DNA from: Leptonema illini DSM 21528
GTDB taxonomy: Bacteria; Spirochaetota; Leptospiria; Leptospirales; Leptonemataceae
Direction: 5' to 3'
Length of the DNA stretch: 64,000 nt
Assembly: GCF_000243335.1 (NCBI RefSeq)
Contig: NZ_JH597773.1
Span: 765,989 to 829,988, forward strand
A model generated the notes under the pieces. That model was not told where the DNA came from. It ran no database searches and saw only the letters and a list, made by a program, of their open reading frames with translations. This document shows positions 1-64,000 of the stretch, in pieces; position 1 is the stretch's first letter; each line of letters begins with the position of its first letter. The translations under genes and the position numbers were made by a program.

Positions 1-1
1 A

Positions 2-1495
2 CAGGAGGCGATCGAACGCATTCGAGAGCTGCGCTATGAAAAAGACGGACGCAATTATCTGTGGATCAACGACTTCAAGCCGGTCATGATCATGCATCCG
101 TATGCCACACAGCTGAACGGGAAGTCGCTTACCGACTACAAAGATCCCGACGGAAAGCATCTGTTCATGGAGATGGTCGACGTCAGTAAACGAGACGGAG
201 CCGGTTTCGTGAACTACCGATGGCAGTACTTCGATGAGAAAGATAATATCGTCCCCAAGGTCTCCTATGTAGAAACGTTCACACCCTGGGGATGGATTCT
301 CGGATCGGGCATCTATGTGAATGACGTGCAGGCCGAGATCAACGAACTGAAGACCGTGATTACGCTCGGCTTCATCGCCGTCGCCGTCATAAGCTCCATT
401 GCCGTTTTCTTCTTTTCGTCGCGCATCGTGCGCCCCATCCAGCAGCTGCGCATCGCCTCTCGTCTGGTCGCCGGCGGAGACCTGCGCTCCCCTGTTGCCG
501 TCGACTCATCCGATGAGATGCTCGACCTTGCCACCGATTTCAATCAATTGATAGAATCCATGCGAGATGTTCTCGGCGTCATCGTGCGACATTCAACGGA
601 GCTTGCGGCGTCAACGGAAGAGATGTCGGCTACATTGAATACGTTCACGTCGCAGGCTCAGAATCAATCGGCAAGCACAGAACAGATCGCCGCCACGACC
701 GAAGAGCTCTCGGCCGGGATGGACAATGTGAAGAAAAGCACCGAACATCAGACGGCTTCGGTACTATCTCTGATTCAAACCGTTCGCGGCCTCTCGGACA
801 GCATTGACGGCATGGCCCGCCTGATCGCCCAGGCGCAACAGGAAACGGGTCAGATCACGGGCCTTGCGCGCGAAGGCGAGGATTCGTTGCGGCATCTGAA
901 CGAATCGATGAACAACGTTCTGCAGAGTTCAAGCTCGGTTACCGGCATCGTTCAGATCATCAACGAAATATCGGATCGCATCAACCTGCTCTCCCTGAAT
1001 GCCGCTATTGAAGCCGCACGAGCCGGCGATTCGGGGCGTGGCTTCGCCGTCGTCGCCGAAGAGGTAGGCAAGCTTGCCGAACGCACGTCGTCGAGCATCC
1101 GCGATATCTCGCAGCTTGTTGAGGTGAACAATCAGCAGCTTAAAGAAGGCATCGGCCAGCTGCAATCGACGACGCGATTTATCACCGAGATTCTCACCGG
1201 TATCGGGCGCATGAACGAACGCATGACCGATCTTAAAGGAACGATGACGGATCAGACTCGCGAAAACGAGGCCGTGCAGACTCAGCTTGAGAACGTCAGC
1301 AATCGCTCCGATGAGATCAAACATGCGATCGGCGAACAGAAGAACGCCGTTTCAGAGATCGCTCAATCGGTGTCGTCGATCAACGACGCCATTCAGAGCG
1401 TCGTTTCAGCGGCAGAGCAGATGACGGCGACCTCAGAACAGATAGCCGCCATGGCCGAATCCATGCGAGCGAAGGCTACGTTCTTCAAGGTGTAG
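2..1495 (+). CDS. Methyl-accepting chemotaxis protein, Cache-type sensor (5' truncated by window edge)
   Basis: The reading frame is open from base 2, so the gene starts before the window. The first residues carry the YLWIND and MIMHP motifs of a single-Cache (sCache_2) periplasmic sensor. A membrane segment follows (roughly residues 90-112 counted from the ATG at 86), then a HAMP linker (IVRPIQQL) and a long cytoplasmic helical hairpin. The conserved tip ([16 protein letters not shown], then [11 protein letters not shown]) is intact, so it should couple to CheA/CheW. By family the Cache domain binds small molecules such as organic acids; the actual ligand is not visible. The signalling domain reaches the stop codon with no CheB/CheR-type pentapeptide tail. 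Confidence 0.93.
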
Positions 1496-1566
1496 GATCA
1501 TCGACGCTGAAGCGGAAGTGACCGGCTTCACATCCGCTATAGGTACACGCTGTTAGTTGATTTGCC

Positions 1567-4500
1567 TCATTGCTCGACGCAGTAGAGGCGAAGACCTGTC
1601 GCATTGCATGCAAGCGTTCCAGAACGGATAAACTCACTATCCGTCAAACTGGCGTTGGCATATCCGCTACCATCCGCTTCAGCTGCCGTCCAGTTGTTGC
1701 AGGTATCATACGCTGAGATTGTGGTCCATGACGATGAGCCGAAACCGGTCCAGACGTACGTCGGATTGCTTCCGATCAATTGGGCGTTGAGCGTTCCAAA
1801 TGCAAAGACTCCATTCCAGTTGGCAGTGAATAATACGTTACCATCAGGGTTTAAGTACGTAATGTTGGGCCGCAATACCCAATCACGATGCTCGGTGATG
1901 CCGCCGGTCGTGCAGTTTGCCGACGTGCATGCTCTACGGTCATTGTTGCTTGAAACAAGCATTGCCTTGAATCCTTCACCGCATTTAGTGTCGGCGCCGC
2001 TGATCCCCCCCAGGTTTCCGGTCCAGCCACTGGCAGTCAGTTTCACGATCTTATTCGGTTGCTGCACCAGGGCTTGAATCTCGGATTGCAGCAGTGCTCG
2101 CTCATAGATGCGAACATCCGATATACTTCCGAAAAACGCCTCGTCATTACTCTGATTCCGGCCTATAAAAACGCCTGAAACTGGAGTGTTTACCGTCGTA
2201 ACACTGAAACTGCCGGCCGCCGCGCCGTTCACGTATAACTTCCAGATTGTCGGGGATTCGCTTACAAGCGTAACGTGCGTCCAGACGTTTAAAGGAATTG
2301 TGACAGTGGAGCAGAATGAATCAAAGCCGCTGATCAAGAAACAGAGCCTCTGTGACATTCCGTCGATATAAAGCTCATACCCTCCCGACGAGCTGTGACC
2401 ATTCAAGACTATGGTATTGACTCCGACATTACCATAGTCTTTCGGAAAAATCCAGGCGCCCAGAGTAATACCGGCGGTTTGGTTCGTGGCGACTCCGGCA
2501 TGATCCAGGCGACCGCCGCCAAACGCAATGGCCGAAGATAATCCGAAACGATCTACGCCTGGAATCACCGTACCCGATGATTGCAGATCTCGATGGAAGC
2601 CGCTCACATCCTTTCCAGGGGACTCGCCACCGTTACTTACAAGATCCCACCGGCCAACGAGACCATCAGGAACCTGCGTGGCCAGATATCTAATCTGACG
2701 GTCGGGCAATACGGCTGAGTAGATGCGCACATTGTCGAGCATTCCGGTGATTCCGCCGAGACCGCTAACCCATCCCGAGAGATAGAAATTTGCAACGTTC
2801 GTCGCCAGTGGCGCATCGCTTCGGTCCGCTGTGCCGATCAATGCGCCGTTCACATAAAAAAGCAGCTTCGTCTGGTCGCCGTCATAGACAACACAGATAT
2901 GCGTCCAGGCATTGCGGTGGAAGGTATGCGGTATAAAATCGTCCCTGTCTGCGCCTCCGAAGAATCTCAGCTGCATACCACCCTGACGACGTATTCCGAT
3001 CCCGAATGCTTTATCGGTCGTGTTGCTACCATACGAAACAAGATGCTTGTTCGTATTGTCGGGCGGTAGATCGGTCAGTCTGACCCACTGGCATACGGTG
3101 CGCGATTCGCCGAATGCCGGCAGGCCCGAAGCACTGGCCGAAAGGTATGATGCGCTGAAGCTCAGAGATCCGCCTGCGTCGCCGTCGGCCCCTGTCGCTG
3201 CCTGCACTGTTCCGGAAAGCGGGCTGCCCGCCCGCGACGAATCGGTCGAATTACCCGAGTTGTACCAGCGCACAAGCCGTCCTGTATTGAAGCCCGTCGT
3301 CGATTGATACGAGCCCGATGCATAGGCCATGGCCGTATTGCCCGCATCTACAACGGCGCTATTATTAATTCGTATCTTATACGTGGCCTCGTACCACATG
3401 TAATCCGGATGCGGCGCCACGGTAACAATGTTACCCGAAACGCTGACCGATTGCAGAGGAACACAGCTGACAAAGTTGTTGTGTACCGGAACCTCGGTTG
3501 TACTGCCGGTTTTCACCATGGAAATCTGAATGCCCTGCTGCGAACAATCCGTCGATGTGCCGGCCGCTGCTATGGTCGATGACATATCTTTATTGAATTT
3601 TATTTCGATCGGCCCTGCACCCATGTCGTATTTCAGCGTGGCGTCGTTATCATCAACGCTCGTCGACATGACGATGGGCGAACAGTCGAGCGACAGGGCG
3701 AGATTTGACGTGACCGTTCCCGCAATCAATGAAGGGTTCGACCACGTGCAGGTCTGGTTCGCCGGCGAAGGCGTGTTAAAGCTGTAGGTCTGGCCGGTCT
3801 TTACGGAGAAGTAGTAATCGCCGTTCGCCGTAACCGACGCAGACGGTCCACCTGTGCCGGGATTCAACGTAAAATTTCCGGCAGGCGAGATGCCGAAGCC
3901 GGTGACTGTTACGCGTATCGTCCGGTCAAGGGAGCAGCTGATAGAGACTCCCGATACGTTCGCCCCGGCCATCGTACCGCTGCCTCCGCTTACCGAGCAG
4001 TTCAGCGCCTCGTTATCAAGAACAGGGGGTTGTAGCAATGTTACGCCGTAAGACGTACCGCTTGCCACAGGCGTCACAAACACAAAAGACGTCGAGCCCG
4101 GCTCAATCGTCAGCGTCTCTGCGCCGTTCTGTAATTGAAGCTTTTGCGTATAGGTGCCGGCCGCATAACCCGTGACGGCGCCGCCGACCGTAAACGTGTT
4201 CGTCACACATTCGATCTCAATGCCTGAAATGGCCGATCCCAGATGCATCGAGGCGTCTGTGAGTCGATCATCCCATGTCTGTCCCATGGCGTCGACAGCG
4301 CCGCTTGATACGATCGATCCGTTGGAATTGCCTTCGTCGACAATCGAGCATGTCTGCCATTTATTCTGCGGATTCGTAAGAATACGCATTTCAAAGGCGG
4401 ACCCGTAAGGGATCGCCGTCGATGTGAACGTGCCTCCCGTCGAATAGTTGATCGTCTGCGACGTGCCATTCGCCGTTATCCGAATTCGTAGCGGAGTGCT

Positions 4501-5526
4501 GCCTTCATAGCCAGTGACCTCGCCCGTAATCGGATAAGAGTTCGTCGCACAATTCACCGGAACGACGATATCATAAGATGTGACCGAAGCGGACGGTGTG
4601 CCGATGGTGCAGTTCTGCCCCGTCGCCTGAGTATCAATGGCCAGAGCATAACTATCGCCGCTACGGATCTTCGTCGCAAACGGCGCCGAGATTCCGTTCG
4701 CCGTCACTGCAATCGTCTCACTGCCTGCCGACGTCGCCGGATAACTCTCAAGCCCCGTCTCGGCCGGATAGGTTCCAAAATCGCTTTTGATTACGAGCGT
4801 GTTTCCGCTTTTCAAACCGGTAACATTCACTCTGATTGCATAGCGGTTCGTAATGCACGATACGGATGGCGTAATGATCTCTCCCGGAAAGCCTCCTGAA
4901 TATGTATCCGCTCCGTCCGTGACGCTGCATGTTTGATGAGGATTCACCGGCTGTGTGCCGACCGTGACCGCATACACTGGATCGGTAGCGACGACAGGCG
5001 TGCGAAAGGCGAAGCGAGTGGGCGCCAGTATCTCTCCGTTGATAGTCAGCGGATCGGCTCCCCGATTGAGAAGGACCATACCCGTGCCTATCAGCCCCGG
5101 CTGGACGTTTACCAATAGAGTGACCGCATCGGAACAATTGACATGCACGCCGCTCACATCTCCGTTGCCGATCGTTCCAGACCCGCCGGCGACGGTGCAA
5201 TACTGGCTGCCGTCCTCCTCGTTTCGCGGGTAGGCGGACACAACAATGTTGTAAGCAGTATCAGTGCGTAACTTTCGATTAAACACAAATTCGCTGGCTG
5301 GCGAGTTCAGCTCCACGCTATCGCCGGAGTTTGAGAGCACCAGGCCGTTCATCGCAAGACCGCTGACGGCTCCTGAGATGCTGTAGAGAGGCGGGTTGAT
5401 GGCGTCAAATAGGAAGAATTCGGGGATTCTATCGGATATCGCTCTGGTACACGATACACTGAACAACAGAACAATGCCTGCGAGAAACGTCAGAGGCCCG
5501 TATCCTGTGTATGCGCACGACTTCAT
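1567..5526 (-). CDS. Large repeat lipoprotein with LamG-like and C-terminal DUF1554 domains
   Basis: 1319 residues. The N-terminus is a lipoprotein signal peptide with a relaxed spirochaetal lipobox ending in Cys26 (FSVSC), so surface or outer-membrane anchoring is likely. About six degenerate repeats of 80-100 residues follow (to about residue 615), each with a G-x-V-x-G core, a conserved C-S/T-V/I element near its end and a closing V-x-C. Next come an Ig-like segment of the SbsA/Big_5 kind (about 615-745), two concanavalin/LamG-like domains (about 750-920 and 925-1145), and a terminal DUF1554 domain (KIVKLTASGWTGNLGG... to GLRLYCVEQ). DUF1554 is known mainly from leptospiral lipoproteins. 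An adhesin or carbohydrate-binding role is inferred from the architecture. It is transcribed alone. Confidence 0.88.
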   Translation of the reverse strand: MKSCAYTGYGPLTFLAGIVLLFSVSCTRAISDRIPEFFLFDAINPPLYSISGAVSGLAMNGLVLSNSGDSVELNSPASEFVFNRKLRTDTAYNIVVSAYPRNEEDGSQYCTVAGGSGTIGNGDVSGVHVNCSDAVTLLVNVQPGLIGTGMVLLNRGADPLTINGEILAPTRFAFRTPVVATDPVYAVTVGTQPVNPHQTCSVTDGADTYSGGFPGEIITPSVSCITNRYAIRVNVTGLKSGNTLVIKSDFGTYPAETGLESYPATSAGSETIAVTANGISAPFATKIRSGDSYALAIDTQATGQNCTIGTPSASVTSYDIVVPVNCATNSYPITGEVTGYEGSTPLRIRITANGTSQTINYSTGGTFTSTAIPYGSAFEMRILTNPQNKWQTCSIVDEGNSNGSIVSSGAVDAMGQTWDDRLTDASMHLGSAISGIEIECVTNTFTVGGAVTGYAAGTYTQKLQLQNGAETLTIEPGSTSFVFVTPVASGTSYGVTLLQPPVLDNEALNCSVSGGSGTMAGANVSGVSISCSLDRTIRVTVTGFGISPAGNFTLNPGTGGPSASVTANGDYYFSVKTGQTYSFNTPSPANQTCTWSNPSLIAGTVTSNLALSLDCSPIVMSTSVDDNDATLKYDMGAGPIEIKFNKDMSSTIAAAGTSTDCSQQGIQISMVKTGSTTEVPVHNNFVSCVPLQSVSVSGNIVTVAPHPDYMWYEATYKIRINNSAVVDAGNTAMAYASGSYQSTTGFNTGRLVRWYNSGNSTDSSRAGSPLSGTVQAATGADGDAGGSLSFSASYLSASASGLPAFGESRTVCQWVRLTDLPPDNTNKHLVSYGSNTTDKAFGIGIRRQGGMQLRFFGGADRDDFIPHTFHRNAWTHICVVYDGDQTKLLFYVNGALIGTADRSDAPLATNVANFYLSGWVSGLGGITGMLDNVRIYSAVLPDRQIRYLATQVPDGLVGRWDLVSNGGESPGKDVSGFHRDLQSSGTVIPGVDRFGLSSAIAFGGGRLDHAGVATNQTAGITLGAWIFPKDYGNVGVNTIVLNGHSSSGGYELYIDGMSQRLCFLISGFDSFCSTVTIPLNVWTHVTLVSESPTIWKLYVNGAAAGSFSVTTVNTPVSGVFIGRNQSNDEAFFGSISDVRIYERALLQSEIQALVQQPNKIVKLTASGWTGNLGGISGADTKCGEGFKAMLVSSNNDRRACTSANCTTGGITEHRDWVLRPNITYLNPDGNVLFTANWNGVFAFGTLNAQLIGSNPTYVWTGFGSSSWTTISAYDTCNNWTAAEADGSGYANASLTDSEFIRSGTLACNATGLRLYCVEQ

Positions 5527-5803
5527 TGCTTCGATAGTACTACCTGTTCAATTCGCATAACCCGATTCCATTATCTGGGAACAGCCCGGGCTTCCATCTT
5601 AACAATCAAGACTCAGCGGAAAAGGAATCACGGGAAGCTGTCGCTTAAAAAGGCTTCAGATACAAAATATGTCAATTTTTTTTCTATAGCAGACAGGAAT
5701 GAGGCGTGCAGGTACATACGTTTTATATAAGAAGGCTTGCACATTTGCATAACATGAAACAATGCAAGAATTAATTGCTTGAATGTGGGATACGAGTTAT
5801 CCA

Positions 5804-5844
5804 CCCGTCAATCTCAAAGACAGGTCGCATTTGAGATTGACGGG
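5804..5844. repeat. Perfect 15-bp inverted repeat (hairpin)
   Basis: CCCGTCAATCTCAAA at 5804-5818 is exactly complementary to TTTGAGATTGACGGG at 5830-5844, with an 11-base loop. It lies 41 bases past the stop of the FecR lipoprotein gene and about 280 bases upstream of the large lipoprotein gene. Neither side carries a long T tract, so it may end the FecR operon, protect its 3' end or bind a regulator. The rest of the 5527-5885 gap holds an 8-T run near 5673 and otherwise nothing I can name. Confidence 0.6.
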
Positions 5845-5885
5845 CCTTCGCTTACATGCTCAATGCTGTCGAGAGTCCCGCTCCT

Positions 5886-6572
5886 TCATTTCGACGGTTT
5901 TGTCCAGTCAAGAGGATGATCGATCTTCTTTGCAAGCGTCTCGATACCGGCATTGTCATGGAATTCCAGCCCGGCCTCTTCCTTTTTCACGCTCTCGCCT
6001 TCTTTCACAAAGCGAATGGCGCTATGCTCCGCCGCAGTTACGGCCTCTTCGGCGATTCCATCGGCATGAAAGTGCACAGTACCATTGCATGTGCAAGCAT
6101 ATGTCGACGTTTCACTCTCCACCTTCATGCAGAGCGACGTTCCACGAACCGCCGCCACGGCAGTCGGAGTAACCACCTCAAGCTTCTGCTCGTTTGCATT
6201 CTTAACAGCGGCAAACCAGCCTTTATTCAGTTGAACCTGTGAGGCCTGTAGATCGAGAACCGCCTTCGTGTTTGCGCCGAGACGCATGATGAGGCCCTTA
6301 GCAAAAACGATCTCTGCCGATGAGGCATCCCCCGTTTCAATCTGATCGCCCTGCTTAACAGTGGCGTCAACGGCAAGGGGCTCGCCGTTACGTGTAACCG
6401 CTCCGGTCAGAAGAAGCACACGCCCATCAGTCAGCCCTACCGGTGCGGTGGGCTTCTCGCATTGGATGAGAAGGGAAACCAGGAAAAATCCCAGAAAAAT
6501 AGAAATCTGTTTTCGTTGCATCCATGCAAAAAGCACAGGATGAGACGAAGTATCAACTATTTTTTTGATCAT
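5886..6572 (-). CDS. FecR-domain lipoprotein
   Basis: 228 residues with a FecR-like domain (PF04773 type). It begins at GRVLLLTGAVTRNG, passes through VKQGDQIETGD and LRLGANTKAVLD, and ends with the typical VVTPTAVAAVRGTSL. Such domains are common in spirochaetal envelope proteins and need not be linked to iron citrate signalling. A hydrophobic segment (residues 23-36) ends in LIQCEK, a plausible lipobox. The start at 6572 has a GGAGG eleven bases upstream; an internal ATG at 6521 would give a tidier signal peptide but lacks a ribosome binding site. The start overlaps the stop of the upstream small membrane gene, so the two are translationally coupled. Confidence 0.8.
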   Translation of the reverse strand: MIKKIVDTSSHPVLFAWMQRKQISIFLGFFLVSLLIQCEKPTAPVGLTDGRVLLLTGAVTRNGEPLAVDATVKQGDQIETGDASSAEIVFAKGLIMRLGANTKAVLDLQASQVQLNKGWFAAVKNANEQKLEVVTPTAVAAVRGTSLCMKVESETSTYACTCNGTVHFHADGIAEEAVTAAEHSAIRFVKEGESVKKEEAGLEFHDNAGIETLAKKIDHPLDWTKPSK

Positions 6573-6817
6573 TCTTTTTCATTCCTCCGAGCCAACGGGA
6601 TTTCAGCTGCAAGAAGCGGAATAACATACAGGCATGATACGGTGAGCAATAGATAACGCACTGCATGCCAGACATCGCCGCCCCATCCCCCTACTGTTAG
6701 AATCGCGCCCGTGCCTGCATACAGCAGCCCGAGTAACCCTGTGCTCGCACTGAGCAGGGTCAGGCGCGCATACAGTGAAGCTGACGGGGCAGGCACAGCA
6801 GGCAGGATCAGCGACAC
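6569..6817 (-). CDS. Small hydrophobic membrane protein
   Basis: 82 residues from a GTG start, with two or three predicted membrane segments and a basic end (ARRNEKE). It lies between the PAP2 phosphatase and the FecR lipoprotein and overlaps the latter by four bases, so it is probably in the same operon. No family is recognised. The frame continues upstream as SVGLLTGAA until a TGA right after an ATG (in GGAGAATGAAGC), so a one-base deletion would create a natural N-terminus MSVGLLTGAA. Either the GTG is the real start or there is a frameshift here. Confidence 0.5.
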   Translation of the reverse strand: MSLILPAVPAPSASLYARLTLLSASTGLLGLLYAGTGAILTVGGWGGDVWHAVRYLLLTVSCLYVIPLLAAEIPLARRNEKE

Positions 6818-6876
6818 CGCCGCGCCGGTGAGCAGACCGACGCTTCATTCTCCACTCACGCCGCCAGAATCGCAGC

Positions 6877-7881
6877 CTATGCCCTCCGTCGAACTCGTTC
6901 AAGGATCAATGGGTAAACGTAAAGCCCCGTAAAAACGACGAGCCCGTACCGCAGAATACGCAGGAAACCGCCCTCAATTCCATCTCTGGGAAAGATGGCC
7001 GACAGCGATAGATACACTACAAAGATGAGAGCGAGACCGGGAAGCAAAACAAACAGGCGATTGCGAAAGAGCACGGGCATCGTATAACCCGGATCCTTGA
7101 GCGATAGAGAGGCATAAAGACCGAACAGACATCCGGCGACGTTCAAGAAAGAAGTCAGCTTGAGTGGATGCAGATCCTTGAAGCGCACCCCGCTATGCGG
7201 CGTCGATGCGATACTCAGACGAGCCGTTTCATTCCACTCGGAAAGCACAGGCAGATGCAGCGTGGTGGCAAGCAGGGCCCCCATCTCCAGGAGCATGACG
7301 GCGATCATTGCAGTTACAAAAAATCGGCCACCGTGAGTCAGGTTCGCGAAAAACACGCGAACGTTCGTTTCATAATGGATCACGGCATAAAGCAACGCAC
7401 AACCGATGGCCCAGCCGAGAATGGTATCTTGAATAAAATGAACGCCCAGCGCTATACGCGAAATACCGATCAGGAAAACCCACAGAGCGGTGAGCGCTAT
7501 GACGGGAAAAGCATGCAGGCGCTTCTGCTTTATAAAGAAAAAAGCGAGATACCCCCAGACAACGACGGCATTCTGAGCATGACCTGAGGGAAGTCCGAAC
7601 GTATCTTCAAAGGCGAAGACGTTCATGAGCGTTACCCAGAACGGTCGCGGTTCATGAAAAGCCAGCTTCAATAGCACGTTGATGGAATGAGTGAAAAGCT
7701 GTGCCACAAGCAGAGTGACCCCGGCCCGGCGATTGATCGTGTAGAAAACAAAAGGAATCAGTATCAGATAAAACAGCTCATCGCCGGCGAAGGTAACCGG
7801 AAGAAGCCATCGCGGATCACCGAGTACCGATTGCAGCCAGAGGTTGACCTGGCCGGAGGAGTCCCATATCCAGAAAGGCAT
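6877..7881 (-). CDS. PAP2-superfamily membrane phosphatase
   Basis: 334 residues with about eight hydrophobic segments. The three PAP2 motifs are present in order: K-x6-RP in KLAFHEPRP, PSGH in GLPSGHAQN, and SR-x5-H-x3-D in SRIALGVHFIQD. The family removes phosphate from membrane lipid phosphates such as phosphatidic acid or undecaprenyl pyrophosphate; the His residues of motifs 2 and 3 form the catalytic pair. The C-terminal third adds extra membrane helices beyond the core domain. It is the first gene of a probable minus-strand operon with the small membrane protein and the FecR lipoprotein. The substrate cannot be told from sequence. Confidence 0.85.
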   Translation of the reverse strand: MPFWIWDSSGQVNLWLQSVLGDPRWLLPVTFAGDELFYLILIPFVFYTINRRAGVTLLVAQLFTHSINVLLKLAFHEPRPFWVTLMNVFAFEDTFGLPSGHAQNAVVVWGYLAFFFIKQKRLHAFPVIALTALWVFLIGISRIALGVHFIQDTILGWAIGCALLYAVIHYETNVRVFFANLTHGGRFFVTAMIAVMLLEMGALLATTLHLPVLSEWNETARLSIASTPHSGVRFKDLHPLKLTSFLNVAGCLFGLYASLSLKDPGYTMPVLFRNRLFVLLPGLALIFVVYLSLSAIFPRDGIEGGFLRILRYGLVVFTGLYVYPLILERVRRRA

Positions 7882-8079
7882 GAAGAGATTCTGAAAAAGG
7901 CGGCCAGTCTGTCAATAATATGGCGGATCAAAAGAAGCGCCGCCGCAAGATCGCTATTGCACAAACAGGCAGGCATGCGAGAAAAAAGAGCGGAAAAAAA
8001 AGCAGAACATGATATACTGTCTGGATTCACGCCTCTGGCATAACGATTCAGAGGCGCACTCTTCTGTGAGGTTCAAAAT

Positions 8080-8469
8080 ATGGATAAGATACTTGGAAAA
8101 TTCGACGGAATCATCTACTCCGCCTTTCGCGCGGTCGCAGGTTTTCTGTTCATGCAGCACGGTATTCAAAAGATCTTCGGAGGCCTGGGCGGTACGATGG
8201 CTCAATCGTACGCCAGCATGATGGGGCTTGCCGGCTTCATCGAACTGATTGCCGGAATCCTTATTATGGTCGGTCTGTTTACCTCGATCGCAGCATTTCT
8301 CTCAAGCGGTCTGATGGCGGCAGCCTACTTCCTGGCGCATGTGCCGAAGGGCTTCTGGCCGGTGCTGAACGGCGGTGAACTGGCGGCTCTGTTCTGCTTC
8401 GCCTTCCTGTATATGGCCGCTCGCGGCGACGGGACGATCAGCCTGGGCAGAACCATCCGCCGGGGATAA
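8080..8469 (+). CDS. DoxX family membrane protein
   Basis: 129 residues, four membrane helices, with the DoxX start pattern (FRAVAGFLFMQHGIQKIFGG) and the second-half motif GLAGFIELIAGILIMVGLFT. DoxX-like proteins are small inner-membrane proteins, some linked to quinone-dependent or redox-stress functions; the specific role here is unknown. The ATG follows a GTGAGGTT ribosome site. It is a single gene, convergent with the chemoreceptor gene downstream and separated from it by a strong hairpin. Confidence 0.88.
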   Translation: MDKILGKFDGIIYSAFRAVAGFLFMQHGIQKIFGGLGGTMAQSYASMMGLAGFIELIAGILIMVGLFTSIAAFLSSGLMAAAYFLAHVPKGFWPVLNGGELAALFCFAFLYMAARGDGTISLGRTIRRG

Positions 8470-8484
8470 CCAATTCCAGTAGCG

Positions 8485-8512
8485 CGACAGGCACTGCCAG
8501 CAGTGCCTGTCG
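8485..8512. terminator. Perfect 13-bp inverted repeat between convergent genes
   Basis: CGACAGGCACTGC (8485-8497) pairs exactly with GCAGTGCCTGTCG (8500-8512) around a 2-base centre. It lies between the stops of the DoxX gene and the convergent chemoreceptor gene, where a two-way terminator is expected, although there is no T run on either side. Confidence 0.55.
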
Positions 8513-8525
8513 GGAGCGATTGCCG

Positions 8526-10475
8526 TTACTCGTCGTTAATCTGAAAGCTGGCCACATGGCCGAGCATCTCACGTGCAAGAGCGTCCATCGCCCGAGCCTG
8601 TTCGTACATCTCCTGCGCTCTTCGAGCCTCTTCGTCCATGATCGTGCCGACGGTATTGATCTCTCGCGCCACCTCGTCGACGGCGACAAGGTTCTGCTGT
8701 ATGCTCTTTGAGATTTCCTGCGAAGCGATGGATTGCTCCTGAATCGAAGATCCGATCGAGGCCGTGATCTCGTTCAACTTATGGATCATCGTGTCGACTC
8801 GACCGATGCTATCCGTGGTAGCCTTTGAATTTCCCTGAATCTCCTGCACGCGGTCGCGCACATCCTGGGCGTCTGACGACGTGCGACCGGCCAGCTCCTT
8901 CACCTCAGAGGCGACGACGGCAAAGCCCTTGCCCGCCTCGCCGGCTGCGGCCGCTTCGATCGACGCATTGAGCGCAAGCAGGTTCGTCTGTTTCGCAATA
9001 CCCGAAATGGACTCGATCACGGCTTCGACCTTTTCGGCAGAGGCGGCCATTCCACGGGCAGCTTCGGCGGCCTGGTTGGATAACTTTCCGGATTCGCGAT
9101 GCACCGTTACCGCCTCTTCCGCCTGGCGAGCGATCTCGCTGATCGTCGTCGACATCTCGGTAACGGAGCTTGCAGTGTTTTGAAGATTCTGGCTCATCTC
9201 TTCGGCTGCGGCGGCGATGGTCGATGACTTCTCATTCAAGGCTCCGATATCGGATTTCATCTTTTCGCTCGACGACGTCAGGTGGCCGGAACTCTCTTCC
9301 ATACTGCGAGCGGCGACGACGATGCGACGGATCAGTCCGACCTGCGTTTTCACAAGTACGCCGATATCTTCTTTCAGCGAAGAGATCTCATCTTCGCCGT
9401 CTTTTGCCATCTCAATCGTAAGATTCCCGCGAGCGATCTCGGGAAGGACGACGTTGATGTCGAGAATACGACGTACGATGTTGCGCCCGATGCGCGTACC
9501 GCCGATGATCGATCCGACAGAAAGAACGGTCACCAGCACGACAAGCGTGATAAAGATCGTCAGGGCGATACGCTTCTCTGATGCCGCGCCTTCGATCAGG
9601 GCGGTGCTTAACGCCTTCTCGGCCTTGAAAAACAGATCGATGCGCGCGGTGGCCGCATCGAACCATCGCTCCGCTGAAACGCCCTTATCGTCGAACTCAT
9701 TCGAGATGGCAATATTGCGATAGCGCTGAACGTCGGCTTCGTCTTCATCTTTCACGTTCGCGCGAAAGATGCTCTCGGCTTCGACGCCCCCGGCTTTATA
9801 AAAAAGCTCTCTGTAGGCGTTCTGTCTTGAGATGACGTCAAAAAACGCCACCTGCATGCCCGGACCGAATCCGCCGCGGCTGAACGTATTGTTCAGGATG
9901 GCGCGCTCCTTCCCTGCATTCTCCTTCATCGAGAGAAAAGCATGAAAGGCGATCACTTTCAGAGAATACTCGCCGGAGCGCACTTCACGATCCGACTCGA
10001 GGATGCCGTCGAGGAAAATCGCAATCGTATCGGTGTAGTATTTAACGACGTCGCTTCCGCCGATCTTCAAACCGTCTACGGAGGCGCGCATTGTATCAAG
10101 CCGTCCAAGAGCATCGACTCCTTTTTCGATGGCTCGTTTCATGTCGGCCGATTCGGTTTCAAAGCCCGATAAGAAGTTCTCGAGATTGCGTCGCTTCTCG
10201 TCCGTATCCTTTCGCTGTGATGTGAGTTCCGAACGGAAAGATTTGCCTTCACTGCCGAGAAAACCCGATGACAGGCCTCGTTCTTTTTGCAGCTCATGAA
10301 TCAATTCGCTGGAATAGGAGGCAAACTCGATAATCGAGTTCAGTCGATTCATGTCGCGGATGACGCTCCATTCCGAGATAAGAAGATAGGCCGATAAAAC
10401 GAGAAGTCCGCCGACGGCGGGCGCCAGACTGAGAAGAAACTTCTTCCTTATATTGATGCGCGATAGAAAACCCAT
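8526..10475 (-). CDS. Methyl-accepting chemotaxis protein with nitrate/nitrite-sensor (NIT) domain
   Basis: 649 residues. A first membrane segment (after [15 protein letters not shown]) is followed by a periplasmic NIT-like helical domain with the hallmark [17 protein letters not shown], a second membrane segment (about [19 protein letters not shown]), a HAMP region, and a signalling hairpin whose tip reads [32 protein letters not shown] domains sense nitrate or nitrite in characterised receptors. The ATG at 10475 is chosen because GAGGGAG sits just upstream; the frame continues to a TTG at 10526, but that stretch contains a hairpin and no ribosome site. It is transcribed alone. Confidence 0.92.
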
Positions 10476-10488
10476 GAACTCCCTCGAT

Positions 10489-10508
10489 GGCCGCAAAACG
10501 GCCTTTTT
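10489..10508. terminator. GC hairpin with T run next to the chemoreceptor start
   Basis: GGCCG-CAAAA-CGGCC followed by TTTTT reads as an intrinsic terminator on the plus strand. On the minus strand the same hairpin sits just upstream of the GAGGGAG ribosome site of the NIT chemoreceptor, so it would lie in its 5' leader. No plus-strand gene ends here, so the leader role is at least as likely. Confidence 0.4.
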
Positions 10509-10602
10509 GTAGTATCGACTCTTCAACTGACGATCTGCAGAAGAAAATGTCGCAGGTTTTTTTAACCTTCGAGGCTACGGAAACCCACGCCTCTCCTGCG
10601 CT

Positions 10603-11172
10603 CTATTTAGCCCGACTTCGCAGGCGTCTTTGCAGGCCCTTGCGACCCGGCAAAAAGATGCCCTCTTCTGAAAGGCGGACGTCTTCGACGGAATAGAACG
10701 CCCCCGGATTATGCAGGCCGATCAACTGCACCACTTCGGGCAGACGACTGCGATCAATCACACTGAAAAGAATCTGTACAGGGCCGCGAGCCCCCCGCCC
10801 CGTCACGATCGTTACGCCAAACCCTGCCTCTCTCAAGGCGTCGGGCAATCCCGTTTTTTCGCGTTTCGTGATGATACGCACAACCTGACGACCGATGGCC
10901 AGACGCGATTCGATATAAACGCCGGTCAGATTGCCCATCGTAAAGCCTGCGGCATAACCGACGTAGATCGTCCACGGCGGATCGCCGATCAGCACCTGAC
11001 GGACGGCGATAAGCCAGATAAGAACCTCGAAGAATCCGAAAAGCGGCGCCAGAAAGCGACTTCCGCGAGCGATAAAGACGATGCGTAAGGTGCCGGCTGA
11101 TACATCGAGCACCCTGGCAAAGAAAATCAGAAGCGGTATAACAACGTATTCGTAGACTTCAGAAGACATCAC
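10603..11172 (-). CDS. UPF0316 family membrane protein (DUF5698/DUF2179)
   Basis: 189 residues. Three membrane helices come first (VIPLLIFFARVLDVSAGTLR; LAPLFGFFEVLIWLIAVRQV; WTIYVGYAAGFTMGNLTGVY), followed by a soluble DUF2179-type domain (GFGVTIVTGRGARGPV... to NPGAFYSVEDVR). This matches the UPF0316 family throughout its length. The function is unknown; DUF2179 domains are thought to bind small ligands. It starts at 11172 or at the adjacent Met at 11169. It lies downstream of polA on the same strand but is separated from it by a nested inverted repeat. Confidence 0.88.
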   Translation of the reverse strand: MMSSEVYEYVVIPLLIFFARVLDVSAGTLRIVFIARGSRFLAPLFGFFEVLIWLIAVRQVLIGDPPWTIYVGYAAGFTMGNLTGVYIESRLAIGRQVVRIITKREKTGLPDALREAGFGVTIVTGRGARGPVQILFSVIDRSRLPEVVQLIGLHNPGAFYSVEDVRLSEEGIFLPGRKGLQRRLRSRAK

Positions 11173-11232
11173 TGCTCTCCAGATTCGCTATGCGGATAGA
11201 ATGCGCGGCAAACGACAGAGGTTTCAAGCCGG

Positions 11233-11275
11233 ATTAAGAGCCTCCGGGTAAGAGCTCTTATTGGAAACTCTTAAT
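11233..11275. terminator. Nested inverted repeats at the polA 3' end
   Basis: ATTAAGAG (11233-11240) pairs with CTCTTAAT (11268-11275), and inside them lies the 12-bp palindrome TAAGAGCTCTTA (11249-11260). The outer right arm overlaps the polA stop codon. It probably ends or insulates polA transcription from the UPF0316 gene. Confidence 0.45.
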
Positions 11276-14195
11276 GCGCCTCGTCCCAGTTTGCTCCGCG
11301 GCCGCCATCGACACGAAGCGGCACCTTAAGCTTCATGGCCGACTCCATCTCGCCGCGGGCAAGCGCCTCGACGGCGTCGGCCTCATCGGGCGGAACGTCG
11401 AAGAGCAGTTCATCATGCACCTGCAAGATCATGCGTCCTTTATAAGAGGCCGATTTCATCTTCTCATGAATGCGGATCATAGCGATCTTGATGATGTCGG
11501 CGCTTGTTCCCTGTACCGGAGTGTTCACCGCGATGCGGGCCGCTCCCTCTTTACGAAAGCGATTCGTCGAGTTAATGTCAAGCACCTGACGCCGACGGCC
11601 GCTCAGCGTCTGAACATAGCCGTGCTTCTCGGCATAGGCCGTCATCTCATCCATATATCGCCTCACTCCAGGATAACCCTCGAAGAAACGATCTATATAC
11701 GCCTGAGCGACGTCGCGCGGAACTCCGAGATTCTGAGAAAGGCCGAAAGCGGTGACACCGTAAATAATAGAGAAATTCACCGTCTTCGCCTGCGATCTCA
11801 TATCGGGCGTCACCGATTCTTCAGAAACGCCGAACAGAGCGGCCGCCGTCCGTCTGTGAATATCAAGGTCGTGAGCGAAGGCGTCGATCAACGCCTTATC
11901 GCCGGCGTAGTGCGCCATGATGCGCAGCTCGATCTGCGAATAGTCAAGCGAGAGAAGCACGTTGCCCTTTACAGGAACAAAACCACGCCGGATGGCCCGT
12001 CCCGTCTCTTCGCGGATGGGAATGTTCTGTAGGTTCGGATCGTTTGACGACAGGCGCCCTGTGGCGGCGATCGTCTGCGAGAAGTTCGTATGTATTCGCC
12101 CCGTATTCGGGTTAAGCATAAGAGGCAGGGCGTCGACATACGTGCTTTTCAGCTTCGTGTACTTGCGATGATCGAGAAGATGATCGACGACGGGATGTAG
12201 CCCGCGAAGGCCTTCAAGCACGGATTGATCGGTCGAATAACCTGTTTTCGTCTTTTTTTCGGCGGGCAGCTTCATCTTATCGAAGAGTATGGTCTGTAGC
12301 TCTTTCGTCGACTGGATGTTGAACTCACTTCCCGTCTCTTCGTAGATCTTTTTCTCGAGGGATTTGATCTTCTTCTCGTAATCCTTTGACAGCTTCGCAA
12401 AATACGGAGCGTCGATGGCGACGCCGGCCATCTCCATATCAGACAGCACCTCGATCAGAGGGATCTCAATGTCATCGTGAACCTTATCAAGCTTTTCTTT
12501 CTTTAAACGAGGAGCAAGAACGTTATACAGGCGATAGGTGATATCGGCGTCTTCGCAGGAATACGTGCTGACGCTCTGCGGATCGACCTGATCGAGCGTC
12601 AGCTGTTTGCGTCCGCTTCCGGCGACGTCTTCGTATTTGATCGTATCGTAGTGCAGATGGGCGATGGCCATATCGTCCATGTTATGGCCGCGCACGTTCG
12701 GGTTCATGAGATACGATGCGATCATCGTATCGAATCCGATCGTCGGCATATGAATGCCGTGCCGCTTGAGAATGACATGATCGTATTTGATATTCTGCCC
12801 GAAATACATACGCTTCGGATCTTCAAGCATCTCTTTTAATAGAGGCAGGGCTTCAGCAAGAGAGATGCCCTTCTGCTGAAAAAGCGACTCTCCTGGAGGC
12901 AGGGCAATATAACGAGCCACATGCGGCTTCGGCGAAACGGCGATACCGACAAGATCGGCCTGCGTCGGTCGGATGCCTGTCGTCTCGGTATCGACGCAGA
13001 GCATCTTACAGGCCTTCATCTCTTTTACAAGGTCTTTCAGCTCATCCAGCGAATCGATAAGCCTGTAATCGACCTGCGCGGCATCAAAACGACTGAGCCC
13101 TTCTCTGGAACTGTCAGCAGCCTCCAGAGATTCAGGCTCCGCATTTTCAGACGACGCATCTGCAGACTCTTCCACGGATTTTTTCGCCGATGACTTCGCT
13201 GACTTCTTCGAAGATTGGCTGGAGGATTTCTTTGAACCTTTTGCCGCCCCTTTTCCTGTTAAACTATCGGTTGCCATTTCGGATGGCTTCGCGCTCGATT
13301 CGTCGCCCTTACGATAGGCCTTGAGAAGCTCCTGATAGATCTGTCGGTAGCCGCGCTGAAGAAAAAGCTGCAATACCCGTTCGCTAACGTAGTCGGGCGT
13401 CGTCAGCGAGGATTCGTCGAGCTTCGCGACAATATCGAGATCGGTGAGGATGGTGGCGAGCTTTCGCGAGAGAAAGACGTTCTCGCGGCTCTCTTCAAGC
13501 TTTTTGCGCAGTCCATCGGGTTTGATCGCATCAAGGTTCTTATAAATACCGTCAATATCGTCGTACTCTGAGATCAGCTTCTCGGCCGACTTCGGCCCGA
13601 CGCCTTTCGCTCCCGGAATGTTGTCAGAGGTATCGCCGACAAGTCCCATATAATCGGGAATCTGCTTTACCGATACGCCAAGCTCTGACTTCACCCAGTC
13701 AGGGTCGATCTCGATGAACTCACTCACGCCCTTCGTTCCGCGAAGCATATGAACGTTCTTATTTAGTAATTGAAAACAATCCTTATCGCCTGTGAGCAGA
13801 AGGACACGATGCTTCTTTCCAAACCTGGCGGCCAGCGCCCCCATAATGTCGTCGGCTTCGTGGCCAGGCGAGATAAGAATAGAGAAACCCGCTTCTTTCA
13901 GCACCTCCTTGATCTCGTCGATCTGGAATCGCAGGTCTTCGGGCATGGGCGAACGATGCGCTTTGTACTCCGAATAAAGTTCGTTACGAAAGGTCAGGCC
14001 GGATGGGTCCCACGTTACGGCCGTCTTCGTCGGACGGTGGCTCTGCAGTAATTTGAAGAACATTCGAAAAAAACCGTGTATGGCGCCGGTGGGCTGGCCT
14101 TCGGCGTTTAGCAGGTTCTGGCCCGACATGGCATAATAGGCCCTGTAGGCGAGAGCATGGGCGTCGATAACGAGCAGGTCGGTCTTTTCGGACAT
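11271..14195 (-). CDS. polA: DNA polymerase I
   Basis: 974 residues, full three-domain Pol I for gap filling and primer removal. The 5'-3' exonuclease covers about residues 1-300 (DAHALAYRAYYAM; GHEADDIMGALA; GLVGDTSDNIPG). A low-complexity linker rich in Lys, Ser and Ala covers about 300-360. The 3'-5' exonuclease (about 370-560) keeps the catalytic DTETTG motif, so proofreading is likely active. The polymerase domain has motif A (LLSLDYSQIELRI), motif B (RSQAKTVNFSIIYG) and motif C (QVHDELLFD). It is about 40 residues longer than the E. coli enzyme, mostly from the linker. It is monocistronic and divergent from the STAS gene. Confidence 0.97.
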   Translation of the reverse strand: MSEKTDLLVIDAHALAYRAYYAMSGQNLLNAEGQPTGAIHGFFRMFFKLLQSHRPTKTAVTWDPSGLTFRNELYSEYKAHRSPMPEDLRFQIDEIKEVLKEAGFSILISPGHEADDIMGALAARFGKKHRVLLLTGDKDCFQLLNKNVHMLRGTKGVSEFIEIDPDWVKSELGVSVKQIPDYMGLVGDTSDNIPGAKGVGPKSAEKLISEYDDIDGIYKNLDAIKPDGLRKKLEESRENVFLSRKLATILTDLDIVAKLDESSLTTPDYVSERVLQLFLQRGYRQIYQELLKAYRKGDESSAKPSEMATDSLTGKGAAKGSKKSSSQSSKKSAKSSAKKSVEESADASSENAEPESLEAADSSREGLSRFDAAQVDYRLIDSLDELKDLVKEMKACKMLCVDTETTGIRPTQADLVGIAVSPKPHVARYIALPPGESLFQQKGISLAEALPLLKEMLEDPKRMYFGQNIKYDHVILKRHGIHMPTIGFDTMIASYLMNPNVRGHNMDDMAIAHLHYDTIKYEDVAGSGRKQLTLDQVDPQSVSTYSCEDADITYRLYNVLAPRLKKEKLDKVHDDIEIPLIEVLSDMEMAGVAIDAPYFAKLSKDYEKKIKSLEKKIYEETGSEFNIQSTKELQTILFDKMKLPAEKKTKTGYSTDQSVLEGLRGLHPVVDHLLDHRKYTKLKSTYVDALPLMLNPNTGRIHTNFSQTIAATGRLSSNDPNLQNIPIREETGRAIRRGFVPVKGNVLLSLDYSQIELRIMAHYAGDKALIDAFAHDLDIHRRTAAALFGVSEESVTPDMRSQAKTVNFSIIYGVTAFGLSQNLGVPRDVAQAYIDRFFEGYPGVRRYMDEMTAYAEKHGYVQTLSGRRRQVLDINSTNRFRKEGAARIAVNTPVQGTSADIIKIAMIRIHEKMKSASYKGRMILQVHDELLFDVPPDEADAVEALARGEMESAMKLKVPLRVDGGRGANWDEAH

Positions 14196-14314
14196 GAGAA
14201 CGGAATGCCGCGAACGGAGCGTCTGTCATTCAATATTCTTGACAGAATGCCGAAACCGGTTTTTTGTATCTCATCCGTCTTCGCATTGAAGCGATTTCCT
14301 GAAGAGGTGCAATC

Positions 14315-14644
14315 TTGTTAAAGAAAAAGAAGGTCGAAGACAGGCTCGTCGTTTATCTTGAGGGCCGGCTCGACGTAACGGTGGCCACCGAAGTGGAAGA
14401 GCAACTGATCAAACTCATCGACGACGAGGGCGAGAAGCATATCATTCTGAACCTGGAGCAGGTGGAGTATATGAGCTCGTCGGGCTTTCGCGCCTGCATC
14501 GCCATTTTACGAAAGCTGAAACAGCGCGACGGCTCGCTGAAACTCTGTAACATCCGCCCCTCCGTGAAAAGGATCTTCGACGTCATCGAGCTGACATCGC
14601 TGTTTGACATCTTCGATAGCGAAGACGCCGCTCTGCAATCCTGA
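14315..14644 (+). CDS. STAS-domain anti-sigma factor antagonist
   Basis: 109 residues, a single STAS domain of the SpoIIAA/RsbV type. The phosphorylatable serine lies in VEYMSSSGFRACIA, the usual switch site for a partner serine kinase/anti-sigma factor. The start is a TTG with a GAAGAGG ribosome site seven bases upstream; no ATG precedes the domain. It is followed after one base by trpC, so the two are co-transcribed although they share no obvious pathway. No partner kinase gene is in the window. Confidence 0.88.
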   Translation: MLKKKKVEDRLVVYLEGRLDVTVATEVEEQLIKLIDDEGEKHIILNLEQVEYMSSSGFRACIAILRKLKQRDGSLKLCNIRPSVKRIFDVIELTSLFDIFDSEDAALQS

Positions 14645-14645
14645 T

Positions 14646-15443
14646 ATGGGTCTGCTGGACCGTATCGTCGCCACAAAGTCCGAAGAGCTGGAGCGGTTCA
14701 TTGCCGGCCATACCGATCCTGACGCCTACAGGGATTCGGTGCGTGCCTCCCTTCTGCCGGCCGGCCGCTTCGCCTCGGCTCTTCGCGAGAAGAAGCTGCC
14801 CGCACACGGGCTTTCGGTCATCGCCGAATGCAAAAAGGCAAGCCCATCAAGCGGGCTTATCCGGCCGGATTATGATGCTCTGGCCATCGCGAAGACCTAC
14901 AGCTCGCTTGGAGCGGCTGCCTGTTCGGTTCTGACCGATTCGCAGTATTTCCAGGGATCACTGGCCGACGCCGAAGGCGTGGCGAAGGCCGGTATCGTCA
15001 CGCTTCGCAAGGATTTCGTGCTTTACGAAGAGCAGATCTTCGAAGCCGCTCGCATCGGCGCGGCGGCCGTTCTTCTCATCGTCCGTCTGCTTGACGACGT
15101 TACCCTTCGCTCGCTGCTCGATACGGCGCATTCTCTGAACCTTGACGTGCTTGTTGAAACGCATAACGGCGAAGAGGTGCGACGAGCCCTCGAAGCCGGA
15201 GCACAGATCATCGGCATCAATCATCGCGACCTCGACACGTTGAAGATCGACCTCTCGCTGACCGAGCAGTTCGCCCCGCTCATCCGGCGGCGCAACTCTG
15301 AGGCTTTGATCGTCGCCGAATCAGGAGTCGAAGATCCGGAGTATCTGAAACGCCTGCATGGTATCGCCGACGCCGTTCTCATCGGCACCTACTTCATGAA
15401 AGACGAGGATATCGGCGGCGCCTGGCGACGCCTGTTCGGATAA
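14646..15443 (+). CDS. trpC: Indole-3-glycerol phosphate synthase
   Basis: 265 residues, stand-alone TrpC of tryptophan biosynthesis, converting CdRP to indole-3-glycerol phosphate. The TIM-barrel motifs are in place: VIAECKKASPSSGLI (substrate Lys), SVLTDSQYFQGSL, LRKDFVLYEEQI (catalytic Lys), GINHRDLDTL (usually GINNRDL), VAESGVED and the phosphate loop AVLIGTYFM. The ATG at 14646 starts exactly at the conserved MGLLDRIVATK; the longer frame to 14604 would overlap the STAS gene. No other trp genes are nearby. Confidence 0.95.
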   Translation: MGLLDRIVATKSEELERFIAGHTDPDAYRDSVRASLLPAGRFASALREKKLPAHGLSVIAECKKASPSSGLIRPDYDALAIAKTYSSLGAAACSVLTDSQYFQGSLADAEGVAKAGIVTLRKDFVLYEEQIFEAARIGAAAVLLIVRLLDDVTLRSLLDTAHSLNLDVLVETHNGEEVRRALEAGAQIIGINHRDLDTLKIDLSLTEQFAPLIRRRNSEALIVAESGVEDPEYLKRLHGIADAVLIGTYFMKDEDIGGAWRRLFG

Positions 15444-15445
15444 CG

Positions 15446-16969
15446 TTAGCGTCGCGTATCTCCAGGCATGACCTCGATTTCTTTTCTCCAGATCGCCGGC
15501 TGCCCGAACGAACCTTCCAGCAGACCGACGTCATAGCAGCGCTGATACGATCGCTCGCAGGTAAACGCCACCGTGTCGTCGGGTTCTATCGTAAAGTAGG
15601 CATACGGCCGGCCCTCAGAGTGTAATTGTGCTTCAAGAGGGGCAAAAGGCGAGAACAGCCGTGAAAGAAAATTCCATGATGATTCGGTTTCTGAGAACAT
15701 TAAACGAGACTTCATTCCCGTCGGCACGTGATTGATACAGAACGATCCATCTCTGTCGGTTTTCCCGTGACGTCTGAACATCTCATGCGCGCCGAGATAA
15801 ATCTCGAACCGGCTGGATCTCGCATCCTTGATCTTCACACGGCCTCTGACGCAGACGGATGGATAACGCTTCAGCTTGAGCACGGGAATTACGACGCCGG
15901 CCTCAGGATTGAGCTGGCAGGATGATCCGCCTGTCGGCGTGGCCATCTCGGCGCTATAAGCATAGTATCCGTCAGAATCTGCAAAAAATGCGTTGAGATC
16001 GATAGCGGCGCCGGGCTTCACATCGATACAGCTTCCGGGAACGGCGACGGCTGGCTTGCTATATAGATCATAGGGGTAGCTGATTCCATTGTAATCTTTT
16101 CCCCGGCCGCTCATTGATGGAGTGAAAAGCTTTGTGCCCTTCTCATCTTCAAAGGACTGCACCCAGATGGCGACCTTGTTTCTGATCGGTTGATCGATAT
16201 TCCACCAGGAGAAATGTTTGAGATCGGCGCGTCCCCAGTCCTTCCCGGACCGGCTTCCGATGACGACCGCACCCTGCTCTATCCACAGACCCGTTTTTGT
16301 ATCGAAGCTCCACAGCGGTACGCTCTTGCCTTGCGGCTTGCCGTGCAACGGAACACGCACAGTCACAGACTTCACAGGCTGTAGCTCTTTTTCGTTGGAG
16401 CCGTCCTTTTCTTTTTCGAAGACGGCGATATTCCAGACGCCGAAGCTTTCAATCTGAGACGACCGGCCGGTTAACTCCCGGCCTGCGAACTCGCCCGGCA
16501 TCGCTTCAAGCGCCGGCCCGCTTACGTCGACGCTGGCAAAGCGAATCGTCAGCTCTTTCTTCGACGTTTCGAAGGCATGGGCAGGGATCTCAATCTCGAT
16601 GCCTTTTCCTGTAATCAGGTTCTTCTTATCGGGGCGAAACTCTCTTTGCTCGTAAGGCTGCATCATAACACGCGACGTTACGGTCTCATTGGTCTTGATT
16701 TCAAGCGTGCGATAAGAAGGCAGATAGCCCGGATGCATCACCTCAATCGTATAACGACCGACCGGAGCGCGATCCAGCATCGCCCATCCGCCATGATCCG
16801 TTTCGCGGCTGTGTCTCTTTACAGTGAGCCGTGCGCCCGAAAGAGGATGCCCGAATACGTCGATCACCTGTATAGAAACGCTGCCGGTCGGGCCGTCACA
16901 CCCTGCGAAGAAGAGCAGGAGTGTTATAAGAGAGATTGTTGTATGGAGCCGCATGTTCATAAGACGCAT
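15446..16969 (-). CDS. Lipoprotein with carboxypeptidase-regulatory-like domain
   Basis: 507 residues. The signal peptide ends in the lipobox LFFAGC (Cys24). A carboxypeptidase-regulatory/PEGA-like beta-sandwich follows (about 28-105: VSIQVIDVFGHPLSGARLTV, then VGRYTIEVMHPGY). A middle segment (about 110-260) resembles ZU5/FAM171-type beta domains (IEIPAHAF... to KSVTVRVPL). A second carboxypeptidase-like fold (about 375-430) has GKTDRDGSFCINHVPTG. No catalytic motif is seen. A structural or binding role at the cell surface is inferred. It is convergent with trpC, the stops being about two bases apart. Confidence 0.72.
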   Translation of the reverse strand: MRLMNMRLHTTISLITLLLFFAGCDGPTGSVSIQVIDVFGHPLSGARLTVKRHSRETDHGGWAMLDRAPVGRYTIEVMHPGYLPSYRTLEIKTNETVTSRVMMQPYEQREFRPDKKNLITGKGIEIEIPAHAFETSKKELTIRFASVDVSGPALEAMPGEFAGRELTGRSSQIESFGVWNIAVFEKEKDGSNEKELQPVKSVTVRVPLHGKPQGKSVPLWSFDTKTGLWIEQGAVVIGSRSGKDWGRADLKHFSWWNIDQPIRNKVAIWVQSFEDEKGTKLFTPSMSGRGKDYNGISYPYDLYSKPAVAVPGSCIDVKPGAAIDLNAFFADSDGYYAYSAEMATPTGGSSCQLNPEAGVVIPVLKLKRYPSVCVRGRVKIKDARSSRFEIYLGAHEMFRRHGKTDRDGSFCINHVPTGMKSRLMFSETESSWNFLSRLFSPFAPLEAQLHSEGRPYAYFTIEPDDTVAFTCERSYQRCYDVGLLEGSFGQPAIWRKEIEVMPGDTRR

Positions 16970-16995
16970 GCGGCCTGCACGGGTTCACACAATGT

Positions 16996-17020
16996 TTTTT
17001 TGCGTTGCATCCGCAAAAAA
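16996..17020. terminator. AT-flanked hairpin terminator
   Basis: TTTTTTGCG (16996-17004) pairs with CGCAAAAAA (17012-17020) around a 7-base loop. It lies 41 bases past the stop of the SDR gene on the minus strand and upstream of the next minus-strand gene. The A/T outer stem lets it act as an intrinsic terminator in either direction. Confidence 0.6.
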
Positions 17021-17061
17021 CAGGAACCTGATTCTATTTCTGCCATCAAAAATCAGAATAT

Positions 17062-17853
17062 TCAGGTAACCTGAGTCTTGCGCACAATACGGGCAAGTAT
17101 TCCCGGAGCGAAGCGGCTGAGCAATATTCCAAGGCTTTCTTTAGAGCCTGCAATGACGCTTTCGCGTTCTCCCTTTTCAATGGATTGCAGAATCCTTTGC
17201 GCCAGCTCAGCGGGTTCCATGCCGGCTGCCGTCGAAGAATCCATCGTTCCCTGAGCGCCGCCTGTGGCCGTCAGCGCATTCAGCGAAACGTTCGTGCGCA
17301 CATATCCGGGTAGAATTACCGTCACTCCAATTCCTTCGTCATGCAGCTCGGCGCGAAGCGAATCGAAGTATCCATGAAGCGCATGCTTGGAAGCCGCGTA
17401 GCTGGAACGCAGGGGCGTGGCCACCTTGCCGACCACGCTGCTGATTACAACGATGCGCGAACCGGATTTCATCAGCGGTAACGCCTGTCGTGTCAGCTCG
17501 ATCGTACCGAAAAAGTTTGTGTCAAAGATGCGGCGGCTGATCGAGAGATCGGTGTCTTTCGCAAGCGATCGCTGACTGATGCCACCGTTATTCACAAGCA
17601 CATGCACGCCGCCCCATCGCTTTTGCACGGCCTCGATCGCCGCCGGAAAGGCCGAGGGATCAGCGAGATCCAGCGGCACAACGGCCGATCGGTCATCGGT
17701 TAGTGAGGCCTCACGACGCACGCGTTCCAGCTCATCCGCTCTGCGAGCCGAGAGCACCACGTTTGCATTGCGTCGGGCGAAGGCATGCACAAGCGCCTCG
17801 CCGATGCCCGACGATGCCCCCGTTATCCATACCGTTCTGTTTTCAAATGACAT
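17062..17853 (-). CDS. Short-chain dehydrogenase/reductase
   Basis: 263 residues, classical SDR. The cofactor loop is TGASSGIGEA, the structural motif NNGG is at LVNNGGISQ, and the catalytic Ser and Tyr-x3-Lys are in SSVVGKVATPLRSSYAASKHAL. The family oxidises or reduces alcohols and ketones with NAD(P); the substrate is not visible. The start at 17853 is preceded by AGGGGGAAAG; the frame extends further upstream into the divergent promoter region without family similarity. It is divergent from the BASS transporter, with about 170 bases between starts. Confidence 0.92.
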   Translation of the reverse strand: MSFENRTVWITGASSGIGEALVHAFARRNANVVLSARRADELERVRREASLTDDRSAVVPLDLADPSAFPAAIEAVQKRWGGVHVLVNNGGISQRSLAKDTDLSISRRIFDTNFFGTIELTRQALPLMKSGSRIVVISSVVGKVATPLRSSYAASKHALHGYFDSLRAELHDEGIGVTVILPGYVRTNVSLNALTATGGAQGTMDSSTAAGMEPAELAQRILQSIEKGERESVIAGSKESLGILLSRFAPGILARIVRKTQVT

Positions 17854-18026
17854 CTCTTTCCCCCTGTCTTTATGTTCACCGTCGATTCTGGCGATGCAGA
17901 TCATTCTGCCGCCGCGCTCCATCGCCGACAAGCAAAAAGAAACGCTTGCCAGAGGCTCGAATAAGTATTCTTCTGCGACAGCGATCCGCAATTACGGACG
18001 CTGACGAAAAACAAAAAGAGGTTTCT

Positions 18027-18917
18027 ATGCAAGAGAGTGTTCTGACAAAGCTATTCCTTCCTCTGTCGCTTGGCATCATCATGTTCGGTATGGGGCTCAG
18101 CCTGACCGTGCAGGATTTTCGCCGCGTCCTTCTTTATCCTAAGGCCGTTATGATCGGTCTCGTGAATCAGATCATCATACTGCCGCTTCTGGCCTTTGCC
18201 ATAGCAAAGACCTTTCCGCTTTCGCCCGAACATGCCGTCGGCCTGATGATCCTGGCCGTATGTCCTGGCGGAGCGACGTCCAACCTGATCGCGCACCTTG
18301 CCCGCGGTAACGTCGCCCTTTCGATCACGCTGACAGCATTTTCGAGCACCATCACACTACTGACGATTCCCTTTCTTGTGAATTTCTCGCTCGACCACTT
18401 TCTCAGCCGTTCGCAATCGATCCACCTGCCCGTTCTTGAGACAATGGCGCAGATCTTTACCGTCACGCTTCTTCCCGTCGTGCTGGGCATGATCGTGCAC
18501 AGGCGTTATCCGAAGCTGTCGCACCGGGCCGAGGCGACGGTGCGCCGCGTATCGACCGTTCTGCTTGCCGTTATCGTTCTGGCCGCCATCCTGAAAGAGC
18601 GGCATCATGTGGTACAATCGTTTCTCCAGGTGGGCCCGGCCTCGCTTGCATTGAATCTGGCAAGCCTGGCGATCGGTATGCTCTCGGCGAAGTTGCTGCT
18701 CGACGATCTCAAGCAGAGCATCTCCATCTCGATCGAATCGGGCATCCAGAACGGAACACTCGGCATCATGATAGCGGCGACGCTTCTGCAAGAACCGGCC
18801 ATGGCCATTCCGCCGGCCATTTACAGCCTTGTCATGTTCCTCGTCGGCTTTGTCGCCATCGCCATCTTCAGTAGGATGGTGCAGCGCTCCGAACAGAATC
18901 AGCCGGCCGGAGCGTAA
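18027..18917 (+). CDS. Bile acid:sodium symporter (BASS) family transporter
   Basis: 296 residues with about nine to ten membrane helices. BASS family features include GIIMFGMGLSLTVQDF near the N-terminus, the conserved LMILAVCPGGATSNLIAHLA, and the second-half ESGIQNGTLGIMIA. Members carry organic anions such as bile acids, pantoate or keto acids with sodium; the substrate is not resolved. The ATG at 18027 is preceded by AAGAGG; the longer frame to 17703 overlaps the SDR gene and is not family-like. Genes of this type are often next to dehydrogenases, as here. Confidence 0.92.
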   Translation: MQESVLTKLFLPLSLGIIMFGMGLSLTVQDFRRVLLYPKAVMIGLVNQIIILPLLAFAIAKTFPLSPEHAVGLMILAVCPGGATSNLIAHLARGNVALSITLTAFSSTITLLTIPFLVNFSLDHFLSRSQSIHLPVLETMAQIFTVTLLPVVLGMIVHRRYPKLSHRAEATVRRVSTVLLAVIVLAAILKERHHVVQSFLQVGPASLALNLASLAIGMLSAKLLLDDLKQSISISIESGIQNGTLGIMIAATLLQEPAMAIPPAIYSLVMFLVGFVAIAIFSRMVQRSEQNQPAGA

Positions 18918-18972
18918 TTTTTTTCTGCGCCTCGGCCGGAGTGTCCCCCTGTCGGAGTATAGATATACAATG

Positions 18973-19013
18973 CCTGCCTGTGAAACGAGTCTCAAACCGT
19001 CGTTTCAGGCAGG
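18973..19013 (+). terminator. Imperfect hairpin after the BASS transporter
   Basis: CCTGCCTGTGAAACGA (18973-18988) pairs with TCGTTTCAGGCAGG (19000-19013) except for a two-base bulge. It lies 55 bases past the transporter stop and 28 bases before the next small ORF, so it may be a terminator or a leader structure. Confidence 0.4.
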
Positions 19014-19040
19014 TCCATTCTATCACCACCAGAGGACACT

Positions 19041-19148
19041 ATGCCTGTCGAAAATCTTCAAAAAGAGCTGCTGCGCGACTTTGTCGAAGAAACGCTTGAA
19101 CGAATTCTCGGTTTTCTCGATCAGAAGGAGTCCGTATGGCAGGACTGA
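19041..19148 (+). CDS. 35-residue ORF coupled to the AlkC-like glycosylase
   Basis: A short ORF with its own ribosome site (AGAGGA, four bases before the ATG). The product starts MPVENLQKELLRDFVEETLE and ends FLDQKESVWQD; it is acidic and predicted to be one amphipathic helix. It overlaps the glycosylase start by 13 bases in another frame, and the glycosylase itself has GAAGGAG upstream inside this ORF. It could be a real small protein or a translational coupler. No family is recognised. Confidence 0.45.
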   Translation: MPVENLQKELLRDFVEETLERILGFLDQKESVWQD

Positions 19149-20263
19149 GCGCTGAAAATCCGTTTAAAGACGTTTTCAACCGACGCGTGCTTGAGGCGTT
19201 AGGTCGCCGGATTAAACGAGAGCATCCGGCCTTTGACGATACGCTATTCGTTCAGCTGAGCATGCACGGCCTGAAAGAACTCGGGCTCTTTGAAAGGTCG
19301 GATCATATCTGCGAATGTCTCAAGCAAACGTTACCCGACGAATTTCCGGAAGCCGTTCGCATACTCGTCGCCGCTCTTGACGATCCGCTGCCCGATCCCG
19401 GGAAGACGGACTGGGATTCATTCATCGTTATGCCGCAGACGCGCTTTGTAGCACGGTACGGTCAGGGCCATTACGATCTGTCGATGGCGGCGCTCTATCA
19501 GATGACGCAGCGCTTCACGGCAGAAAACGATCTGCGTACGTTTATCGAACTTGACTATCAGAGAACGATGAAGCTTTTACAAAAGTGGGCGAAAGATCCG
19601 TCGCATCATGTACGTCGTCTCGTCTCTGAGGGAACGCGCTGCAGATTGCCGATGACAGGTCGCATCCGCCGATTCATTGAAGATCCACGGCCCGTTTTCG
19701 AGCTGCTGGAATTGTTAAAAGACGACGGGTCGCTTTATGTGCGCCGATCCGTTGCGAACAACCTGAACGACATAAGTAAGGATAACCCGGATCTGATGCT
19801 CGATCTGCTTGAACGATGGTCGGTTGATGCAGGCGACGATCGTCGATGGCTCATTCGCCATGCGCTGCGTACTCTCATAAAGAAAGGCAACGCTCGCGCC
19901 TTGAAACTGGCGGGCGCCGACACGACGGCAAAGGCGTCGCTATCCACTTTACGAATGACGACGAAACGCATCAACATCGGCGAGACGGCTCGATTCGCAT
20001 TTCGGATAACCTCCGAAGCGAAAAAAAAGGCCACCTATATCGTCGATTACGACCTCTTTTTCAAGAAGAAGGATGGATCGCTGAAACCGAAGCGCTTCAA
20101 GCTGCGACGCCTCACTCTGCAACCGGGTGAGAGCCGCCTCGTCGAAGCGCAGTTCCGCGCCGTTCACACCTCGGGCCGAACGATCTACCCGGGACGCCAC
20201 GAGATCGAGGTACATGTTAACGGAGCAGGCTCCGGTCGACTGAGCTTCCAGATCGTCGAATGA
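19136..20263 (+). CDS. AlkC-type 3-methyladenine DNA glycosylase with C-terminal Ig-like domain
   Basis: 375 residues. The first 265 or so are HEAT-like helical repeats of the DNA alkylation repair family, with AlkC-type motifs HHVRRLVSEGTRCRLP, YVRRSVANNLNDISKDNPD and RRWLIRHALRTLIKKGN. The last 105 or so form a beta-rich Ig-like domain (INIGETARFAFRITS... to HEIEVHVNG). Characterised AlkC enzymes with this two-part layout excise 3-methyladenine and 3-methylcytosine without base flipping. The start at 19136 has GAAGGAG upstream. The usual RLPW element reads RLPM here. Confidence 0.87.
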   Translation: MAGLSAENPFKDVFNRRVLEALGRRIKREHPAFDDTLFVQLSMHGLKELGLFERSDHICECLKQTLPDEFPEAVRILVAALDDPLPDPGKTDWDSFIVMPQTRFVARYGQGHYDLSMAALYQMTQRFTAENDLRTFIELDYQRTMKLLQKWAKDPSHHVRRLVSEGTRCRLPMTGRIRRFIEDPRPVFELLELLKDDGSLYVRRSVANNLNDISKDNPDLMLDLLERWSVDAGDDRRWLIRHALRTLIKKGNARALKLAGADTTAKASLSTLRMTTKRINIGETARFAFRITSEAKKKATYIVDYDLFFKKKDGSLKPKRFKLRRLTLQPGESRLVEAQFRAVHTSGRTIYPGRHEIEVHVNGAGSGRLSFQIVE

Positions 20264-20306
20264 ATACAGCCTTGACATGATCGCCGATGTCGGGCATCGT
20301 TGCCGC

Positions 20307-21059
20307 ATGAATCGCCCTCTTCTTGTTGCAACGATGCTTCTATCAACGACTGCGCTGCACGCCGCTCCGACGCTCTGCCAGAAGGATGAAGTCGTCGCCT
20401 TCTCGTGTCAGACCGACAGCAAGAACCGCATCGTATCGCTCTGCCTGTCAAAGGATTTTGGAGCGAAAAGCGGCTTTATCGTCTATCGCTTCGGACCGGC
20501 CGAGAAGCCCGAGCTTGTCTTCCCGAAATCGAAAACAGGCACGCAGAGCCAGTTCACCTACGACATCAGCATCAGCGCCGAGCATATACGCGAGGCCTCG
20601 ACGTCCACCGTCACATTCAAGAACGGCGGAGCGACCTACACTATCTTTCGCGAGATATTCGACGCTACCGTTCAGTCAGAAGGTATACGAGTCCTCTTCA
20701 AAGGAAAAGAAACGATGATGGCATGTACATCCGAAGCTGAGGAAGATCTGAGCCGCCTTTCTGTTCTGTGGAAGATGGAGCGCCGCTGTGGCTGGATTGA
20801 TAATCCGACGCCCGGGAACTGGTGGATCGAAGATAGCGAAGCAAGCTGGACGATCAGCGCCCAGGGAGGCTATCAGGCCGACGGTGAAATGCCCGACTTT
20901 GAATCCAGCTGGGTTCGCACGAACGGCTACCACGGCTATGGCTGTGCATGCATGACGGCCCAGGTCGATCATAAAAATAAGCAGATCAAACGCTATAAAG
21001 ACGTGAAGGTATTGCCCTTACAGCGATGCAAGTCCGACAAAAAGTTAAAAAAACGCTGA
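20307..21059 (+). CDS. Secreted protein with C-terminal DUF4087-like domain
   Basis: 250 residues with a Sec signal peptide (MNRPLLVATMLLSTTALHAA). The first half is rich in beta strands with paired cysteines (CQKDEVVAFSCQT, CLSKDF). The last 90 residues match DUF4087: RRCGWIDNPTPGNWWIED, then WTISAQGGYQA and GYGCACM. The start at 20307 opens the signal peptide; a longer frame to 20277 adds only MIADVGHRCR. It follows the AlkC gene by about 40 bases. The function is unknown; a periplasmic location is inferred. Confidence 0.78.
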   Translation: MNRPLLVATMLLSTTALHAAPTLCQKDEVVAFSCQTDSKNRIVSLCLSKDFGAKSGFIVYRFGPAEKPELVFPKSKTGTQSQFTYDISISAEHIREASTSTVTFKNGGATYTIFREIFDATVQSEGIRVLFKGKETMMACTSEAEEDLSRLSVLWKMERRCGWIDNPTPGNWWIEDSEASWTISAQGGYQADGEMPDFESSWVRTNGYHGYGCACMTAQVDHKNKQIKRYKDVKVLPLQRCKSDKKLKKR

Positions 21060-21070
21060 CCTTTTTTAAC
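21044..21070 (+). terminator. AT-only inverted repeat over the stop codon
   Basis: GTTAAAAAA (21044-21052) pairs with TTTTTTAAC (21062-21070). It covers the end of the DUF4087 gene, including its stop codon. The stem has few G/C pairs, so it is only a weak terminator candidate. Confidence 0.35.
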
Positions 21071-21206
21071 ATCTTTCTTTGAACAGCAAGGCTGATTTTG
21101 CTTTTCTTAAAGCATGGCTGGTGTAGCGTGTCTGCATGGGCTGAATGCCTGCTCCGGTATTGGGCCCGTGGCCGAATCCGGAGTCGATCCTGCGTGGAGT
21201 CACCTT

Positions 21207-22163
21207 ATGAAACGTCGCACTGTCCTTGCCCTTCTTTCAGGCCTCCTTTTGTCGCTCTCCGTAGCCGGCTACTCAGCGCTGCATTCCCGCCCGGCAGGTT
21301 CGCACGCCGATATCGTCTACAAGGTAGTCGGCGACCAGAAGATCCCTCTCGATATCTATCTGCCCGAAAAGGCGAACGGCAAAACGCCCGTCGTGGTTTT
21401 TATTCACGGTGGAAGCTGGATTCGCGGCGATAAGTCGATCCTCGGCCGACACTATTTCAAGACGCATCGCGATCGCTTTCTCGAAGAAGGCTTTGCCGTC
21501 GTCTCGATCAACTACCGCCTCAGCTCACCCGGCGGACCCCATTTTCCGGAGCCCATCGTCGATTGCAAGGATGCGGTGCGCTGGGTTCGAAAGAATGCCG
21601 ATCTGTATAATTTCGATGCCGAAAAAATCGGCCTCTGGGGCGTTTCAGCGGGCGGACATCTTGCCATGATGGTCGCCTATTCCGACGAGCAGGATTATAA
21701 AGGAACGCCCGAGCTTGCGGCTTATTCATCAGAGGTGAACTACGTCATCAATCACTACGGTCCGACGCATCTGCCCACGCTTTTCGAGGTCGAGACCGGC
21801 AAGGAGCCCATCGGGTACGCACGGCATATCGTCTATTCGATCCTGGGGCCGAAGGCGACCGCTCCGCTTGACGAGCGAGCGCAGATCTTTACTCAATACT
21901 CACCCGTAACAAACGTACGCAAGAAGGTGCCGACGCTCACCTTTCACGGCAGCGCCGATCCTGTCGTTCCCGTTAACCAGGCCCACATTCTCGATTCCGC
22001 TCTGAAAAAAGTGGGAGTGCAGAGCGACCTGGTCATCTATGAAGGCGAAGGCCACGGCTTTATAACGATGGGCCAGGAAGGGCGCAGTGATCTTCTGCGT
22101 CGTGGCATTGAGTTCGCGAAGCAATATTCGAAGAACCATACGGCAACGGCTCTGTCTCGATAA
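21207..22163 (+). CDS. Secreted alpha/beta hydrolase (esterase/lipase-like)
   Basis: 318 residues. The N-terminus is a signal peptide or anchor (MKRRTVLALLSGLLLSLSVAG). The hydrolase core has the oxyanion motif HGGSW (in VVVFIHGGSW), the nucleophile elbow GVSAGG, an acid at SADPVVP and a histidine at GEGHGF: the full catalytic triad of the BD-FAE/carboxylesterase type. The ATG at 21207 follows GTGGAG; the frame open from 21114 lacks a signal peptide at its start. It likely cleaves ester bonds in the periplasm or on the surface; the substrate is unknown. Confidence 0.88.
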   Translation: MKRRTVLALLSGLLLSLSVAGYSALHSRPAGSHADIVYKVVGDQKIPLDIYLPEKANGKTPVVVFIHGGSWIRGDKSILGRHYFKTHRDRFLEEGFAVVSINYRLSSPGGPHFPEPIVDCKDAVRWVRKNADLYNFDAEKIGLWGVSAGGHLAMMVAYSDEQDYKGTPELAAYSSEVNYVINHYGPTHLPTLFEVETGKEPIGYARHIVYSILGPKATAPLDERAQIFTQYSPVTNVRKKVPTLTFHGSADPVVPVNQAHILDSALKKVGVQSDLVIYEGEGHGFITMGQEGRSDLLRRGIEFAKQYSKNHTATALSR

Positions 22164-22185
22164 AATACAGGTAAAGCGGAGGGCG

Positions 22186-23397
22186 TCAACCGGCCCTTCG
22201 CTCGACTCCGCAGCAACGGCAATGCTTTGCAAATTTGTACGTCGTCCCGCCACAGGAAGAACAGGGCTCCTGCTGCACGAATCCGCAGGAGGAGCATGCC
22301 GCATCACCATGCGGAAGTCTTTTACCGCAGTTCAGACAGCATCCTTTTGCAATGCGCCGCTCGATCAGTTTTTCGTGGCTAAAAAGCTTCTTCTGGAAGA
22401 AATACACAAGATAACCGGCCACGGCGACGACAACGAGGATAACGCCGTAATGCCAGAGCGCAACGAGGTTCCATGAGAGCAGCAGCTCCCATAGCTGCTT
22501 GAGCAGCCTCTTCGGCAGAATATCGTAGATCATCCAGAAAAGCTTCAGGGCGACGGGAATGGCTGTTACGACAAGCAGATGCGAAGAGATCAGCGTCTGA
22601 ATGCCCCGCCCTTTCTTGAAGCTTCGGTTAAACCAGAAATAAAATCCTATGAGCAGCGGCAGCAAAAAGGAAAGCTGCATAAGCAGAACTTTGACCGGAA
22701 ACCAGAAATGACCACTGCGCGAGGCCTCACGAATGGCCTCCTGATCGCTCTTGCCCAGCGCCCCGATATGAGAGCGAAAGGCGGCGATCTTCTCATTCTT
22801 ATCCACGGCAGCATCCATTGTCTGGAGCTGCACGGTTAGATGGTTGAAGCGGTTCAATGTCGCTTCGTATTCCTGACGCACCTTCGCCACTTCAGCCGGG
22901 TTCTGTCCGCCTGCCTGCGTCGTATCATACGACACCTTTACATCATCGAGTTTGCCTTGCAGATCATCTCGTTCGTCGTCAAGACGATCGCGTGCGTCGA
23001 CAAGCGCGAGCACCTCTTTATCTCCACCAAGAGATCGCAGCTCTTCGAGTAACGGAATACAGGCAGGATAGTGATCGGTCGGTCGCCCTGAGTCGCCGTA
23101 GTCCTGAGCGTTTCGCTCGCTCCGGATCAGCGAGGTGATCTTACTGCGCTCATTCGTGCTGTTCCAGTCTTCACGCAGCACCATCTCCCGACAGGATGAC
23201 GGTATGTATTCTTCGGGCGATGTCAGCTGAGACGTATGGTCGTCAAGGCCTTGAAAAAGCGCCATCAGAATCAGAAAGTCGAGAAAGAGCACGATGATCA
23301 ACGAGGCCTTTCCGATGGGCTCGTTTTCACCGGCATATGTAAGGTTCTGACGGGCGTTATTGGAAGCCCTCTGGATTATGGCGACAATACGACTCAT
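22186..23397 (-). CDS. Membrane protein with coiled-coil segment and C-terminal zinc ribbons
   Basis: 403 residues from the ATG at 23397, which has GAGGAAGGT directly upstream. There is one membrane helix near the N-terminus (ASLIIVLFLDFLILMALF), then a charged coiled-coil-prone region (about 120-225), three hydrophobic segments (about 245-360), and a Cys-rich tail with CLNCGKRLPHGDAACSSCG, CSSCGG and CRCCG. The tail looks like two double zinc ribbons. No enzyme domain is seen. Family and role are unknown. Confidence 0.7.
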   Translation of the reverse strand: MSRIVAIIQRASNNARQNLTYAGENEPIGKASLIIVLFLDFLILMALFQGLDDHTSQLTSPEEYIPSSCREMVLREDWNSTNERSKITSLIRSERNAQDYGDSGRPTDHYPACIPLLEELRSLGGDKEVLALVDARDRLDDERDDLQGKLDDVKVSYDTTQAGGQNPAEVAKVRQEYEATLNRFNHLTVQLQTMDAAVDKNEKIAAFRSHIGALGKSDQEAIREASRSGHFWFPVKVLLMQLSFLLPLLIGFYFWFNRSFKKGRGIQTLISSHLLVVTAIPVALKLFWMIYDILPKRLLKQLWELLLSWNLVALWHYGVILVVVAVAGYLVYFFQKKLFSHEKLIERRIAKGCCLNCGKRLPHGDAACSSCGFVQQEPCSSCGGTTYKFAKHCRCCGVERRAG

Positions 23398-23460
23398 ACC
23401 TTCCTCGCGAATAGAATACGGTTTTATCAATATTGGACGTAGAGGCAGGAAAAAGGTTCG

Positions 23461-24738
23461 CTACGTCAGAAAAAAACGGTGCAGCGAACCGATTCCGACT
23501 GTGGCCGCTTCATCGATACCGGCCTCGCCTGCGAAGTAGTTCCACCTGCGCACGGCATCCTCCACCTGCCTTATGATATCGAGAGGCTTCTTTACATCGG
23601 CGGCACGAGACGCTGCGAGAAGATCATCCAGAACAAAGAGGTCTCGCTTTCCGTTACAGGACATCTGATGGCTGTCGATAAAGGGATTCCCTGGTTTATA
23701 GCTGAAACAAATATCATAAGCGGGTGAGATCTGCCACGACCCATCGCCATACATTAAGAAGGCATGGTTTTTCGCATGATCATCCTGGTTGCGAGCGCAG
23801 ATGTTGAAAACCATGCGACGAAACATCTCATTCAGCTCGTCCTGCCCGAGACGCAGTTCACGCATGGTTTGGAACAGACGTTCGTAACCGCAACTGCCCG
23901 GCGGATCTCGATCGACATGCGCGATGCCGGCGAAGGTCGCTACGTGCACCTTCTGATTGCCATCGACACGATCGAATCGCTTCGTCATGAAATGCATTCG
24001 ATTGCCGTCGGGAAGAAGTCTGCTTTCCATCACATTGATCCCGGCAGCAAAGGCCATCTCGTTGTAAGCGTATTCGATTCGCCCGATCTGATGAGACGTG
24101 GCCAGCTCTTCGTTATCCACTTCGTCGAATTTCAGTATCCAGTGCTCAAAGCCTGCCGGCACATCGCTCTGGCCAGACAGCACCTCACCCGTCGCATCAT
24201 TGACGGCGATGATAGCCTTCGCCTTCGCACCACCGGCGCTGGTGCCGACGGAGATCAGAGAGGTTAACGCCTGATCCTGGATACGCGCTCTTTTTGTATT
24301 CTGATCGGCAAGCACAGACCGGGCCAGTTCGACAAGTTCACTGATCTCAACGGGAACGGAGCGCTTCTGAAAGTCCTCTGCCAGATCAGGCTCATATTCG
24401 AGTGCGCCCATCCCCCTGCTTCCAACGTAACAGAGCCTCTCCAGCGGATTCAGATCGTTCAACCGTTTGCCGTGCCGAACAAGATAGGCATCCAGCATAC
24501 GATTACCGAATTTTTCGGGCAGACTATCTGCGATCACACCGGGCAGGCCCTGAAAGGTCTTCGTCCCTGCCAGCTCAGGGAAGCGAAAGATGCGCCTGGA
24601 CAGCGGCATCATCAAAGGGCTGACCTCAAGACCACTTCGAATAAAGTCTTCGTCGTATTCGAAAGCAGCCTGGCCCCCTTCCTGCCACGCAAGAGCGCCC
24701 ACTCGTTTTCCCCATAGAAAAACGGCAAGAGCCTTCAT
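23461..24738 (-). CDS. hipA: HipA-type serine/threonine kinase toxin
   Basis: 425 residues with the HipA N-terminal subdomain (MKALAVFLWGKRVGAL; PLSRRIFRFPELAGTKTFQGLPGVIADSLPE) and the kinase part. The glycine-rich loop is SVGTSAGGAKAKA, the catalytic stretch is CARNQDDHAKNHAFLM, and the metal-binding Asp is in ISPAYDICFS. E. coli HipA inactivates glutamyl-tRNA synthetase by phosphorylation and causes persistence; other HipA proteins have other targets. It overlaps the upstream hipB by four bases (ATGA). All key residues are present, so it is probably active. Confidence 0.9.
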   Translation of the reverse strand: MKALAVFLWGKRVGALAWQEGGQAAFEYDEDFIRSGLEVSPLMMPLSRRIFRFPELAGTKTFQGLPGVIADSLPEKFGNRMLDAYLVRHGKRLNDLNPLERLCYVGSRGMGALEYEPDLAEDFQKRSVPVEISELVELARSVLADQNTKRARIQDQALTSLISVGTSAGGAKAKAIIAVNDATGEVLSGQSDVPAGFEHWILKFDEVDNEELATSHQIGRIEYAYNEMAFAAGINVMESRLLPDGNRMHFMTKRFDRVDGNQKVHVATFAGIAHVDRDPPGSCGYERLFQTMRELRLGQDELNEMFRRMVFNICARNQDDHAKNHAFLMYGDGSWQISPAYDICFSYKPGNPFIDSHQMSCNGKRDLFVLDDLLAASRAADVKKPLDIIRQVEDAVRRWNYFAGEAGIDEAATVGIGSLHRFFLT

Positions 24739-25103
24739 TTGCTGTTCTCTTGCTGACGGCCTTGCTTTCGGTGAGCCGGACGCTCCGCTTCGGGCCGCAC
24801 TTTCTGGCGCCGACTTCGACGCCCGTCCTGTCTATTCGCGTCCAGAAGCTGCAGGGGAGACGGCTGCGGACGTTCAAGCAGAGGAAGCAACCAGTCCGTA
24901 AAACCGACGGCGCGGCTGAGCCGGATCAGCGTCGATAGCCGGACGTCTTTGCCGGCAAGGGCAGCACTGACTGTATTGCGATTGAGACCGGCCAGGGCGG
25001 CCAGTTCCTGCTGATCAAGGCCGCTCTGTCGGGCCCTCAACTTCAGATTCTCTGCCACCGCCTCAAGCAAAGATTCCATGGGAGCGTTTGGATTCGTTTG
25101 CAT
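24735..25103 (-). CDS. hipB: HipB-like XRE antitoxin/repressor
   Basis: 122 residues. A helix-turn-helix of the XRE type lies at about residues 12-70 (LKLRARQSGLDQQELAALAG, then NRNTVSAALAGKD). The tail (about 85-122) is a basic disordered stretch rich in Arg, Gln and Lys, longer than in E. coli HipB. It sits directly upstream of hipA with a four-base overlap, the usual antitoxin-first order. A strong inverted repeat precedes the start, consistent with autorepression. Confidence 0.85.
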   Translation of the reverse strand: MQTNPNAPMESLLEAVAENLKLRARQSGLDQQELAALAGLNRNTVSAALAGKDVRLSTLIRLSRAVGFTDWLLPLLERPQPSPLQLLDANRQDGRRSRRQKVRPEAERPAHRKQGRQQENSK

Positions 25104-25107
25104 AATA

Positions 25108-25170
25108 CTATAGGCAGAAAACTATATCTCCACCATATCTGCATAGTATATTATGCAGATAGAAGGTCAA
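25108..25170 (-). promoter_or_regulatory. hipBA promoter with operator repeats
   Basis: TATCTGCATA (25136-25145) and TATGCAGATA (25152-25161) form a perfect 10-bp inverted repeat around GTATAT. Nearer hipB, TATAG (25109-25113) and CTATA (25122-25126) make a second, shorter pair. A -35-like TTGACC lies at 25165-25170 on the minus strand, so the main repeat would cover the promoter. This fits HipB autoregulation. The 25171-25297 stretch holds nothing else I can identify. Confidence 0.6.
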
Positions 25171-25297
25171 GTAAATTCGGCAATCTCGAGCTCCTTTTTG
25201 CCTCCGGCCTGCCCTACGATCATCGTAAAAGGCCGTCGGCATGACCATCATCCGATTGCTGATCTGCGAGCAGTGGCCGAATAGCTGTATGCTTTGG

Positions 25298-25984
25298 TCA
25301 CTCCCTCTTGATCGGAACAAAGCAGAACACAATCATCAGCAGAAACATCAGCGCGACGGCGATAGCGAAGATCTCGTTCAGCACCGACCGATAGACGAAG
25401 GCGGCCATACCAAGCGCCGCCGTAACGATCGAAGCAAAGGCGATGGATATGGCAAAGCGGCTTCCGTGAATCCAGTATGGAATCAGGCACAGAAACGAAA
25501 GGGCCAGGCCTCCCCATTTCTGCCAGGTGAAGATCTGAAGAAGGCCAAGCTCGCCCTGAATCTCTGCACTCTGATAGCTCTCGCTTCGCAGCTTCCCTGT
25601 AATAGAAAGCAGCTGGATGTTCTCGAGAAGATCGCCGAGCAGGACGACAACGCTGAGCAGCATGACGATATAGAGCATGCGAATGCCGCTCAGGCGATAG
25701 GCCGTCCATGCAAACCAGAAAAGGAATCCGGAATAGAGGATCATATAGACGAAATCGATTCTGTTGCCGAGATCCATGGCGGCGATGATGGCACCGGCAT
25801 CGGGCCCGCTGAAAAGCGTCTCGACCTCAGCCGGAGTCTCGATAAACTCAAAGGCGATGACGGGCGTGATAAACCCTCGCGGCATCGGACCCGCCTTCGC
25901 CGGAAGTACAAGCATAAGCAGAACGCTTGTGAGCGCAACGGCGATACCGAGCCATCCGACGTTCTTGAAGGGCCTCGCGTTCAT
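25298..25984 (-). CDS. Multi-pass membrane protein of unknown function
   Basis: 228 residues with about six membrane helices. The first (VGWLGIAVALTSVLLMLVLP) is followed by a periplasmic-looking loop of about 50 residues, then helices around FVYMILYSGFLFWFAW, MLYIVMLLSVVVLLGDLLE, and two pairs near the C-terminus. No conserved motif is recognised. It has no close same-strand partner except the TPR gene upstream, 46 bases away. Confidence 0.7.
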   Translation of the reverse strand: MNARPFKNVGWLGIAVALTSVLLMLVLPAKAGPMPRGFITPVIAFEFIETPAEVETLFSGPDAGAIIAAMDLGNRIDFVYMILYSGFLFWFAWTAYRLSGIRMLYIVMLLSVVVLLGDLLENIQLLSITGKLRSESYQSAEIQGELGLLQIFTWQKWGGLALSFLCLIPYWIHGSRFAISIAFASIVTAALGMAAFVYRSVLNEIFAIAVALMFLLMIVFCFVPIKRE

Positions 25985-26030
25985 ACATTGCCTCCGTTGG
26001 TTCTATTCGGGCGGCTCTTTCTGGACGGTT

Positions 26031-26921
26031 TTAACCGCCCGTCTTATCTCGATCGGCGACCTTTCGCGCCTCAAGCAAAAAAGCCAGGGCCTTATCTTTA
26101 TCGCCCGAGAAAAGATGCAGCAAACTGAGATCGACAAGATCCTTCATGTCGTCTTTTGCAAGGCTTTTCTGCTGCCTTTTTTTTCGCTCTTCAATGCGGG
26201 CCTTGAGCCGTTCGGTGCGCTCTTTCAGACGATCAGAGACCTCTTCAAAGAAGGCCGAGGTTTCGCGATCCCGCTCTCCGCGAGCCTGCTTCAGGTGTTC
26301 TTCAAAAGACACGTACTTTTCATTCGATGACGTAACCTGCTTCAACTCTTCGAACGATTCCCGGTAACGACCGAGCTTCATCAACAGAGCTGCGTGCAGA
26401 TTGAGCAGAGCGGCATCGTCGGCCTGTTGTTTGAGGTAGGCCTCGCAGATTTTGAGCGCCTCTTCGTTTCGATCCTGCTCGCCGAGAACGACGACCAGCC
26501 CGAGAGCGGCGATGCGACTGGAAGGGTTAAGCGTCAGAGCTCTCTGGAACGACTGCGCCGCTTCGACGTACTGCTCCTGACTTTCGTGTATATAGCCGAG
26601 CAGAAGAGCGGCGCGAAAGAAATCGGGCTTCAGCTGCAATGCGCGACGAAGATGCTGGATCGCCCCCGCATACTCTTTTTGCCTGAAAAGCTCGCTTCCC
26701 AGGTTAAACAGGATGGTATCGTCTTCGCGAAGGGCAAGGGCCTTGCGATAACAGGCTACGGCGCCGACGCGATCCTGCCTTTTTGAAAGAATGGCGCCGA
26801 GATTGATCCAGGCGGCGCGGTTCGTCGCGTCGGATTTCAAGAGGCTTTTATAGACGGCCATCGCCTCGTCTTCACGCCCCGCCTTCTGAGCGGCGACGGC
26901 CTTTCGAAAGAGCTCAGACAT
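26031..26921 (-). CDS. TPR-repeat protein
   Basis: 296 residues. At least five tetratricopeptide repeats cover about residues 1-200 (AVAAQKAGREDEAMAVYKSL; WINLGAILSKRQDRVGAVACY; LGYIHESQEQYVEAAQSFQR). A charged helical segment follows (LKERTERLKARIEERKKRQQ), then one more TPR-like hairpin at the C-terminus. There is no signal peptide, so it is a cytoplasmic scaffold by inference. The ATG at 26921 shares one base with the nadC stop (TGATG), so translation is coupled; the longer frame to 27035 lies inside nadC. Confidence 0.82.
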   Translation of the reverse strand: MSELFRKAVAAQKAGREDEAMAVYKSLLKSDATNRAAWINLGAILSKRQDRVGAVACYRKALALREDDTILFNLGSELFRQKEYAGAIQHLRRALQLKPDFFRAALLLGYIHESQEQYVEAAQSFQRALTLNPSSRIAALGLVVVLGEQDRNEEALKICEAYLKQQADDAALLNLHAALLMKLGRYRESFEELKQVTSSNEKYVSFEEHLKQARGERDRETSAFFEEVSDRLKERTERLKARIEERKKRQQKSLAKDDMKDLVDLSLLHLFSGDKDKALAFLLEARKVADRDKTGG

Positions 26922-27814
26922 CAGCGCCGGATCTCCAGACTGAGATCCAGGAATCGCGTCGTATGCGTCAGGTAGCCCATACTGATGCCGATGCCCTTCA
27001 GACCGGCAAGCTCGGGGAAGCGTTCGGGCTTCCATCCGCCCGAGAGCTCGATAAAGGGGCGATCGTCGACGGGAAGCGTTTCAATTTGTTCGATGGCACG
27101 ACGAATCTTCGCCGTGTCCATGTTATCAAGAAGCAGCACGCGAGGCCGGCATGAAAGCGCCTCGTCGAGCTGATCAAGTCGATCGATCTCGATCTCCAGC
27201 GGAACGGACGGATGTGCCGCCCGGATGCGTTCAACGGCCAGGGTTATGCTGCCGGCCGCCTCGACATGGTTATCCTTAATCATGGCCATATCAGAGAGAT
27301 GAATACGATGGTTTGTTCCGCCTCCGCAATATACGGCATACTTCGCCGCACGTCGGTAACCGGGCAGCGTCTTTCGCGTATCAAGGATGGCGATGTCGGG
27401 GCCGGCCTTTGCGACGACGGCAGCCGTCGTCGAGGCGATGCCGCTTAAATACTGCAAGAAATTCAGAAGCGGGCGCTCGATGCGCAGAATACCGGGCAGC
27501 GATCCTTCCATAGAAAGAAGCGTATCGCCGGCAGAAAAGCGATCGCCGTCGCGCAGCGTCTGAACGATCATCAGATCGTAGCCCGTCATCTCGCGAAAAA
27601 GATCAAAAAGAAAACGACTGAGCGCCATACCGCAGAAGACGCCCTCTTCGCGAGAAACGATCGTTGCGAAGGCCGTCTCTTTTTTATCAAAGATGGATTC
27701 TGAGGTAACGTCGCCCTCAGGAGCATCCTCGGCGATGGCAAGTCGAATCAGCGTTTCGACGTCTTCGAGTCGAAGTTCGCGGGCCGGGTTCGTGTAATGC
27801 GGACGTCTATCCAT
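26921..27814 (-). CDS. nadC: Nicotinate-nucleotide pyrophosphorylase (carboxylating)
   Basis: 297 residues, quinolinate phosphoribosyltransferase of de novo NAD synthesis. Family motifs: AIAEDAPEGDVTS near the start, ERPLLNFLQYLSGIAS, the active-site run DTRKTLPGYRRAAKYAVYCGG with NHRIHLSDMAMIKDNH, IEIDRLDQLDEAL, VLLLDNMD and IELSGGW. Length is typical. Its start overlaps the PDZ lipoprotein stop by one base and its stop overlaps the TPR start, giving a three-gene minus-strand operon. nadA and nadB are not in the window. Confidence 0.96.
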   Translation of the reverse strand: MDRRPHYTNPARELRLEDVETLIRLAIAEDAPEGDVTSESIFDKKETAFATIVSREEGVFCGMALSRFLFDLFREMTGYDLMIVQTLRDGDRFSAGDTLLSMEGSLPGILRIERPLLNFLQYLSGIASTTAAVVAKAGPDIAILDTRKTLPGYRRAAKYAVYCGGGTNHRIHLSDMAMIKDNHVEAAGSITLAVERIRAAHPSVPLEIEIDRLDQLDEALSCRPRVLLLDNMDTAKIRRAIEQIETLPVDDRPFIELSGGWKPERFPELAGLKGIGISMGYLTHTTRFLDLSLEIRR

Positions 27815-28230
27815 CAGAACTGCTCTCCCTGCCGTCGGAATCGCTCGGGCATCGGTTCGAGGGTAACGCGCTTGAGAGCACGCCCACCATCCCGGCTCAG
27901 GACCTCGATTTCAACCTGCGTGCCCGGCTTCAAAGAAAGGATGCGTTCTTTGAGCGTATACGGGCCGATCACTGGATAGCCGTTCGCCGAAACGATCAGG
28001 TCATAGGGCCTTAATCCGGCTTTTTCTGCCGGCGAGTCAGGATAAACCTCTGAAACCATAACGCCGTCAAGGGTCTCCATATAGAGAATCCCCAGATACG
28101 CCGGGCCCTGGGCCTGCTCAGCGGCCGGGGCGGGCTTTTTCTGCTCAGAAGAACAGGCGAAAAGAAAGGCGACCGAGACGGTCATTGCGAAAACGAAAGG
28201 AAAGCGATACAGAATTCGATGCAGCCTCAT
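27814..28230 (-). CDS. PDZ-domain lipoprotein
   Basis: 138 residues. The signal peptide ends in the lipobox VAFLFAC (Cys26). A single PDZ domain follows (about 43-130) with the carboxylate loop region YLGILYM, VSEVYPDSPAEKAGLRPYD and ILSLKPGTQVEIEV. There is no protease domain, so it likely binds C-termini of envelope proteins as an adaptor. It is the first gene of the nadC operon. Confidence 0.82.
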   Translation of the reverse strand: MRLHRILYRFPFVFAMTVSVAFLFACSSEQKKPAPAAEQAQGPAYLGILYMETLDGVMVSEVYPDSPAEKAGLRPYDLIVSANGYPVIGPYTLKERILSLKPGTQVEIEVLSRDGGRALKRVTLEPMPERFRRQGEQF

Positions 28231-28283
28231 ACGATACCGATACCATCGGCCGATCTTCGCAATTCCTGAAGAATGCTGAGGCC

Positions 28284-28556
28284 TTACCGTCGACCGGATT
28301 TCTTCGATTTCTTAGCGCCCTTTTTTGCGGTCTTCTTCGCGGCGCCTTTCGCGCCTTTCTTTGACGATTTCTTGTTACCGCTTGCTTTTCCGCTCTGATC
28401 CCACAGCTTTCTGTAGGCCTGATCGGAGATCTGTTTGGGTTTTAATCCGTACTCTGCTCCGAGATCGACCGGCGATTTACCGGCGCGATACTTGCGTTCG
28501 ATCTCGCGTTTCGCATTTTCAGGAAGGTCTGACCATCTTTGCATCGTCCGCCTCAT
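28284..28556 (-). CDS. Small basic protein with Lys/Ala/Ser-rich tail
   Basis: 90 residues. The first 50 or so form a helical, HTH-like segment (LPENAKREIERKYRAGKSPV, then YGLKPKQISDQAYRKLW). The last 40 are a repetitive Lys/Gly/Ala/Ser stretch (KKGAKGAAKKTAKKGAKKSK) like histone H1-type tails of some bacterial DNA-binding proteins. Nucleic-acid binding is inferred from charge and layout. It starts at 28556 or at the fifth residue (28544). Confidence 0.65.
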   Translation of the reverse strand: MRRTMQRWSDLPENAKREIERKYRAGKSPVDLGAEYGLKPKQISDQAYRKLWDQSGKASGNKKSSKKGAKGAAKKTAKKGAKKSKKSGRR

Positions 28557-28571
28557 GAGAATGATTTTACT

Positions 28572-28599
28572 TAAGAGCCTGTTCTGGAGCAGGCTCTTA
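28572..28599. repeat. 10-bp inverted repeat in a divergent promoter region
   Basis: TAAGAGCCTG (28572-28581) pairs exactly with CAGGCTCTTA (28590-28599) around an 8-base loop. It lies 16 bases upstream of the small basic protein gene and about 190 bases before the NSS transporter, so it may be an operator for either. Confidence 0.4.
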
Positions 28600-28790
28600 G
28601 CTCTTCCAGACCGGACGGCAAAGCGGCACTCCGCATCTTTCGCGACCCGACCCTCCGTATATTTAGCAGCCCCCGAAGAAAAATCAAACTTTTTTTTCGT
28701 AATGATTCTTTTCGCGAAGTAAAAAAACGGTTGGAAGCGATACGTTCTACTCTTCCGTTACCCTGAACGTTCATACAACGGAGCAGCACA

Positions 28791-30359
28791 GTGACAGGAC
28801 CAGCTAAGAAAGAATCATGGGGATCCATGCTTGGAGTCATCCTTGCCGTTATGGGAAGCGCCATCGGGCTCGGCAACTTCCTGCGATTCCCTGGCCTTGC
28901 CGCGAAATACGAAGGCGGCGCCTTCATGATTCCGTATTTTGTCGCCTTGCTTCTGCTGGGAATTCCCATCGCCTGGCTTGAATGGACGATGGGTCGCGCA
29001 GGCGGCCAGAAAGGATTTCATTCCACCCCCGGCATCTTTCGCGTTATCTGGCCTCATCGCGCATCCCCCTATGTCGGATTCCTCGGCCTCATCGTTCCCG
29101 TAGGCATATACATGTACTATGTGGTGATCGAGGCCTGGTGCCTCTATTATGCATATCAATACGCCATCGGCACCTTCCCTCTGCATGACGGAGCCACCGC
29201 ATACCAGAGCTTCTTCGCCGACTTTACCGGCCAGAGCGCGAACGGCATCCTCTTCGGCTTCGAACATTCCAACTTCATCGTCTTTTTGCTCATCTGCTAT
29301 GTACTTAACATGATCATCATCTATCGCGGACTTGCCGGCGGCATCGAGCTTGTAAGCATGATCGGCATTCCGGTGCTTTTCGTTTCGGCCGTTGCCATCC
29401 TGGTCCGGGTGCTGACCCTCGGAACGCCTGATCCGGCGTTGCCCGAACAGAACGTGTTGAACGGACTGGGCTTTATGTGGAACCCGCAAACGGAATCGAA
29501 GAGCTTTCTTGAAAGCCTTTCGAACGGCGAGATGTGGCTTGCGGCGGCCGGACAGATCTTCTTTACGCTTTCGGTCGGCTTCGGCGTTATCATCACGTAT
29601 TCCAGCTATTTGAAGAAAGACGATGACGTCGTTCTTTCGGCGACGACGTCGGTGGCCGGTAACACCTTTGCCGAGGTGGCGCTGGGCGGCATGATCACGA
29701 TTCCCGCCGCCTTTATATTGCTCGGTCCGGCGGCGGCAGGCGGCGGCACCTTTCAGCTTGGATTTATTACCCTGCCTCTTGTGTTCGAACAGATGCCGAT
29801 CGGTTCGCTTTTCGGATTCCTGTGGTTCTCGTTGCTCTTTATCGCCGCCATCACATCGTCGATCTCGATGTTGCAGCCGGCCATCGCCTTTTTTGAAGAG
29901 GGAATCGGCACCAGCCGTCGGGCAAGCGTAACGCTGCTGAGCTTTGTTACGTTTGTGGGCACGGTTGTCGTAGCATATTTCTCGAAAGGCCTTATCGGTC
30001 TCGATCAGATGGACTTCTGGATCGGTACAGTCTGCATCTTTCTTCTGGCGACGATTCAGGTCATCTTAGGCGGATGGGTTTTCGGAGCCGATCGCCTGAT
30101 CGCCGAGGCGCGCAAGGGATCGGTGCTCAGTCTTCCGCGCTGGATCGCCTTTGTCATTCGCTTCGTTTCGCCGGTGTATTTGATCGTCGTCTTTATCGTC
30201 TGGCTGTATCAGAACCTCGGCAGCTATATCGAAACGCTGAGCAACGACGATAGCGCCCGCATGACCTTCCTTTTTATTCTTTTCCTGTCAGGGTTCTTCA
30301 TCACACTGATCGCGCAGGCCGTGCGTCGCTGGAAGCGGCAGGCCGGGGAGGAACGATGA
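28791..30359 (+). CDS. Sodium:neurotransmitter symporter (NSS/SLC6) family transporter
   Basis: 522 residues with about eleven to twelve membrane helices and the NSS signature near the N-terminus: AVMGSAIGLGNFLRFPGLAA, the sodium- and substrate-binding part of helix 1. Helix 6-8 region motifs FTLSVGFGVIITYSSYLKKD and LLFIAAITSSISMLQPAI are typical. Bacterial NSS proteins import amino acids with sodium. The start is a GTG preceded by CGGAG. It overlaps the next small ORF by four bases; that partner points to the MetP-type methionine/alanine importer group. Confidence 0.93.
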   Translation: MTGPAKKESWGSMLGVILAVMGSAIGLGNFLRFPGLAAKYEGGAFMIPYFVALLLLGIPIAWLEWTMGRAGGQKGFHSTPGIFRVIWPHRASPYVGFLGLIVPVGIYMYYVVIEAWCLYYAYQYAIGTFPLHDGATAYQSFFADFTGQSANGILFGFEHSNFIVFLLICYVLNMIIIYRGLAGGIELVSMIGIPVLFVSAVAILVRVLTLGTPDPALPEQNVLNGLGFMWNPQTESKSFLESLSNGEMWLAAAGQIFFTLSVGFGVIITYSSYLKKDDDVVLSATTSVAGNTFAEVALGGMITIPAAFILLGPAAAGGGTFQLGFITLPLVFEQMPIGSLFGFLWFSLLFIAAITSSISMLQPAIAFFEEGIGTSRRASVTLLSFVTFVGTVVVAYFSKGLIGLDQMDFWIGTVCIFLLATIQVILGGWVFGADRLIAEARKGSVLSLPRWIAFVIRFVSPVYLIVVFIVWLYQNLGSYIETLSNDDSARMTFLFILFLSGFFITLIAQAVRRWKRQAGEER

Positions 30360-30514
30360 CCATAGGCGGCTGGATTATTATGACGGCATCGCTCGTCTTT
30401 GTTACGGCGTTCTTCGCCGGATCTCTTTATCTTGTGCTGAGACGCAGGCCCGACGTAGAGCATCTGCATTCGACGTTCGATGAGACCCCTGATATGGAAG
30501 AAGAGAAGGACTGA
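30356..30514 (+). CDS. MetS-like small subunit of the NSS transporter
   Basis: 52 residues, one membrane helix (MTASLVFVTAFFAGSLYLVL) followed by a basic turn (RRRP) and an acidic tail (ETPDMEEEKD). The ATG overlaps the NSS stop as ATGA, so the two are coupled. Size, layout and position match the MetS small subunit of the Corynebacterium MetPS methionine/alanine importer. The assignment rests on context and shape rather than strong motifs. Confidence 0.7.
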   Translation: MTIGGWIIMTASLVFVTAFFAGSLYLVLRRRPDVEHLHSTFDETPDMEEEKD

Positions 30515-30564
30515 CCGCCACGGTTTCGACTTGTCGTCTGCTCAAGCGGTGAAAAAAGGTCGCT

Positions 30565-31353
30565 GTGAGCATCGTTGAAGCCGAAATCCTCAAAGACGAG
30601 CCGGGTATCCATGTCGTCTATCTGAACAATCCCGAAACGCGCAACTCCATGACCCTTGAGATGGGCCTGGCGTTTCATCGCACGTTTCAAACCCTGGCCT
30701 CGCTGGATCCGCTTCCGCGTGCCGTCATCATCACCGGGCGAAACGACGTCTTCTCGGCCGGCGGCGATCTGAAGCTGCTGAAAAGCTTCTCTGAAAAAAG
30801 CCGCAACGAGAATCGCGAGTTCATGCAATCCTTCTATAAACTCTTCCTGACCGTGCGTGATATGCCCTTCCCCGTTCTGGCCTGTGTGAACGGACATGCC
30901 GTCGGCGCCGCCCTCGCCCTTGCGCTGGCCTGTGATCTGCGCTATTTTCTACCCGATGCGAAGTATGCCTTCAACTTTGTAAAAATCGGAATCCATCCTG
31001 GCATGGGATCCAGCTTTCTTGTGAAAGAAGTCGCCGGCATGGCCCAGGCGCAGGAGCTTCTGTTAACGGGCCGTTACATCAGCGGCGCAGAGGCCATGCA
31101 GCGCGGACTCTGTCACGGCGTCTTTTCTGCCGACGAAATCTTTGATCGCACCGTCGATCTTGCGCGAGAGATCGGCTCGGCCGCTCCTCTTGCCGTGCGC
31201 CTTCTCAAACGATCTCTGTATGCATCCGGTGATCTCGATCAGGCGCTGCAGAGAGAGGCCGAAGCGCAGGCCGAGAATTACGTCAGCGCCGATTTTCGCG
31301 AGGCCATCGCCGCCATCGAGGATAAGCGCACGCCACTCTATGTGGATAAATAG
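30565..31353 (+). CDS. Enoyl-CoA hydratase/isomerase family protein
   Basis: 262 residues, crotonase fold. The first oxyanion-hole segment is DVFSAGGDLKLL and the second is NGHAVGAALALALACDLRY, followed by KIGIHPGMGSSFLV. The usual glutamate pair of hydratases is not clear at the catalytic positions (KIGIHPGMGS rather than E-x-x-x-G), so the precise reaction on an acyl-CoA is open. The start is a GTG at 30565 with AAAAGGT upstream. It is in line with the glycosyltransferase gene 15 bases on. Confidence 0.87.
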   Translation: MSIVEAEILKDEPGIHVVYLNNPETRNSMTLEMGLAFHRTFQTLASLDPLPRAVIITGRNDVFSAGGDLKLLKSFSEKSRNENREFMQSFYKLFLTVRDMPFPVLACVNGHAVGAALALALACDLRYFLPDAKYAFNFVKIGIHPGMGSSFLVKEVAGMAQAQELLLTGRYISGAEAMQRGLCHGVFSADEIFDRTVDLAREIGSAAPLAVRLLKRSLYASGDLDQALQREAEAQAENYVSADFREAIAAIEDKRTPLYVDK

Positions 31354-31368
31354 CGCAAGGCCGTTACC

Positions 31369-32190
31369 ATGTTGCCCGTATCTGTAACCATCATTACGTA
31401 TAACGAAGAGAAGAACATCGCCGACTGCATCCGCTCGGTCGAGTCGATCGCCGACGAGATCATCGTGCTAGATTCTTTCAGCACCGATCGCACCGAAGAG
31501 ATCGCCCGCAGCTTCGCAAGAGTACGTTTCGAGAAACATGCCTTCGACGGCCATGTACAACAGAAGAACAGAGCGCTCACGCTCTGCAAGAACGAATGGG
31601 TTCTTTCGCTTGACGCCGACGAACGCCTGAGCCCGGAGCTGGCCGCTGAGATCGCCGCGCTTGATGCGGCAAAGATCGCAAACGAAGGCATCTCGGGCTT
31701 TCGCATGCCGCGGCTAACGTATCATATGGGTCGGGCCATTCGACATGGAGGATGGTATCCGCAGCGACGCTATCGCCTTTTCAAGCGCTCGGTGGCGAAA
31801 TGGGAGGGTGAGAATCCGCATGATTATATCGTCATCGACGAGACGGGAAAAGGCGCCACGCTGAAAGGCGACCTGATTCACTACAGCTTCGTCGACCTGT
31901 CACAGCAGATCGATACGATCAATAAATTCTCTTCTATCGTCGCCTTTAACCGACACGAGGCCGGGCGTCCCTTTCAAGTGATGAAGACGCTGATCAAGCC
32001 GTTCGGCAAGTTTATAGAGATCTATTTCTTCAAAGCGGGCTTTCTCGACGGCTTTCCGGGCTTCACCATCGCCGTCGCCTCAGCCTTCTCGACGTTCCTG
32101 AAATTCGCCAAGATCTTCGAGATCGATCGCAAGTATATCGAGCGTCCGTCTAACCTGCGAGCTGACTACAGGGCTCAGAAGAAAAAATAG
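31369..32190 (+). CDS. Family 2 glycosyltransferase (WaaE/KdtX-like)
   Basis: 273 residues. GT-A fold with VSVTIITYNEEKNIADCI at the start, the first Asp at EIIVLDSFSTDRT, the metal-binding DAD-type motif at WVLSLDADERLS, and RHGGWYPQRRYRLFKR. This set matches LPS-core beta-glucosyltransferases of the WaaE/KdtX type. It probably adds a sugar to LPS at the inner membrane. It follows the crotonase gene by 15 bases and precedes mltG by about 130 bases. Confidence 0.9.
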   Translation: MLPVSVTIITYNEEKNIADCIRSVESIADEIIVLDSFSTDRTEEIARSFARVRFEKHAFDGHVQQKNRALTLCKNEWVLSLDADERLSPELAAEIAALDAAKIANEGISGFRMPRLTYHMGRAIRHGGWYPQRRYRLFKRSVAKWEGENPHDYIVIDETGKGATLKGDLIHYSFVDLSQQIDTINKFSSIVAFNRHEAGRPFQVMKTLIKPFGKFIEIYFFKAGFLDGFPGFTIAVASAFSTFLKFAKIFEIDRKYIERPSNLRADYRAQKKK

Positions 32191-32323
32191 CGGCCGGGAA
32201 AGAAACAGGCAGAATCCGAAACGTAAAAACGGAATCGAAACCGCAGAGCACAATCGAAAGCATAATCGAAAAAACAAAACGAACATCATCTGAAATATCT
32301 GACAGACTGAAACGGAAAACACC

Positions 32324-33328
32324 ATGAAACTGCTCTCTACATTACTGAAACCAAAGATCCTAAGCCTTATCGCCGCTGCCGTTATCCTTCTCGGTATTGC
32401 CGCCTATATTCCCGGACGCCCGACCGGCGACGGCATGAAAAACGTCGAATTCGAGATCGAACGCGGCACGGGCATGTCACGGGTCACAAAATCGCTCGTC
32501 GACCAGGGTCTGATCGGGAACGAGCTCTTCTTTCGCATTATGATGAAGGCGACGTTTCGCGACGGAGCGTTAAAGGCCGGCATCTATGAACTGAACGACG
32601 GCATGAGCGCCTATGAGATCGGCTCCATCCTGTCGTCGGGCAAGGTTCAGATGATCAGGGTTACGATCCCCGAAGGCTGGACCAATAAACAGATCGCCGA
32701 ACATGCGGCCTCTCTGGGCCTCTGCGCCACGCCCGACGAGTTCATGGCACTGACACAGAATCCTGAAACGCTGAAGAAATACGGCATCCCCGGCAAGAAT
32801 ACGGAAGGCTATCTTTATCCTGAGACCTATTTTCTTGCCCGCGGCGTGAAGGCCGACCGTCTGCATGAGGCCATGCTCGATCGCTTCTTTGCAACGTTAG
32901 CCGACGCCAATCCTCCGGCCGATCTGAAGCCCGAAGATCTTTTCAAGGCCGTCATCCTTGCCTCGATCATTGAACGAGAGGCCGTGCATCGCGAAGAGCT
33001 GCCGAAGATGGCCGGCGTTTATTTGAATCGCGTAAAGAAAGGCATGCGCCTTGAGGCCGATCCGACCATTCAGTATATTCTCGGCGATCCGAAGAAGAAG
33101 CTCTACCTGAAAGACCTCGAGGTGAAATCGCCGTATAACACCTATCGCAACAAAGGCCTTCCTCCGGGGCCCATCTCAAACCCCGGCATCGAAGCGCTGC
33201 GGGCCGCCTTTCATCCCGAAGAGCATGACTTCCTGTTCTTTGTCTTGAAGCCCGATCAGACGCATGAATTCACAAAGACCTACAAAGAGCATCTGCAGGC
33301 GAAGAAGATCTTTCTTGATGGCAGGTGA
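32324..33328 (+). CDS. mltG: Endolytic murein transglycosylase
   Basis: 334 residues, YceG/MltG family, which cuts nascent peptidoglycan glycan strands at the inner membrane. One N-terminal membrane anchor (ILSLIAAAVILLGIAAYIP) is followed by a LysM-like segment and the catalytic domain: EGYLYPETYFL, ASIIEREAVHREEL with the catalytic Glu, GVYLNRVKKGMRLEADPTIQY, and SPYNTYRNKGLPPGPISNPG. The 132-base gap upstream is A-rich with several AATCGAAA-like repeats. Confidence 0.95.
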   Translation: MKLLSTLLKPKILSLIAAAVILLGIAAYIPGRPTGDGMKNVEFEIERGTGMSRVTKSLVDQGLIGNELFFRIMMKATFRDGALKAGIYELNDGMSAYEIGSILSSGKVQMIRVTIPEGWTNKQIAEHAASLGLCATPDEFMALTQNPETLKKYGIPGKNTEGYLYPETYFLARGVKADRLHEAMLDRFFATLADANPPADLKPEDLFKAVILASIIEREAVHREELPKMAGVYLNRVKKGMRLEADPTIQYILGDPKKKLYLKDLEVKSPYNTYRNKGLPPGPISNPGIEALRAAFHPEEHDFLFFVLKPDQTHEFTKTYKEHLQAKKIFLDGR

Positions 33329-33353
33329 TGGCAGAGAGGAAGGATGAGTGGAC

Positions 33354-33680
33354 TTATTCAAGCAGGGAGCGGCAATAGGCCTCTCCCTGTTTCGTAGCGG
33401 AAGCGCGAATGCCTGTTTGGTTAACACCAGGAACAACCCAGTTCTGAAGATTCGCCAGAACATCTTCATATCCTTCATATTCAACTGCGCTTAACTCTCC
33501 ATAAGGTTCTCTGCAAAAATAGAGCTTTATTAAGCCTCGCTGGGTCAAATCAGCGATAGCAGGTCGCATTTCCTCTTCCGTAATCTCTGGTTGATCAGCA
33601 AACTCCCAGAGAAGCTCCCACAATCCGACGTAATCTTCAATTGCAGCAAACAGGATGGTTTTTTCGAAGCCTGTATTCAT
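33354..33680 (-). CDS. Small cytoplasmic protein of unknown function
   Basis: 108 residues, acidic, mostly helical, with a winged-helix-like arrangement (EITEEEMRPAIADLTQRGL, then a beta hairpin). Proteins of this kind occur among immunity proteins, but nothing proves that here. It is the last gene of a minus-strand string of small ORFs next to toxin-antitoxin genes. AT-richer than the core genes. Confidence 0.55.
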   Translation of the reverse strand: MNTGFEKTILFAAIEDYVGLWELLWEFADQPEITEEEMRPAIADLTQRGLIKLYFCREPYGELSAVEYEGYEDVLANLQNWVVPGVNQTGIRASATKQGEAYCRSLLE

Positions 33681-33704
33681 GAGTTTCTCTGTAAGAATCC
33701 TTCA

Positions 33705-33908
33705 TTACAGACGTCTCTTGCTTAGGGCTGAGAAAACCCAGCCCACAATTGTGGGAACAGCCAACACACAGGCCACAACGACGTAGTTTACAGCTCTTCC
33801 AGCTCCTTCTAAAATAATAAGCGAAGCGGCCAACAACACAGCCCATACGCAGAGAGAAAGATAGGCGAAACGAACCAAAACCCGGATTCTTCTCGTAAGA
33901 GCACTCAT
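33705..33908 (-). CDS. Small two-helix membrane protein
   Basis: 67 residues with two predicted membrane helices (YLSLCVWAVLLAASLIIL and VNYVVVACVLAVPTIVGWVF) between basic ends. Its ATG overlaps the stop of the upstream gene by four bases, so the pair is co-translated. No family is recognised. Confidence 0.55.
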   Translation of the reverse strand: MSALTRRIRVLVRFAYLSLCVWAVLLAASLIILEGAGRAVNYVVVACVLAVPTIVGWVFSALSKRRL

Positions 33909-34333
33909 GGAGCCACTCCTTTTTCCGCTCTCGGCTGAGCGATCACGTAAGGCCCATCAGAAACATACATCATGCTGTAATCATAGCGGTCATCGGAATA
34001 GCGCTTGCTGGCTGATTCATAGTTGCCCTCCGTCCACGAAGCTACATCGACCATTTCATCAAAGCTGCGATAGTATTGATCGTTATTCGGCCCGGTGAAT
34101 CGAACCGAATAATGGTAATCTATATTGCCACACCGAGTCCACGCTTTTAGCGACTTCACGCCGGCCAGATTTTCGTAAATGTCTCCTTTCACCTGCTTCA
34201 ACCATAAACCGTCAACGAAGGCCGTATAGTCGAAAACGCAATACACAGCCATTACAGTGAAGAAGATATGCCAGGCGATAACTCCGCCGAGAACAACCAG
34301 AAGGCGTTTTAACGTGCTTTTAAAGTATTTCAA
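33905..34333 (-). CDS. Single-pass membrane protein of unknown function
   Basis: 142 residues. One N-terminal membrane helix (LLVVLGGVIAWHIFFTVMAV) is followed by a soluble, Tyr- and Asp-rich domain (NIDYHYSVRFTGPNNDQYY) likely outside the inner membrane. It is followed by the two-helix protein with a four-base overlap and preceded within four bases by vapC. Confidence 0.55.
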   Translation of the reverse strand: MKYFKSTLKRLLVVLGGVIAWHIFFTVMAVYCVFDYTAFVDGLWLKQVKGDIYENLAGVKSLKAWTRCGNIDYHYSVRFTGPNNDQYYRSFDEMVDVASWTEGNYESASKRYSDDRYDYSMMYVSDGPYVIAQPRAEKGVAP

Positions 34334-34336
34334 CGC

Positions 34337-34738
34337 TTAAACCCAGTTTTCAACTCGCAGCCCTTTAATGCGTTTGAACTCTCTTATATTGTTCGTAACC
34401 AGAACCATCTCATGCACCTTAGCCTGGGCCGCTATAAGCAGATCATAGGGGCCGATGGGCTTTCCTGATGCTTCCAGTGAAGCTCGAATCTGACCGGCCT
34501 CTTCTGCCTCTGCTATTCCAAAAGGCATAACCGCAAGGAAATTCAAGAAATCACGGAGCGTCCGGGTATTCTCAAGGGGGCGGGCGCTTTTGCTGACGCC
34601 GTAAAAAAGTTCCGTAACGGTGATTCCAGAGATTGCGACCGCATCAAGACCGACTTCATGAAGCTTCTTTTTCACGGCCGGGGGCCGCCGATTAATGATA
34701 TAAATGCATATATTGGTATCAAGAAGATACTGCTTCAT
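34337..34738 (-). CDS. vapC: VapC-type PIN-domain toxin
   Basis: 133 residues, PIN-domain ribonuclease. The acidic residues are present in order: LLDTNICIYI (first Asp), TVTELFYGV (Glu), IGPYDLLIAA (Asp) and the final VTNNIREFKRI (Asn-Asn-x-x-Glu in place of the more common TxNxxDF). VapC toxins cut initiator tRNA or rRNA. It overlaps the vapB antitoxin gene by four bases. Confidence 0.92.
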   Translation of the reverse strand: MKQYLLDTNICIYIINRRPPAVKKKLHEVGLDAVAISGITVTELFYGVSKSARPLENTRTLRDFLNFLAVMPFGIAEAEEAGQIRASLEASGKPIGPYDLLIAAQAKVHEMVLVTNNIREFKRIKGLRVENWV

Positions 34739-34968
34739 TCTGGTTCCACGAATGATCGTTGATCATACTGCTCAGGCTGAGATCGCTCAATCGGACCAGA
34801 AAAACCTTCGAGCACAGCCCACAGGCTATCCACTCCGGTCGCTACGGGAGATAGAATTACAGTATCACCTCTTCGAGAGATGTACACCTCTTTCCCGGAA
34901 AAGCGGTATTCCTTCGGCAGACGAACAGCCTGACTGTCGCCGTTCTTAAAAATCCTGGCTCGATCCAT
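34735..34968 (-). CDS. vapB: VapB-type antitoxin (AbrB/SpoVT fold)
   Basis: 77 residues. The N-terminal swapped-hairpin DNA-binding domain has ARIFKNGDSQAVRLPKEYRF and EVYISRRGDTVILSP, typical of VapB. The C-terminal tail (about 45-77) would cover the VapC active site. The start codon lies in a palindrome CATATATATATG, so the protein can block its own start region. No ribosome site is seen before the ATG, so the mRNA may have a very short leader. Confidence 0.9.
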   Translation of the reverse strand: MDRARIFKNGDSQAVRLPKEYRFSGKEVYISRRGDTVILSPVATGVDSLWAVLEGFSGPIERSQPEQYDQRSFVEPE

Positions 34969-34969
34969 A

Positions 34970-34989
34970 TATATATGGAGGCATATATA
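34970..34989. promoter_or_regulatory. vapBC operator
   Basis: TATATATG (34970-34977) and CATATATA (34982-34989) form a perfect 8-bp inverted repeat separated by GAGG, directly before vapB. It overlaps the start-codon palindrome CATATATATATG (34966-34977). A -35-like TTGACG is at 34997-35002 on the minus strand. Confidence 0.6.
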
Positions 34990-35032
34990 CAGAAACCGTC
35001 AACTGCTTTTTGGCCTAATCATCACCCCCTCA

Positions 35033-35539
35033 TCACAGCCTCAACTCATACAGGCTGTAATCCAGCCCCATCACCGGTGGCGCCTCTCGCAGGTAGACAA
35101 AGCCCCTGCGCAAATACAGAGGTAGAGCTACCTCCATAGCCGTGCTTGTATGCAGATGGATACGCCCGTAGTTCTGCCGGCGGGCCGTTTCGATGCAGTG
35201 GTCGAGCAGAGCCGAGCCGATTCCCTTTCCATGAAAGGCCGGATCAACGACAAGCATTCGGATAACGGCACAATCCGCATCAAAGAAGTCAGGACGCGGC
35301 CCGCCCGGAGGCGTCAGCGCAACGGAGCCGGCGACAGTACCATTATAGAGAGCCACAAACATCGGCATCTCAGCGGCAAGCCGGCTTGTCGTAGCGATAC
35401 GATCGCGCATGGCCGACCAGTCAGTATAGCGATGGGAGAGAAGACCGAAGGCAGCAACGGATATCTCGTTCACGCGGGCTGCGTCGGCGAGCTGGAAGTC
35501 GCGGATCTGAATGGGGCTGGCTGTCATGGTTTGTAGCAC
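35033..35539 (-). CDS. GNAT family N-acetyltransferase
   Basis: 168 residues, single GNAT domain. The acetyl-CoA site is LVVDPAFHGKGIGSALLDHC (Q/R-x-x-G-x-G/A type), with IRDFQLADAARVNEI at the start and a late strand IHLHTSTAMEVALPLYLRRGF. It acetylates an amine of an unknown substrate. The frame opens with GTG at 35539; an ATG four codons in (35527) is equally likely. A TTGACA box 17 bases before a weak -10 places transcription close to that ATG, so a leaderless mRNA is possible. Confidence 0.85.
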   Translation of the reverse strand: MLQTMTASPIQIRDFQLADAARVNEISVAAFGLLSHRYTDWSAMRDRIATTSRLAAEMPMFVALYNGTVAGSVALTPPGGPRPDFFDADCAVIRMLVVDPAFHGKGIGSALLDHCIETARRQNYGRIHLHTSTAMEVALPLYLRRGFVYLREAPPVMGLDYSLYELRL

Positions 35540-35585
35540 GAGTTTTGAGGGAGCATGTCAAGTTATTTCACAAAAGGAATGCGCT

Positions 35586-35729
35586 TCATCCCTTCGGCTT
35601 CATAGCGGCATAGATCTTTCTCTGCTGCGCAGTTACCTGAATTGGAGCAGGATTCATAGCAGCCTTTATAAATTTATATGCTTCAGGGCCTGTAAGCACT
35701 GGGATCTTTTCAAGCTCAATAGCGGGCAT
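35586..35729 (-). CDS. 47-residue ORF with ribosome site
   Basis: A short ORF with GTGGAG nine bases before the ATG. The product starts MPAIELEKIPVLTGPEAYKF and ends QQRKIYAAMKPKG; it is small, basic and helical, like many antitoxin or accessory peptides. It lies between the HigA relic and the GNAT gene on the same strand. No family is recognised. Confidence 0.4.
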   Translation of the reverse strand: MPAIELEKIPVLTGPEAYKFIKAAMNPAPIQVTAQQRKIYAAMKPKG

Positions 35730-35824
35730 GTGAGTCTCTCCACAAAATCACCCAGCTACGCGTTCCGTTCGTCGTCAAGGCTATTAAGGTCCGCAGAGCC
35801 CTTGCCTCTATGCCGATGACTGCT

Positions 35825-35966
35825 CTACCTTCTCTCCAGATCATAGCGAGATTGCAAATTGAGCCAGAACTGAGGCGATGTTCCAGAGAATTCAGAAAAC
35901 CTCAACGCAGTCTCGGCCCCAATAGAACGCTTGCCACGAATGATCTCGCAATGAGCCGGTCTTCAT
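35825..35966 (-). pseudogene. Decayed HigA-type antitoxin gene
   Basis: The minus-strand frame ending at the TAG at 35825-35827 reads EIIRGKRSIGAETALRFSEF, then SGTSPQFWLNLQSRYDLERR, the C-terminal half of a HigA/VapI-type antitoxin. Upstream, RPAH (the normal N-terminal motif RPxHPGE) is joined directly to EIIRGK, so about 30 residues are missing, and the initiating ATG (35966, with GGAG upstream) is one base out of frame. It directly follows the XRE antitoxin gene. Confidence 0.65.
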
Positions 35967-35975
35967 ACGTTCTCC

Positions 35976-36359
35976 TTACAGGACCTTTCTCATTCTTTTT
36001 TCCAGCGAATCCGGGATTCTGATACTCAGGTTGGATTCTTCGACCCCCTGTTTCCCACGCCCGCCACTTCTCCGCTCGAAAGAAATGCAGAGGTTCAGAT
36101 CCAGTGCACGAGCATAATCGACCAAATCGCCGATTCGAATGGATCTCAGTGCGGCCATCTCGAGTTTCGAAATCCGCCCCTGAGTACACTGCATTTTATC
36201 GGCCATTTCGGCCTGAGTCAATCCGGCGGCATTTCGCAGAACGCCCAGCATCCGTCCGAGGGCTCTTTCCTCAATGGTCCTCTCAACCTCTTCCTGGAAG
36301 CCAGGATCATCGGAAAGAGAGCGGACCATCTCCCGTACCGATCTGTAACCTCTTTTCAT
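35976..36359 (-). CDS. XRE-family antitoxin
   Basis: 127 residues. A central helix-turn-helix (about 40-95) reads MLGVLRNAAGLTQAEMADKM, then QCTQGRISKLEM. The N-terminal helical part (RGYRSVREMVRSLSDD...VERTIEERALGRM) is the usual dimer/toxin contact region, and the tail is basic (IPDSLEKRMRKVL). Its ATG overlaps the toxin stop by four bases, giving toxin-first order as in HigBA. It is the likely binder of the palindromes upstream of the pair. Confidence 0.88.
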   Translation of the reverse strand: MKRGYRSVREMVRSLSDDPGFQEEVERTIEERALGRMLGVLRNAAGLTQAEMADKMQCTQGRISKLEMAALRSIRIGDLVDYARALDLNLCISFERRSGGRGKQGVEESNLSIRIPDSLEKRMRKVL

Positions 36360-36715
36360 GTCGTATCTCTCCTTCTAAGACTGCCAACGAATTCCTTGCA
36401 GAATTGAATGTCTGACGGCTGGGAGTTCTTATCGCCGATTGTAATCAGGTGCAGAACACAATCCGTTTCTGCTGCAAAGACATAGAGGCGTGTCTCCTTC
36501 TTGCGACCTTTGCTCCCAGTCTGATCGACGGCCAGTACTCCCATTGGCTCCCGATGCAGAAATCCAGCCTGAATCAAAGCAGGCCTTGCTCCGGAATCGA
36601 GCGCAGCCCGCAGATCCTCCAGATTGGCAAGTATGGCCAGAAGTTCTTCACGATGCTTCTTTTCATATTCCCGAAATCTGCGAATGTATTTGCCCGATGG
36701 CATCAACTCCCACAT
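36356..36715 (-). CDS. RelE/HigB-like toxin
   Basis: 119 residues with an order of basic helices then strands typical of the RelE/ParE superfamily: YIRRFREYEKKHREELLAIL, then a strand pair (GVLAVDQTGSKGRKKETRLYVFA) and a C-terminal helix with basic residues (QFCKEFVGSLRRRD). Such toxins cleave mRNA on ribosomes. The pairing with an XRE antitoxin in overlapping frames supports the call more than any single motif. The start follows AAGGGG at ten bases. Confidence 0.75.
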   Translation of the reverse strand: MWELMPSGKYIRRFREYEKKHREELLAILANLEDLRAALDSGARPALIQAGFLHREPMGVLAVDQTGSKGRKKETRLYVFAAETDCVLHLITIGDKNSQPSDIQFCKEFVGSLRRRDTT

Positions 36716-36756
36716 GCGGAATATTCCCCTTTGGAATATTCCGCAATGGAATTTTC
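36716..36756. promoter_or_regulatory. Repeated palindromic operators of the toxin/XRE operon
   Basis: The 10-bp palindrome GGAATATTCC occurs at 36718-36727 and 36733-36742; with flanks they form a perfect 12-bp inverted repeat (GCGGAATATTCC at 36716-36727, GGAATATTCCGC at 36733-36744). A third, degenerate copy, GGAATTTTC, starts at 36748. All lie directly before the toxin start, the expected place for autorepression by the XRE antitoxin. Confidence 0.7.
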
Positions 36757-36861
36757 ATTGCCCGTAGAAAAATCCCGTTGCTGCACCTACTGGTTCGTCT
36801 TCCGGCCTTTTGATTATAGAAAAAAGTCTTCCTTATGAATTTTTTGATCGAGCAGGCTGGA

Positions 36862-36954
36862 ATGAAATCCTGTGCCACCAATACCGTTCCCACCGCACCC
36901 ACCCGAACCGGGCCTGGCGCTCCACCCAACAACAAAGCGCCACCCGCACAGTGA
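36862..36954 (+). CDS. Possible 30-residue Thr/Pro-rich leader ORF
   Basis: ATG at 36862 (AGGCTGGA just upstream) to TGA at 36952. The product begins MKSCATNTVPTAPTRTGPGA and ends PPNNKAPPAQ, with five Thr and seven Pro in 30 residues. It lies wholly within the large inverted-repeat structure before the coiled-coil gene, its stop ending just before the right arm. It may be a leader peptide or chance. Confidence 0.25.
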   Translation: MKSCATNTVPTAPTRTGPGAPPNNKAPPAQ

Positions 36955-36990
36955 GGGATGAGGTGCGGTGGGAACTTTCTTTTTTTCTTT
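36886..36990 (+). ncRNA. Structured leader or small RNA with long closing stem and U tract
   Basis: GTTCCCACCGCACC (36886-36899) pairs exactly with GGTGCGGTGGGAAC (36962-36975). Inside, TGGCGCT (36915-36921) pairs with AGCGCCA (36936-36942). The right arm is followed by TTTCTTTTTTTCTTT, like an intrinsic terminator on the plus strand. It sits 36-140 bases before the coiled-coil gene that leads into rplM-rpsI, so it may be an attenuator, a small RNA or a terminator of an unseen transcript. The rest of 36757-37025 shows nothing else. Confidence 0.4.
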
Positions 36991-37025
36991 GACATCACCG
37001 TTTTCCGGCCGACCCTCAGAACAGG

Positions 37026-37634
37026 ATGAGCGAGCAGAACAGAGCAGAACAGAACGCCGATCAAACGGCGGGGGCGAAGCTTCAGCTTCTGCTCCAGCAA
37101 TTGAAGCTTCTCGAGAACGAGAAGAAAAAGCTGTATACGGAGTTCGAGAAGCGCAAGCGCCAGCGTGAGGCGCATCAGCGTGCGCTTGAGGCGGAGCGTG
37201 GTCGCACCGAGAAGCGTCTCGGACGGCTGGAGCGCATCCTCGATGCGCTGAATAAGGCAGTCGAGCGCATCAAACGTATCGTACAGCGCCTGAAGCTGAT
37301 TCAGCAGCAGCAGGAGCATCTGGCCGACGAGATCCTGCGCCGTCTTGAGGGCATCCCCCGCCCCGATGAACGCCGCACGTCCGTGCCACGCAACCGCGCC
37401 CCGGTAATCGAGAAGCGTCCGAGCCGCTATCCGGCGCTGCCAGGCCTGCGTCCGACGGGTACGGTCGCCGAGGCAGAGCCCGAGACTCCGGTAGAAGCGG
37501 AGGTTGCCGATCTGTCGCCCGATGAGGCGCGCGAGGCTCGAGAGGCGCTGCTCGGTATTTTACAGGAAATCCAGTCCTTCCGGCAGAAACGGGAAGAAAT
37601 CGAAAAGGAAGTTGACCGTCTCAGAACTCTCTGA
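37026..37634 (+). CDS. Coiled-coil protein upstream of rplM-rpsI
   Basis: 202 residues, very rich in Glu, Arg, Gln and Leu. Two long coiled-coil stretches (about 18-105 and 165-202: LLLQQLKLLENEKKKLYTEF; IQSFRQKREEIEKEVDRLR) flank a Pro/Arg-rich linker (about 110-150). There is no signal peptide or membrane helix. It lies 34 bases before rplM in the same direction, so it is likely in the ribosomal protein operon. No family is recognised. Confidence 0.7.
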   Translation: MSEQNRAEQNADQTAGAKLQLLLQQLKLLENEKKKLYTEFEKRKRQREAHQRALEAERGRTEKRLGRLERILDALNKAVERIKRIVQRLKLIQQQQEHLADEILRRLEGIPRPDERRTSVPRNRAPVIEKRPSRYPALPGLRPTGTVAEAEPETPVEAEVADLSPDEAREAREALLGILQEIQSFRQKREEIEKEVDRLRTL

Positions 37635-37668
37635 AGTATGGCGTACATTCTTTCTTTTCGGAATTGTT

Positions 37669-38136
37669 ATGAGCACCCATCTTCTCAAGTCACAGAGAAC
37701 GCCCTATGTGCGTAACGAAGAGATCCAGCAGAACTGGATTCTCGTCGACGCCGAGAATCAAACCCTGGGCCGTCTTGCCTCTCTGATTGCCTACCGCATT
37801 CAGGGCAAGCACCGTGTAGACCAGTCTTTTCACCAGACGGTGGGTGACTTTGTCGTCGTCATCAATGCCGGGAAGATTTCCGTCACCGGCAACAAGATGG
37901 ATCAGAAGATCTATTATCATCACTCCCGCTATCCGGGCGGTCTGCGTGAAACGACGCTGGCCGACAAGATGGACCGTGATCCGGCCTTCGCCCTCGAAAC
38001 GGCGGTCAAGCGCATGCTGCCCAAAGGCCCTCGTGGCCGTAAGATGGCTCTGCAGCTGAAGATCTACGCCGGAGCGGAGCATCCGCATCAGGCACAGAAG
38101 CCGACTCCCGTCGTGCTGAACGAAAACAAGCAATAA
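37669..38136 (+). CDS. rplM: 50S ribosomal protein L13
   Basis: 155 residues. L13 family features: NWILVDAENQTLGRLASLIA, QTVGDFVVVINAGKISVTGN, KIYYHHSRYPGGLRE, and RMLPKGPRGRKMALQLKIYAG followed by HPHQAQKP. The ATG at 37669 opens the conserved part; the frame is open upstream to 37504 inside the coiled-coil gene, but that extension is not L13. rpsI follows 15 bases on, the standard bacterial pairing. Confidence 0.97.
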   Translation: MSTHLLKSQRTPYVRNEEIQQNWILVDAENQTLGRLASLIAYRIQGKHRVDQSFHQTVGDFVVVINAGKISVTGNKMDQKIYYHHSRYPGGLRETTLADKMDRDPAFALETAVKRMLPKGPRGRKMALQLKIYAGAEHPHQAQKPTPVVLNENKQ

Positions 38137-38151
38137 GTCAGGTAGAATCGT

Positions 38152-38562
38152 ATGACAGAAACAACGAAAACCCGTCCGGCACGCACCATATTCGTAGGCC
38201 GTCGTAAAACATCCGTAGCTCGCGTGAAAATCGTCGATGGTAGCGGAACCGTTACTGTGAACGGAAAGACCGTCGAGCAGTATCTGCCCGTTCTGCGTAT
38301 GCGCAAGCATGCGACGCAGCCTCTTGATGTTGCCTCTCTGTCGACGAAGGTCGACGTGCTGGTGAACGTCAACGGTGGCGGCGTCGACGGACAGGCCGGC
38401 GCCATCCGCCTCGGTATTGCCCGTGCTCTGATCGCTCGTGATCCCGCTCTGCGTCCGCTTCTCAAGTCGAACGGCATGCTGCGTCGTGATCCGAGAATGG
38501 TAGAACGTAAGAAATACGGTCTGCGCAAAGCACGTCGCGGAACGCAGTTCTCGAAACGCTGA
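38152..38562 (+). CDS. rpsI: 30S ribosomal protein S9
   Basis: 136 residues. S9 features: FVGRRKTSVARVKIVDGSGT near the start, GGGVDGQAGAIRLGIARALI, RRDPRMVERKKYGLRKAR, and the conserved tail RRGTQFSKR, which reaches the P-site tRNA. The N-terminus has a short extra segment (MTETTKTRPARTI). A strong terminator follows within 35 bases. Confidence 0.97.
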   Translation: MTETTKTRPARTIFVGRRKTSVARVKIVDGSGTVTVNGKTVEQYLPVLRMRKHATQPLDVASLSTKVDVLVNVNGGGVDGQAGAIRLGIARALIARDPALRPLLKSNGMLRRDPRMVERKKYGLRKARRGTQFSKR

Positions 38563-38593
38563 TCGGCGGCCGAAACGCTCAACGATCTTGCAC

Positions 38594-38624
38594 AAAAAAA
38601 GGGCTTCCGGGCCCTTTTTTTATT
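38594..38624 (+). terminator. Intrinsic terminator after rpsI
   Basis: AAAAAAAGGGC (38594-38604), a TTCCGG loop, then GCCC followed by seven T at 38611-38621. The G/C core plus A/T extension makes it work in either direction; here it ends the rplM-rpsI operon. Confidence 0.85.
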
Positions 38625-38719
38625 TTCGGGCCCTGCTCCCGATCGGAGTCGTAAGGCTGCGGAAGATGCAGGCCGAGTTTTGTTTTTGCTCCTGTGCTTA
38701 TTCTTATCAGGGGCTTTTT

Positions 38720-38734
38720 TGAGACTGTATCTCA
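38720..38734. promoter_or_regulatory. Possible operator upstream of the feo operon
   Basis: TGAGA-CTGTA-TCTCA is a 5-bp inverted repeat 45 bases before the first feo-operon gene. It does not fit a canonical Fur box, but its place suggests a regulator site for iron uptake. Confidence 0.25.
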
Positions 38735-38779
38735 TTAAGGCTTGACGAATGCGGCCATCCTGCCGTTTCTGGAGGCATC

Positions 38780-38926
38780 ATGAATCTCGATCTGCTCTTG
38801 ATCGGAGCCATCATCCTCGCAGCCCTTCTCTACCTCGGGCATCTTGGCATCAAATCCCTGCATTCTATGCAGAAAAAAGAATCCTCTGCCTGCGGCAAAT
38901 GCGGCTGCTCGGAGAAGGTCTCATGA
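38780..38926 (+). CDS. FeoB-associated Cys-rich small membrane protein
   Basis: 48 residues: one membrane helix (LLLIGAIILAALLYLGHLGI) followed by a tail with three closely spaced cysteines (SSACGKCGCSEK). This is the layout of FeoB-associated Cys-rich proteins (PF12669 type), thought to assist ferrous iron uptake. The ATG has GGAGG at the right distance. Its stop overlaps the feoA start (ATGA). It lies at the front of the operon, whereas such genes more often follow feoB. Confidence 0.75.
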   Translation: MNLDLLLIGAIILAALLYLGHLGIKSLHSMQKKESSACGKCGCSEKVS

Positions 38927-39153
38927 GCGCCCTTCACCGTCTGCTGCCCGGGCAGAGCGGTATCATCGAAGGCTATGAACTCGAAGATGAGTCCGTTCTG
39001 CGCCTCGGCGAGATGGGCCTCATTCCGGGCCAGCAGGTGAAGATTCTTAAAGTTGCTCCTCTTGGCGATCCGATCGAGATCGAAATCATGCACTACCGCC
39101 TCTGTCTGCGCAAGCGCGAGGCGGCAAAAATCCAGGTCCGCCCCCTTCCTTAA
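38923..39153 (+). CDS. feoA: FeoA-domain ferrous iron transport protein
   Basis: 76 residues, SH3-like FeoA domain: LHRLLPGQSGIIEGYELED, LRLGEMGLIPGQQVKILKVA, DPIEIEIMHYRLCLRKREAAKI. Acts in the cytoplasm on FeoB. The ATG at 38923 overlaps the stop of the Cys-rich peptide, and feoB begins five bases after its stop. The frame is open upstream to 38749, but the FeoA domain starts here. Confidence 0.93.
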   Translation: MSALHRLLPGQSGIIEGYELEDESVLRLGEMGLIPGQQVKILKVAPLGDPIEIEIMHYRLCLRKREAAKIQVRPLP

Positions 39154-39157
39154 AAAA

Positions 39158-41404
39158 ATGCAGAGCACAGAGACCCGCACCATTCATATCGCCCTTGCCG
39201 GTAACCCCAACACCGGCAAGACCACTCTCTTCAACGCCCTCTGCGGCACGCATCAGAAGACCGGGAATTATCCGGGCGTAACCGTCGAAAAAAAGACGGG
39301 CTACTTTCGCGAAGGGGGGATGCAGTTCGCCGTCGTCGATCTTCCGGGCCTCTATTCGCTGCGTCCGTCGGCGCCCGACGAACGCATCTCGGCCGACATC
39401 CTCACCGGTCGTCAGAAAGATACGGCGTTGCCCGATCTCGTTCTTGTCGTCGTCGATGCGACGAACCTTGAACGCAATCTGCATCTGCTGGCACAGTTAA
39501 CCGAGATGCAGCTTCCCGTCGCCGTCGCCCTGACGATGACCGATCTTCTTGAAGAAGAGGGCATTCTACTGAATATCGAGGCGCTGCGAAATCGACTCGG
39601 TCTTCCTCTATTCGATGTGAACGTGCGCAGCGCGCAGAGCATCGATCGGTTGCGTCGTTCGCTGGCCGATCTGGCGCAGAACGCCGCTTCTTTCAGGGCA
39701 AAGCCGTTAAGCGAAGGCTATCTTCCCGCCGCTCTTGAAGATCTGATCGCAAAGGCGAACGAGAGGCGGCCGGCCGGCGTGCGGGCGCTCTCGCGCTTCG
39801 AGCTTCTGAATCTTATCTTTTTTCCGTCTGACACCGACGCCTGGCTGCGATCCAGCAACGGGCTCATGTCTTCGCCCGACTTCCTATCCTTCGTGCAAGA
39901 AACGAGAGAACAGGCGAAGGCAGTGGGTGCGGCCGCTCCGTCTATGGTCACACAGGCGCGCTACAGAGCGGCGGCCGAGATACGCGAAGGCTGTGAGAAA
40001 CGCTCGGCGGTGAAACGTCTCAGCCGCACCGATCGCATCGATCGAATACTCACGCATAAGTTCTTCGGCCTTGCCGCCTTTATCGGCGTGATGGCCGTCG
40101 TCTTTCAATCGATTTATACGGGCGCCGCTCCGCTGATGGATCTGATCGACGGCGCATTCGGATCTCTCGGCGACGCGGTCGGTTCGATCGGATGGTTAAC
40201 TCCGCTTATGAAGTCGTTCCTGGTGGACGGCATCATCGCCGGCGTCGGTTCGGTGATCATATTTGTGCCGCAGATCGCCATCCTCTTCGCTCTGATCGCC
40301 TTTCTTGAGGATTCGGGTTATCTTGCCCGTGCCTCTTTCCTGATGGACCGCCTTCTCGGATGGACGGGCCTGAACGGACGCTCCTTTATTCCGCTTCTTT
40401 CAAGCTTTGCCTGCGCCATTCCCGGTATCATGGCGGCGCGCGTCATCGCCGACGAGAAGGCGCGCAAGGCGACGATCCTTGTGGCGCCTCTGATGTCGTG
40501 TTCGGCGCGACTGCCCGTCTACATCCTCTTTATCGGGGCCTTTATCGAGCCCGTTTACGGAACGATCGCCGCCGTAACCGCTCTCTTTGCGATGCATCTG
40601 CTCGGCATCGCCGTCGCCCTGCCCGGCGCCTTTATCCTGAATCGCGGCATTCTGCGCACGCCACAGATGCCTTTTATTATGGAGATGCCCGCCTACCGCC
40701 TGCCCGTTCTGCGTAACGTTTTCTTTCGCGTGAAAGAGGCCGTGTGGAATTTCACAAAGCGAGCCGGAACGATTATCTTCGCCTTCTCGGTCGTCATCTG
40801 GGCGCTTTCGTACTTTCCCCGTAACGAGAAGGCAGCCGATGCCTATGTGGAGCCGCTGGCGCTGCAACTCCAGGCCCTGAATACGGCCGCACACGTCGAT
40901 GATCCGCAGAAGGCCGTTCAGCTTGAGATCGATAAAGAGATGCTCATCACGCAGATGGCTAACGATCGAGCGGCCTTTTATTTAGAGAACAGTTATCTCG
41001 GACGTATGGGCCGCGCCATTCAGCCCTTCTTCGCTCCTCTTGGCTTCGACTGGAGGCTGTCGGTGGGAATCGTAAGCGCCTTTCCGGCACGCGAGGTCAT
41101 CATCGCCACGCTGGGCATCATCAACAACGTCGGCGCCGACGCCGACGAGGAATCCGACGATCTGCGCTCGTCGCTGCTTAACAGCACCGACGAAAGCGGA
41201 GCGGCTCTTTATACGCCGCTGACGGCGATCACGCTGATGGTCTTCTTCGCCCTCTGCGCCCAGTGCATGAGCACGCTTGCCATTATTCAGAAGGAGCTCG
41301 GCCACTGGATCTACCCGGTCGGAGTCTTCGTTTACATGACGGGCCTGGCCTATGCACTGGCGTATGCGGTGCACGAGATCGGCCTCTGGCTGATCGGCAC
41401 CTGA
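39158..41404 (+). CDS. feoB: FeoB ferrous iron transporter
   Basis: 748 residues. The N-terminal G domain (about 8-180) has the P-loop GNPNTGKTTLF, switch region TGNYPGVTVEKKTG and DLPGLYSL. The G4 motif reads LTMTDLLE where NxxD is usual, which may alter guanine specificity. A helical GDI-like region and two gate repeats follow, with about eight membrane helices, including EDSGYLARASFLMDR and GLNGRSFIPLLSSFACAIPG. The ATG at 39158 is five bases after feoA; the frame open from 39053 lies within feoA. Imports Fe2+ across the inner membrane. Confidence 0.95.
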   Translation: MQSTETRTIHIALAGNPNTGKTTLFNALCGTHQKTGNYPGVTVEKKTGYFREGGMQFAVVDLPGLYSLRPSAPDERISADILTGRQKDTALPDLVLVVVDATNLERNLHLLAQLTEMQLPVAVALTMTDLLEEEGILLNIEALRNRLGLPLFDVNVRSAQSIDRLRRSLADLAQNAASFRAKPLSEGYLPAALEDLIAKANERRPAGVRALSRFELLNLIFFPSDTDAWLRSSNGLMSSPDFLSFVQETREQAKAVGAAAPSMVTQARYRAAAEIREGCEKRSAVKRLSRTDRIDRILTHKFFGLAAFIGVMAVVFQSIYTGAAPLMDLIDGAFGSLGDAVGSIGWLTPLMKSFLVDGIIAGVGSVIIFVPQIAILFALIAFLEDSGYLARASFLMDRLLGWTGLNGRSFIPLLSSFACAIPGIMAARVIADEKARKATILVAPLMSCSARLPVYILFIGAFIEPVYGTIAAVTALFAMHLLGIAVALPGAFILNRGILRTPQMPFIMEMPAYRLPVLRNVFFRVKEAVWNFTKRAGTIIFAFSVVIWALSYFPRNEKAADAYVEPLALQLQALNTAAHVDDPQKAVQLEIDKEMLITQMANDRAAFYLENSYLGRMGRAIQPFFAPLGFDWRLSVGIVSAFPAREVIIATLGIINNVGADADEESDDLRSSLLNSTDESGAALYTPLTAITLMVFFALCAQCMSTLAIIQKELGHWIYPVGVFVYMTGLAYALAYAVHEIGLWLIGT

Positions 41405-41421
41405 CCGGTCCGGAGTTCTGT

Positions 41422-42195
41422 ATGCAACTTGCCTTTCGTCGCTTTGAGGGCCCCGGCGCTCCTCTGATTATTCTGCATGGCCTTTTCGGTTCGAGCAAGA
41501 ACTGGGCGACGCATGCAAAAGAGCTGAGCGCCTTTTATGATGTTTATACGGTCGATCACCGCAATCATGGCGACTCTCCCTGGAGCGACGAACATACGAT
41601 GAAGGCGATGGTCGCCGATATCGTCGCCTTTCAAAACGAACAGATCAGGCGACCGGCCCTCTATCTCGGCCATTCGATGGGTGGCCTTGTGGCCATGGGA
41701 GCGGCCCTTCTGCATCCCGATCTTGTGAAGGCGCTCATCGTCGCCGACATCGCTCCGCGGGCCTACGAGCCGCATCATCAGCGTGAGTTTGCCGCTCTGC
41801 GAATCGACGTCTCTCAGATGGCGACGCGACAGGACGTCGATCGGGCCATGGCGGCGGTGCATCCCGAAGCGAGTGTGCGTCAGTTCTTACAGATGAATCT
41901 CGAACGTGAAGGCGACGGATTCCGCTGGAAGGTGAACGTCGATGCGCTTGAGAAGGCCGAGTATCTTGCGGAGTTTGATACCGTCTTCACGGCCCTCGAT
42001 CAGACATACGGCGGCCCGGCTCTCTTTCTTGGCGGGCGCTCCTCTACTTACATAAGAGAACAGGATCATGCTCGCATTAAGGAGCTTTTTCCACACGCAG
42101 AGATTCGCGTTATCGACGGCGACCACTGGCTGCATTATTCGAACTATGCAGGGTTTATGCGCGAGGTAAGCGGCTTCTTGAAGCGGATTGCGTAA
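41422..42195 (+). CDS. Alpha/beta hydrolase (YbfF-like esterase)
   Basis: 257 residues. Oxyanion motif HGLFGSSKNWAT, then the DHRNHGDSPW strand-turn, nucleophile elbow GHSMGG, and a C-terminal histidine in VIDGDHWLHYSN. These match the YbfF/abhydrolase-11 group that cleaves small acyl esters or thioesters. The ATG at 41422 has CCGGAG upstream and begins 18 bases after feoB, so it may be in the feo transcript; a link to iron is not evident. Confidence 0.9.
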   Translation: MQLAFRRFEGPGAPLIILHGLFGSSKNWATHAKELSAFYDVYTVDHRNHGDSPWSDEHTMKAMVADIVAFQNEQIRRPALYLGHSMGGLVAMGAALLHPDLVKALIVADIAPRAYEPHHQREFAALRIDVSQMATRQDVDRAMAAVHPEASVRQFLQMNLEREGDGFRWKVNVDALEKAEYLAEFDTVFTALDQTYGGPALFLGGRSSTYIREQDHARIKELFPHAEIRVIDGDHWLHYSNYAGFMREVSGFLKRIA

Positions 42196-42295
42196 AGGGC
42201 CCGCTGGAAAAGTGCGAAGGCAGTATAGCGAATTGCTTGACAGAGCTGTAGTAGAAATCATGAACTTACCTTAGCCTGAGCTATCATTGCTACCC

Positions 42296-43447
42296 ATGAC
42301 ACGATTGAAGCTTAAAAATTTCGGCCAGATAAGAGATGCAGAGGTTGCCTTCGGCGATCTTACTGTTCTTGTAGGTCCGCAGGCGACAGGCAAAAGTCTC
42401 TTCCTTCAGCTCCTCAAGTTGATTATTGACAAAAAATCAATTCATTCAGAATTGAGGATGAGAAACGTGATCTGGGATGGAGATCCAGAGGCCTTTTTGA
42501 ATCTCTATTTTGGAGATGGGATGCACTCGATCTGGAATAAAAAGACAATAGTCCAGGTTGACAGTAAAAAACGAGAGCTAAACTTCTTTGCCCGACCATA
42601 TGCATCCGCTACAGCGGAAGAACTCTTCTTCATTCCGGCTCAGCGCGTGATGAGTCTCAAGGAAGGGATGACGCAAACCTTTTCGGATTTCCGAGCAGGA
42701 GACCCTTATTGCCTCCGTTCTTTTGCTGACACGCTGCACAATCTGGTGCAAAATGAGTTTGCTCAGTTAGAAACTCTGTTTCCAGTCAGTGGTCGTCTTA
42801 ACGAAGCATTCCGGGAACCGATCGAGAAGAACATATTCGGAAAATTCCATTTGCAGACTGACTCAGAAAAGTATCAACGTCGTATCGTCCTGAGGACTGA
42901 AGAGCGTGATCCTTTGCCTTTCCTCGTGTGGTCTGCTGGACAAAGAGAGTTCGTTCCACTGTTGCTCGGTCTCTACTGGCTTATGCCCTCCGGAAAGATG
43001 ACCAAGCGCGACTCGGTATCGTGGGTCGTGATTGAAGAACCCGAGATGGGACTTCATCCCAATGCCATTTCTACGGTCATGTCACTTGTTCTTGAACTTC
43101 TTGCTCGCGGATATCGCGTAACAATCTCCACTCATTCTCCTCAGGTGCTTGATGTTGTCTGGGCTCTCCAGTTTTTCAAGCAGAACGGTGGAACGGTTAA
43201 GGATGTTCTGAATATCTTTGAGCTAAAGAATAACGCAAAAACCAAAGAAGTAGGCACAGCTGCTCTTACGAAAGATTTCAAGGTCTACTTCTTTGGTACG
43301 GATGGCATCGTACGAGATATATCAAATCTCGATCCCGGTGCTGACAACGAGACAGAATCGGGCTGGGGTGGTCTCTCCGGTTTTTCGGGCCATGTCGGCG
43401 ACATCGTGTCGGCCGTGGCAAAACGCGCGCAGAGGGCTGAGGAATGA
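42296..43447 (+). CDS. ABC/OLD-like AAA ATPase of a two-gene cassette
   Basis: 383 residues from the ATG at 42296. Walker A is GPQATGKS (residues 27-34) after the RecF/OLD-type start LKLKNFGQIRDAEVAFGDLT. The ABC signature is VWSAGQREF, Walker B is WVVIEEPEMGLHP, and the switch histidine is ISTHSPQVLDV. There is no TOPRIM domain after the ATPase as in OLD proteins; the C-terminus is short (about 75 residues after the switch). The next gene overlaps by four bases. The cassette is visibly AT-richer than the flanking feo and lipoprotein genes, suggesting transfer. The pairing resembles bacterial defence modules; the biological role is unproven. Confidence 0.85.
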   Translation: MTRLKLKNFGQIRDAEVAFGDLTVLVGPQATGKSLFLQLLKLIIDKKSIHSELRMRNVIWDGDPEAFLNLYFGDGMHSIWNKKTIVQVDSKKRELNFFARPYASATAEELFFIPAQRVMSLKEGMTQTFSDFRAGDPYCLRSFADTLHNLVQNEFAQLETLFPVSGRLNEAFREPIEKNIFGKFHLQTDSEKYQRRIVLRTEERDPLPFLVWSAGQREFVPLLLGLYWLMPSGKMTKRDSVSWVVIEEPEMGLHPNAISTVMSLVLELLARGYRVTISTHSPQVLDVVWALQFFKQNGGTVKDVLNIFELKNNAKTKEVGTAALTKDFKVYFFGTDGIVRDISNLDPGADNETESGWGGLSGFSGHVGDIVSAVAKRAQRAEE

Positions 43448-43926
43448 CGTTCAAGGAGGCGGTTGAGAAGGCAAAGCCCCCTGTGAATACGGCCTATAAA
43501 AGGCAAAAGGATGCCTTGAAAAGAGACCACGCCAGAAAGATTTCCGTCAAAGAAGGAAGCATTTCTGGTAGCATTGATATAGACTCGGCACTGGCAACGA
43601 TCAAGGCCGCCCGGCAACCGCACCGCTGGGATTATGGATTGGGCTATCGTGCAAAGAGCGGAGCGGAGTACGCCGTATGGGTCGAGGTACATAGCGCAGA
43701 AACGTCAGAAGTCACAGAGGTAGAGAAGAAGCTCGCCCGGCTGAAAGAGTATCTCATTTCCTCTGCTCCAGAGCTTTACGACCTCACAACCAAAAGGGGA
43801 AATCCAATCCGATTCGTCTGGCTAGCCAGTAAGGGTATAAACATTCCAAAACACACACAAGAAGCCAGGCGATTACGGCAACACCCGGAGCTTGACATGC
43901 CCCGGAAGCGGCTCGAGCTTCCCTGA
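43444..43926 (+). CDS. Partner protein of the ATPase, unknown family
   Basis: 160 residues with no signal peptide or membrane helix. The N-terminus is basic (YKRQKDALKRDHARKISVKE). The middle has strands with acidic residues (WDYGLGYRAKSGAEYAVWVE followed by VHSA) and a helix (EVTEVEKKLARLKEYL), reminiscent of a degenerate PD-(D/E)xK nuclease core with Glu-x-His in place of Glu-x-Lys. That is only a shape comparison. The C-terminus is basic (MPRKRLELP). Overlaps the ATPase gene by four bases. Confidence 0.75.
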   Translation: MTFKEAVEKAKPPVNTAYKRQKDALKRDHARKISVKEGSISGSIDIDSALATIKAARQPHRWDYGLGYRAKSGAEYAVWVEVHSAETSEVTEVEKKLARLKEYLISSAPELYDLTTKRGNPIRFVWLASKGINIPKHTQEARRLRQHPELDMPRKRLELP

Positions 43927-43966
43927 ATATCTATATCTGACAGCACGATCGCCGCATATCAGCCTG

Positions 43967-44599
43967 CTATTTTCGTCTATACGATGCAAGGGTCTGCTTG
44001 AGCTCTTTCAGATACGCGGCGAACTCGGGTAATTCTTTCACCGCTCCATCAAGATAACGCATGGCCTCGTCATAGCCGCTTCTATACTCGATCTCGCGAT
44101 ATCTATAGATCACCAGATGCGGATCATTGCCGCTTTCAATGGCAAGAAGCCTGCTCTCATTCAGCGCCTTCTCGTCGGGCGTCAGATAGCCGTTCATGCC
44201 GCATTGCTCGATCTCGTGAACAAAGAAACGAAGAAGCGCTCCGGCCTTCGATGCTCCGGCTTTTAAGTTATACCAGGGGATGTTCTCGCCGATCAGACGA
44301 TAGGGCTGACCGGAAGGCCAGGGCCTCTGCCGGCAGAGCAAACCGTTGCCCTTGCTCTGATAGAACTGGAAGTTTACGACGGCATCGGTCTTGCGATCAT
44401 GGATCAGCTCAAGCACAAAGACATCGGCGCTGTACTCGGTCAGAAGAAAATCTCGAATCAGGCCGCGGCCATCGTCTTCGTAGATCTCCTGAATCAGACG
44501 GCTCTGCATCGGTGCAGCGCTCAGACAGCGAAGCAGCGCCGGCGCAAACTCTACAGCCGGCAGGCCGATACACTGGAGGCGGAAGTCGAAGACGGGCAT
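43967..44599 (-). CDS. Cytoplasmic protein of unknown function
   Basis: 210 residues, soluble, no signal. A strand-rich first half (DVFVLELIHDRKTDAVVNFQ) is followed by a helical C-terminus (DEAMRYLDGAVKELPEFAAY). Convergent with the ATPase cassette, about 40 bases between stops. No motif is recognised. Confidence 0.6.
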   Translation of the reverse strand: MPVFDFRLQCIGLPAVEFAPALLRCLSAAPMQSRLIQEIYEDDGRGLIRDFLLTEYSADVFVLELIHDRKTDAVVNFQFYQSKGNGLLCRQRPWPSGQPYRLIGENIPWYNLKAGASKAGALLRFFVHEIEQCGMNGYLTPDEKALNESRLLAIESGNDPHLVIYRYREIEYRSGYDEAMRYLDGAVKELPEFAAYLKELKQTLASYRRK

Positions 44600-44618
44600 G
44601 GTTTACGCTCTGGACAGT

Positions 44619-44903
44619 TTAATCCGGAATCAATGAAGATCGCCGCCAGATCTGGAAATGTTCGATCATATCAATGGGCCTGGGTCCGTTATCGGAATAG
44701 TGAACGGTGATAATGTATTGCGGAGGCAGAACATGTGCCGCTGAAGACGACGCCATAGGACGCCAGATCACAGAAGCAGGCCGGCCCCCCTCAAAGACAG
44801 CCAGCGCATCTCTGTAAAGATTCCATCGGCTGTAGTATGCACGCACGCCGGCCAGTGTGGCGATTAGCAAGAACGGTAGTAAAATAAATTTCTTGCCCTG
44901 CAT
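44619..44903 (-). CDS. Small membrane-anchored or secreted protein
   Basis: 94 residues. An N-terminal hydrophobic segment (FILLPFLLIATLAGVRAYY) acts as anchor or signal; the rest is a small beta-rich domain (IWRPMASSSAAHVLPPQYII). It sits between the lipoprotein gene (3 bases) and the 210-residue gene on the same strand, so probably the same operon. Unknown family. Confidence 0.55.
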   Translation of the reverse strand: MQGKKFILLPFLLIATLAGVRAYYSRWNLYRDALAVFEGGRPASVIWRPMASSSAAHVLPPQYIITVHYSDNGPRPIDMIEHFQIWRRSSLIPD

Positions 44904-44906
44904 ACT

Positions 44907-45920
44907 TTACTGCCACCTTCTGCATTCAAACTTCAGGTCCATGTAATGGAAACTCGGTGAATCCAAATCAGGCTTAACCCAAAAACTGTATTCAGTAGAG
45001 CCACCACACAACTCATTCATCGGTATCGAAAAAGGCAGATTCGCTTCCTGAAGCTCCCCATCGACACAGCGCTTCCATTCTTGATGATCGGATTTTTTTG
45101 ATCCGCACTCTGTGCTATAAGTGAAATTTATTCCTGTCGTAGCCTCATCATCGCTGCCGATAGATAGACTTTCTGCATCCGGCAAAACGATTCGGTATGA
45201 CAGGGATGGCTCAATGAGGTTCCACAAATGAAGCCGGGCTGGCTTGATATCTCTTGTTTCGTCCCATACCCCAAAGGCTCCTTGTAGGACAGCAACCTTT
45301 CCTGCCTCATAGCCAGCGAGCTGGCCGGCTGTAGCCATCAACCACTCGCTGGCCTGCAACTCGCATTGACCACGGCCTTTCGTCGTCTTTCTAACGCCGA
45401 TACTTCCCTGAACAACGATCACTGTAAAATCGCGGCCAACATAACACTCAGCATATGGATAACCGGCAGCCGTAAAATAAAGGCACCGGTTGAACTCGGG
45501 AAAAGGACATCGCGATTGGCGGACCTGAATCCTGTACGGCCCATAACGCTTGCTATCCTCATCAAGAGAACGACCGAGGCTTCCTGACTCTATATCTGCA
45601 CGTCTGATCCAACCGCTCGGTCCTGAATGCAAGTCTTCGGAGCCAAGCCGATCATGCAGACTTTCATCCATAATATGAAGCCACTGCTCTTGATCTCCGA
45701 AAAACCTCGGTTCTATCATTAAAGAGAGATCGGCACGCAGGTTCGTGCCTGGTTTCAGTGAAAGCAGGACAGTCGAATCATCCCTCGGTTCACTGAATAG
45801 AGGAACAGGCTCCATTCCGGCAACAAAGAAAGCGGATTCATTATCTTTGATCTCTTTCTCCTCTCGATACTCCGTACACGAAGTCAGCGTGAGAAATGCG
45901 ATCAATAGCCCAAGCTTCAT
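44907..45920 (-). CDS. Lipoprotein with SH3-like segment
   Basis: 337 residues from the ATG at 45920, which opens a lipoprotein signal (MKLGLLIAFLTLTSC). An SH3-like stretch follows (about 35-100: VPLFSEPRDDSTVLLSLKPG). Later regions contain paired cysteines and no enzyme motif. The ATG shares one base with the stop of the upstream LprI-like gene (TGATG), so the two are coupled. Envelope location inferred. Confidence 0.65.
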   Translation of the reverse strand: MKLGLLIAFLTLTSCTEYREEKEIKDNESAFFVAGMEPVPLFSEPRDDSTVLLSLKPGTNLRADLSLMIEPRFFGDQEQWLHIMDESLHDRLGSEDLHSGPSGWIRRADIESGSLGRSLDEDSKRYGPYRIQVRQSRCPFPEFNRCLYFTAAGYPYAECYVGRDFTVIVVQGSIGVRKTTKGRGQCELQASEWLMATAGQLAGYEAGKVAVLQGAFGVWDETRDIKPARLHLWNLIEPSLSYRIVLPDAESLSIGSDDEATTGINFTYSTECGSKKSDHQEWKRCVDGELQEANLPFSIPMNELCGGSTEYSFWVKPDLDSPSFHYMDLKFECRRWQ

Positions 45921-46585
45921 CACGGCATCCGGTAATAGATGCCGCTGAAGTAGGCCCGTACGCCATGATAATAGGAGCACTTCACCTCGCTTACCTCGAT
46001 AGCTCGCTCCCGTCTTAAAAACTGCAGCTCGCAGACATCGTCCCCTGAGCCTGATTTGAAGTAATACTCATCTTTGAGCGGAGGCATGACGCCTTCGAAT
46101 TCACCGACGTGCGACGTCGGGCCTCGAACGGCCTCCAGCTTGAAATGCCACCGGCCGCCCTTCTCTACGATCTGTAAAGAACCGCCGAAGCCGTCGTCGT
46201 AGTTGCCGGCATGGCCCGTCGGCGCCTTCTCTCTCCAGGCCTTCTCTAAATAGTCGATGCGCGAAAGCGTCAGATCGGTCAGGCATTGAACTCGATCGGC
46301 GGGGTTTTCAAGTGACGGATTCATCGCGCACATGGAATCTCTGTATTCGAGCCAGTTGCGCTGTTGTTCGAGTAAAGCCTTCTGGAGAGATGCGGAGAGC
46401 TTCTCCCTGATCTTCGGATAACGCTCGTTCAGCCTGTGATCGGCTGCTGCAAAGGCCTTCGCCTCGCAGAGGATGCGCGTCTCATCTTCGAGCTCATTGC
46501 ATGCCGGCGGAGCGGCATAGAGGTTTGCGGAGAAGAGAAGGAAGAGTAAAGAGATGGATAGGGATAGGATTTCAACTTTATTCAT
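45920..46585 (-). CDS. Secreted LprI-like (DUF1311) protein
   Basis: 221 residues. A signal peptide (MNKVEILSLSISLLFLLFSA) is followed by a DUF1311/LprI domain (about 27-115: CNELEDETRILCEAKAFAAA, LLEQQRNWLEYRDSMCAM). A second half (about 120-221) is beta-rich and ends GVRAYFSGIYYRMP. LprI homologues are periplasmic lysozyme inhibitors in some bacteria, an untested possibility here. Overlaps the genes on both sides. Confidence 0.75.
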   Translation of the reverse strand: MNKVEILSLSISLLFLLFSANLYAAPPACNELEDETRILCEAKAFAAADHRLNERYPKIREKLSASLQKALLEQQRNWLEYRDSMCAMNPSLENPADRVQCLTDLTLSRIDYLEKAWREKAPTGHAGNYDDGFGGSLQIVEKGGRWHFKLEAVRGPTSHVGEFEGVMPPLKDEYYFKSGSGDDVCELQFLRRERAIEVSEVKCSYYHGVRAYFSGIYYRMP

Positions 46586-47024
46586 TTGCGTTTACCTCAC
46601 CGCGAAACCATGCGTTGGATTCTTTTGTATAGAGTAATACGACAGCAGAAATCTGTGCAATCTGCTGTAAGGCCACCAGTAAACCGATCATCTCACCCTT
46701 GCCAAGAAGCATGACGGTCAGTGCAGCTCCTTGCAAAGTCCCCGGAATTATCAGGAGCGTGAAAATGACACGAGCCCACTTTCGCCTCTGCCAGATCATA
46801 AACCAGAGGAAGGCTATGAGTCCCAGAAAAAATGATAGAATGCCCAGAGTCTGCGGACGTTCCAATAGACGACCAATCGAGAACTGAGTGAACAGGATAA
46901 CCTGTCCGATCGCCATGACACCGATTATCATCAGAACGGCGCGTTTCACCGACCTCGGCCGTATCAACAGCTGGCCTTCTGTTACCGTCGATGCCGGCGG
47001 TCTGTAGTGCTCTTCGATGTTCAT
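46578..47024 (-). CDS. Four-helix membrane protein of unknown function
   Basis: 148 residues. Four predicted membrane helices (VLMIIGVMAIGQVILFTQF; LGILSFFLGLIAFLWFMIW; ARVIFTLLIIPGTLQGAAL; MIGLLVALQQIAQISAVVLL) after a short cytoplasmic N-terminus. Overlaps the LprI-like gene start by eight bases. No motif is recognised. Confidence 0.6.
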   Translation of the reverse strand: MNIEEHYRPPASTVTEGQLLIRPRSVKRAVLMIIGVMAIGQVILFTQFSIGRLLERPQTLGILSFFLGLIAFLWFMIWQRRKWARVIFTLLIIPGTLQGAALTVMLLGKGEMIGLLVALQQIAQISAVVLLYTKESNAWFRGEVNANE

Positions 47025-47046
47025 TATTTCTTCTTATGGTAACGTT

Positions 47047-48054
47047 TCATGGCTTCAACGGAGCCTCAGCTCGATCAAGCAGGCTTTCCGGAGATTTCAG
47101 GTCCTCGAGATAGTAGCTCGACACGGCATATAGCGTATCGTTATACCTCACATAATAGATGCCTGCCTCGCCGGCCGCTTCGATGTCAAGCTGCACGACG
47201 CCGGGCTCGGTCGAACCTCTATGATAGGTGATCTCGATGCGAGCCTGCTCTTTTGTGGCGCCGGGCGGAGTCGCCTCGGGAAAGCTGCGTGCCTTCCAGC
47301 GCACGATATCGTCCAGAATCGGGCGAAACATATCTTCGCGCAGCTTGCCCGGCCGGGGCTCGACCATCTGCCATTCCGATCCGGCACGGGCAAGGCGCAC
47401 GGAATGGTTGGGCTGCAAATAGGCAAGCGAGGCGATGCTGTTCACGTCGACTTCAGGGGGCAGGATGGCACGGTCGCGAAAGAAAAGCTCATCGCCCGAG
47501 CCAAGCCTTGCGCGCAGATTGCCGTCAAGCTCATGGATATCGCTTTTCCCTTCGAGCATGACGTATGTGGCGTCGCTGCGCTGGCTGGACTTGCCGACAA
47601 GCAGCATGCGACGATCGCCGCCTTCTTCGATGGTCAGCCTGACGGCATCGTCGCCTAACTGATAGGCCGCCCTCGCATCGCCTTCAAGGGCGAAGCTGTA
47701 CTGCGATTGCATGACGGTCAGAGTGCGCAAAAGATCGCGCATGCGGTCGGCATCGGCGGGAAACGAACGCCCGTCGGCCAGGCTCAATTTCCAGCGATAC
47801 TCGACCTCGGGCTTGCTATCGGTGCCTTCTTCTTTATGAACAGGTAAACGGTCAGCTTGCCGCTCCAGACGCATCTTAGCCTGTCCGTATTGAAACTCAA
47901 TGGCGGTGATGTCGCCCTTCTCAATATCAAGAAAGGAGTCGGCGCTGCCTGTAAAAAGCGTACCGGGCAGAACAAGCAGAAGCAGCAACAGCACGTTCGC
48001 AGCGACTAACGAAAGCGCCAGGTTTTCCTTGAGTAATGAGATCATTGCCTTCAT
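47047..48054 (-). CDS. DUF4340 protein of a Gld-like ABC operon
   Basis: 335 residues. One N-terminal membrane helix (LSLVAANVLLLLLLVLPGTL) and a periplasmic beta-rich region of the DUF4340 type (FLDIEKGDITAIEFQYGQAK; WKLSLADGRSFPADADRMRD; LVGKSSQRSDATYVMLEGKS). DUF4340 proteins accompany GldA/F/G-like ABC exporters. Overlaps the GldG-like gene by four bases, last gene of the operon. Confidence 0.82.
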   Translation of the reverse strand: MKAMISLLKENLALSLVAANVLLLLLLVLPGTLFTGSADSFLDIEKGDITAIEFQYGQAKMRLERQADRLPVHKEEGTDSKPEVEYRWKLSLADGRSFPADADRMRDLLRTLTVMQSQYSFALEGDARAAYQLGDDAVRLTIEEGGDRRMLLVGKSSQRSDATYVMLEGKSDIHELDGNLRARLGSGDELFFRDRAILPPEVDVNSIASLAYLQPNHSVRLARAGSEWQMVEPRPGKLREDMFRPILDDIVRWKARSFPEATPPGATKEQARIEITYHRGSTEPGVVQLDIEAAGEAGIYYVRYNDTLYAVSSYYLEDLKSPESLLDRAEAPLKP

Positions 48055-49841
48055 TTCAGATTCTCCTGATTCGAATCCGACCGATCCTCTTCCAGATCGG
48101 CGGCCTCATCGTCAAGCGTGAGGCCGCGCTTCTGGTTGCGTCGCGCAAGACGACGCCATCCGTAAAGACCGAGCAGCAGCGGAAGCCCCAGAATATGAAA
48201 CCACTGAAAGATCGGTTCAAAGGCCGAGCCGAGAAAGTACATAATAAACTCGGGCGGATCTTCAAGCAGCGGGATGGTCGGAATGCGCGAACGGGCAGCC
48301 TGCAGATCGGTGTCGCCCTGAAGATGATCGAGCAATCCGGCAAGAAAGGCGGCGTTCAGCTGAAAGATCTGCATATTCTGTTCGTTACGCAGAAAGATAT
48401 CTGAAACGACGTAGGGCGTGCCCAGCATGAGGATCGTCGATTCCGTTCCGCTCTGCTGTCCGGGACGGAACTTCGCCTTCTCGTCTTTCACGGGTAACTC
48501 TTCTCTCTCGAAGAAGGCGCTTCGAAAGCGGCCCTTCACCTCGACAAGAAGAGGCAGCGGACGATCGGAGCGCAGATCGGCCGGATCGCTTCCCATGCGC
48601 TGCATGTCTTTCAGCGCAAGTGACGCCGCCTCGCGAAAGATCACGCCATCAGAGCTATAAAGCAGCGTGCGATACCTCGCATCGGGCTGCACGTTCGGAT
48701 TGAACTGTACATCAGAAAACCAGGGCAGGATCACCTGTCCCGTATATTTAAAGATCGGATCATCGGCGAAGTTACCCGTTTCATGCGAATAAACGGCCCA
48801 GGACGGATTCTTCATGCGCTTCAGATAGTTGCCTTCAATATCAAGCTCCGGTGCTGCAAGCGCCGGCTCGAAGAGGATGCGGCCTTTCAATTCAAGACCA
48901 TAGGCAAGCAGCCAGTCGTTCAGATCTTTCAGCGGCATCTCTTCGATCGAAGCCTGTCCTCCGCCTGAGGCGAATCCCATCTGTAAAAGACGCGGATCGG
49001 GACGCGAAAGCTGAAAGTCGAAGCTACGCACCATCAGCAGCAGGTTGCCTCCGCGCATCAGGAACTGATCGAGATGATATTGCGCCTTCTCATCGAGATG
49101 CGGCAAGCCGGTGACGATGAGAGTCTCGACGCCCTCGGGCACGGGCTCGCCGGCCAGCACATCGGTCCACGGACCCGAATCCCCCTCAATAATAGAACGG
49201 AAGGCGAACATATTCGTCTTCTCTGGCGGAGCGTCTCGCCTCCATACGGTCGTCTGTAATGATCCGGGCGCCTGCAAGAAGCCGATACCGCTGCGCGGCT
49301 CTATATTCGTTAGCCGCTTGACCTCTCGCAAGAAGCGATATTCGAAATCGCCGATGATGCGTCCCTGTTCGACCAGATCCACGATGGCAGATTGTTCTCC
49401 CGACTGTATATAGACGCCGAAGTATCCCATGCGCACGGAGGCCTCGTCGTCTTTTGCCTGTTCAATGGGGATGCCCTGAATGCCGCGACGCTCGGCCTTT
49501 GCACGCTCGTCTTCATCGGTCGGATCAATATAATGCAGGCGAATGCGACTGCCGCCGATGCGCTCGATCTCGTCGAGCTGATAGAGGATGGGCTGTAGCT
49601 CGCCGTAGATCTCGCCGGGCAGCTTCTTCGTAATATAGGCCTCGACAAGGATGGGCTGGCCGGGACGCGAAAGCACCTTCTCGGTCGAATCTGAGACGGA
49701 GTTCAGGCCGTCACGCGTGAAGTCGAGACGCCAGGCCATACGCTGTGCTACAAGATTCAGAAGCATAAAGAGGATAACGACATTGACGGCGATAAAACGC
49801 GTATCACGATTCAATGAACGAAAGAACGATTTCAGATTCAT
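48051..49841 (-). CDS. GldG-like ABC auxiliary protein
   Basis: 596 residues. N-terminal membrane helix (FIAVNVVILFMLLNLVAQRM), a long periplasmic part of the GldG/ABC-type uncharacterised transport family (VLSRPGQPILVEAYITKKLP; PTDEDERAKAERRGIQGIPI; YHLDQFLMRGGNLLLMVRSF), and a C-terminal membrane helix (FHILGLPLLLGLYGWRRLAR). In gliding bacteria the GldA/F/G complex is needed for motility; in spirochaetes the substrate is unknown. Overlaps neighbours by four bases on each side. Confidence 0.87.
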   Translation of the reverse strand: MNLKSFFRSLNRDTRFIAVNVVILFMLLNLVAQRMAWRLDFTRDGLNSVSDSTEKVLSRPGQPILVEAYITKKLPGEIYGELQPILYQLDEIERIGGSRIRLHYIDPTDEDERAKAERRGIQGIPIEQAKDDEASVRMGYFGVYIQSGEQSAIVDLVEQGRIIGDFEYRFLREVKRLTNIEPRSGIGFLQAPGSLQTTVWRRDAPPEKTNMFAFRSIIEGDSGPWTDVLAGEPVPEGVETLIVTGLPHLDEKAQYHLDQFLMRGGNLLLMVRSFDFQLSRPDPRLLQMGFASGGGQASIEEMPLKDLNDWLLAYGLELKGRILFEPALAAPELDIEGNYLKRMKNPSWAVYSHETGNFADDPIFKYTGQVILPWFSDVQFNPNVQPDARYRTLLYSSDGVIFREAASLALKDMQRMGSDPADLRSDRPLPLLVEVKGRFRSAFFEREELPVKDEKAKFRPGQQSGTESTILMLGTPYVVSDIFLRNEQNMQIFQLNAAFLAGLLDHLQGDTDLQAARSRIPTIPLLEDPPEFIMYFLGSAFEPIFQWFHILGLPLLLGLYGWRRLARRNQKRGLTLDDEAADLEEDRSDSNQENLK

Positions 49842-50578
49842 ACGCGGGCCTCCTGGCGAAGACGCAGCACGTTCAGAACGACCATCAATGCCATAAACGA
49901 TAGAAAGAAGATCGTATCAGAGAGATCGATGAGGCCGCGGCTGAAGCTGTTGAAGTGAAAGCTCAAAGAGAAGAAACTCACAAAGGAGGCGACGGCCGGC
50001 GGCAGATGTTGACCGATCAGATACAGGTTCATCAAGAAAAAGGTCAGGCTGAAGAAGAAGGTAATCACGAAGGCGACGATCTGTTCTTTTGTGAAAGAAG
50101 AGACAAGCATGCCCAGGCTAACGTAGGCGCCTCCCATCAGAATCGAGCCCAGATACAGAGCAAACGTCGCACCGACGTCCAGACGCCCCATCATCCAGAT
50201 GCTGATCGTCAGCGGCAGCGAGGCGAGAATGAGCAGCGAGACGTAGGCCCATGCTCCGAAAAGCTTCCCGAGCACAAGATCAAGCTCGGTAAAGGGCATC
50301 GTGCGCAGAAGCTCGATCGTGCCGCTGCGACGCTCCTCGGCCCACAGACGCATCGTCACGGCGGGAATCAGCAGAATAAACGTGAAGGGCAGGAGCTTCA
50401 TAAACGACTCCACCGAGGCGATGCGAGCCTCCCAGAAGGCCGGAATCGATCCGAAGATGCCATAGAAAAAGAATACGAGATTCAAGAAGAGCATCACCAC
50501 GGCGAAAACGTAGCCGATGGGCGTGTTGAAATAGTTCTGAAACTCTCTTTTAAAGAGAACGGATATAGAGTGATTCAT
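49838..50578 (-). CDS. ABC-2 type permease (GldF-like)
   Basis: 246 residues with six membrane helices: the typical start ISVLFKREFQNYFNTPIGYV, then ELLRTMPFTELDLVLGKLFG before the third helix, and closing helices around LIDLSDTIFFLSFMALMVVL. It forms the channel of the operon's ABC transporter. Starts one base after the ATPase stop. Confidence 0.9.
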   Translation of the reverse strand: MNHSISVLFKREFQNYFNTPIGYVFAVVMLFLNLVFFFYGIFGSIPAFWEARIASVESFMKLLPFTFILLIPAVTMRLWAEERRSGTIELLRTMPFTELDLVLGKLFGAWAYVSLLILASLPLTISIWMMGRLDVGATFALYLGSILMGGAYVSLGMLVSSFTKEQIVAFVITFFFSLTFFLMNLYLIGQHLPPAVASFVSFFSLSFHFNSFSRGLIDLSDTIFFLSFMALMVVLNVLRLRQEARV

Positions 50579-50579
50579 A

Positions 50580-51506
50580 TCAGGCTTCCTGTGTAAGCTC
50601 GCGGAAGATCTCGTTCATCGATCTTGAAACGGGAGTGAACTCGCGAATCTCGAAGGGCTCCCGCCGAACGGCGGCGAAGAATTTCTCGGGCTCGACCTTG
50701 AGCGAGCATGTATAACGCATCCAGCCGTCTTCCAGCGGCTCGCTCTCGACGTCCGAAACGAGCTGCGTCGCCTTCAGGGCTGCGGCGATATCGGACGTAT
50801 GCCGCCCCACAAGCATATAGCGGTTAGACTCCTTCAACTCGGCGACGCTGCGGTCGGCGACGATGCGTCCGCGGTTGATGATGATGGCGCGTTCGCAAAT
50901 GTCGTCCACCTCCTGCAAGATATGCGTGGAGAGGATAAGCGTGCGATCGCGACCGAGTTCTTTGATAAGCGCCCGTATGGACTGGATCTGATTCGGATCA
51001 AGGCCCGACGTCGGCTCGTCAAGAATGATAACATCGGGATCATGAAGCAGCGTCGCTGCAAGGGCGACCCGCTGACGAAAGCCCTTGGACAGAAGACCGA
51101 GCGGCGTGAAGAAATGCGAGCCAAGCTCCAGCCGCTCCACCATAGTGCGGCCGGCCTTCTCAAGGGCGTCGCCCTCTATGCCGCGGGCCCGGCCCGAGAA
51201 CTCGATGAACTCCGATACAAGCATCTCATTATAGAGAGGCGTCGTTTCGGGCAGATATCCGATACGGCGCTTGATCGCAAGGTCAGAGTCGGTCGGGTCA
51301 GAGGAATCACGCCGGATTCCGCAGATATCGATCTCGCCCGACGTCGGTTGCAGATAGCCGGTGATGGCGCGCATCGTCGTCGTTTTGCCCGCTCCGTTTG
51401 GACCGAGCAGAGCGGTGATTCCGGATTGCGGGCCGACAGAGAAGCTGAGATCGTCTACGGCCCGGAACCTGTCATATTGAACGGTAAGGTTGCGAACTTC
51501 GAGCAT
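50580..51506 (-). CDS. ABC transporter ATPase (GldA-like)
   Basis: 308 residues. Walker A GPNGAGKTTTMR, Q-loop RRIGYLPETTPLYNEM, signature LSKGFRQRVALA, Walker B VIILDEPTSGLDP and switch LSTHILQEVDDI are all intact. The last 90 residues form an extra domain seen in GldA-type ATPases. First gene of a four-gene operon. Confidence 0.93.
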   Translation of the reverse strand: MLEVRNLTVQYDRFRAVDDLSFSVGPQSGITALLGPNGAGKTTTMRAITGYLQPTSGEIDICGIRRDSSDPTDSDLAIKRRIGYLPETTPLYNEMLVSEFIEFSGRARGIEGDALEKAGRTMVERLELGSHFFTPLGLLSKGFRQRVALAATLLHDPDVIILDEPTSGLDPNQIQSIRALIKELGRDRTLILSTHILQEVDDICERAIIINRGRIVADRSVAELKESNRYMLVGRHTSDIAAALKATQLVSDVESEPLEDGWMRYTCSLKVEPEKFFAAVRREPFEIREFTPVSRSMNEIFRELTQEA

Positions 51507-51587
51507 CAGGGACAGTGCAGGCAGGACCGTTCAGGCGCACAACTCGATTTCAGGGATGGCAGACGATGCGCGCGACGGCCCGGCGAG

Positions 51588-52847
51588 CTACGCGCTTCTT
51601 CGCAGTCGACCTTCTTCGCGCAGATACTGGAACCGTCCGATCAGGTGCGCCCCGGCAAGCATCGCCTGCTCGCTGTGATACAACGCTCGCTCTTTATCAA
51701 AGCGTGACTTAAAGGCCCGCAGAGTCGCTTCATCCTCTATGCTCGCTATCATCGAGAGGAGATGAGGCAGGTTAAAGGTCGGTTTTTCATGTGACGGTTG
51801 CCACGCCTCCACGGCCTCGACAACGGGGGCGGCTGTCGTTGCACGCTGCTCTATCGAGTGCGATGCATGCCGTGACCTTCGCGGCATAACGTCTCGCAAC
51901 GCTTTCGCAGCCGCTCTGATATGAGCGGGCGTGGTGCCGCAGCATCCGCCGACGATATTCAGCCATCCCTGCTCGGCCATCGACCGGACAAGATCGGCGA
52001 ACTCCCCGGCCGATTGATCATAGGAGCCAAAGGCGTTGGGTAACCCGGCATTGGGATGCACGCTTACGCGAAACGTGCTCGCTCGATGCAGATCATGAAC
52101 AAACGGATAAAGCTCCTTCGCACCGAGAGAGCAGTTGAGGCCGACAGAGAAAAGAGGCGCATGCGAGATCGATATCAAGAAGGCCTCGATGGTCTGCCCT
52201 GAAAGGATACGTCCGCTTGCATCTGTAATGGTGCCCGAAACCATCACCGGATAACTTTTCCCTCTTCGCTCAAACGTATTCATCAGAGCATAGATCGCAG
52301 CCTTCGCATTGAGCGTATCGGTAACGGTTTCAAGCAGAAAGAGATCCACACCGCCATCAAGAAGGCCCTCTATCTGCTCCTGATACGCCTCTACCAGCTC
52401 ATCAAAACCTACCGATCTGTAGCCGGGATCGTTAACATCGGGAGAGAGCGAGCCCAGCTTCGTCGTCGGGCCCATAGCTCCGGCGACGAACACAGGCCTC
52501 TTATCAGCGGAACGCGCCGCTTCACGCGCAAGAATAGCTCCCTGCCGGTTCATTTCGTACGAGAGATGAGCCGTCTCATAGTCAGTCTGCGAGATACGAT
52601 TTGCTCCGAACGTGTTCGTTGATAGAATATCGGCGCCGGCCAGAACATACTCTTTATGGATTTGCAGAATGAGATCGGCCGCCGTCAGGCAGAGCAGATC
52701 ATTGTTCCCTTTCAGTTCGATACTATGGCCTTTTAACAGAGGACCGCGAAAGTCGTCTTCAACGGGGCCGGCCTGTTGAATCATCGTGCCCATGGCTCCA
52801 TCAAGGATGAGAATACGTTGATCGGCTTCAATTTCTATTCTATGCAT
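51588..52847 (-). CDS. Stand-alone homocysteine S-methyltransferase domain protein
   Basis: 419 residues. The first 320 match the homocysteine-binding barrel of MetH/BHMT: ILDGAMGTMIQQAG, ADILSTNTFGANRI, and the zinc cysteines in VGLNCSLGAKE and GGCCGTTPAHIRA. The other MetH modules (folate, cobalamin, reactivation) are absent; instead there is a 100-residue C-terminal extension rich in Arg/Ala with helical stretches. It may work with separately encoded modules or use another methyl donor. Confidence 0.88.
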   Translation of the reverse strand: MHRIEIEADQRILILDGAMGTMIQQAGPVEDDFRGPLLKGHSIELKGNNDLLCLTAADLILQIHKEYVLAGADILSTNTFGANRISQTDYETAHLSYEMNRQGAILAREAARSADKRPVFVAGAMGPTTKLGSLSPDVNDPGYRSVGFDELVEAYQEQIEGLLDGGVDLFLLETVTDTLNAKAAIYALMNTFERRGKSYPVMVSGTITDASGRILSGQTIEAFLISISHAPLFSVGLNCSLGAKELYPFVHDLHRASTFRVSVHPNAGLPNAFGSYDQSAGEFADLVRSMAEQGWLNIVGGCCGTTPAHIRAAAKALRDVMPRRSRHASHSIEQRATTAAPVVEAVEAWQPSHEKPTFNLPHLLSMIASIEDEATLRAFKSRFDKERALYHSEQAMLAGAHLIGRFQYLREEGRLRRSA

Positions 52848-52885
52848 GGCTTATCCTGCGTATCAAGGTAGCAGCAACACGTATA

Positions 52886-55093
52886 TCACGGCAATTCTAT
52901 TTTTCCCGCTATGAGCAGCTTGTTGAACTGATCGACGGGCAGAGGCCTCGCGAGAAAGAATCCCTGGCCGTAATCGCATCCCTGATCGATCAGGTAACGC
53001 AGCTGTTCGGCCGTTTCAATGCCCTCGGCGATGACGTCGCAGTTCAGGCTGTGTGCAAGGTCGATAATACTTCTCGATACCTCACGGCTCTGTGTTCCCA
53101 CGTCTGAACCGATGCTGCTTACGAAGCTGCGGTCGATCTTCAGAACGTCGAAGCGGAACTTGAGCAGATACTGTAACGACGAATAGCCGCTGCCAAGATC
53201 GTCCAGCAGCAGCCGGATGCCCATATCGCGTAGAAGCTGCAACACGGATAACGTTCGATCGGTGTCGCTCATCAGCACGCGTTCGGTAATCTCGAATTCC
53301 AGTAACGAAGGTGAGACGCCCGTTCCGGCAAGCAGGGCGCGCAGCTGACCGCCGAAGGCCGGATCCTGAAACTGTTTCACAGATACGTTGACGGCGATGC
53401 CTGGAGCGAATTCAAAGTTACGCTGCCAGCGAGCAAGCTGCTCGACGGCGCTTGACAGGGCAAATCCGCCGAGCGGATAAATGAGGTCGTTGCGCTCCGC
53501 CTCGGCGATGAACTTCTCGGGCGAAACGGAGCCCAGCCGCCTGTGATTCCATCGTAGAAGAGCCTCGGCCGAGACGATGCGGCCCGTTTTCAGCTCGACG
53601 ACGGGCTGATAATGCAGCTCGAATTCCGAGCCGCCAAGGGCGATGCTCTCGACCGAACGACGCAGATACGTACCGAACCGCATGCTTTCGCGCGCATCGT
53701 TCTGCATCTCTTCTGAGAAGAAGGCGAACTCGCCTCCGCCGTCCTGGGCCGAGGACCGCGCCCGCAGCTGCGCCATCTCGGCCGCCTGTAAGAGTTCTCT
53801 TGAATCCGAGCCGTTATCGGGATACACCGAGATGCCGGCCGAGGCCGTTACGTTTACGGCGCTGCCGCCGAATCCGTAGCTACCCTTCACCGAATGCAGG
53901 ATACGCGAAACAAGGCTGCTGATCTCGCCGGCGTTCTCCTCTTTTTCTATCAGGATCATGAATTCGTCGTTGCCAAAACGGGCCAGCGTATGCACGGGCG
54001 AAAGAACCCACTGAATGCGTTCGGCGACGCGTCGCAGTAGCTCGTCGCCGGTCTCATAGCCCGTTACCCGGCTGATCTCGGTGAAGTTGTCGATGTCGAC
54101 AAAGACGACGTAAAGCTTCGCTCGATCGTTACCCGCCTTCTGAATGGCATGTTCGAGTCGATCGAAGAAGAGAAAGCGATTCGGAAGGCCCGTAAGAGAA
54201 TCATAATAACGAAAGCGGTCGATCTGCTGTTCGTAATATTTTTCCAGCGTCATGTCTTCCATGGTCATGACGTAGTGCGTGATCAATCCGCGCGTATCGC
54301 GAAGCGAAGAGATGTTTATGCGAGCGGTGAAAAGCTCGCCGCCTTTTTTACGATTGATCAGCTCGCCGCGGTAGTTCTTTCCCTGCCCGATCGTCTTCCA
54401 GAGCTCCTGATAGACCGTCTCTTCTTCCATGCCGCTTTTTAATATACGCAGCGTTTCTCCGCGCGCCTCAACGGCAGGATACCCGGTTAACAGCGTGAAG
54501 CGGTCGTTCACATATTCAATGACGCCCTCGGCGCTTGTGATAACGCAGGCGACGGGACTCTGTTCCAGGGCCTTTGCAAAGAGCTGATTCTGTCTGAATA
54601 AATCAAGATGTAGCAGTCGCTCACGTAAGATCGTGATGCCGTAGCCGATCTCTTCGCCAAGCTCACGAAAGAACTGGCACTGCACTGCAAACTCGTAGCT
54701 TTCGGTGTCGATCGGCGTGTCGCTTTCGATCAAATAAACGGAATCCCGACGTTCAAGAGACGTCAGCGGAACGATAAAGCCGCTTCGATCCTGCCACTCC
54801 GCACTCTGCACCTCGCCTTCGAGGATCGCCCGATTCAACTCGGTCTCGATTCCAGCGGGGGGCCCCTGAAACGGCACGGCGAGGGCGCCCGTATAGGCGG
54901 CAAGCGGCTGCCAGCGGCCCTCTTCAAGGCGATAGGCAGACGCAGAGCGGTAACGCCCGGTCTGGACGAAAATCTTGCAGATCTGTTGCAGAAGCGACGT
55001 CTCGTTCTGCGCATACAGGATCGTCTGACGGCAAAGAGCCTGCAAACGCAGTCCCTGTTCCCCCAGCTCCCGCTCTTCCTCCGGAGCTCTCAT
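52886..55093 (-). CDS. PAS-GGDEF-EAL cyclic di-GMP signalling protein
   Basis: 735 residues, no membrane helix. A GAF-like N-terminus (about 20-170: ICKIFVQTGRYRSASAYRLE), a PAS domain (about 172-290: SPVACVITSAEGVIEYVNDR), a GGDEF domain (about 298-455) whose active-site loop reads FGNDEF rather than GGDEF, and an EAL domain (about 480-730) with EALLRW, FEITERVL, LLDDLGSGYSS, LKIDRSF and AEGIETAEQ. The EAL part looks complete, so phosphodiesterase activity is likely; cyclase activity is doubtful. Transcribed alone. Confidence 0.92.
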   Translation of the reverse strand: MRAPEEERELGEQGLRLQALCRQTILYAQNETSLLQQICKIFVQTGRYRSASAYRLEEGRWQPLAAYTGALAVPFQGPPAGIETELNRAILEGEVQSAEWQDRSGFIVPLTSLERRDSVYLIESDTPIDTESYEFAVQCQFFRELGEEIGYGITILRERLLHLDLFRQNQLFAKALEQSPVACVITSAEGVIEYVNDRFTLLTGYPAVEARGETLRILKSGMEEETVYQELWKTIGQGKNYRGELINRKKGGELFTARINISSLRDTRGLITHYVMTMEDMTLEKYYEQQIDRFRYYDSLTGLPNRFLFFDRLEHAIQKAGNDRAKLYVVFVDIDNFTEISRVTGYETGDELLRRVAERIQWVLSPVHTLARFGNDEFMILIEKEENAGEISSLVSRILHSVKGSYGFGGSAVNVTASAGISVYPDNGSDSRELLQAAEMAQLRARSSAQDGGGEFAFFSEEMQNDARESMRFGTYLRRSVESIALGGSEFELHYQPVVELKTGRIVSAEALLRWNHRRLGSVSPEKFIAEAERNDLIYPLGGFALSSAVEQLARWQRNFEFAPGIAVNVSVKQFQDPAFGGQLRALLAGTGVSPSLLEFEITERVLMSDTDRTLSVLQLLRDMGIRLLLDDLGSGYSSLQYLLKFRFDVLKIDRSFVSSIGSDVGTQSREVSRSIIDLAHSLNCDVIAEGIETAEQLRYLIDQGCDYGQGFFLARPLPVDQFNKLLIAGKIELP

Positions 55094-55339
55094 TCCACCC
55101 GCCTATCTCTTTTTTTCGCAGGGGCCGCTGTGCGACTCACTCGGTTGCATCTCATCCGCCTTTCAATCGGCTTCTATACTAAATGAGATGCATTCTTAAT
55201 CGGCATTGTGACGCTCCCCCTCTACCGGAACAATCCATTTTTTCGGAGTTCAGAAGGCATGAGAATTCACCGTTTGCCATCGCGGCAAACGGACCGGGAT
55301 TATCCGCATCTGCGAAAAAAAATTGACCGGAACGCGAAG

Positions 55340-56281
55340 ATGATGCATAGTTCAGGGATGAGCGCCCACGCAACCCTGCTTCCAACCGAAAAGATCCAGG
55401 CCATCGAATCGCCGCCCATGCTCTATAAACCGGCCACACCACTTGCCTGTACGGTGCTTCGCAACGAACGACTGACCCCCGAAGATTACAGCGAAGACGT
55501 GCGGCATATCGTCATTGATCTGCGCGACAGGGACTATGTATACGCCGAAGGCCAATCGATGGGCGTCATGGCGCCGGGAACAACGCCAGACGGTAAAGCG
55601 CATCGAGTGCGTCTGTACTCCATCGCCTCGCCGGGCGCCGGCGAGCCCGGCTATGAACGAGCCGTCGCTCTTTGTGTGAAACGGGTCGTTTATGAAACCG
55701 AAGAGCAACGGATGGAGGGTATCTGTAGTAATTTCTTATGCGATCTGCGCGAAGGCGACACCGTTCCCATCACAGGTCCGAACGGTAAAAACTTCGCCCT
55801 GCCCGCCGACGATGAAACCGATCTTCTGCTTTTCGGAACAGGCACGGGCATCGCTCCGTTTCGATCGTTTCTGATGAATCTGCATTCGCGACCGAAGCCT
55901 TACGGCGCGAACGTGCATCTCTTCTTCGGAAGCCGGCTGAAGATCGATCATATCTATGCCAACGATCTCAATGATGATCTTCTCAAGCACTCGCAGAACG
56001 AGCGTTTCCAGATTCACTCGGCGCTTTCGCGCGAGAATCCCGCACAAAAAGTCTATGTCGCCGACCTTCTCAAGATGAAGCAAGAACTGATCGAGCCCAT
56101 CCTCGATCGCAAGAACTTTGCCATTTATATCTGTGGACTCAAAGGAATGGAGAAAGGCATCGAGGCCTTCGTGCGCGACTATCTCTCACGAAAATCGGGC
56201 AAGACGGTCGAAGACGGCGAATGGGCCGAACTGAAAGAGTCGCTGAAAAAGGCCGGACGCTGGGCCCAGGAGGTTTACTGA
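55340..56281 (+). CDS. fpr: Plant-type ferredoxin-NADP reductase
   Basis: 313 residues from the ATG at 55340. FAD site RVRLYSIASPG, GICSNFLCDLREGD, and the NADP site LLFGTGTGIAPFRSFLMNL, with a tail ending RWAQEVY (C-terminal Tyr, as in plastidic-type FNR). Leptospiral FNRs of this type have been characterised. The start is uncertain: ATGs at 55259 and 55358 also fit; the core begins about 30 residues after 55340. It transfers electrons between NADPH and ferredoxin/flavodoxin. Confidence 0.9.
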   Translation: MMHSSGMSAHATLLPTEKIQAIESPPMLYKPATPLACTVLRNERLTPEDYSEDVRHIVIDLRDRDYVYAEGQSMGVMAPGTTPDGKAHRVRLYSIASPGAGEPGYERAVALCVKRVVYETEEQRMEGICSNFLCDLREGDTVPITGPNGKNFALPADDETDLLLFGTGTGIAPFRSFLMNLHSRPKPYGANVHLFFGSRLKIDHIYANDLNDDLLKHSQNERFQIHSALSRENPAQKVYVADLLKMKQELIEPILDRKNFAIYICGLKGMEKGIEAFVRDYLSRKSGKTVEDGEWAELKESLKKAGRWAQEVY

Positions 56282-56333
56282 CGCCCTGCGATCTATGTGC
56301 CCTCGCCTGTCGCCGATAGCGCACTGCGGGCCT

Positions 56334-57440
56334 TCAGGCCCGATCCTTGAAGTAATAGAGATCGACCTGCCCCTCAATGCCTTTCAGCTGCGTCTTACGA
56401 TGCATGATATCGACGGGCTCGCCTTCGGCCGATTGTTGATCGAGAAATCGTCGCAGCTCATGGCGAACCGCACCATCCTCAAAGATCTCTTTTGAAAAGC
56501 CCACGCTGTGGGATTGCACCTGCCCCTGAATGCGAGCGGCGATGTTAACCGAGTTGCCGAAGTAGTCGATACGATCGTTCAGGTTAACGACGATCACCGG
56601 TCCCGTATGCACGCCGACGCGAATCTCAAGATGCCCGGCCGGATCAAGACGCTCCGATCTGAAATCTCTGTAGATACGCAGGGCGGCCGCTATGGCGTCG
56701 GCAGGCGAGCGAAACGATGCCATAACGGCGTCGCCGATCGTCTTAACGACGACGCCTTTCTCGGCTTCGATATCGCGAAAGAGGATCTTGAAATGATTGC
56801 GTACGACGTTATACGAAACCGTATCGCCAAGGTCGGAGTACATCTTCGTCGATCCTTTAATATCGGTGAAAAGAAGGGACGCCCGCTCAATGCCGAGGCT
56901 TTCTTCGGCCGAAAGAACTTCTTCGCCGAACAACTCGCGAAAGACGGCGCTGTGAAGACAGTCCATGCCCGAAAGAAAGCGGTCGGGCATAGAGTAGCTG
57001 TTCTGCTTCACGGCCTCGATCATCGCCGACCGGTATTCCTCTTCGATTGAAGGAGGAAGAGCCACAACGGCCGGATGCACCGTAAAGGTAACCTCGACGT
57101 TTGAATCAAGCACGTTGCGAAAGTTCACGTCGCAGAGCGGACAGAATCCGGCGCCTTTTACCTCTCCAAAGTTATGCTTGAAGTCGGGCACGGCGTTACA
57201 GTGCGGACAGTGAAACTCCCACGATAAGCGAAAGATGCCGTCGGCCGTTCCATACAGAAAGAAATCGCGCACATCGTCCTTTGCGATCTGCAAGCCATCG
57301 GCCAGCTCAGCTGCATTGATACGAAAAAGCTCTGACGGCGTGGCCGACTCAAGAAAAGGAATGAGACGCTCCAGGGTAGCTTCGTAAAGGCCGTAGTGAC
57401 GGCTGCGTTTCAGGGCTTCAACAAGAGGGCGGTTCTGCAT
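56334..57440 (-). CDS. Class III adenylate/guanylate cyclase with zinc-ribbon N-terminal part
   Basis: 368 residues. N-terminal helical segment (about 1-75), then a Cys4 ribbon (FHCPHCNAVPDF ... GFCPLCDVNFRN, about 78-110), and a class III cyclase domain (about 188-340): SLLFTDIKGSTKMYSDLGDT and KTIGDAVMASF carry the two metal Asp, and FGNSVNIAARIQGQ the transition-state Asn/Arg. The product (cAMP or cGMP) is not fixed by sequence alone. No membrane segment, so it is a cytoplasmic sensor. Confidence 0.9.
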   Translation of the reverse strand: MQNRPLVEALKRSRHYGLYEATLERLIPFLESATPSELFRINAAELADGLQIAKDDVRDFFLYGTADGIFRLSWEFHCPHCNAVPDFKHNFGEVKGAGFCPLCDVNFRNVLDSNVEVTFTVHPAVVALPPSIEEEYRSAMIEAVKQNSYSMPDRFLSGMDCLHSAVFRELFGEEVLSAEESLGIERASLLFTDIKGSTKMYSDLGDTVSYNVVRNHFKILFRDIEAEKGVVVKTIGDAVMASFRSPADAIAAALRIYRDFRSERLDPAGHLEIRVGVHTGPVIVVNLNDRIDYFGNSVNIAARIQGQVQSHSVGFSKEIFEDGAVRHELRRFLDQQSAEGEPVDIMHRKTQLKGIEGQVDLYYFKDRA

Positions 57441-57582
57441 GAGTCATTCTCTTTCGCAAAGGATGGGCCATTTGTTTCACTGCACGCGGCAGTGGGGAGC
57501 ATTTTTTCAGGAAGAGCCCGAACCGTTTAACCGCAGAGGATGCGGGGGCGCGGAGAAAACCGTAATGGAGAGGACGCCGTTT

Positions 57583-58185
57583 TCAGGGCCTGCTCTGTTC
57601 TTTCTCAATAAAGCGCTGTACTTCAGGGTCATGAGGTTGCCTGCCGAGGTCGATTTCGGAGTAGAGGCCGTCCTGTTTGCGGATCAGTAAATATGGATCA
57701 TCTTCGCCGGCGTCGACGAGGATCAGATTGCCATGCGATGCAAACTGAGCAGGCTTTGCAATCACTCCTTCTTCTTTTTGCCAGGTCAGTAATCTGCCCG
57801 CCCCCCGCTGCATCTTTATACAGACAGAGCCGTCAATGGAGATAAACGCACAGTATGTTAGACTCTGATGATTCCCTGCGGTGGAAAAATCCGATCGCCG
57901 AGAGATATAAGCATCAAAGATCCACCCATATCGCTCCGTTTCTTCGCTTGCAAACGGCGTACTCGATTGCACATAGACGAAGATCCAGTGACCGACTCTG
58001 TTCTGAACCTCCTGCCGTCCCGGATCTCGATAGAGGAGCGCCACCTTGCTGGAAATCGGCAATGTTTTCAGAACCGCTCCACCAACGGACGGTGCTGCAC
58101 GCAATCGCACACCGTCTCCATTTAAATAAACATAAGCAAGACTCTTAACGCCCCCCCGGCACGAAATGATCGGAGGCCAGATCAT
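57583..58185 (-). CDS. SH3-like lipoprotein, C-terminal frame of a gene split at a G tract
   Basis: 200 residues from the first ATG in this frame, but the opening residues lie across the stop of the upstream ORF. From GGVKSLAYVYLNGDGVRLRA onward it is a bacterial SH3-like domain (about 15-90) with VRLRAAPS and SSKVALLYRD, followed by a 100-residue beta-rich domain. Removing one G from the seven-G run joins it in frame to the upstream lipoprotein signal, giving one coherent protein. Alone it lacks a signal peptide. Confidence 0.6.
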   Translation of the reverse strand: MIWPPIISCRGGVKSLAYVYLNGDGVRLRAAPSVGGAVLKTLPISSKVALLYRDPGRQEVQNRVGHWIFVYVQSSTPFASEETERYGWIFDAYISRRSDFSTAGNHQSLTYCAFISIDGSVCIKMQRGAGRLLTWQKEEGVIAKPAQFASHGNLILVDAGEDDPYLLIRKQDGLYSEIDLGRQPHDPEVQRFIEKEQSRP

Positions 58186-58396
58186 ACTCGATGCATCTGT
58201 CGCTCAGGTCTTTGCCCGAGTGAAATTCCGTCGAACACTGTTGCAGTGATTGGGGTATCTGTATTGCCACGGCTGCGACCTCTTGCACTTCGTCGTCCTT
58301 GCATGAGGTCAGGACAGCCAGGCATAAGACTATAAACCCCGCGATACTTCTATTCAATGCACTATTGTTGAACATTCCACTCATCATTCCGTTCAA
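58145..58396 (-). CDS. Lipoprotein N-terminal frame ending just after a seven-G tract
   Basis: 83 residues. The signal peptide ends in LAVLTSC (Cys32), giving a lipoprotein. The mature part is short and stops right after VPGGR, encoded by the G tract at 58151-58157. The stop is followed in the other frame by an SH3-like domain. It starts four bases inside the end of the nucleotidyltransferase gene (ATGA), so it is coupled to it. Confidence 0.55.
   Translation of the reverse strand: MNGMMSGMFNNSALNRSIAGFIVLCLAVLTSCKDDEVQEVAAVAIQIPQSLQQCSTEFHSGKDLSDRCIEYDLASDHFVPGGR
58151..58157 (-). repeat. Seven-G homopolymer tract at a frame switch
   Basis: Seven C on the plus strand (G on the coding strand). 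With seven G the lipoprotein frame stops three codons on; with six G it continues into the SH3-like domain. This could be a slipped-strand on/off switch, a true mutation or a sequencing error. Confidence 0.6.
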
Positions 58397-59187
58397 GCCT
58401 CTTGCCTCCCTGTCATCATTTCGGCGAAGAGGCGATTCAGATACTCCGGCTCGGGCTTCTCGCGCGGATCAAAGCCGCTGACCGATTCGCGAAAGTGTTC
58501 GAGTTGCCTTTCGATATAACGATTCAGGGGCTCGATACGGTCTTCTTCACCAAGCTCGTATCCCTGCTTCTTACGTTCGAGCAGCTCAATTACGGTAGAT
58601 TGCATCGACGGCTCAAGGGCGGCCGTTTCAAGCAGAATATCAAACTGTATAGGCGGGGCCTTTTTATACCGCTCAATGTAGGCACAGGCAAAGAGCGGAC
58701 GCAACACGTAGAAGTATTTCTTCACTTTCACCCTATCTCGCTTCAGATATTCGCGATAGTTGTTCTCGGCCATGTGCAGGTAATGATACACCGTCGCCAC
58801 CGGCGAGAAAAAGCGATCGAACGGTTCTTTCATGGCCTCAAGAAAAGCGGTATCGCTTCTGTAAACGATGGGCGAATGAAACCATTCAAAAAGCACGGGA
58901 TTTGACTTATTTAGAAGAAAGAGCATCTTGCGAAGATCCCATCCGCTGTAATCCATCTCATCGACGATCGGATACTCGATCACGTCACGACGCTGTAGCA
59001 CATCCAGATACCAGGGCATTCTATGCCTGTATATAAAACGAACATCATAATCGCTATCAAGCGAGGCAAAGCCCCAGGCGCGCGAACCGGATTCTACGGC
59101 CAGCAGGATTTCCACATCGTGCTCACACTCGACGTCGTGCAGGCGTCCCAGCACGACGTCGACGATTTCTCGAGAGACCGCTTCCAT
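58393..59187 (-). CDS. Predicted nucleotidyltransferase (RlaP/YcgL type)
   Basis: 264 residues from the ATG at 59187. The nucleotidyltransferase core is LLAVESGSRAWGFASLDSDY with the two Asp in DSDYDVRFIY, matching the DNA polymerase beta-like group of PF10127 (RlaP, linked in other bacteria to RNA repair). The rest is helical with WDLRKMLFLLNKSNPVLFEW. An ATG at 59256 would add 23 residues but lies beyond the divergent transporter start. It is followed with four-base overlap by the split lipoprotein. Confidence 0.85.
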   Translation of the reverse strand: MEAVSREIVDVVLGRLHDVECEHDVEILLAVESGSRAWGFASLDSDYDVRFIYRHRMPWYLDVLQRRDVIEYPIVDEMDYSGWDLRKMLFLLNKSNPVLFEWFHSPIVYRSDTAFLEAMKEPFDRFFSPVATVYHYLHMAENNYREYLKRDRVKVKKYFYVLRPLFACAYIERYKKAPPIQFDILLETAALEPSMQSTVIELLERKKQGYELGEEDRIEPLNRYIERQLEHFRESVSGFDPREKPEPEYLNRLFAEMMTGRQEA

Positions 59188-59254
59188 GCGACCAATCTTC
59201 GCGAAGAAAAACGGTTTGCAACCCTTAACAGGATGGCGCAACCTACCTGTGTCC

Positions 59255-60577
59255 ATGACATCGCAACAGCATACGCTTCTCGGGCATCCGGCCGGGCTTT
59301 ACGTTCTCTTTTTTACCGAGCTCTGGGAGCGTTTCTCGTATTATGGCATGCGGGCGCTTTTCACGCTCTTTCTTGTCGCGAAAACGACAGACGCCAATGC
59401 AGGCTTCGGATGGTCGCATGCCGATGCGCTCTCGCTCTACGGCTGGTACACGATGCTCGTCTATGTGGCCTCGATTCCTGGAGGCTGGATCGCCGATCGC
59501 TGGCTCGGGCAGAAGCGCACGGTCATGATCGGCGGAGCGCTGCTCTGTATCGGTCATGCGGTGCTTGCCCTGAATTCGGTTACGACCTTTTATCTCGGCT
59601 GCCTTTTTATCATCTGCGGAGTCGGATGCCTGAAACCGAACATCTCGACGATGGTGGGTGCCCTTTATGCGGCGAAAGATGAACGCCGTGATCTTGGCTT
59701 CTATATCTTTTATATGGGCATCAACATCGGCGGCTTCCTTGCTCCGATACTGTGCGGGTACGTCGGCGAAACGATCAACTGGCATTACGGCTTCGGCCTG
59801 GCTGCCATCGGCATGTTTCTCGGTCAGGCCGTCTATATATGGGGCCAGCGTTATCTGAACGGTGTCGGAGAGCGACCGCACAGGCTAACGGAAGCCGGCC
59901 CTCGACACAGGACGCCGCTCACGCAGACCGAGAAGGATCGCATCAAGGTCCTTATCGTCTCGTTCGCTCTGATCATCCTCTTCTGGGGAGCCTTCGAGCA
60001 GGCCGGCGGCCTCATGAATCTCTATGCATCCGAAAAAACGAACCGCAAGCTCGGATCGTTTGAGGTGCCGGCATCTCTCTTTCAATCGGTTAACTCATTC
60101 TTCATCATCACGCTTGCGACGTCGGTGGGCGCCTTCTGGTATCGACGCAAGCTGTCGGGTGGTGAGGCTTCGTCGCTTTTCAAGATGTCGGTGGGCCTGA
60201 TCATCATGGCGCTCGGCTTCGGCTTTATGTCGGCCGCCGCCGTCGAACATCGTATGCAAGGCGCCTCTTCCATGCACTGGCTTGTGCTCGCCTATCTCTT
60301 TCACACGGTCGGCGAACTCTGCGCCTCGCCCGTTTCGCTCTCTTTCATCACAAAGCTGGCGCCGGCGCGCTACGTATCGATCATCATGGGCCTGAATATG
60401 GCCGCCATGGGATTCGGCAACAAGCTGGCCGGCCTGCTCGGCGAACAGGCGCAGCAGTACGGCGATCTTTTTATTTTTACATCCATCGCCGTAATCTGGT
60501 CGTTGATCGGCCTGCTGGTCATCGCCCTCATGCGTCCGCTCAACCGCCTCGCTCACGGAGCGGAAGATTTAAGGTAG
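59255..60577 (+). CDS. POT-family proton:peptide transporter
   Basis: 440 residues, twelve to fourteen membrane helices. The POT proton-site motif ExxERFxYYG is in FFTELWERFSYYGMRALFTL; the second signature is GCGVGCLKPNISTMVGALY in modified form (ICGVGCLKPNIS). Imports di- and tripeptides with protons. The ATG at 59255 starts MTSQQHTLLGHPAG; a longer frame from 59186 is possible. It is divergent from the nucleotidyltransferase and overlaps the convergent next gene by nine bases. Confidence 0.92.
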   Translation: MTSQQHTLLGHPAGLYVLFFTELWERFSYYGMRALFTLFLVAKTTDANAGFGWSHADALSLYGWYTMLVYVASIPGGWIADRWLGQKRTVMIGGALLCIGHAVLALNSVTTFYLGCLFIICGVGCLKPNISTMVGALYAAKDERRDLGFYIFYMGINIGGFLAPILCGYVGETINWHYGFGLAAIGMFLGQAVYIWGQRYLNGVGERPHRLTEAGPRHRTPLTQTEKDRIKVLIVSFALIILFWGAFEQAGGLMNLYASEKTNRKLGSFEVPASLFQSVNSFFIITLATSVGAFWYRRKLSGGEASSLFKMSVGLIIMALGFGFMSAAAVEHRMQGASSMHWLVLAYLFHTVGELCASPVSLSFITKLAPARYVSIIMGLNMAAMGFGNKLAGLLGEQAQQYGDLFIFTSIAVIWSLIGLLVIALMRPLNRLAHGAEDLR

Positions 60578-61141
60578 TGACTTCTCTACTCTCTCCTGGA
60601 TTCCGGAAAGCCAATCCATGAGTGCTTGCTTATCCTCAGATTCAGTATCGAAAGCCATGATGCTGTTCCCAACCAGTGCGGGGATTAAGAAAACGCAGAG
60701 AAATACAAGATTCGTGATTGAGAACTCTCCTTCCAGTAGTCCAATCGTAATAATGATTCCCAGAAGAATAGAACCAAACACAGCAATAAAGATCGGCATC
60801 AACCAGAAGGACGGATTCCGCTTGAATTCCATCAAGAGGAGCGTACCGTTCTCCTCCTCCCGAATGCGCCCCATGAGAGCGGGAGCGTAAATCGAGCCAT
60901 TGGTTCCGGGGTTCCAACTCATAAACATCTGCGATGGACGAGATCCGGGCCTGTATCGACGAATCACCTTGAATCCATCGGACGAAACGTGACCTATAAA
61001 CTGCCACCCCACATGATCTTCATATTGCCCGATACCGTGATTTGGATCGACCGTTACAACGGGCATGTCAATGGCTGCTTTCATCTCTTTGACTACGCGT
61101 TCCGGTGAGGCCTTGATATGGATTCCTCTGGCTGCTGACAT
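60569..61141 (-). CDS. Two-helix membrane protein of unknown function
   Basis: 190 residues. A soluble N-terminal part (about 1-105: GIHIKASPERVVKEMKAAID) is followed by two membrane helices (PSFWLMPIFIAVFGSILLGI and ITNLVFLCVFLIPALVGNSI) and a short acidic tail. Its 3' end overlaps the convergent POT gene by nine bases. Unknown family. Confidence 0.65.
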   Translation of the reverse strand: MSAARGIHIKASPERVVKEMKAAIDMPVVTVDPNHGIGQYEDHVGWQFIGHVSSDGFKVIRRYRPGSRPSQMFMSWNPGTNGSIYAPALMGRIREEENGTLLLMEFKRNPSFWLMPIFIAVFGSILLGIIITIGLLEGEFSITNLVFLCVFLIPALVGNSIMAFDTESEDKQALMDWLSGIQERVEKSLP

Positions 61142-61160
61142 TCAGTTCTCCTCGCTATTT

Positions 61161-61781
61161 CTATGAAGGCGGCGGTGGACCAGGTAAGAATCCGGCAGCA
61201 AGCCTGCAAGCCAGGCTCGAAACCGCTAACGGAAGACTCATAAGTGGAAAGGCAAGCGGCGGTACAAGCATCTTACGAAACCGAAAAAGCAGAAAAAAAA
61301 GAATCCACGAAACCACAAAAAGCAGGCCGGGGAGGATCCAGGAAACCGCAAAACCCGTGGTTATCCCCTGAAGAATATCAGGTAACGATAGACCTGCAAG
61401 GAAAAGCATGAACCCCCAGAGTGGAAGGGTCAATAACACATGCGAAACTGCACTGACCGTGAACGAAACGGATAAACCTCCTCTGTCGAGAACGAGACTT
61501 ACATAATACGCAAAGGCATGGGAGAGCCCCCAGAAGAATACATGCCCTGTCATGCCCTCTCCCACACCGAGGAAAACCTGGGCGGGCAGAAGAGAAAAGA
61601 ACAGCACATAGGCCACAGACGGAAAGAACCATAGCAAAACGATAGCCATGGCGGTGGCCATCGAAAGAAAACCTGCTTCTCCGGAAGCCGCCCCCCAGAG
61701 CAACAGCAAGCCGAGAACTCCAGCGAAAACGCCGAGTAAAATTGTTCGCTTAAGAGTCATGCCCCATCCTGAATTCTGCAT
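61161..61781 (-). CDS. Multi-pass membrane protein of unknown function
   Basis: 206 residues, about six membrane helices (TILLGVFAGVLGLLLLWGAA; MAIVLLWFFPSVAYVLFFSL; WILPGLLFVVSWILFFLLFR) and a Pro-rich end. The ATG at 61781 has GAGGTGAGGAGGA upstream; an internal ATG at 61760 with AGGA is an alternative. It precedes the two-helix gene by 19 bases on the same strand. Confidence 0.62.
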   Translation of the reverse strand: MQNSGWGMTLKRTILLGVFAGVLGLLLLWGAASGEAGFLSMATAMAIVLLWFFPSVAYVLFFSLLPAQVFLGVGEGMTGHVFFWGLSHAFAYYVSLVLDRGGLSVSFTVSAVSHVLLTLPLWGFMLFLAGLSLPDILQGITTGFAVSWILPGLLFVVSWILFFLLFRFRKMLVPPLAFPLMSLPLAVSSLACRLAAGFLPGPPPPS

Positions 61782-62031
61782 TCCTCCTCACCTCTCCGTG
61801 TCCTCCGATCCTCTGTGGTCAGACTTCTCTTTTCCCTTTTTCCGCGGTAAATCGGTTTTTCAACCCACATAGCCAGAATCGGGGAAAAATATTCTGCTTG
61901 CTTCTGTAGAGGAGCCTGTTACTCTGACGTCCTGGTCCCTTACTCGTTCTGTTTTCAATTGCAAAGCCCGTAATGACCTGAAACTAAACTGATCCTGCGG
62001 GTAGTTATGTCCGTATGGAACGAGGATACAC

Positions 62032-62361
62032 ATGTCTACAAAACTCTACGTCGGCGGTCTCAGCTGGGATACGACCGATACCACTCTGCGTCATTCTTTC
62101 GAAGCGCATGGCTCCGTTCACGAAGCCATCGTCGTTATGGATCGCTATACCGGAAAATCTCGCGGCTTCGGCTTCGTGACTTTTGCCGATGAGAACTCTG
62201 CTCGCACCGCAATCTCTGCCATGAACGGCACCGATCTCGACGGACGCAGCATCACCGTTTCTGAGGCGCAAGAGCGTTCTCGCAACGACGGTGGATTCTC
62301 GGGCGGCGGACGCGACAACAATCGTGGCGGCGGACGCCGCGACAACCGTAACCGCTGGTAA
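62032..62361 (+). CDS. RRM-type RNA-binding protein
   Basis: 109 residues. One RNA recognition motif with RNP2 LYVGGL and RNP1 RGFGFVTF, then a Gly/Arg/Asn-rich tail (GGGRDNNRGGGRRDNRNRW). This is the layout of bacterial cold-inducible RNA-binding proteins. GAGGAT lies six bases before the ATG. A leader of up to about 250 bases without a gene precedes it; I see no clear fold there. A GC hairpin follows. Confidence 0.93.
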   Translation: MSTKLYVGGLSWDTTDTTLRHSFEAHGSVHEAIVVMDRYTGKSRGFGFVTFADENSARTAISAMNGTDLDGRSITVSEAQERSRNDGGFSGGGRDNNRGGGRRDNRNRW

Positions 62362-62369
62362 GAAAAGCG

Positions 62370-62397
62370 GGCCCGGCACTCTCCTGAGTTCCGGGCC
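62370..62397 (+). terminator. GC hairpin after the RRM gene
   Basis: GGCCCGG (62370-62376) pairs with CCGGGCC (62391-62397), followed by a short pyrimidine stretch. Likely terminator of the RRM transcript. Confidence 0.65.
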
Positions 62398-62534
62398 TTC
62401 TCATCTTGATAAAGTCTTTCCGTCAGCACCTCAGAGCGCCTTCCGGTGCAGTCGCTTCAGCCAGTGATCCGCAGTTTCCCGCCCGCCACAGCCGAGCCTC
62501 GCAATCATACTTCATCTCATCACAGGAGCTGCAC

Positions 62535-62798
62535 ATGGCAAATAAGGGACGACTGAGCTTTGAAAAACGCCAGAAAGAAATCAAAAAGAAAGAAAAACGG
62601 CAGGAAAAGCTCGAACGCCGAACGCTTCGTAAAGAAGCAAAGCTGAACGGCGATACCGTCGAGCAGGATACGTTAACCGCAACCGACGCCACAGAAACAA
62701 CAGACCAGGCCTCTGCTACAGAAGCACAAGGCGAAACGCAAGAAAACCCCTCTGAGGAACCCTCTTCGGGAGAATCCTCTGATTCCTCGCCGGAATAA
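62535..62798 (+). CDS. Small charged protein, basic N-terminus and acidic tail
   Basis: 87 residues from the ATG at 62535 (CACAGGAG upstream). The first 40 are Lys/Arg/Glu-rich and helical (LSFEKRQKEIKKKEKRQEKL); the rest is Thr/Glu/Ser-rich and acidic (NPSEEPSSGESSDSSPE), probably disordered. The frame is open upstream to 62406 without support. Unknown family; possible nucleic-acid or protein chaperone-like role by charge only. Confidence 0.7.
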   Translation: MANKGRLSFEKRQKEIKKKEKRQEKLERRTLRKEAKLNGDTVEQDTLTATDATETTDQASATEAQGETQENPSEEPSSGESSDSSPE

Positions 62799-63029
62799 TC
62801 TGCTCCAGACCGTCATTGCCGACCGCTGAAATTTCAGAGGATGCAGAGTTAAAAAGTCTCCGCGTAAATCCGTATCGGCGGCTTCGTCATGCACTTCCCG
62901 GCAGCGTCAGAAGGCGTTTTCCAGCGCTCGCTGCTTTACAGAAAAAATCTGAGAACACTGGCCGGGATGCGGTTTTATTTTCTACTTGCAGCCAGAGGAA
63001 GTACAAAAAAACCGGAACTGCAATCGCCT

Positions 63030-63476
63030 ATGAATCAGATCCACGCTCCTATCGAAACGCCGGAAGCGATCCGCAGCTCGCTCTCAGAACCCGAGTTCTA
63101 CGGCTATGTGCTCCAGCATACGATTCCCGATCCTGATCCGGATTACGAACAGCTTCATAAGAAGCTGAAAAAATCCAAGCTTGAGCTGACGCGGGATCAC
63201 GGCATCAAGGGCCGCCAGCACTTTATCCTTTTGAAAGATCCCGACGTCGTCATCTACCCCGTTATCCGCAAGACCCGTTTCATGATGAAGGACGGGAAGA
63301 AATTCCTTGAACTGCATTCAGCCATCAGCGATTTCTTCGGCGAGAACGGCGCCTACATGCCTCGTGCGTGGATTGTGATGACGTCGACGCTCTGCTCAAA
63401 GACCGGTCGGTTCCTGCTTGAGAACGATTTTATGATCAGCTCTCTCATCCAGGACGGCCAGATGTACGAAGACTGA
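63030..63476 (+). CDS. Small soluble protein of unknown function
   Basis: 148 residues from the ATG at 63030, the first well-placed start (CGGAACTG upstream); the frame continues back to 62889. Charged first half (YEQLHKKLKKSKLELTRDHG), then strand-rich segment with VVIYPVIRKTRFMMKDGKKF and a C-terminal ENDFMISSLIQDGQMYED. No signal, no known motif. The 231-base gap before it shows nothing I can identify. Confidence 0.6.
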   Translation: MNQIHAPIETPEAIRSSLSEPEFYGYVLQHTIPDPDPDYEQLHKKLKKSKLELTRDHGIKGRQHFILLKDPDVVIYPVIRKTRFMMKDGKKFLELHSAISDFFGENGAYMPRAWIVMTSTLCSKTGRFLLENDFMISSLIQDGQMYED

Positions 63477-63556
63477 CCTGTTTATTCAGGCAGGTTGAAT
63501 ATCGCTTCTTCCGTCCGTAATGCTTGACCGCTTTCTTCGCCGGATTACGATCCGGC

Positions 63557-63886
63557 ATGCGCTCGAACTCCACCGTTGAAATCCTCTTTGAACAGATCCT
63601 CGAATCGATCGAGGCGACGACGCAGTGGTCCGATCGGGTCGAGAGCGTCGTCGAGATCCCGCAAGATGTAGAGCGCCATCTTCTGCGCACGGCAGAGCTT
63701 GTTCGTATGCTTCCCGAGACGAGCCGGCTGCGCCTCGAAACCACCAACTACCGGCGCATCATGGCCATGCGCAATGCTATCGTACATAGCTTTCTCGGCC
63801 GAAACGTTCCCGGCCTGATGCAGATGATCCGCAACGACATACCGATCTTGAAAAAGCAGATCGGCATGCAGATGAGTCGCACCTGA
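63557..63886 (+). CDS. HepT-like (DUF86) protein
   Basis: 109 residues from the ATG at 63557. All-helical, with the HepT-type C-terminus MRNAIVHSFLGRNVPGLMQM, IRNDIPILKKQI. The HEPN RNase motif R-x4-H is present (RNAIVH), but the usual Tyr two residues on is Phe. HepT is normally paired with the MntA nucleotidyltransferase; none is adjacent on this side, and the gene is close to the window end. Toxin or orphan HEPN is inferred. Confidence 0.72.
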   Translation: MRSNSTVEILFEQILESIEATTQWSDRVESVVEIPQDVERHLLRTAELVRMLPETSRLRLETTNYRRIMAMRNAIVHSFLGRNVPGLMQMIRNDIPILKKQIGMQMSRT

Positions 63887-63917
63887 AATACCGATTCCTG
63901 AAAGGGAATCGGGGCCG

Positions 63918-64000
63918 TCAGGAGTCTCGTTGCCAGAGTTCGGCATCTCCGGATAACCTTTCTTTAATGGCCTTATTGATGGCCAGCCAGTATGGATTTT
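63918..64000 (-). CDS. 3' end of a minus-strand gene cut by the window edge
   Basis: The frame ending at the TGA at 63918-63920 reads NPYWLAINKAIKERLSGDAE, then LWQRDS, up to the window edge with no stop. It looks like a helical protein C-terminus. Convergent with the HepT-like gene. Too short to assign. Confidence 0.45.
   Translation of the reverse strand, partial: NPYWLAINKAIKERLSGDAELWQRDS

Follow-up and report, generated by a model that had tools for sequence, protein, structure and literature searches.

A two-gene cassette occupies positions 42,296 to 43,926 on the plus strand of the window, by which is meant the whole 64,000-nucleotide stretch of the Leptonema illini DSM 21528 genome that was analysed (contig NZ_JH597773.1, positions 765,989 to 829,988). 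The first gene encodes a predicted ATPase (A) and the second a small partner protein (B); their reading frames share an ATGA, so the four-base overlap recorded in the first-pass annotation is correct. The genes and the motifs discussed below are located as follows:

42296..43447, plus strand: A, ABC/AAA_15-type ATPase of 383 aa (ATG at 42296 to the stop codon), matching PDC-M56A; proposed sensor or regulator
42365..42400, plus strand: Walker A of the ATPase (VLVGPQATGKSL, spanning residues 24-35)
42929..42949, plus strand: ABC signature region of A (WSAGQRE, residues 212-218); W212, G215, Q216 and E218 invariant
43025..43060, plus strand: Walker B and catalytic Glu of A (VVIEEPEMGLHP, residues 244-255); E247, E248, P249, E250, G252, L253, H254 and P255 invariant
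43127..43138, plus strand: switch (H-loop) of A (STHS, residues 278-281); S278, T279 and H280 invariant
43444..43926, plus strand: B, 160-aa partner (ATG at 43444), matching PDC-M56B, with a PD-(D/E)XK-like model; proposed nuclease effector
43627..43635, plus strand: W62-D63-Y64 of B, invariant; D63 is the proposed metal-binding Asp before a core strand
43684..43692, plus strand: E81-V82-H83 of B, an invariant E-x-H in a core strand, at the place of the usual (D/E)-x-K
43729..43731, plus strand: K96 of B, invariant; this Lys is in the helix that follows the E-x-H strand and is a candidate for a migrated lysine

The cassette is AT-richer than its surroundings, as was noticed earlier, with a GC content of 49.1% against 54.2% for the window. 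This rests mainly on A (47.7%), because B has 52.4%; among window stretches of the same size, A ranks at the 0.7th percentile and the whole cassette at the 1.3rd. The cassette had also been placed between core genes, which is true of the left side, where A adjoins a hydrolase gene located behind feoA-feoB, while the right side consists of small genes. Further upstream of the feoA-feoB-hydrolase block are genes which, by reading their sequence, encode ribosomal proteins L13 and S9. The block is shared with a relative of the same family (L074), and the right flank differs. Promoter and terminator scans gave nothing above chance.

Both genes have close counterparts in PADLOC-DB. A matched the PDC-M56A model with an E-value of 3e-150 (residues 1-376 of 383, model positions 1-379 of 382) and B matched PDC-M56B at 3.3e-34 (residues 2-147, model positions 7-140 of 151), whereas all further matches of A were at 1.5e-22 or weaker and B had no second match. 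With near full-length matches to both models, adjacent genes in the same order and no distinguishing feature seen, the cassette is, on sequence comparison, a member of the catalogued candidate defence family PDC-M56. It is a somewhat divergent one, with lower scores than another copy in this genome. The cassette can thus no longer be called an undescribed system, and the statement that the partner matches no family is valid for Pfam and NCBIfam, as well as for PHROGs, but not for PADLOC-DB. In Pfam, A was recognised only by generic AAA models (AAA_15/AAA_21), other Pfam and NCBIfam matches being below threshold. A Rit1_C match of B (0.15) was rejected as noise, and nothing usable was obtained for B from the PDB by sequence. 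PDC stands for phage defence candidate (PMC11514479); these candidates originate from a "guilt-by-embedding" screen, and experimental proof is absent for most of them (PMC12988326), so the listing itself is no proof of function. No paper naming or testing PDC-M56 was found in the literature searched, which did not include preprints, among them the source preprint of the candidates (doi 10.1101/2024.01.29.577857).

Reading of the DNA around B homologues newly documented 18 intact pairs, always in the order A then B, with the two genes overlapping or a few bases apart (the window pair and loci L028, L029, L030, L072, L045, L046, L018, L013, L032, L033, L034, L035, L036, L037, L038, L041 and L044; the start of B in L035 is uncertain). 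They come from Spirochaetota, from the phyla of a gammaproteobacterium and of Parapedobacter, and from a plasmid of Verrucomicrobiota. The lack of conservation that the first-pass annotation named as evidence against its proposal was therefore not observed. Two other pairs are damaged (L040 and L042), and two B stretches are solitary (L031 and L039). When A was searched for on its own in about 196 genomes of the same phylum, it turned up in the same four as B, a coincidence with a chance of about 2e-8 if the genomes are regarded as independent; in genome G014, a divergent B of its own lies directly behind A (1.9e-14 to PDC-M56B). Pairwise distances of A and B are correlated (Mantel r 0.78, part of which shared host ancestry may explain), and at the level of sequence this correlation shows joint inheritance of the two proteins, not their contact.

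Among the irregular loci, the Parapedobacter pair at 3892-4706 of L042 is decayed, with a truncated ATPase and a stop within B, and the same genome has an intact pair. The solitary B at 8200-8649 of L031 has an unrelated-looking N-terminus, and a complete A-B pair is present elsewhere in that genome. Apparent long fusions of B in L034 and L035 were rejected, since they arise when an upstream frame that overlaps A is read through mechanically.

The motifs reported for the ATPase are all intact: Walker A (GPQATGKS), the signature (WSAGQRE), Walker B and the switch histidine (STHS), and their key residues are invariant across 17 homologues. The structure model of A (pLDDT 89) consists of a single ABC head and a C-terminal tail of about 50 residues; neither Pfam nor the model revealed a TOPRIM or other second domain, in agreement with the earlier reading. 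OLD and Gabija GajA have an ABC ATPase domain related to that of A, but they carry a TOPRIM within the same chain, whereas A has none and ends about 50 residues past the ABC core. The label "OLD-like" is thus acceptable in a loose sense, the nearest folds being PtuA, Rad50/SMC and AriA. The best solved fold is PtuA, at Z 16.5 over 275 residues with an rmsd of 4.3; SMC and Rad50 heads follow within about 1 Z unit. PtuA of a retron is also among the matches, and AriA of PARIS (Z 14.6) is within about 2 units. Judging from the model, A is an ABC ATPase of the nucleic-acid-associated kind, and its fold does not choose Septu over the other systems.

Seven residues of B (W62, D63, Y64, E81, H83, K96 and W126) are invariant in 17 homologues. 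In the model (pLDDT 94.4), D63 directly precedes a strand, the strand after it contains E81 and H83, and K96 belongs to the helix that comes next; for one structure prediction, one alignment row, from a plasmid record, was left out. The resulting motif is D-x(n)-E-x-H, and since His83 replaces the canonical Lys in every homologue, B is called PD-(D/E)XK-like rather than a canonical member. PD-(D/E)XK nucleases lead both lists of fold matches of B, although the matches are singly weak: the lowest Foldseek E is 0.025, and the highest Z of 6.8 (rmsd 3.4 over 125 residues) is below the tool's caution line of 8. Card1/Can2, EndoMS, EcoO109I, BamHI, FokI and HamA are among the leading ones. A BFVD fold search gave no clear match. 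Neither an HNH domain (Pfam, NCBIfam, PADLOC, PHROGs) nor TOPRIM/DUF4435 (Pfam, NCBIfam, PADLOC) was matched, and the invariant residues spell no HNH motif. By these weak matches, B resembles a divergent nuclease of the PD-(D/E)XK-like type. The suggestion of a degenerate nuclease is in line with this resemblance and with the invariant D63 and E81. Histidine is used by some restriction-fold enzymes, for example Vsr, which is a lead rather than a test.

The first-pass annotation had proposed a pairing of an ATPase with a small effector of the defence type, and the two-gene module is supported by the conserved pairing and by the PDC-M56 match. The cassette is probably a defence module in which A acts as a sensor and B as a nuclease-like effector, akin to Septu or PARIS. 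In such a module, A, as an ATPase of the SMC/Rad50/PtuA type, would form a dimer or oligomer with ATP and bind B, holding it inactive. An infection cue, possibly phage DNA ends or an anti-restriction protein, would alter the state of A, so that B is freed or activated. B might then use its putative D...E-x-H...K site to cut nucleic acid, be it DNA of the phage or an RNA of the host (a tRNA, for example), and this cutting would stop phage production.

Among known systems, Septu (PtuAB) and the PtuAB retrons share with the cassette the layout of an ATPase and a small nuclease, putative in the case of B, but PtuB is an HNH nuclease. PARIS (AriA-AriB) shares the ABC ATPase, AriA being among the fold matches of A, the separate effector gene and the location of some loci near restriction-modification (R-M) genes, and differs in that AriB is a TOPRIM nuclease and the fold predicted for B is another one. 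In PARIS, AriB is held by AriA as long as no anti-restriction protein, for example Ocr, is present (PMC11455837). The cassette might likewise be a toxin-antitoxin guard, in which A restrains a toxic B and the loss or inhibition of restriction frees it, so that the module would protect R-M loci and might be addictive.

Two loci speak for such a guard. In L044 (7033-14851), the pair is inserted in a type I restriction operon in the order HsdR-HsdS-A-B-HsdM, and B and HsdM overlap by 4 bases. In L036 (5583-13909), a type III methyltransferase and HEC-07 lie ahead of A-B, and a UvrD-like helicase (686 aa) follows directly; a gene of equal length (686 aa) takes the place of this helicase in L037 (2764-4824). 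However, most pairs, including both pairs of this genome, are away from recognised R-M genes, and the other loci checked have metabolic, transport or unknown neighbours rather than defence islands. Linkage to defence genes is thus seen in two of the loci read and is not general. B is also not predicted to be a TOPRIM protein. A guard of the PARIS kind, for which the AriA match of A speaks as well, seems unlikely, though somewhat less so than the other alternatives.

Alternatively, B might be a catalytically dead nuclease fold that serves A as a DNA-binding or adaptor subunit, the pair being a small DNA-binding machine of the SMC type. The constant replacement of the usual lysine and the resemblance of A to Rad50/SMC heads fit this explanation. 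However, D63, E81, H83 and K96 are invariant despite a mean identity of 35% in the B family, as would rather be expected of a working site, and no other effector gene recurs beside most pairs in the loci checked. An inactive B is considered improbable, slightly more so than the guard, and a sensor ATPase with a nuclease-like effector remains the preferred reading.

The family is rare and its spread patchy, reaching about 1-2% of the genomes sampled from three phyla. With the seed genomes counted, B homologues occur in 4 of 198 genomes for the own phylum, in 4 of 398 for a gammaproteobacterium's phylum and in 6 of 395 for the phylum of Parapedobacter; two narrower samples yielded them in few genomes. 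Within the same family, 16 further sampled genomes contained no B, and the 15 of them that were searched for A contained none. No copies were found in phages or viral contigs, and one pair is located on an Opitutaceae (Verrucomicrobiota) plasmid typed as mobilizable. The second pair of this genome (C1:945072-946656; L028, 8055-9696) is only 42% (A) and 34% (B) identical to that of the window, a level that points to an independent acquisition more than to a recent duplication. The patchy spread, the low GC content and the plasmid copy mark the cassette as a two-gene operon that is self-contained and moves horizontally. A role outside defence, in which an ordinary ATPase of housekeeping or repair works with an accessory protein, might explain the generic AAA_15/AAA_21 match of A and the metabolic neighbours at most loci, but it is very improbable for a pair which is rare, patchy and horizontally moved, is lacking in the rest of the family's sampled genomes, has a plasmid copy, occurs in an R-M setting in some genomes and matched no housekeeping system.

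The second pair of this genome adjoins a gene of a HerA_C-type ATPase.

A design similar to that of the cassette is found in two further catalogued candidates, HEC-02 and PDC-M47, in which an A-like ATPase gene is immediately beside a small partner in 17/17 loci examined. The partners read carry a canonical D...E-x-K, whereas B of PDC-M56 has His for Lys. One divergent B matched HEC-02B weakly (0.0093) and another PDC-M47B (0.0059). When B was aligned with HEC-02B and PDC-M47B by hhalign, the D and E-x-[HK] motifs were in register, with probabilities of 0.6% and 2.6%, respectively; since these profile matches are not significant, the comparison establishes a similar design and supports no claim that the partners have one ancestor.

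PDC-M56 is listed in a defence database as a bare candidate, no mechanism for it was found in the literature outside preprints, and the one proposed here can be tested residue by residue. The proposal names candidate catalytic residues in B, places A with the PtuA/Rad50 ATPases and points to a restriction operon as the setting in some genomes. If it is true, a PD-(D/E)XK-like branch would be added to the ATPase-plus-nuclease systems, and the three candidates PDC-M56, HEC-02 and PDC-M47 would be joined by a common design. A bolder and rather doubtful extension is that B is an active nuclease with His substituting for the PD-(D/E)XK lysine, or with a lysine shifted to the next helix, and that PDC-M56 is a guard sensing attacks of phages on restriction systems. 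Together with Septu (HNH) and PARIS (TOPRIM), it would then form a third line of ATPase-effector systems.

Elsewhere in the window, at 45920-46585 on the minus strand, is a gene that we take to encode a secreted protein of the lysozyme-inhibitor type (LprI/DUF1311).
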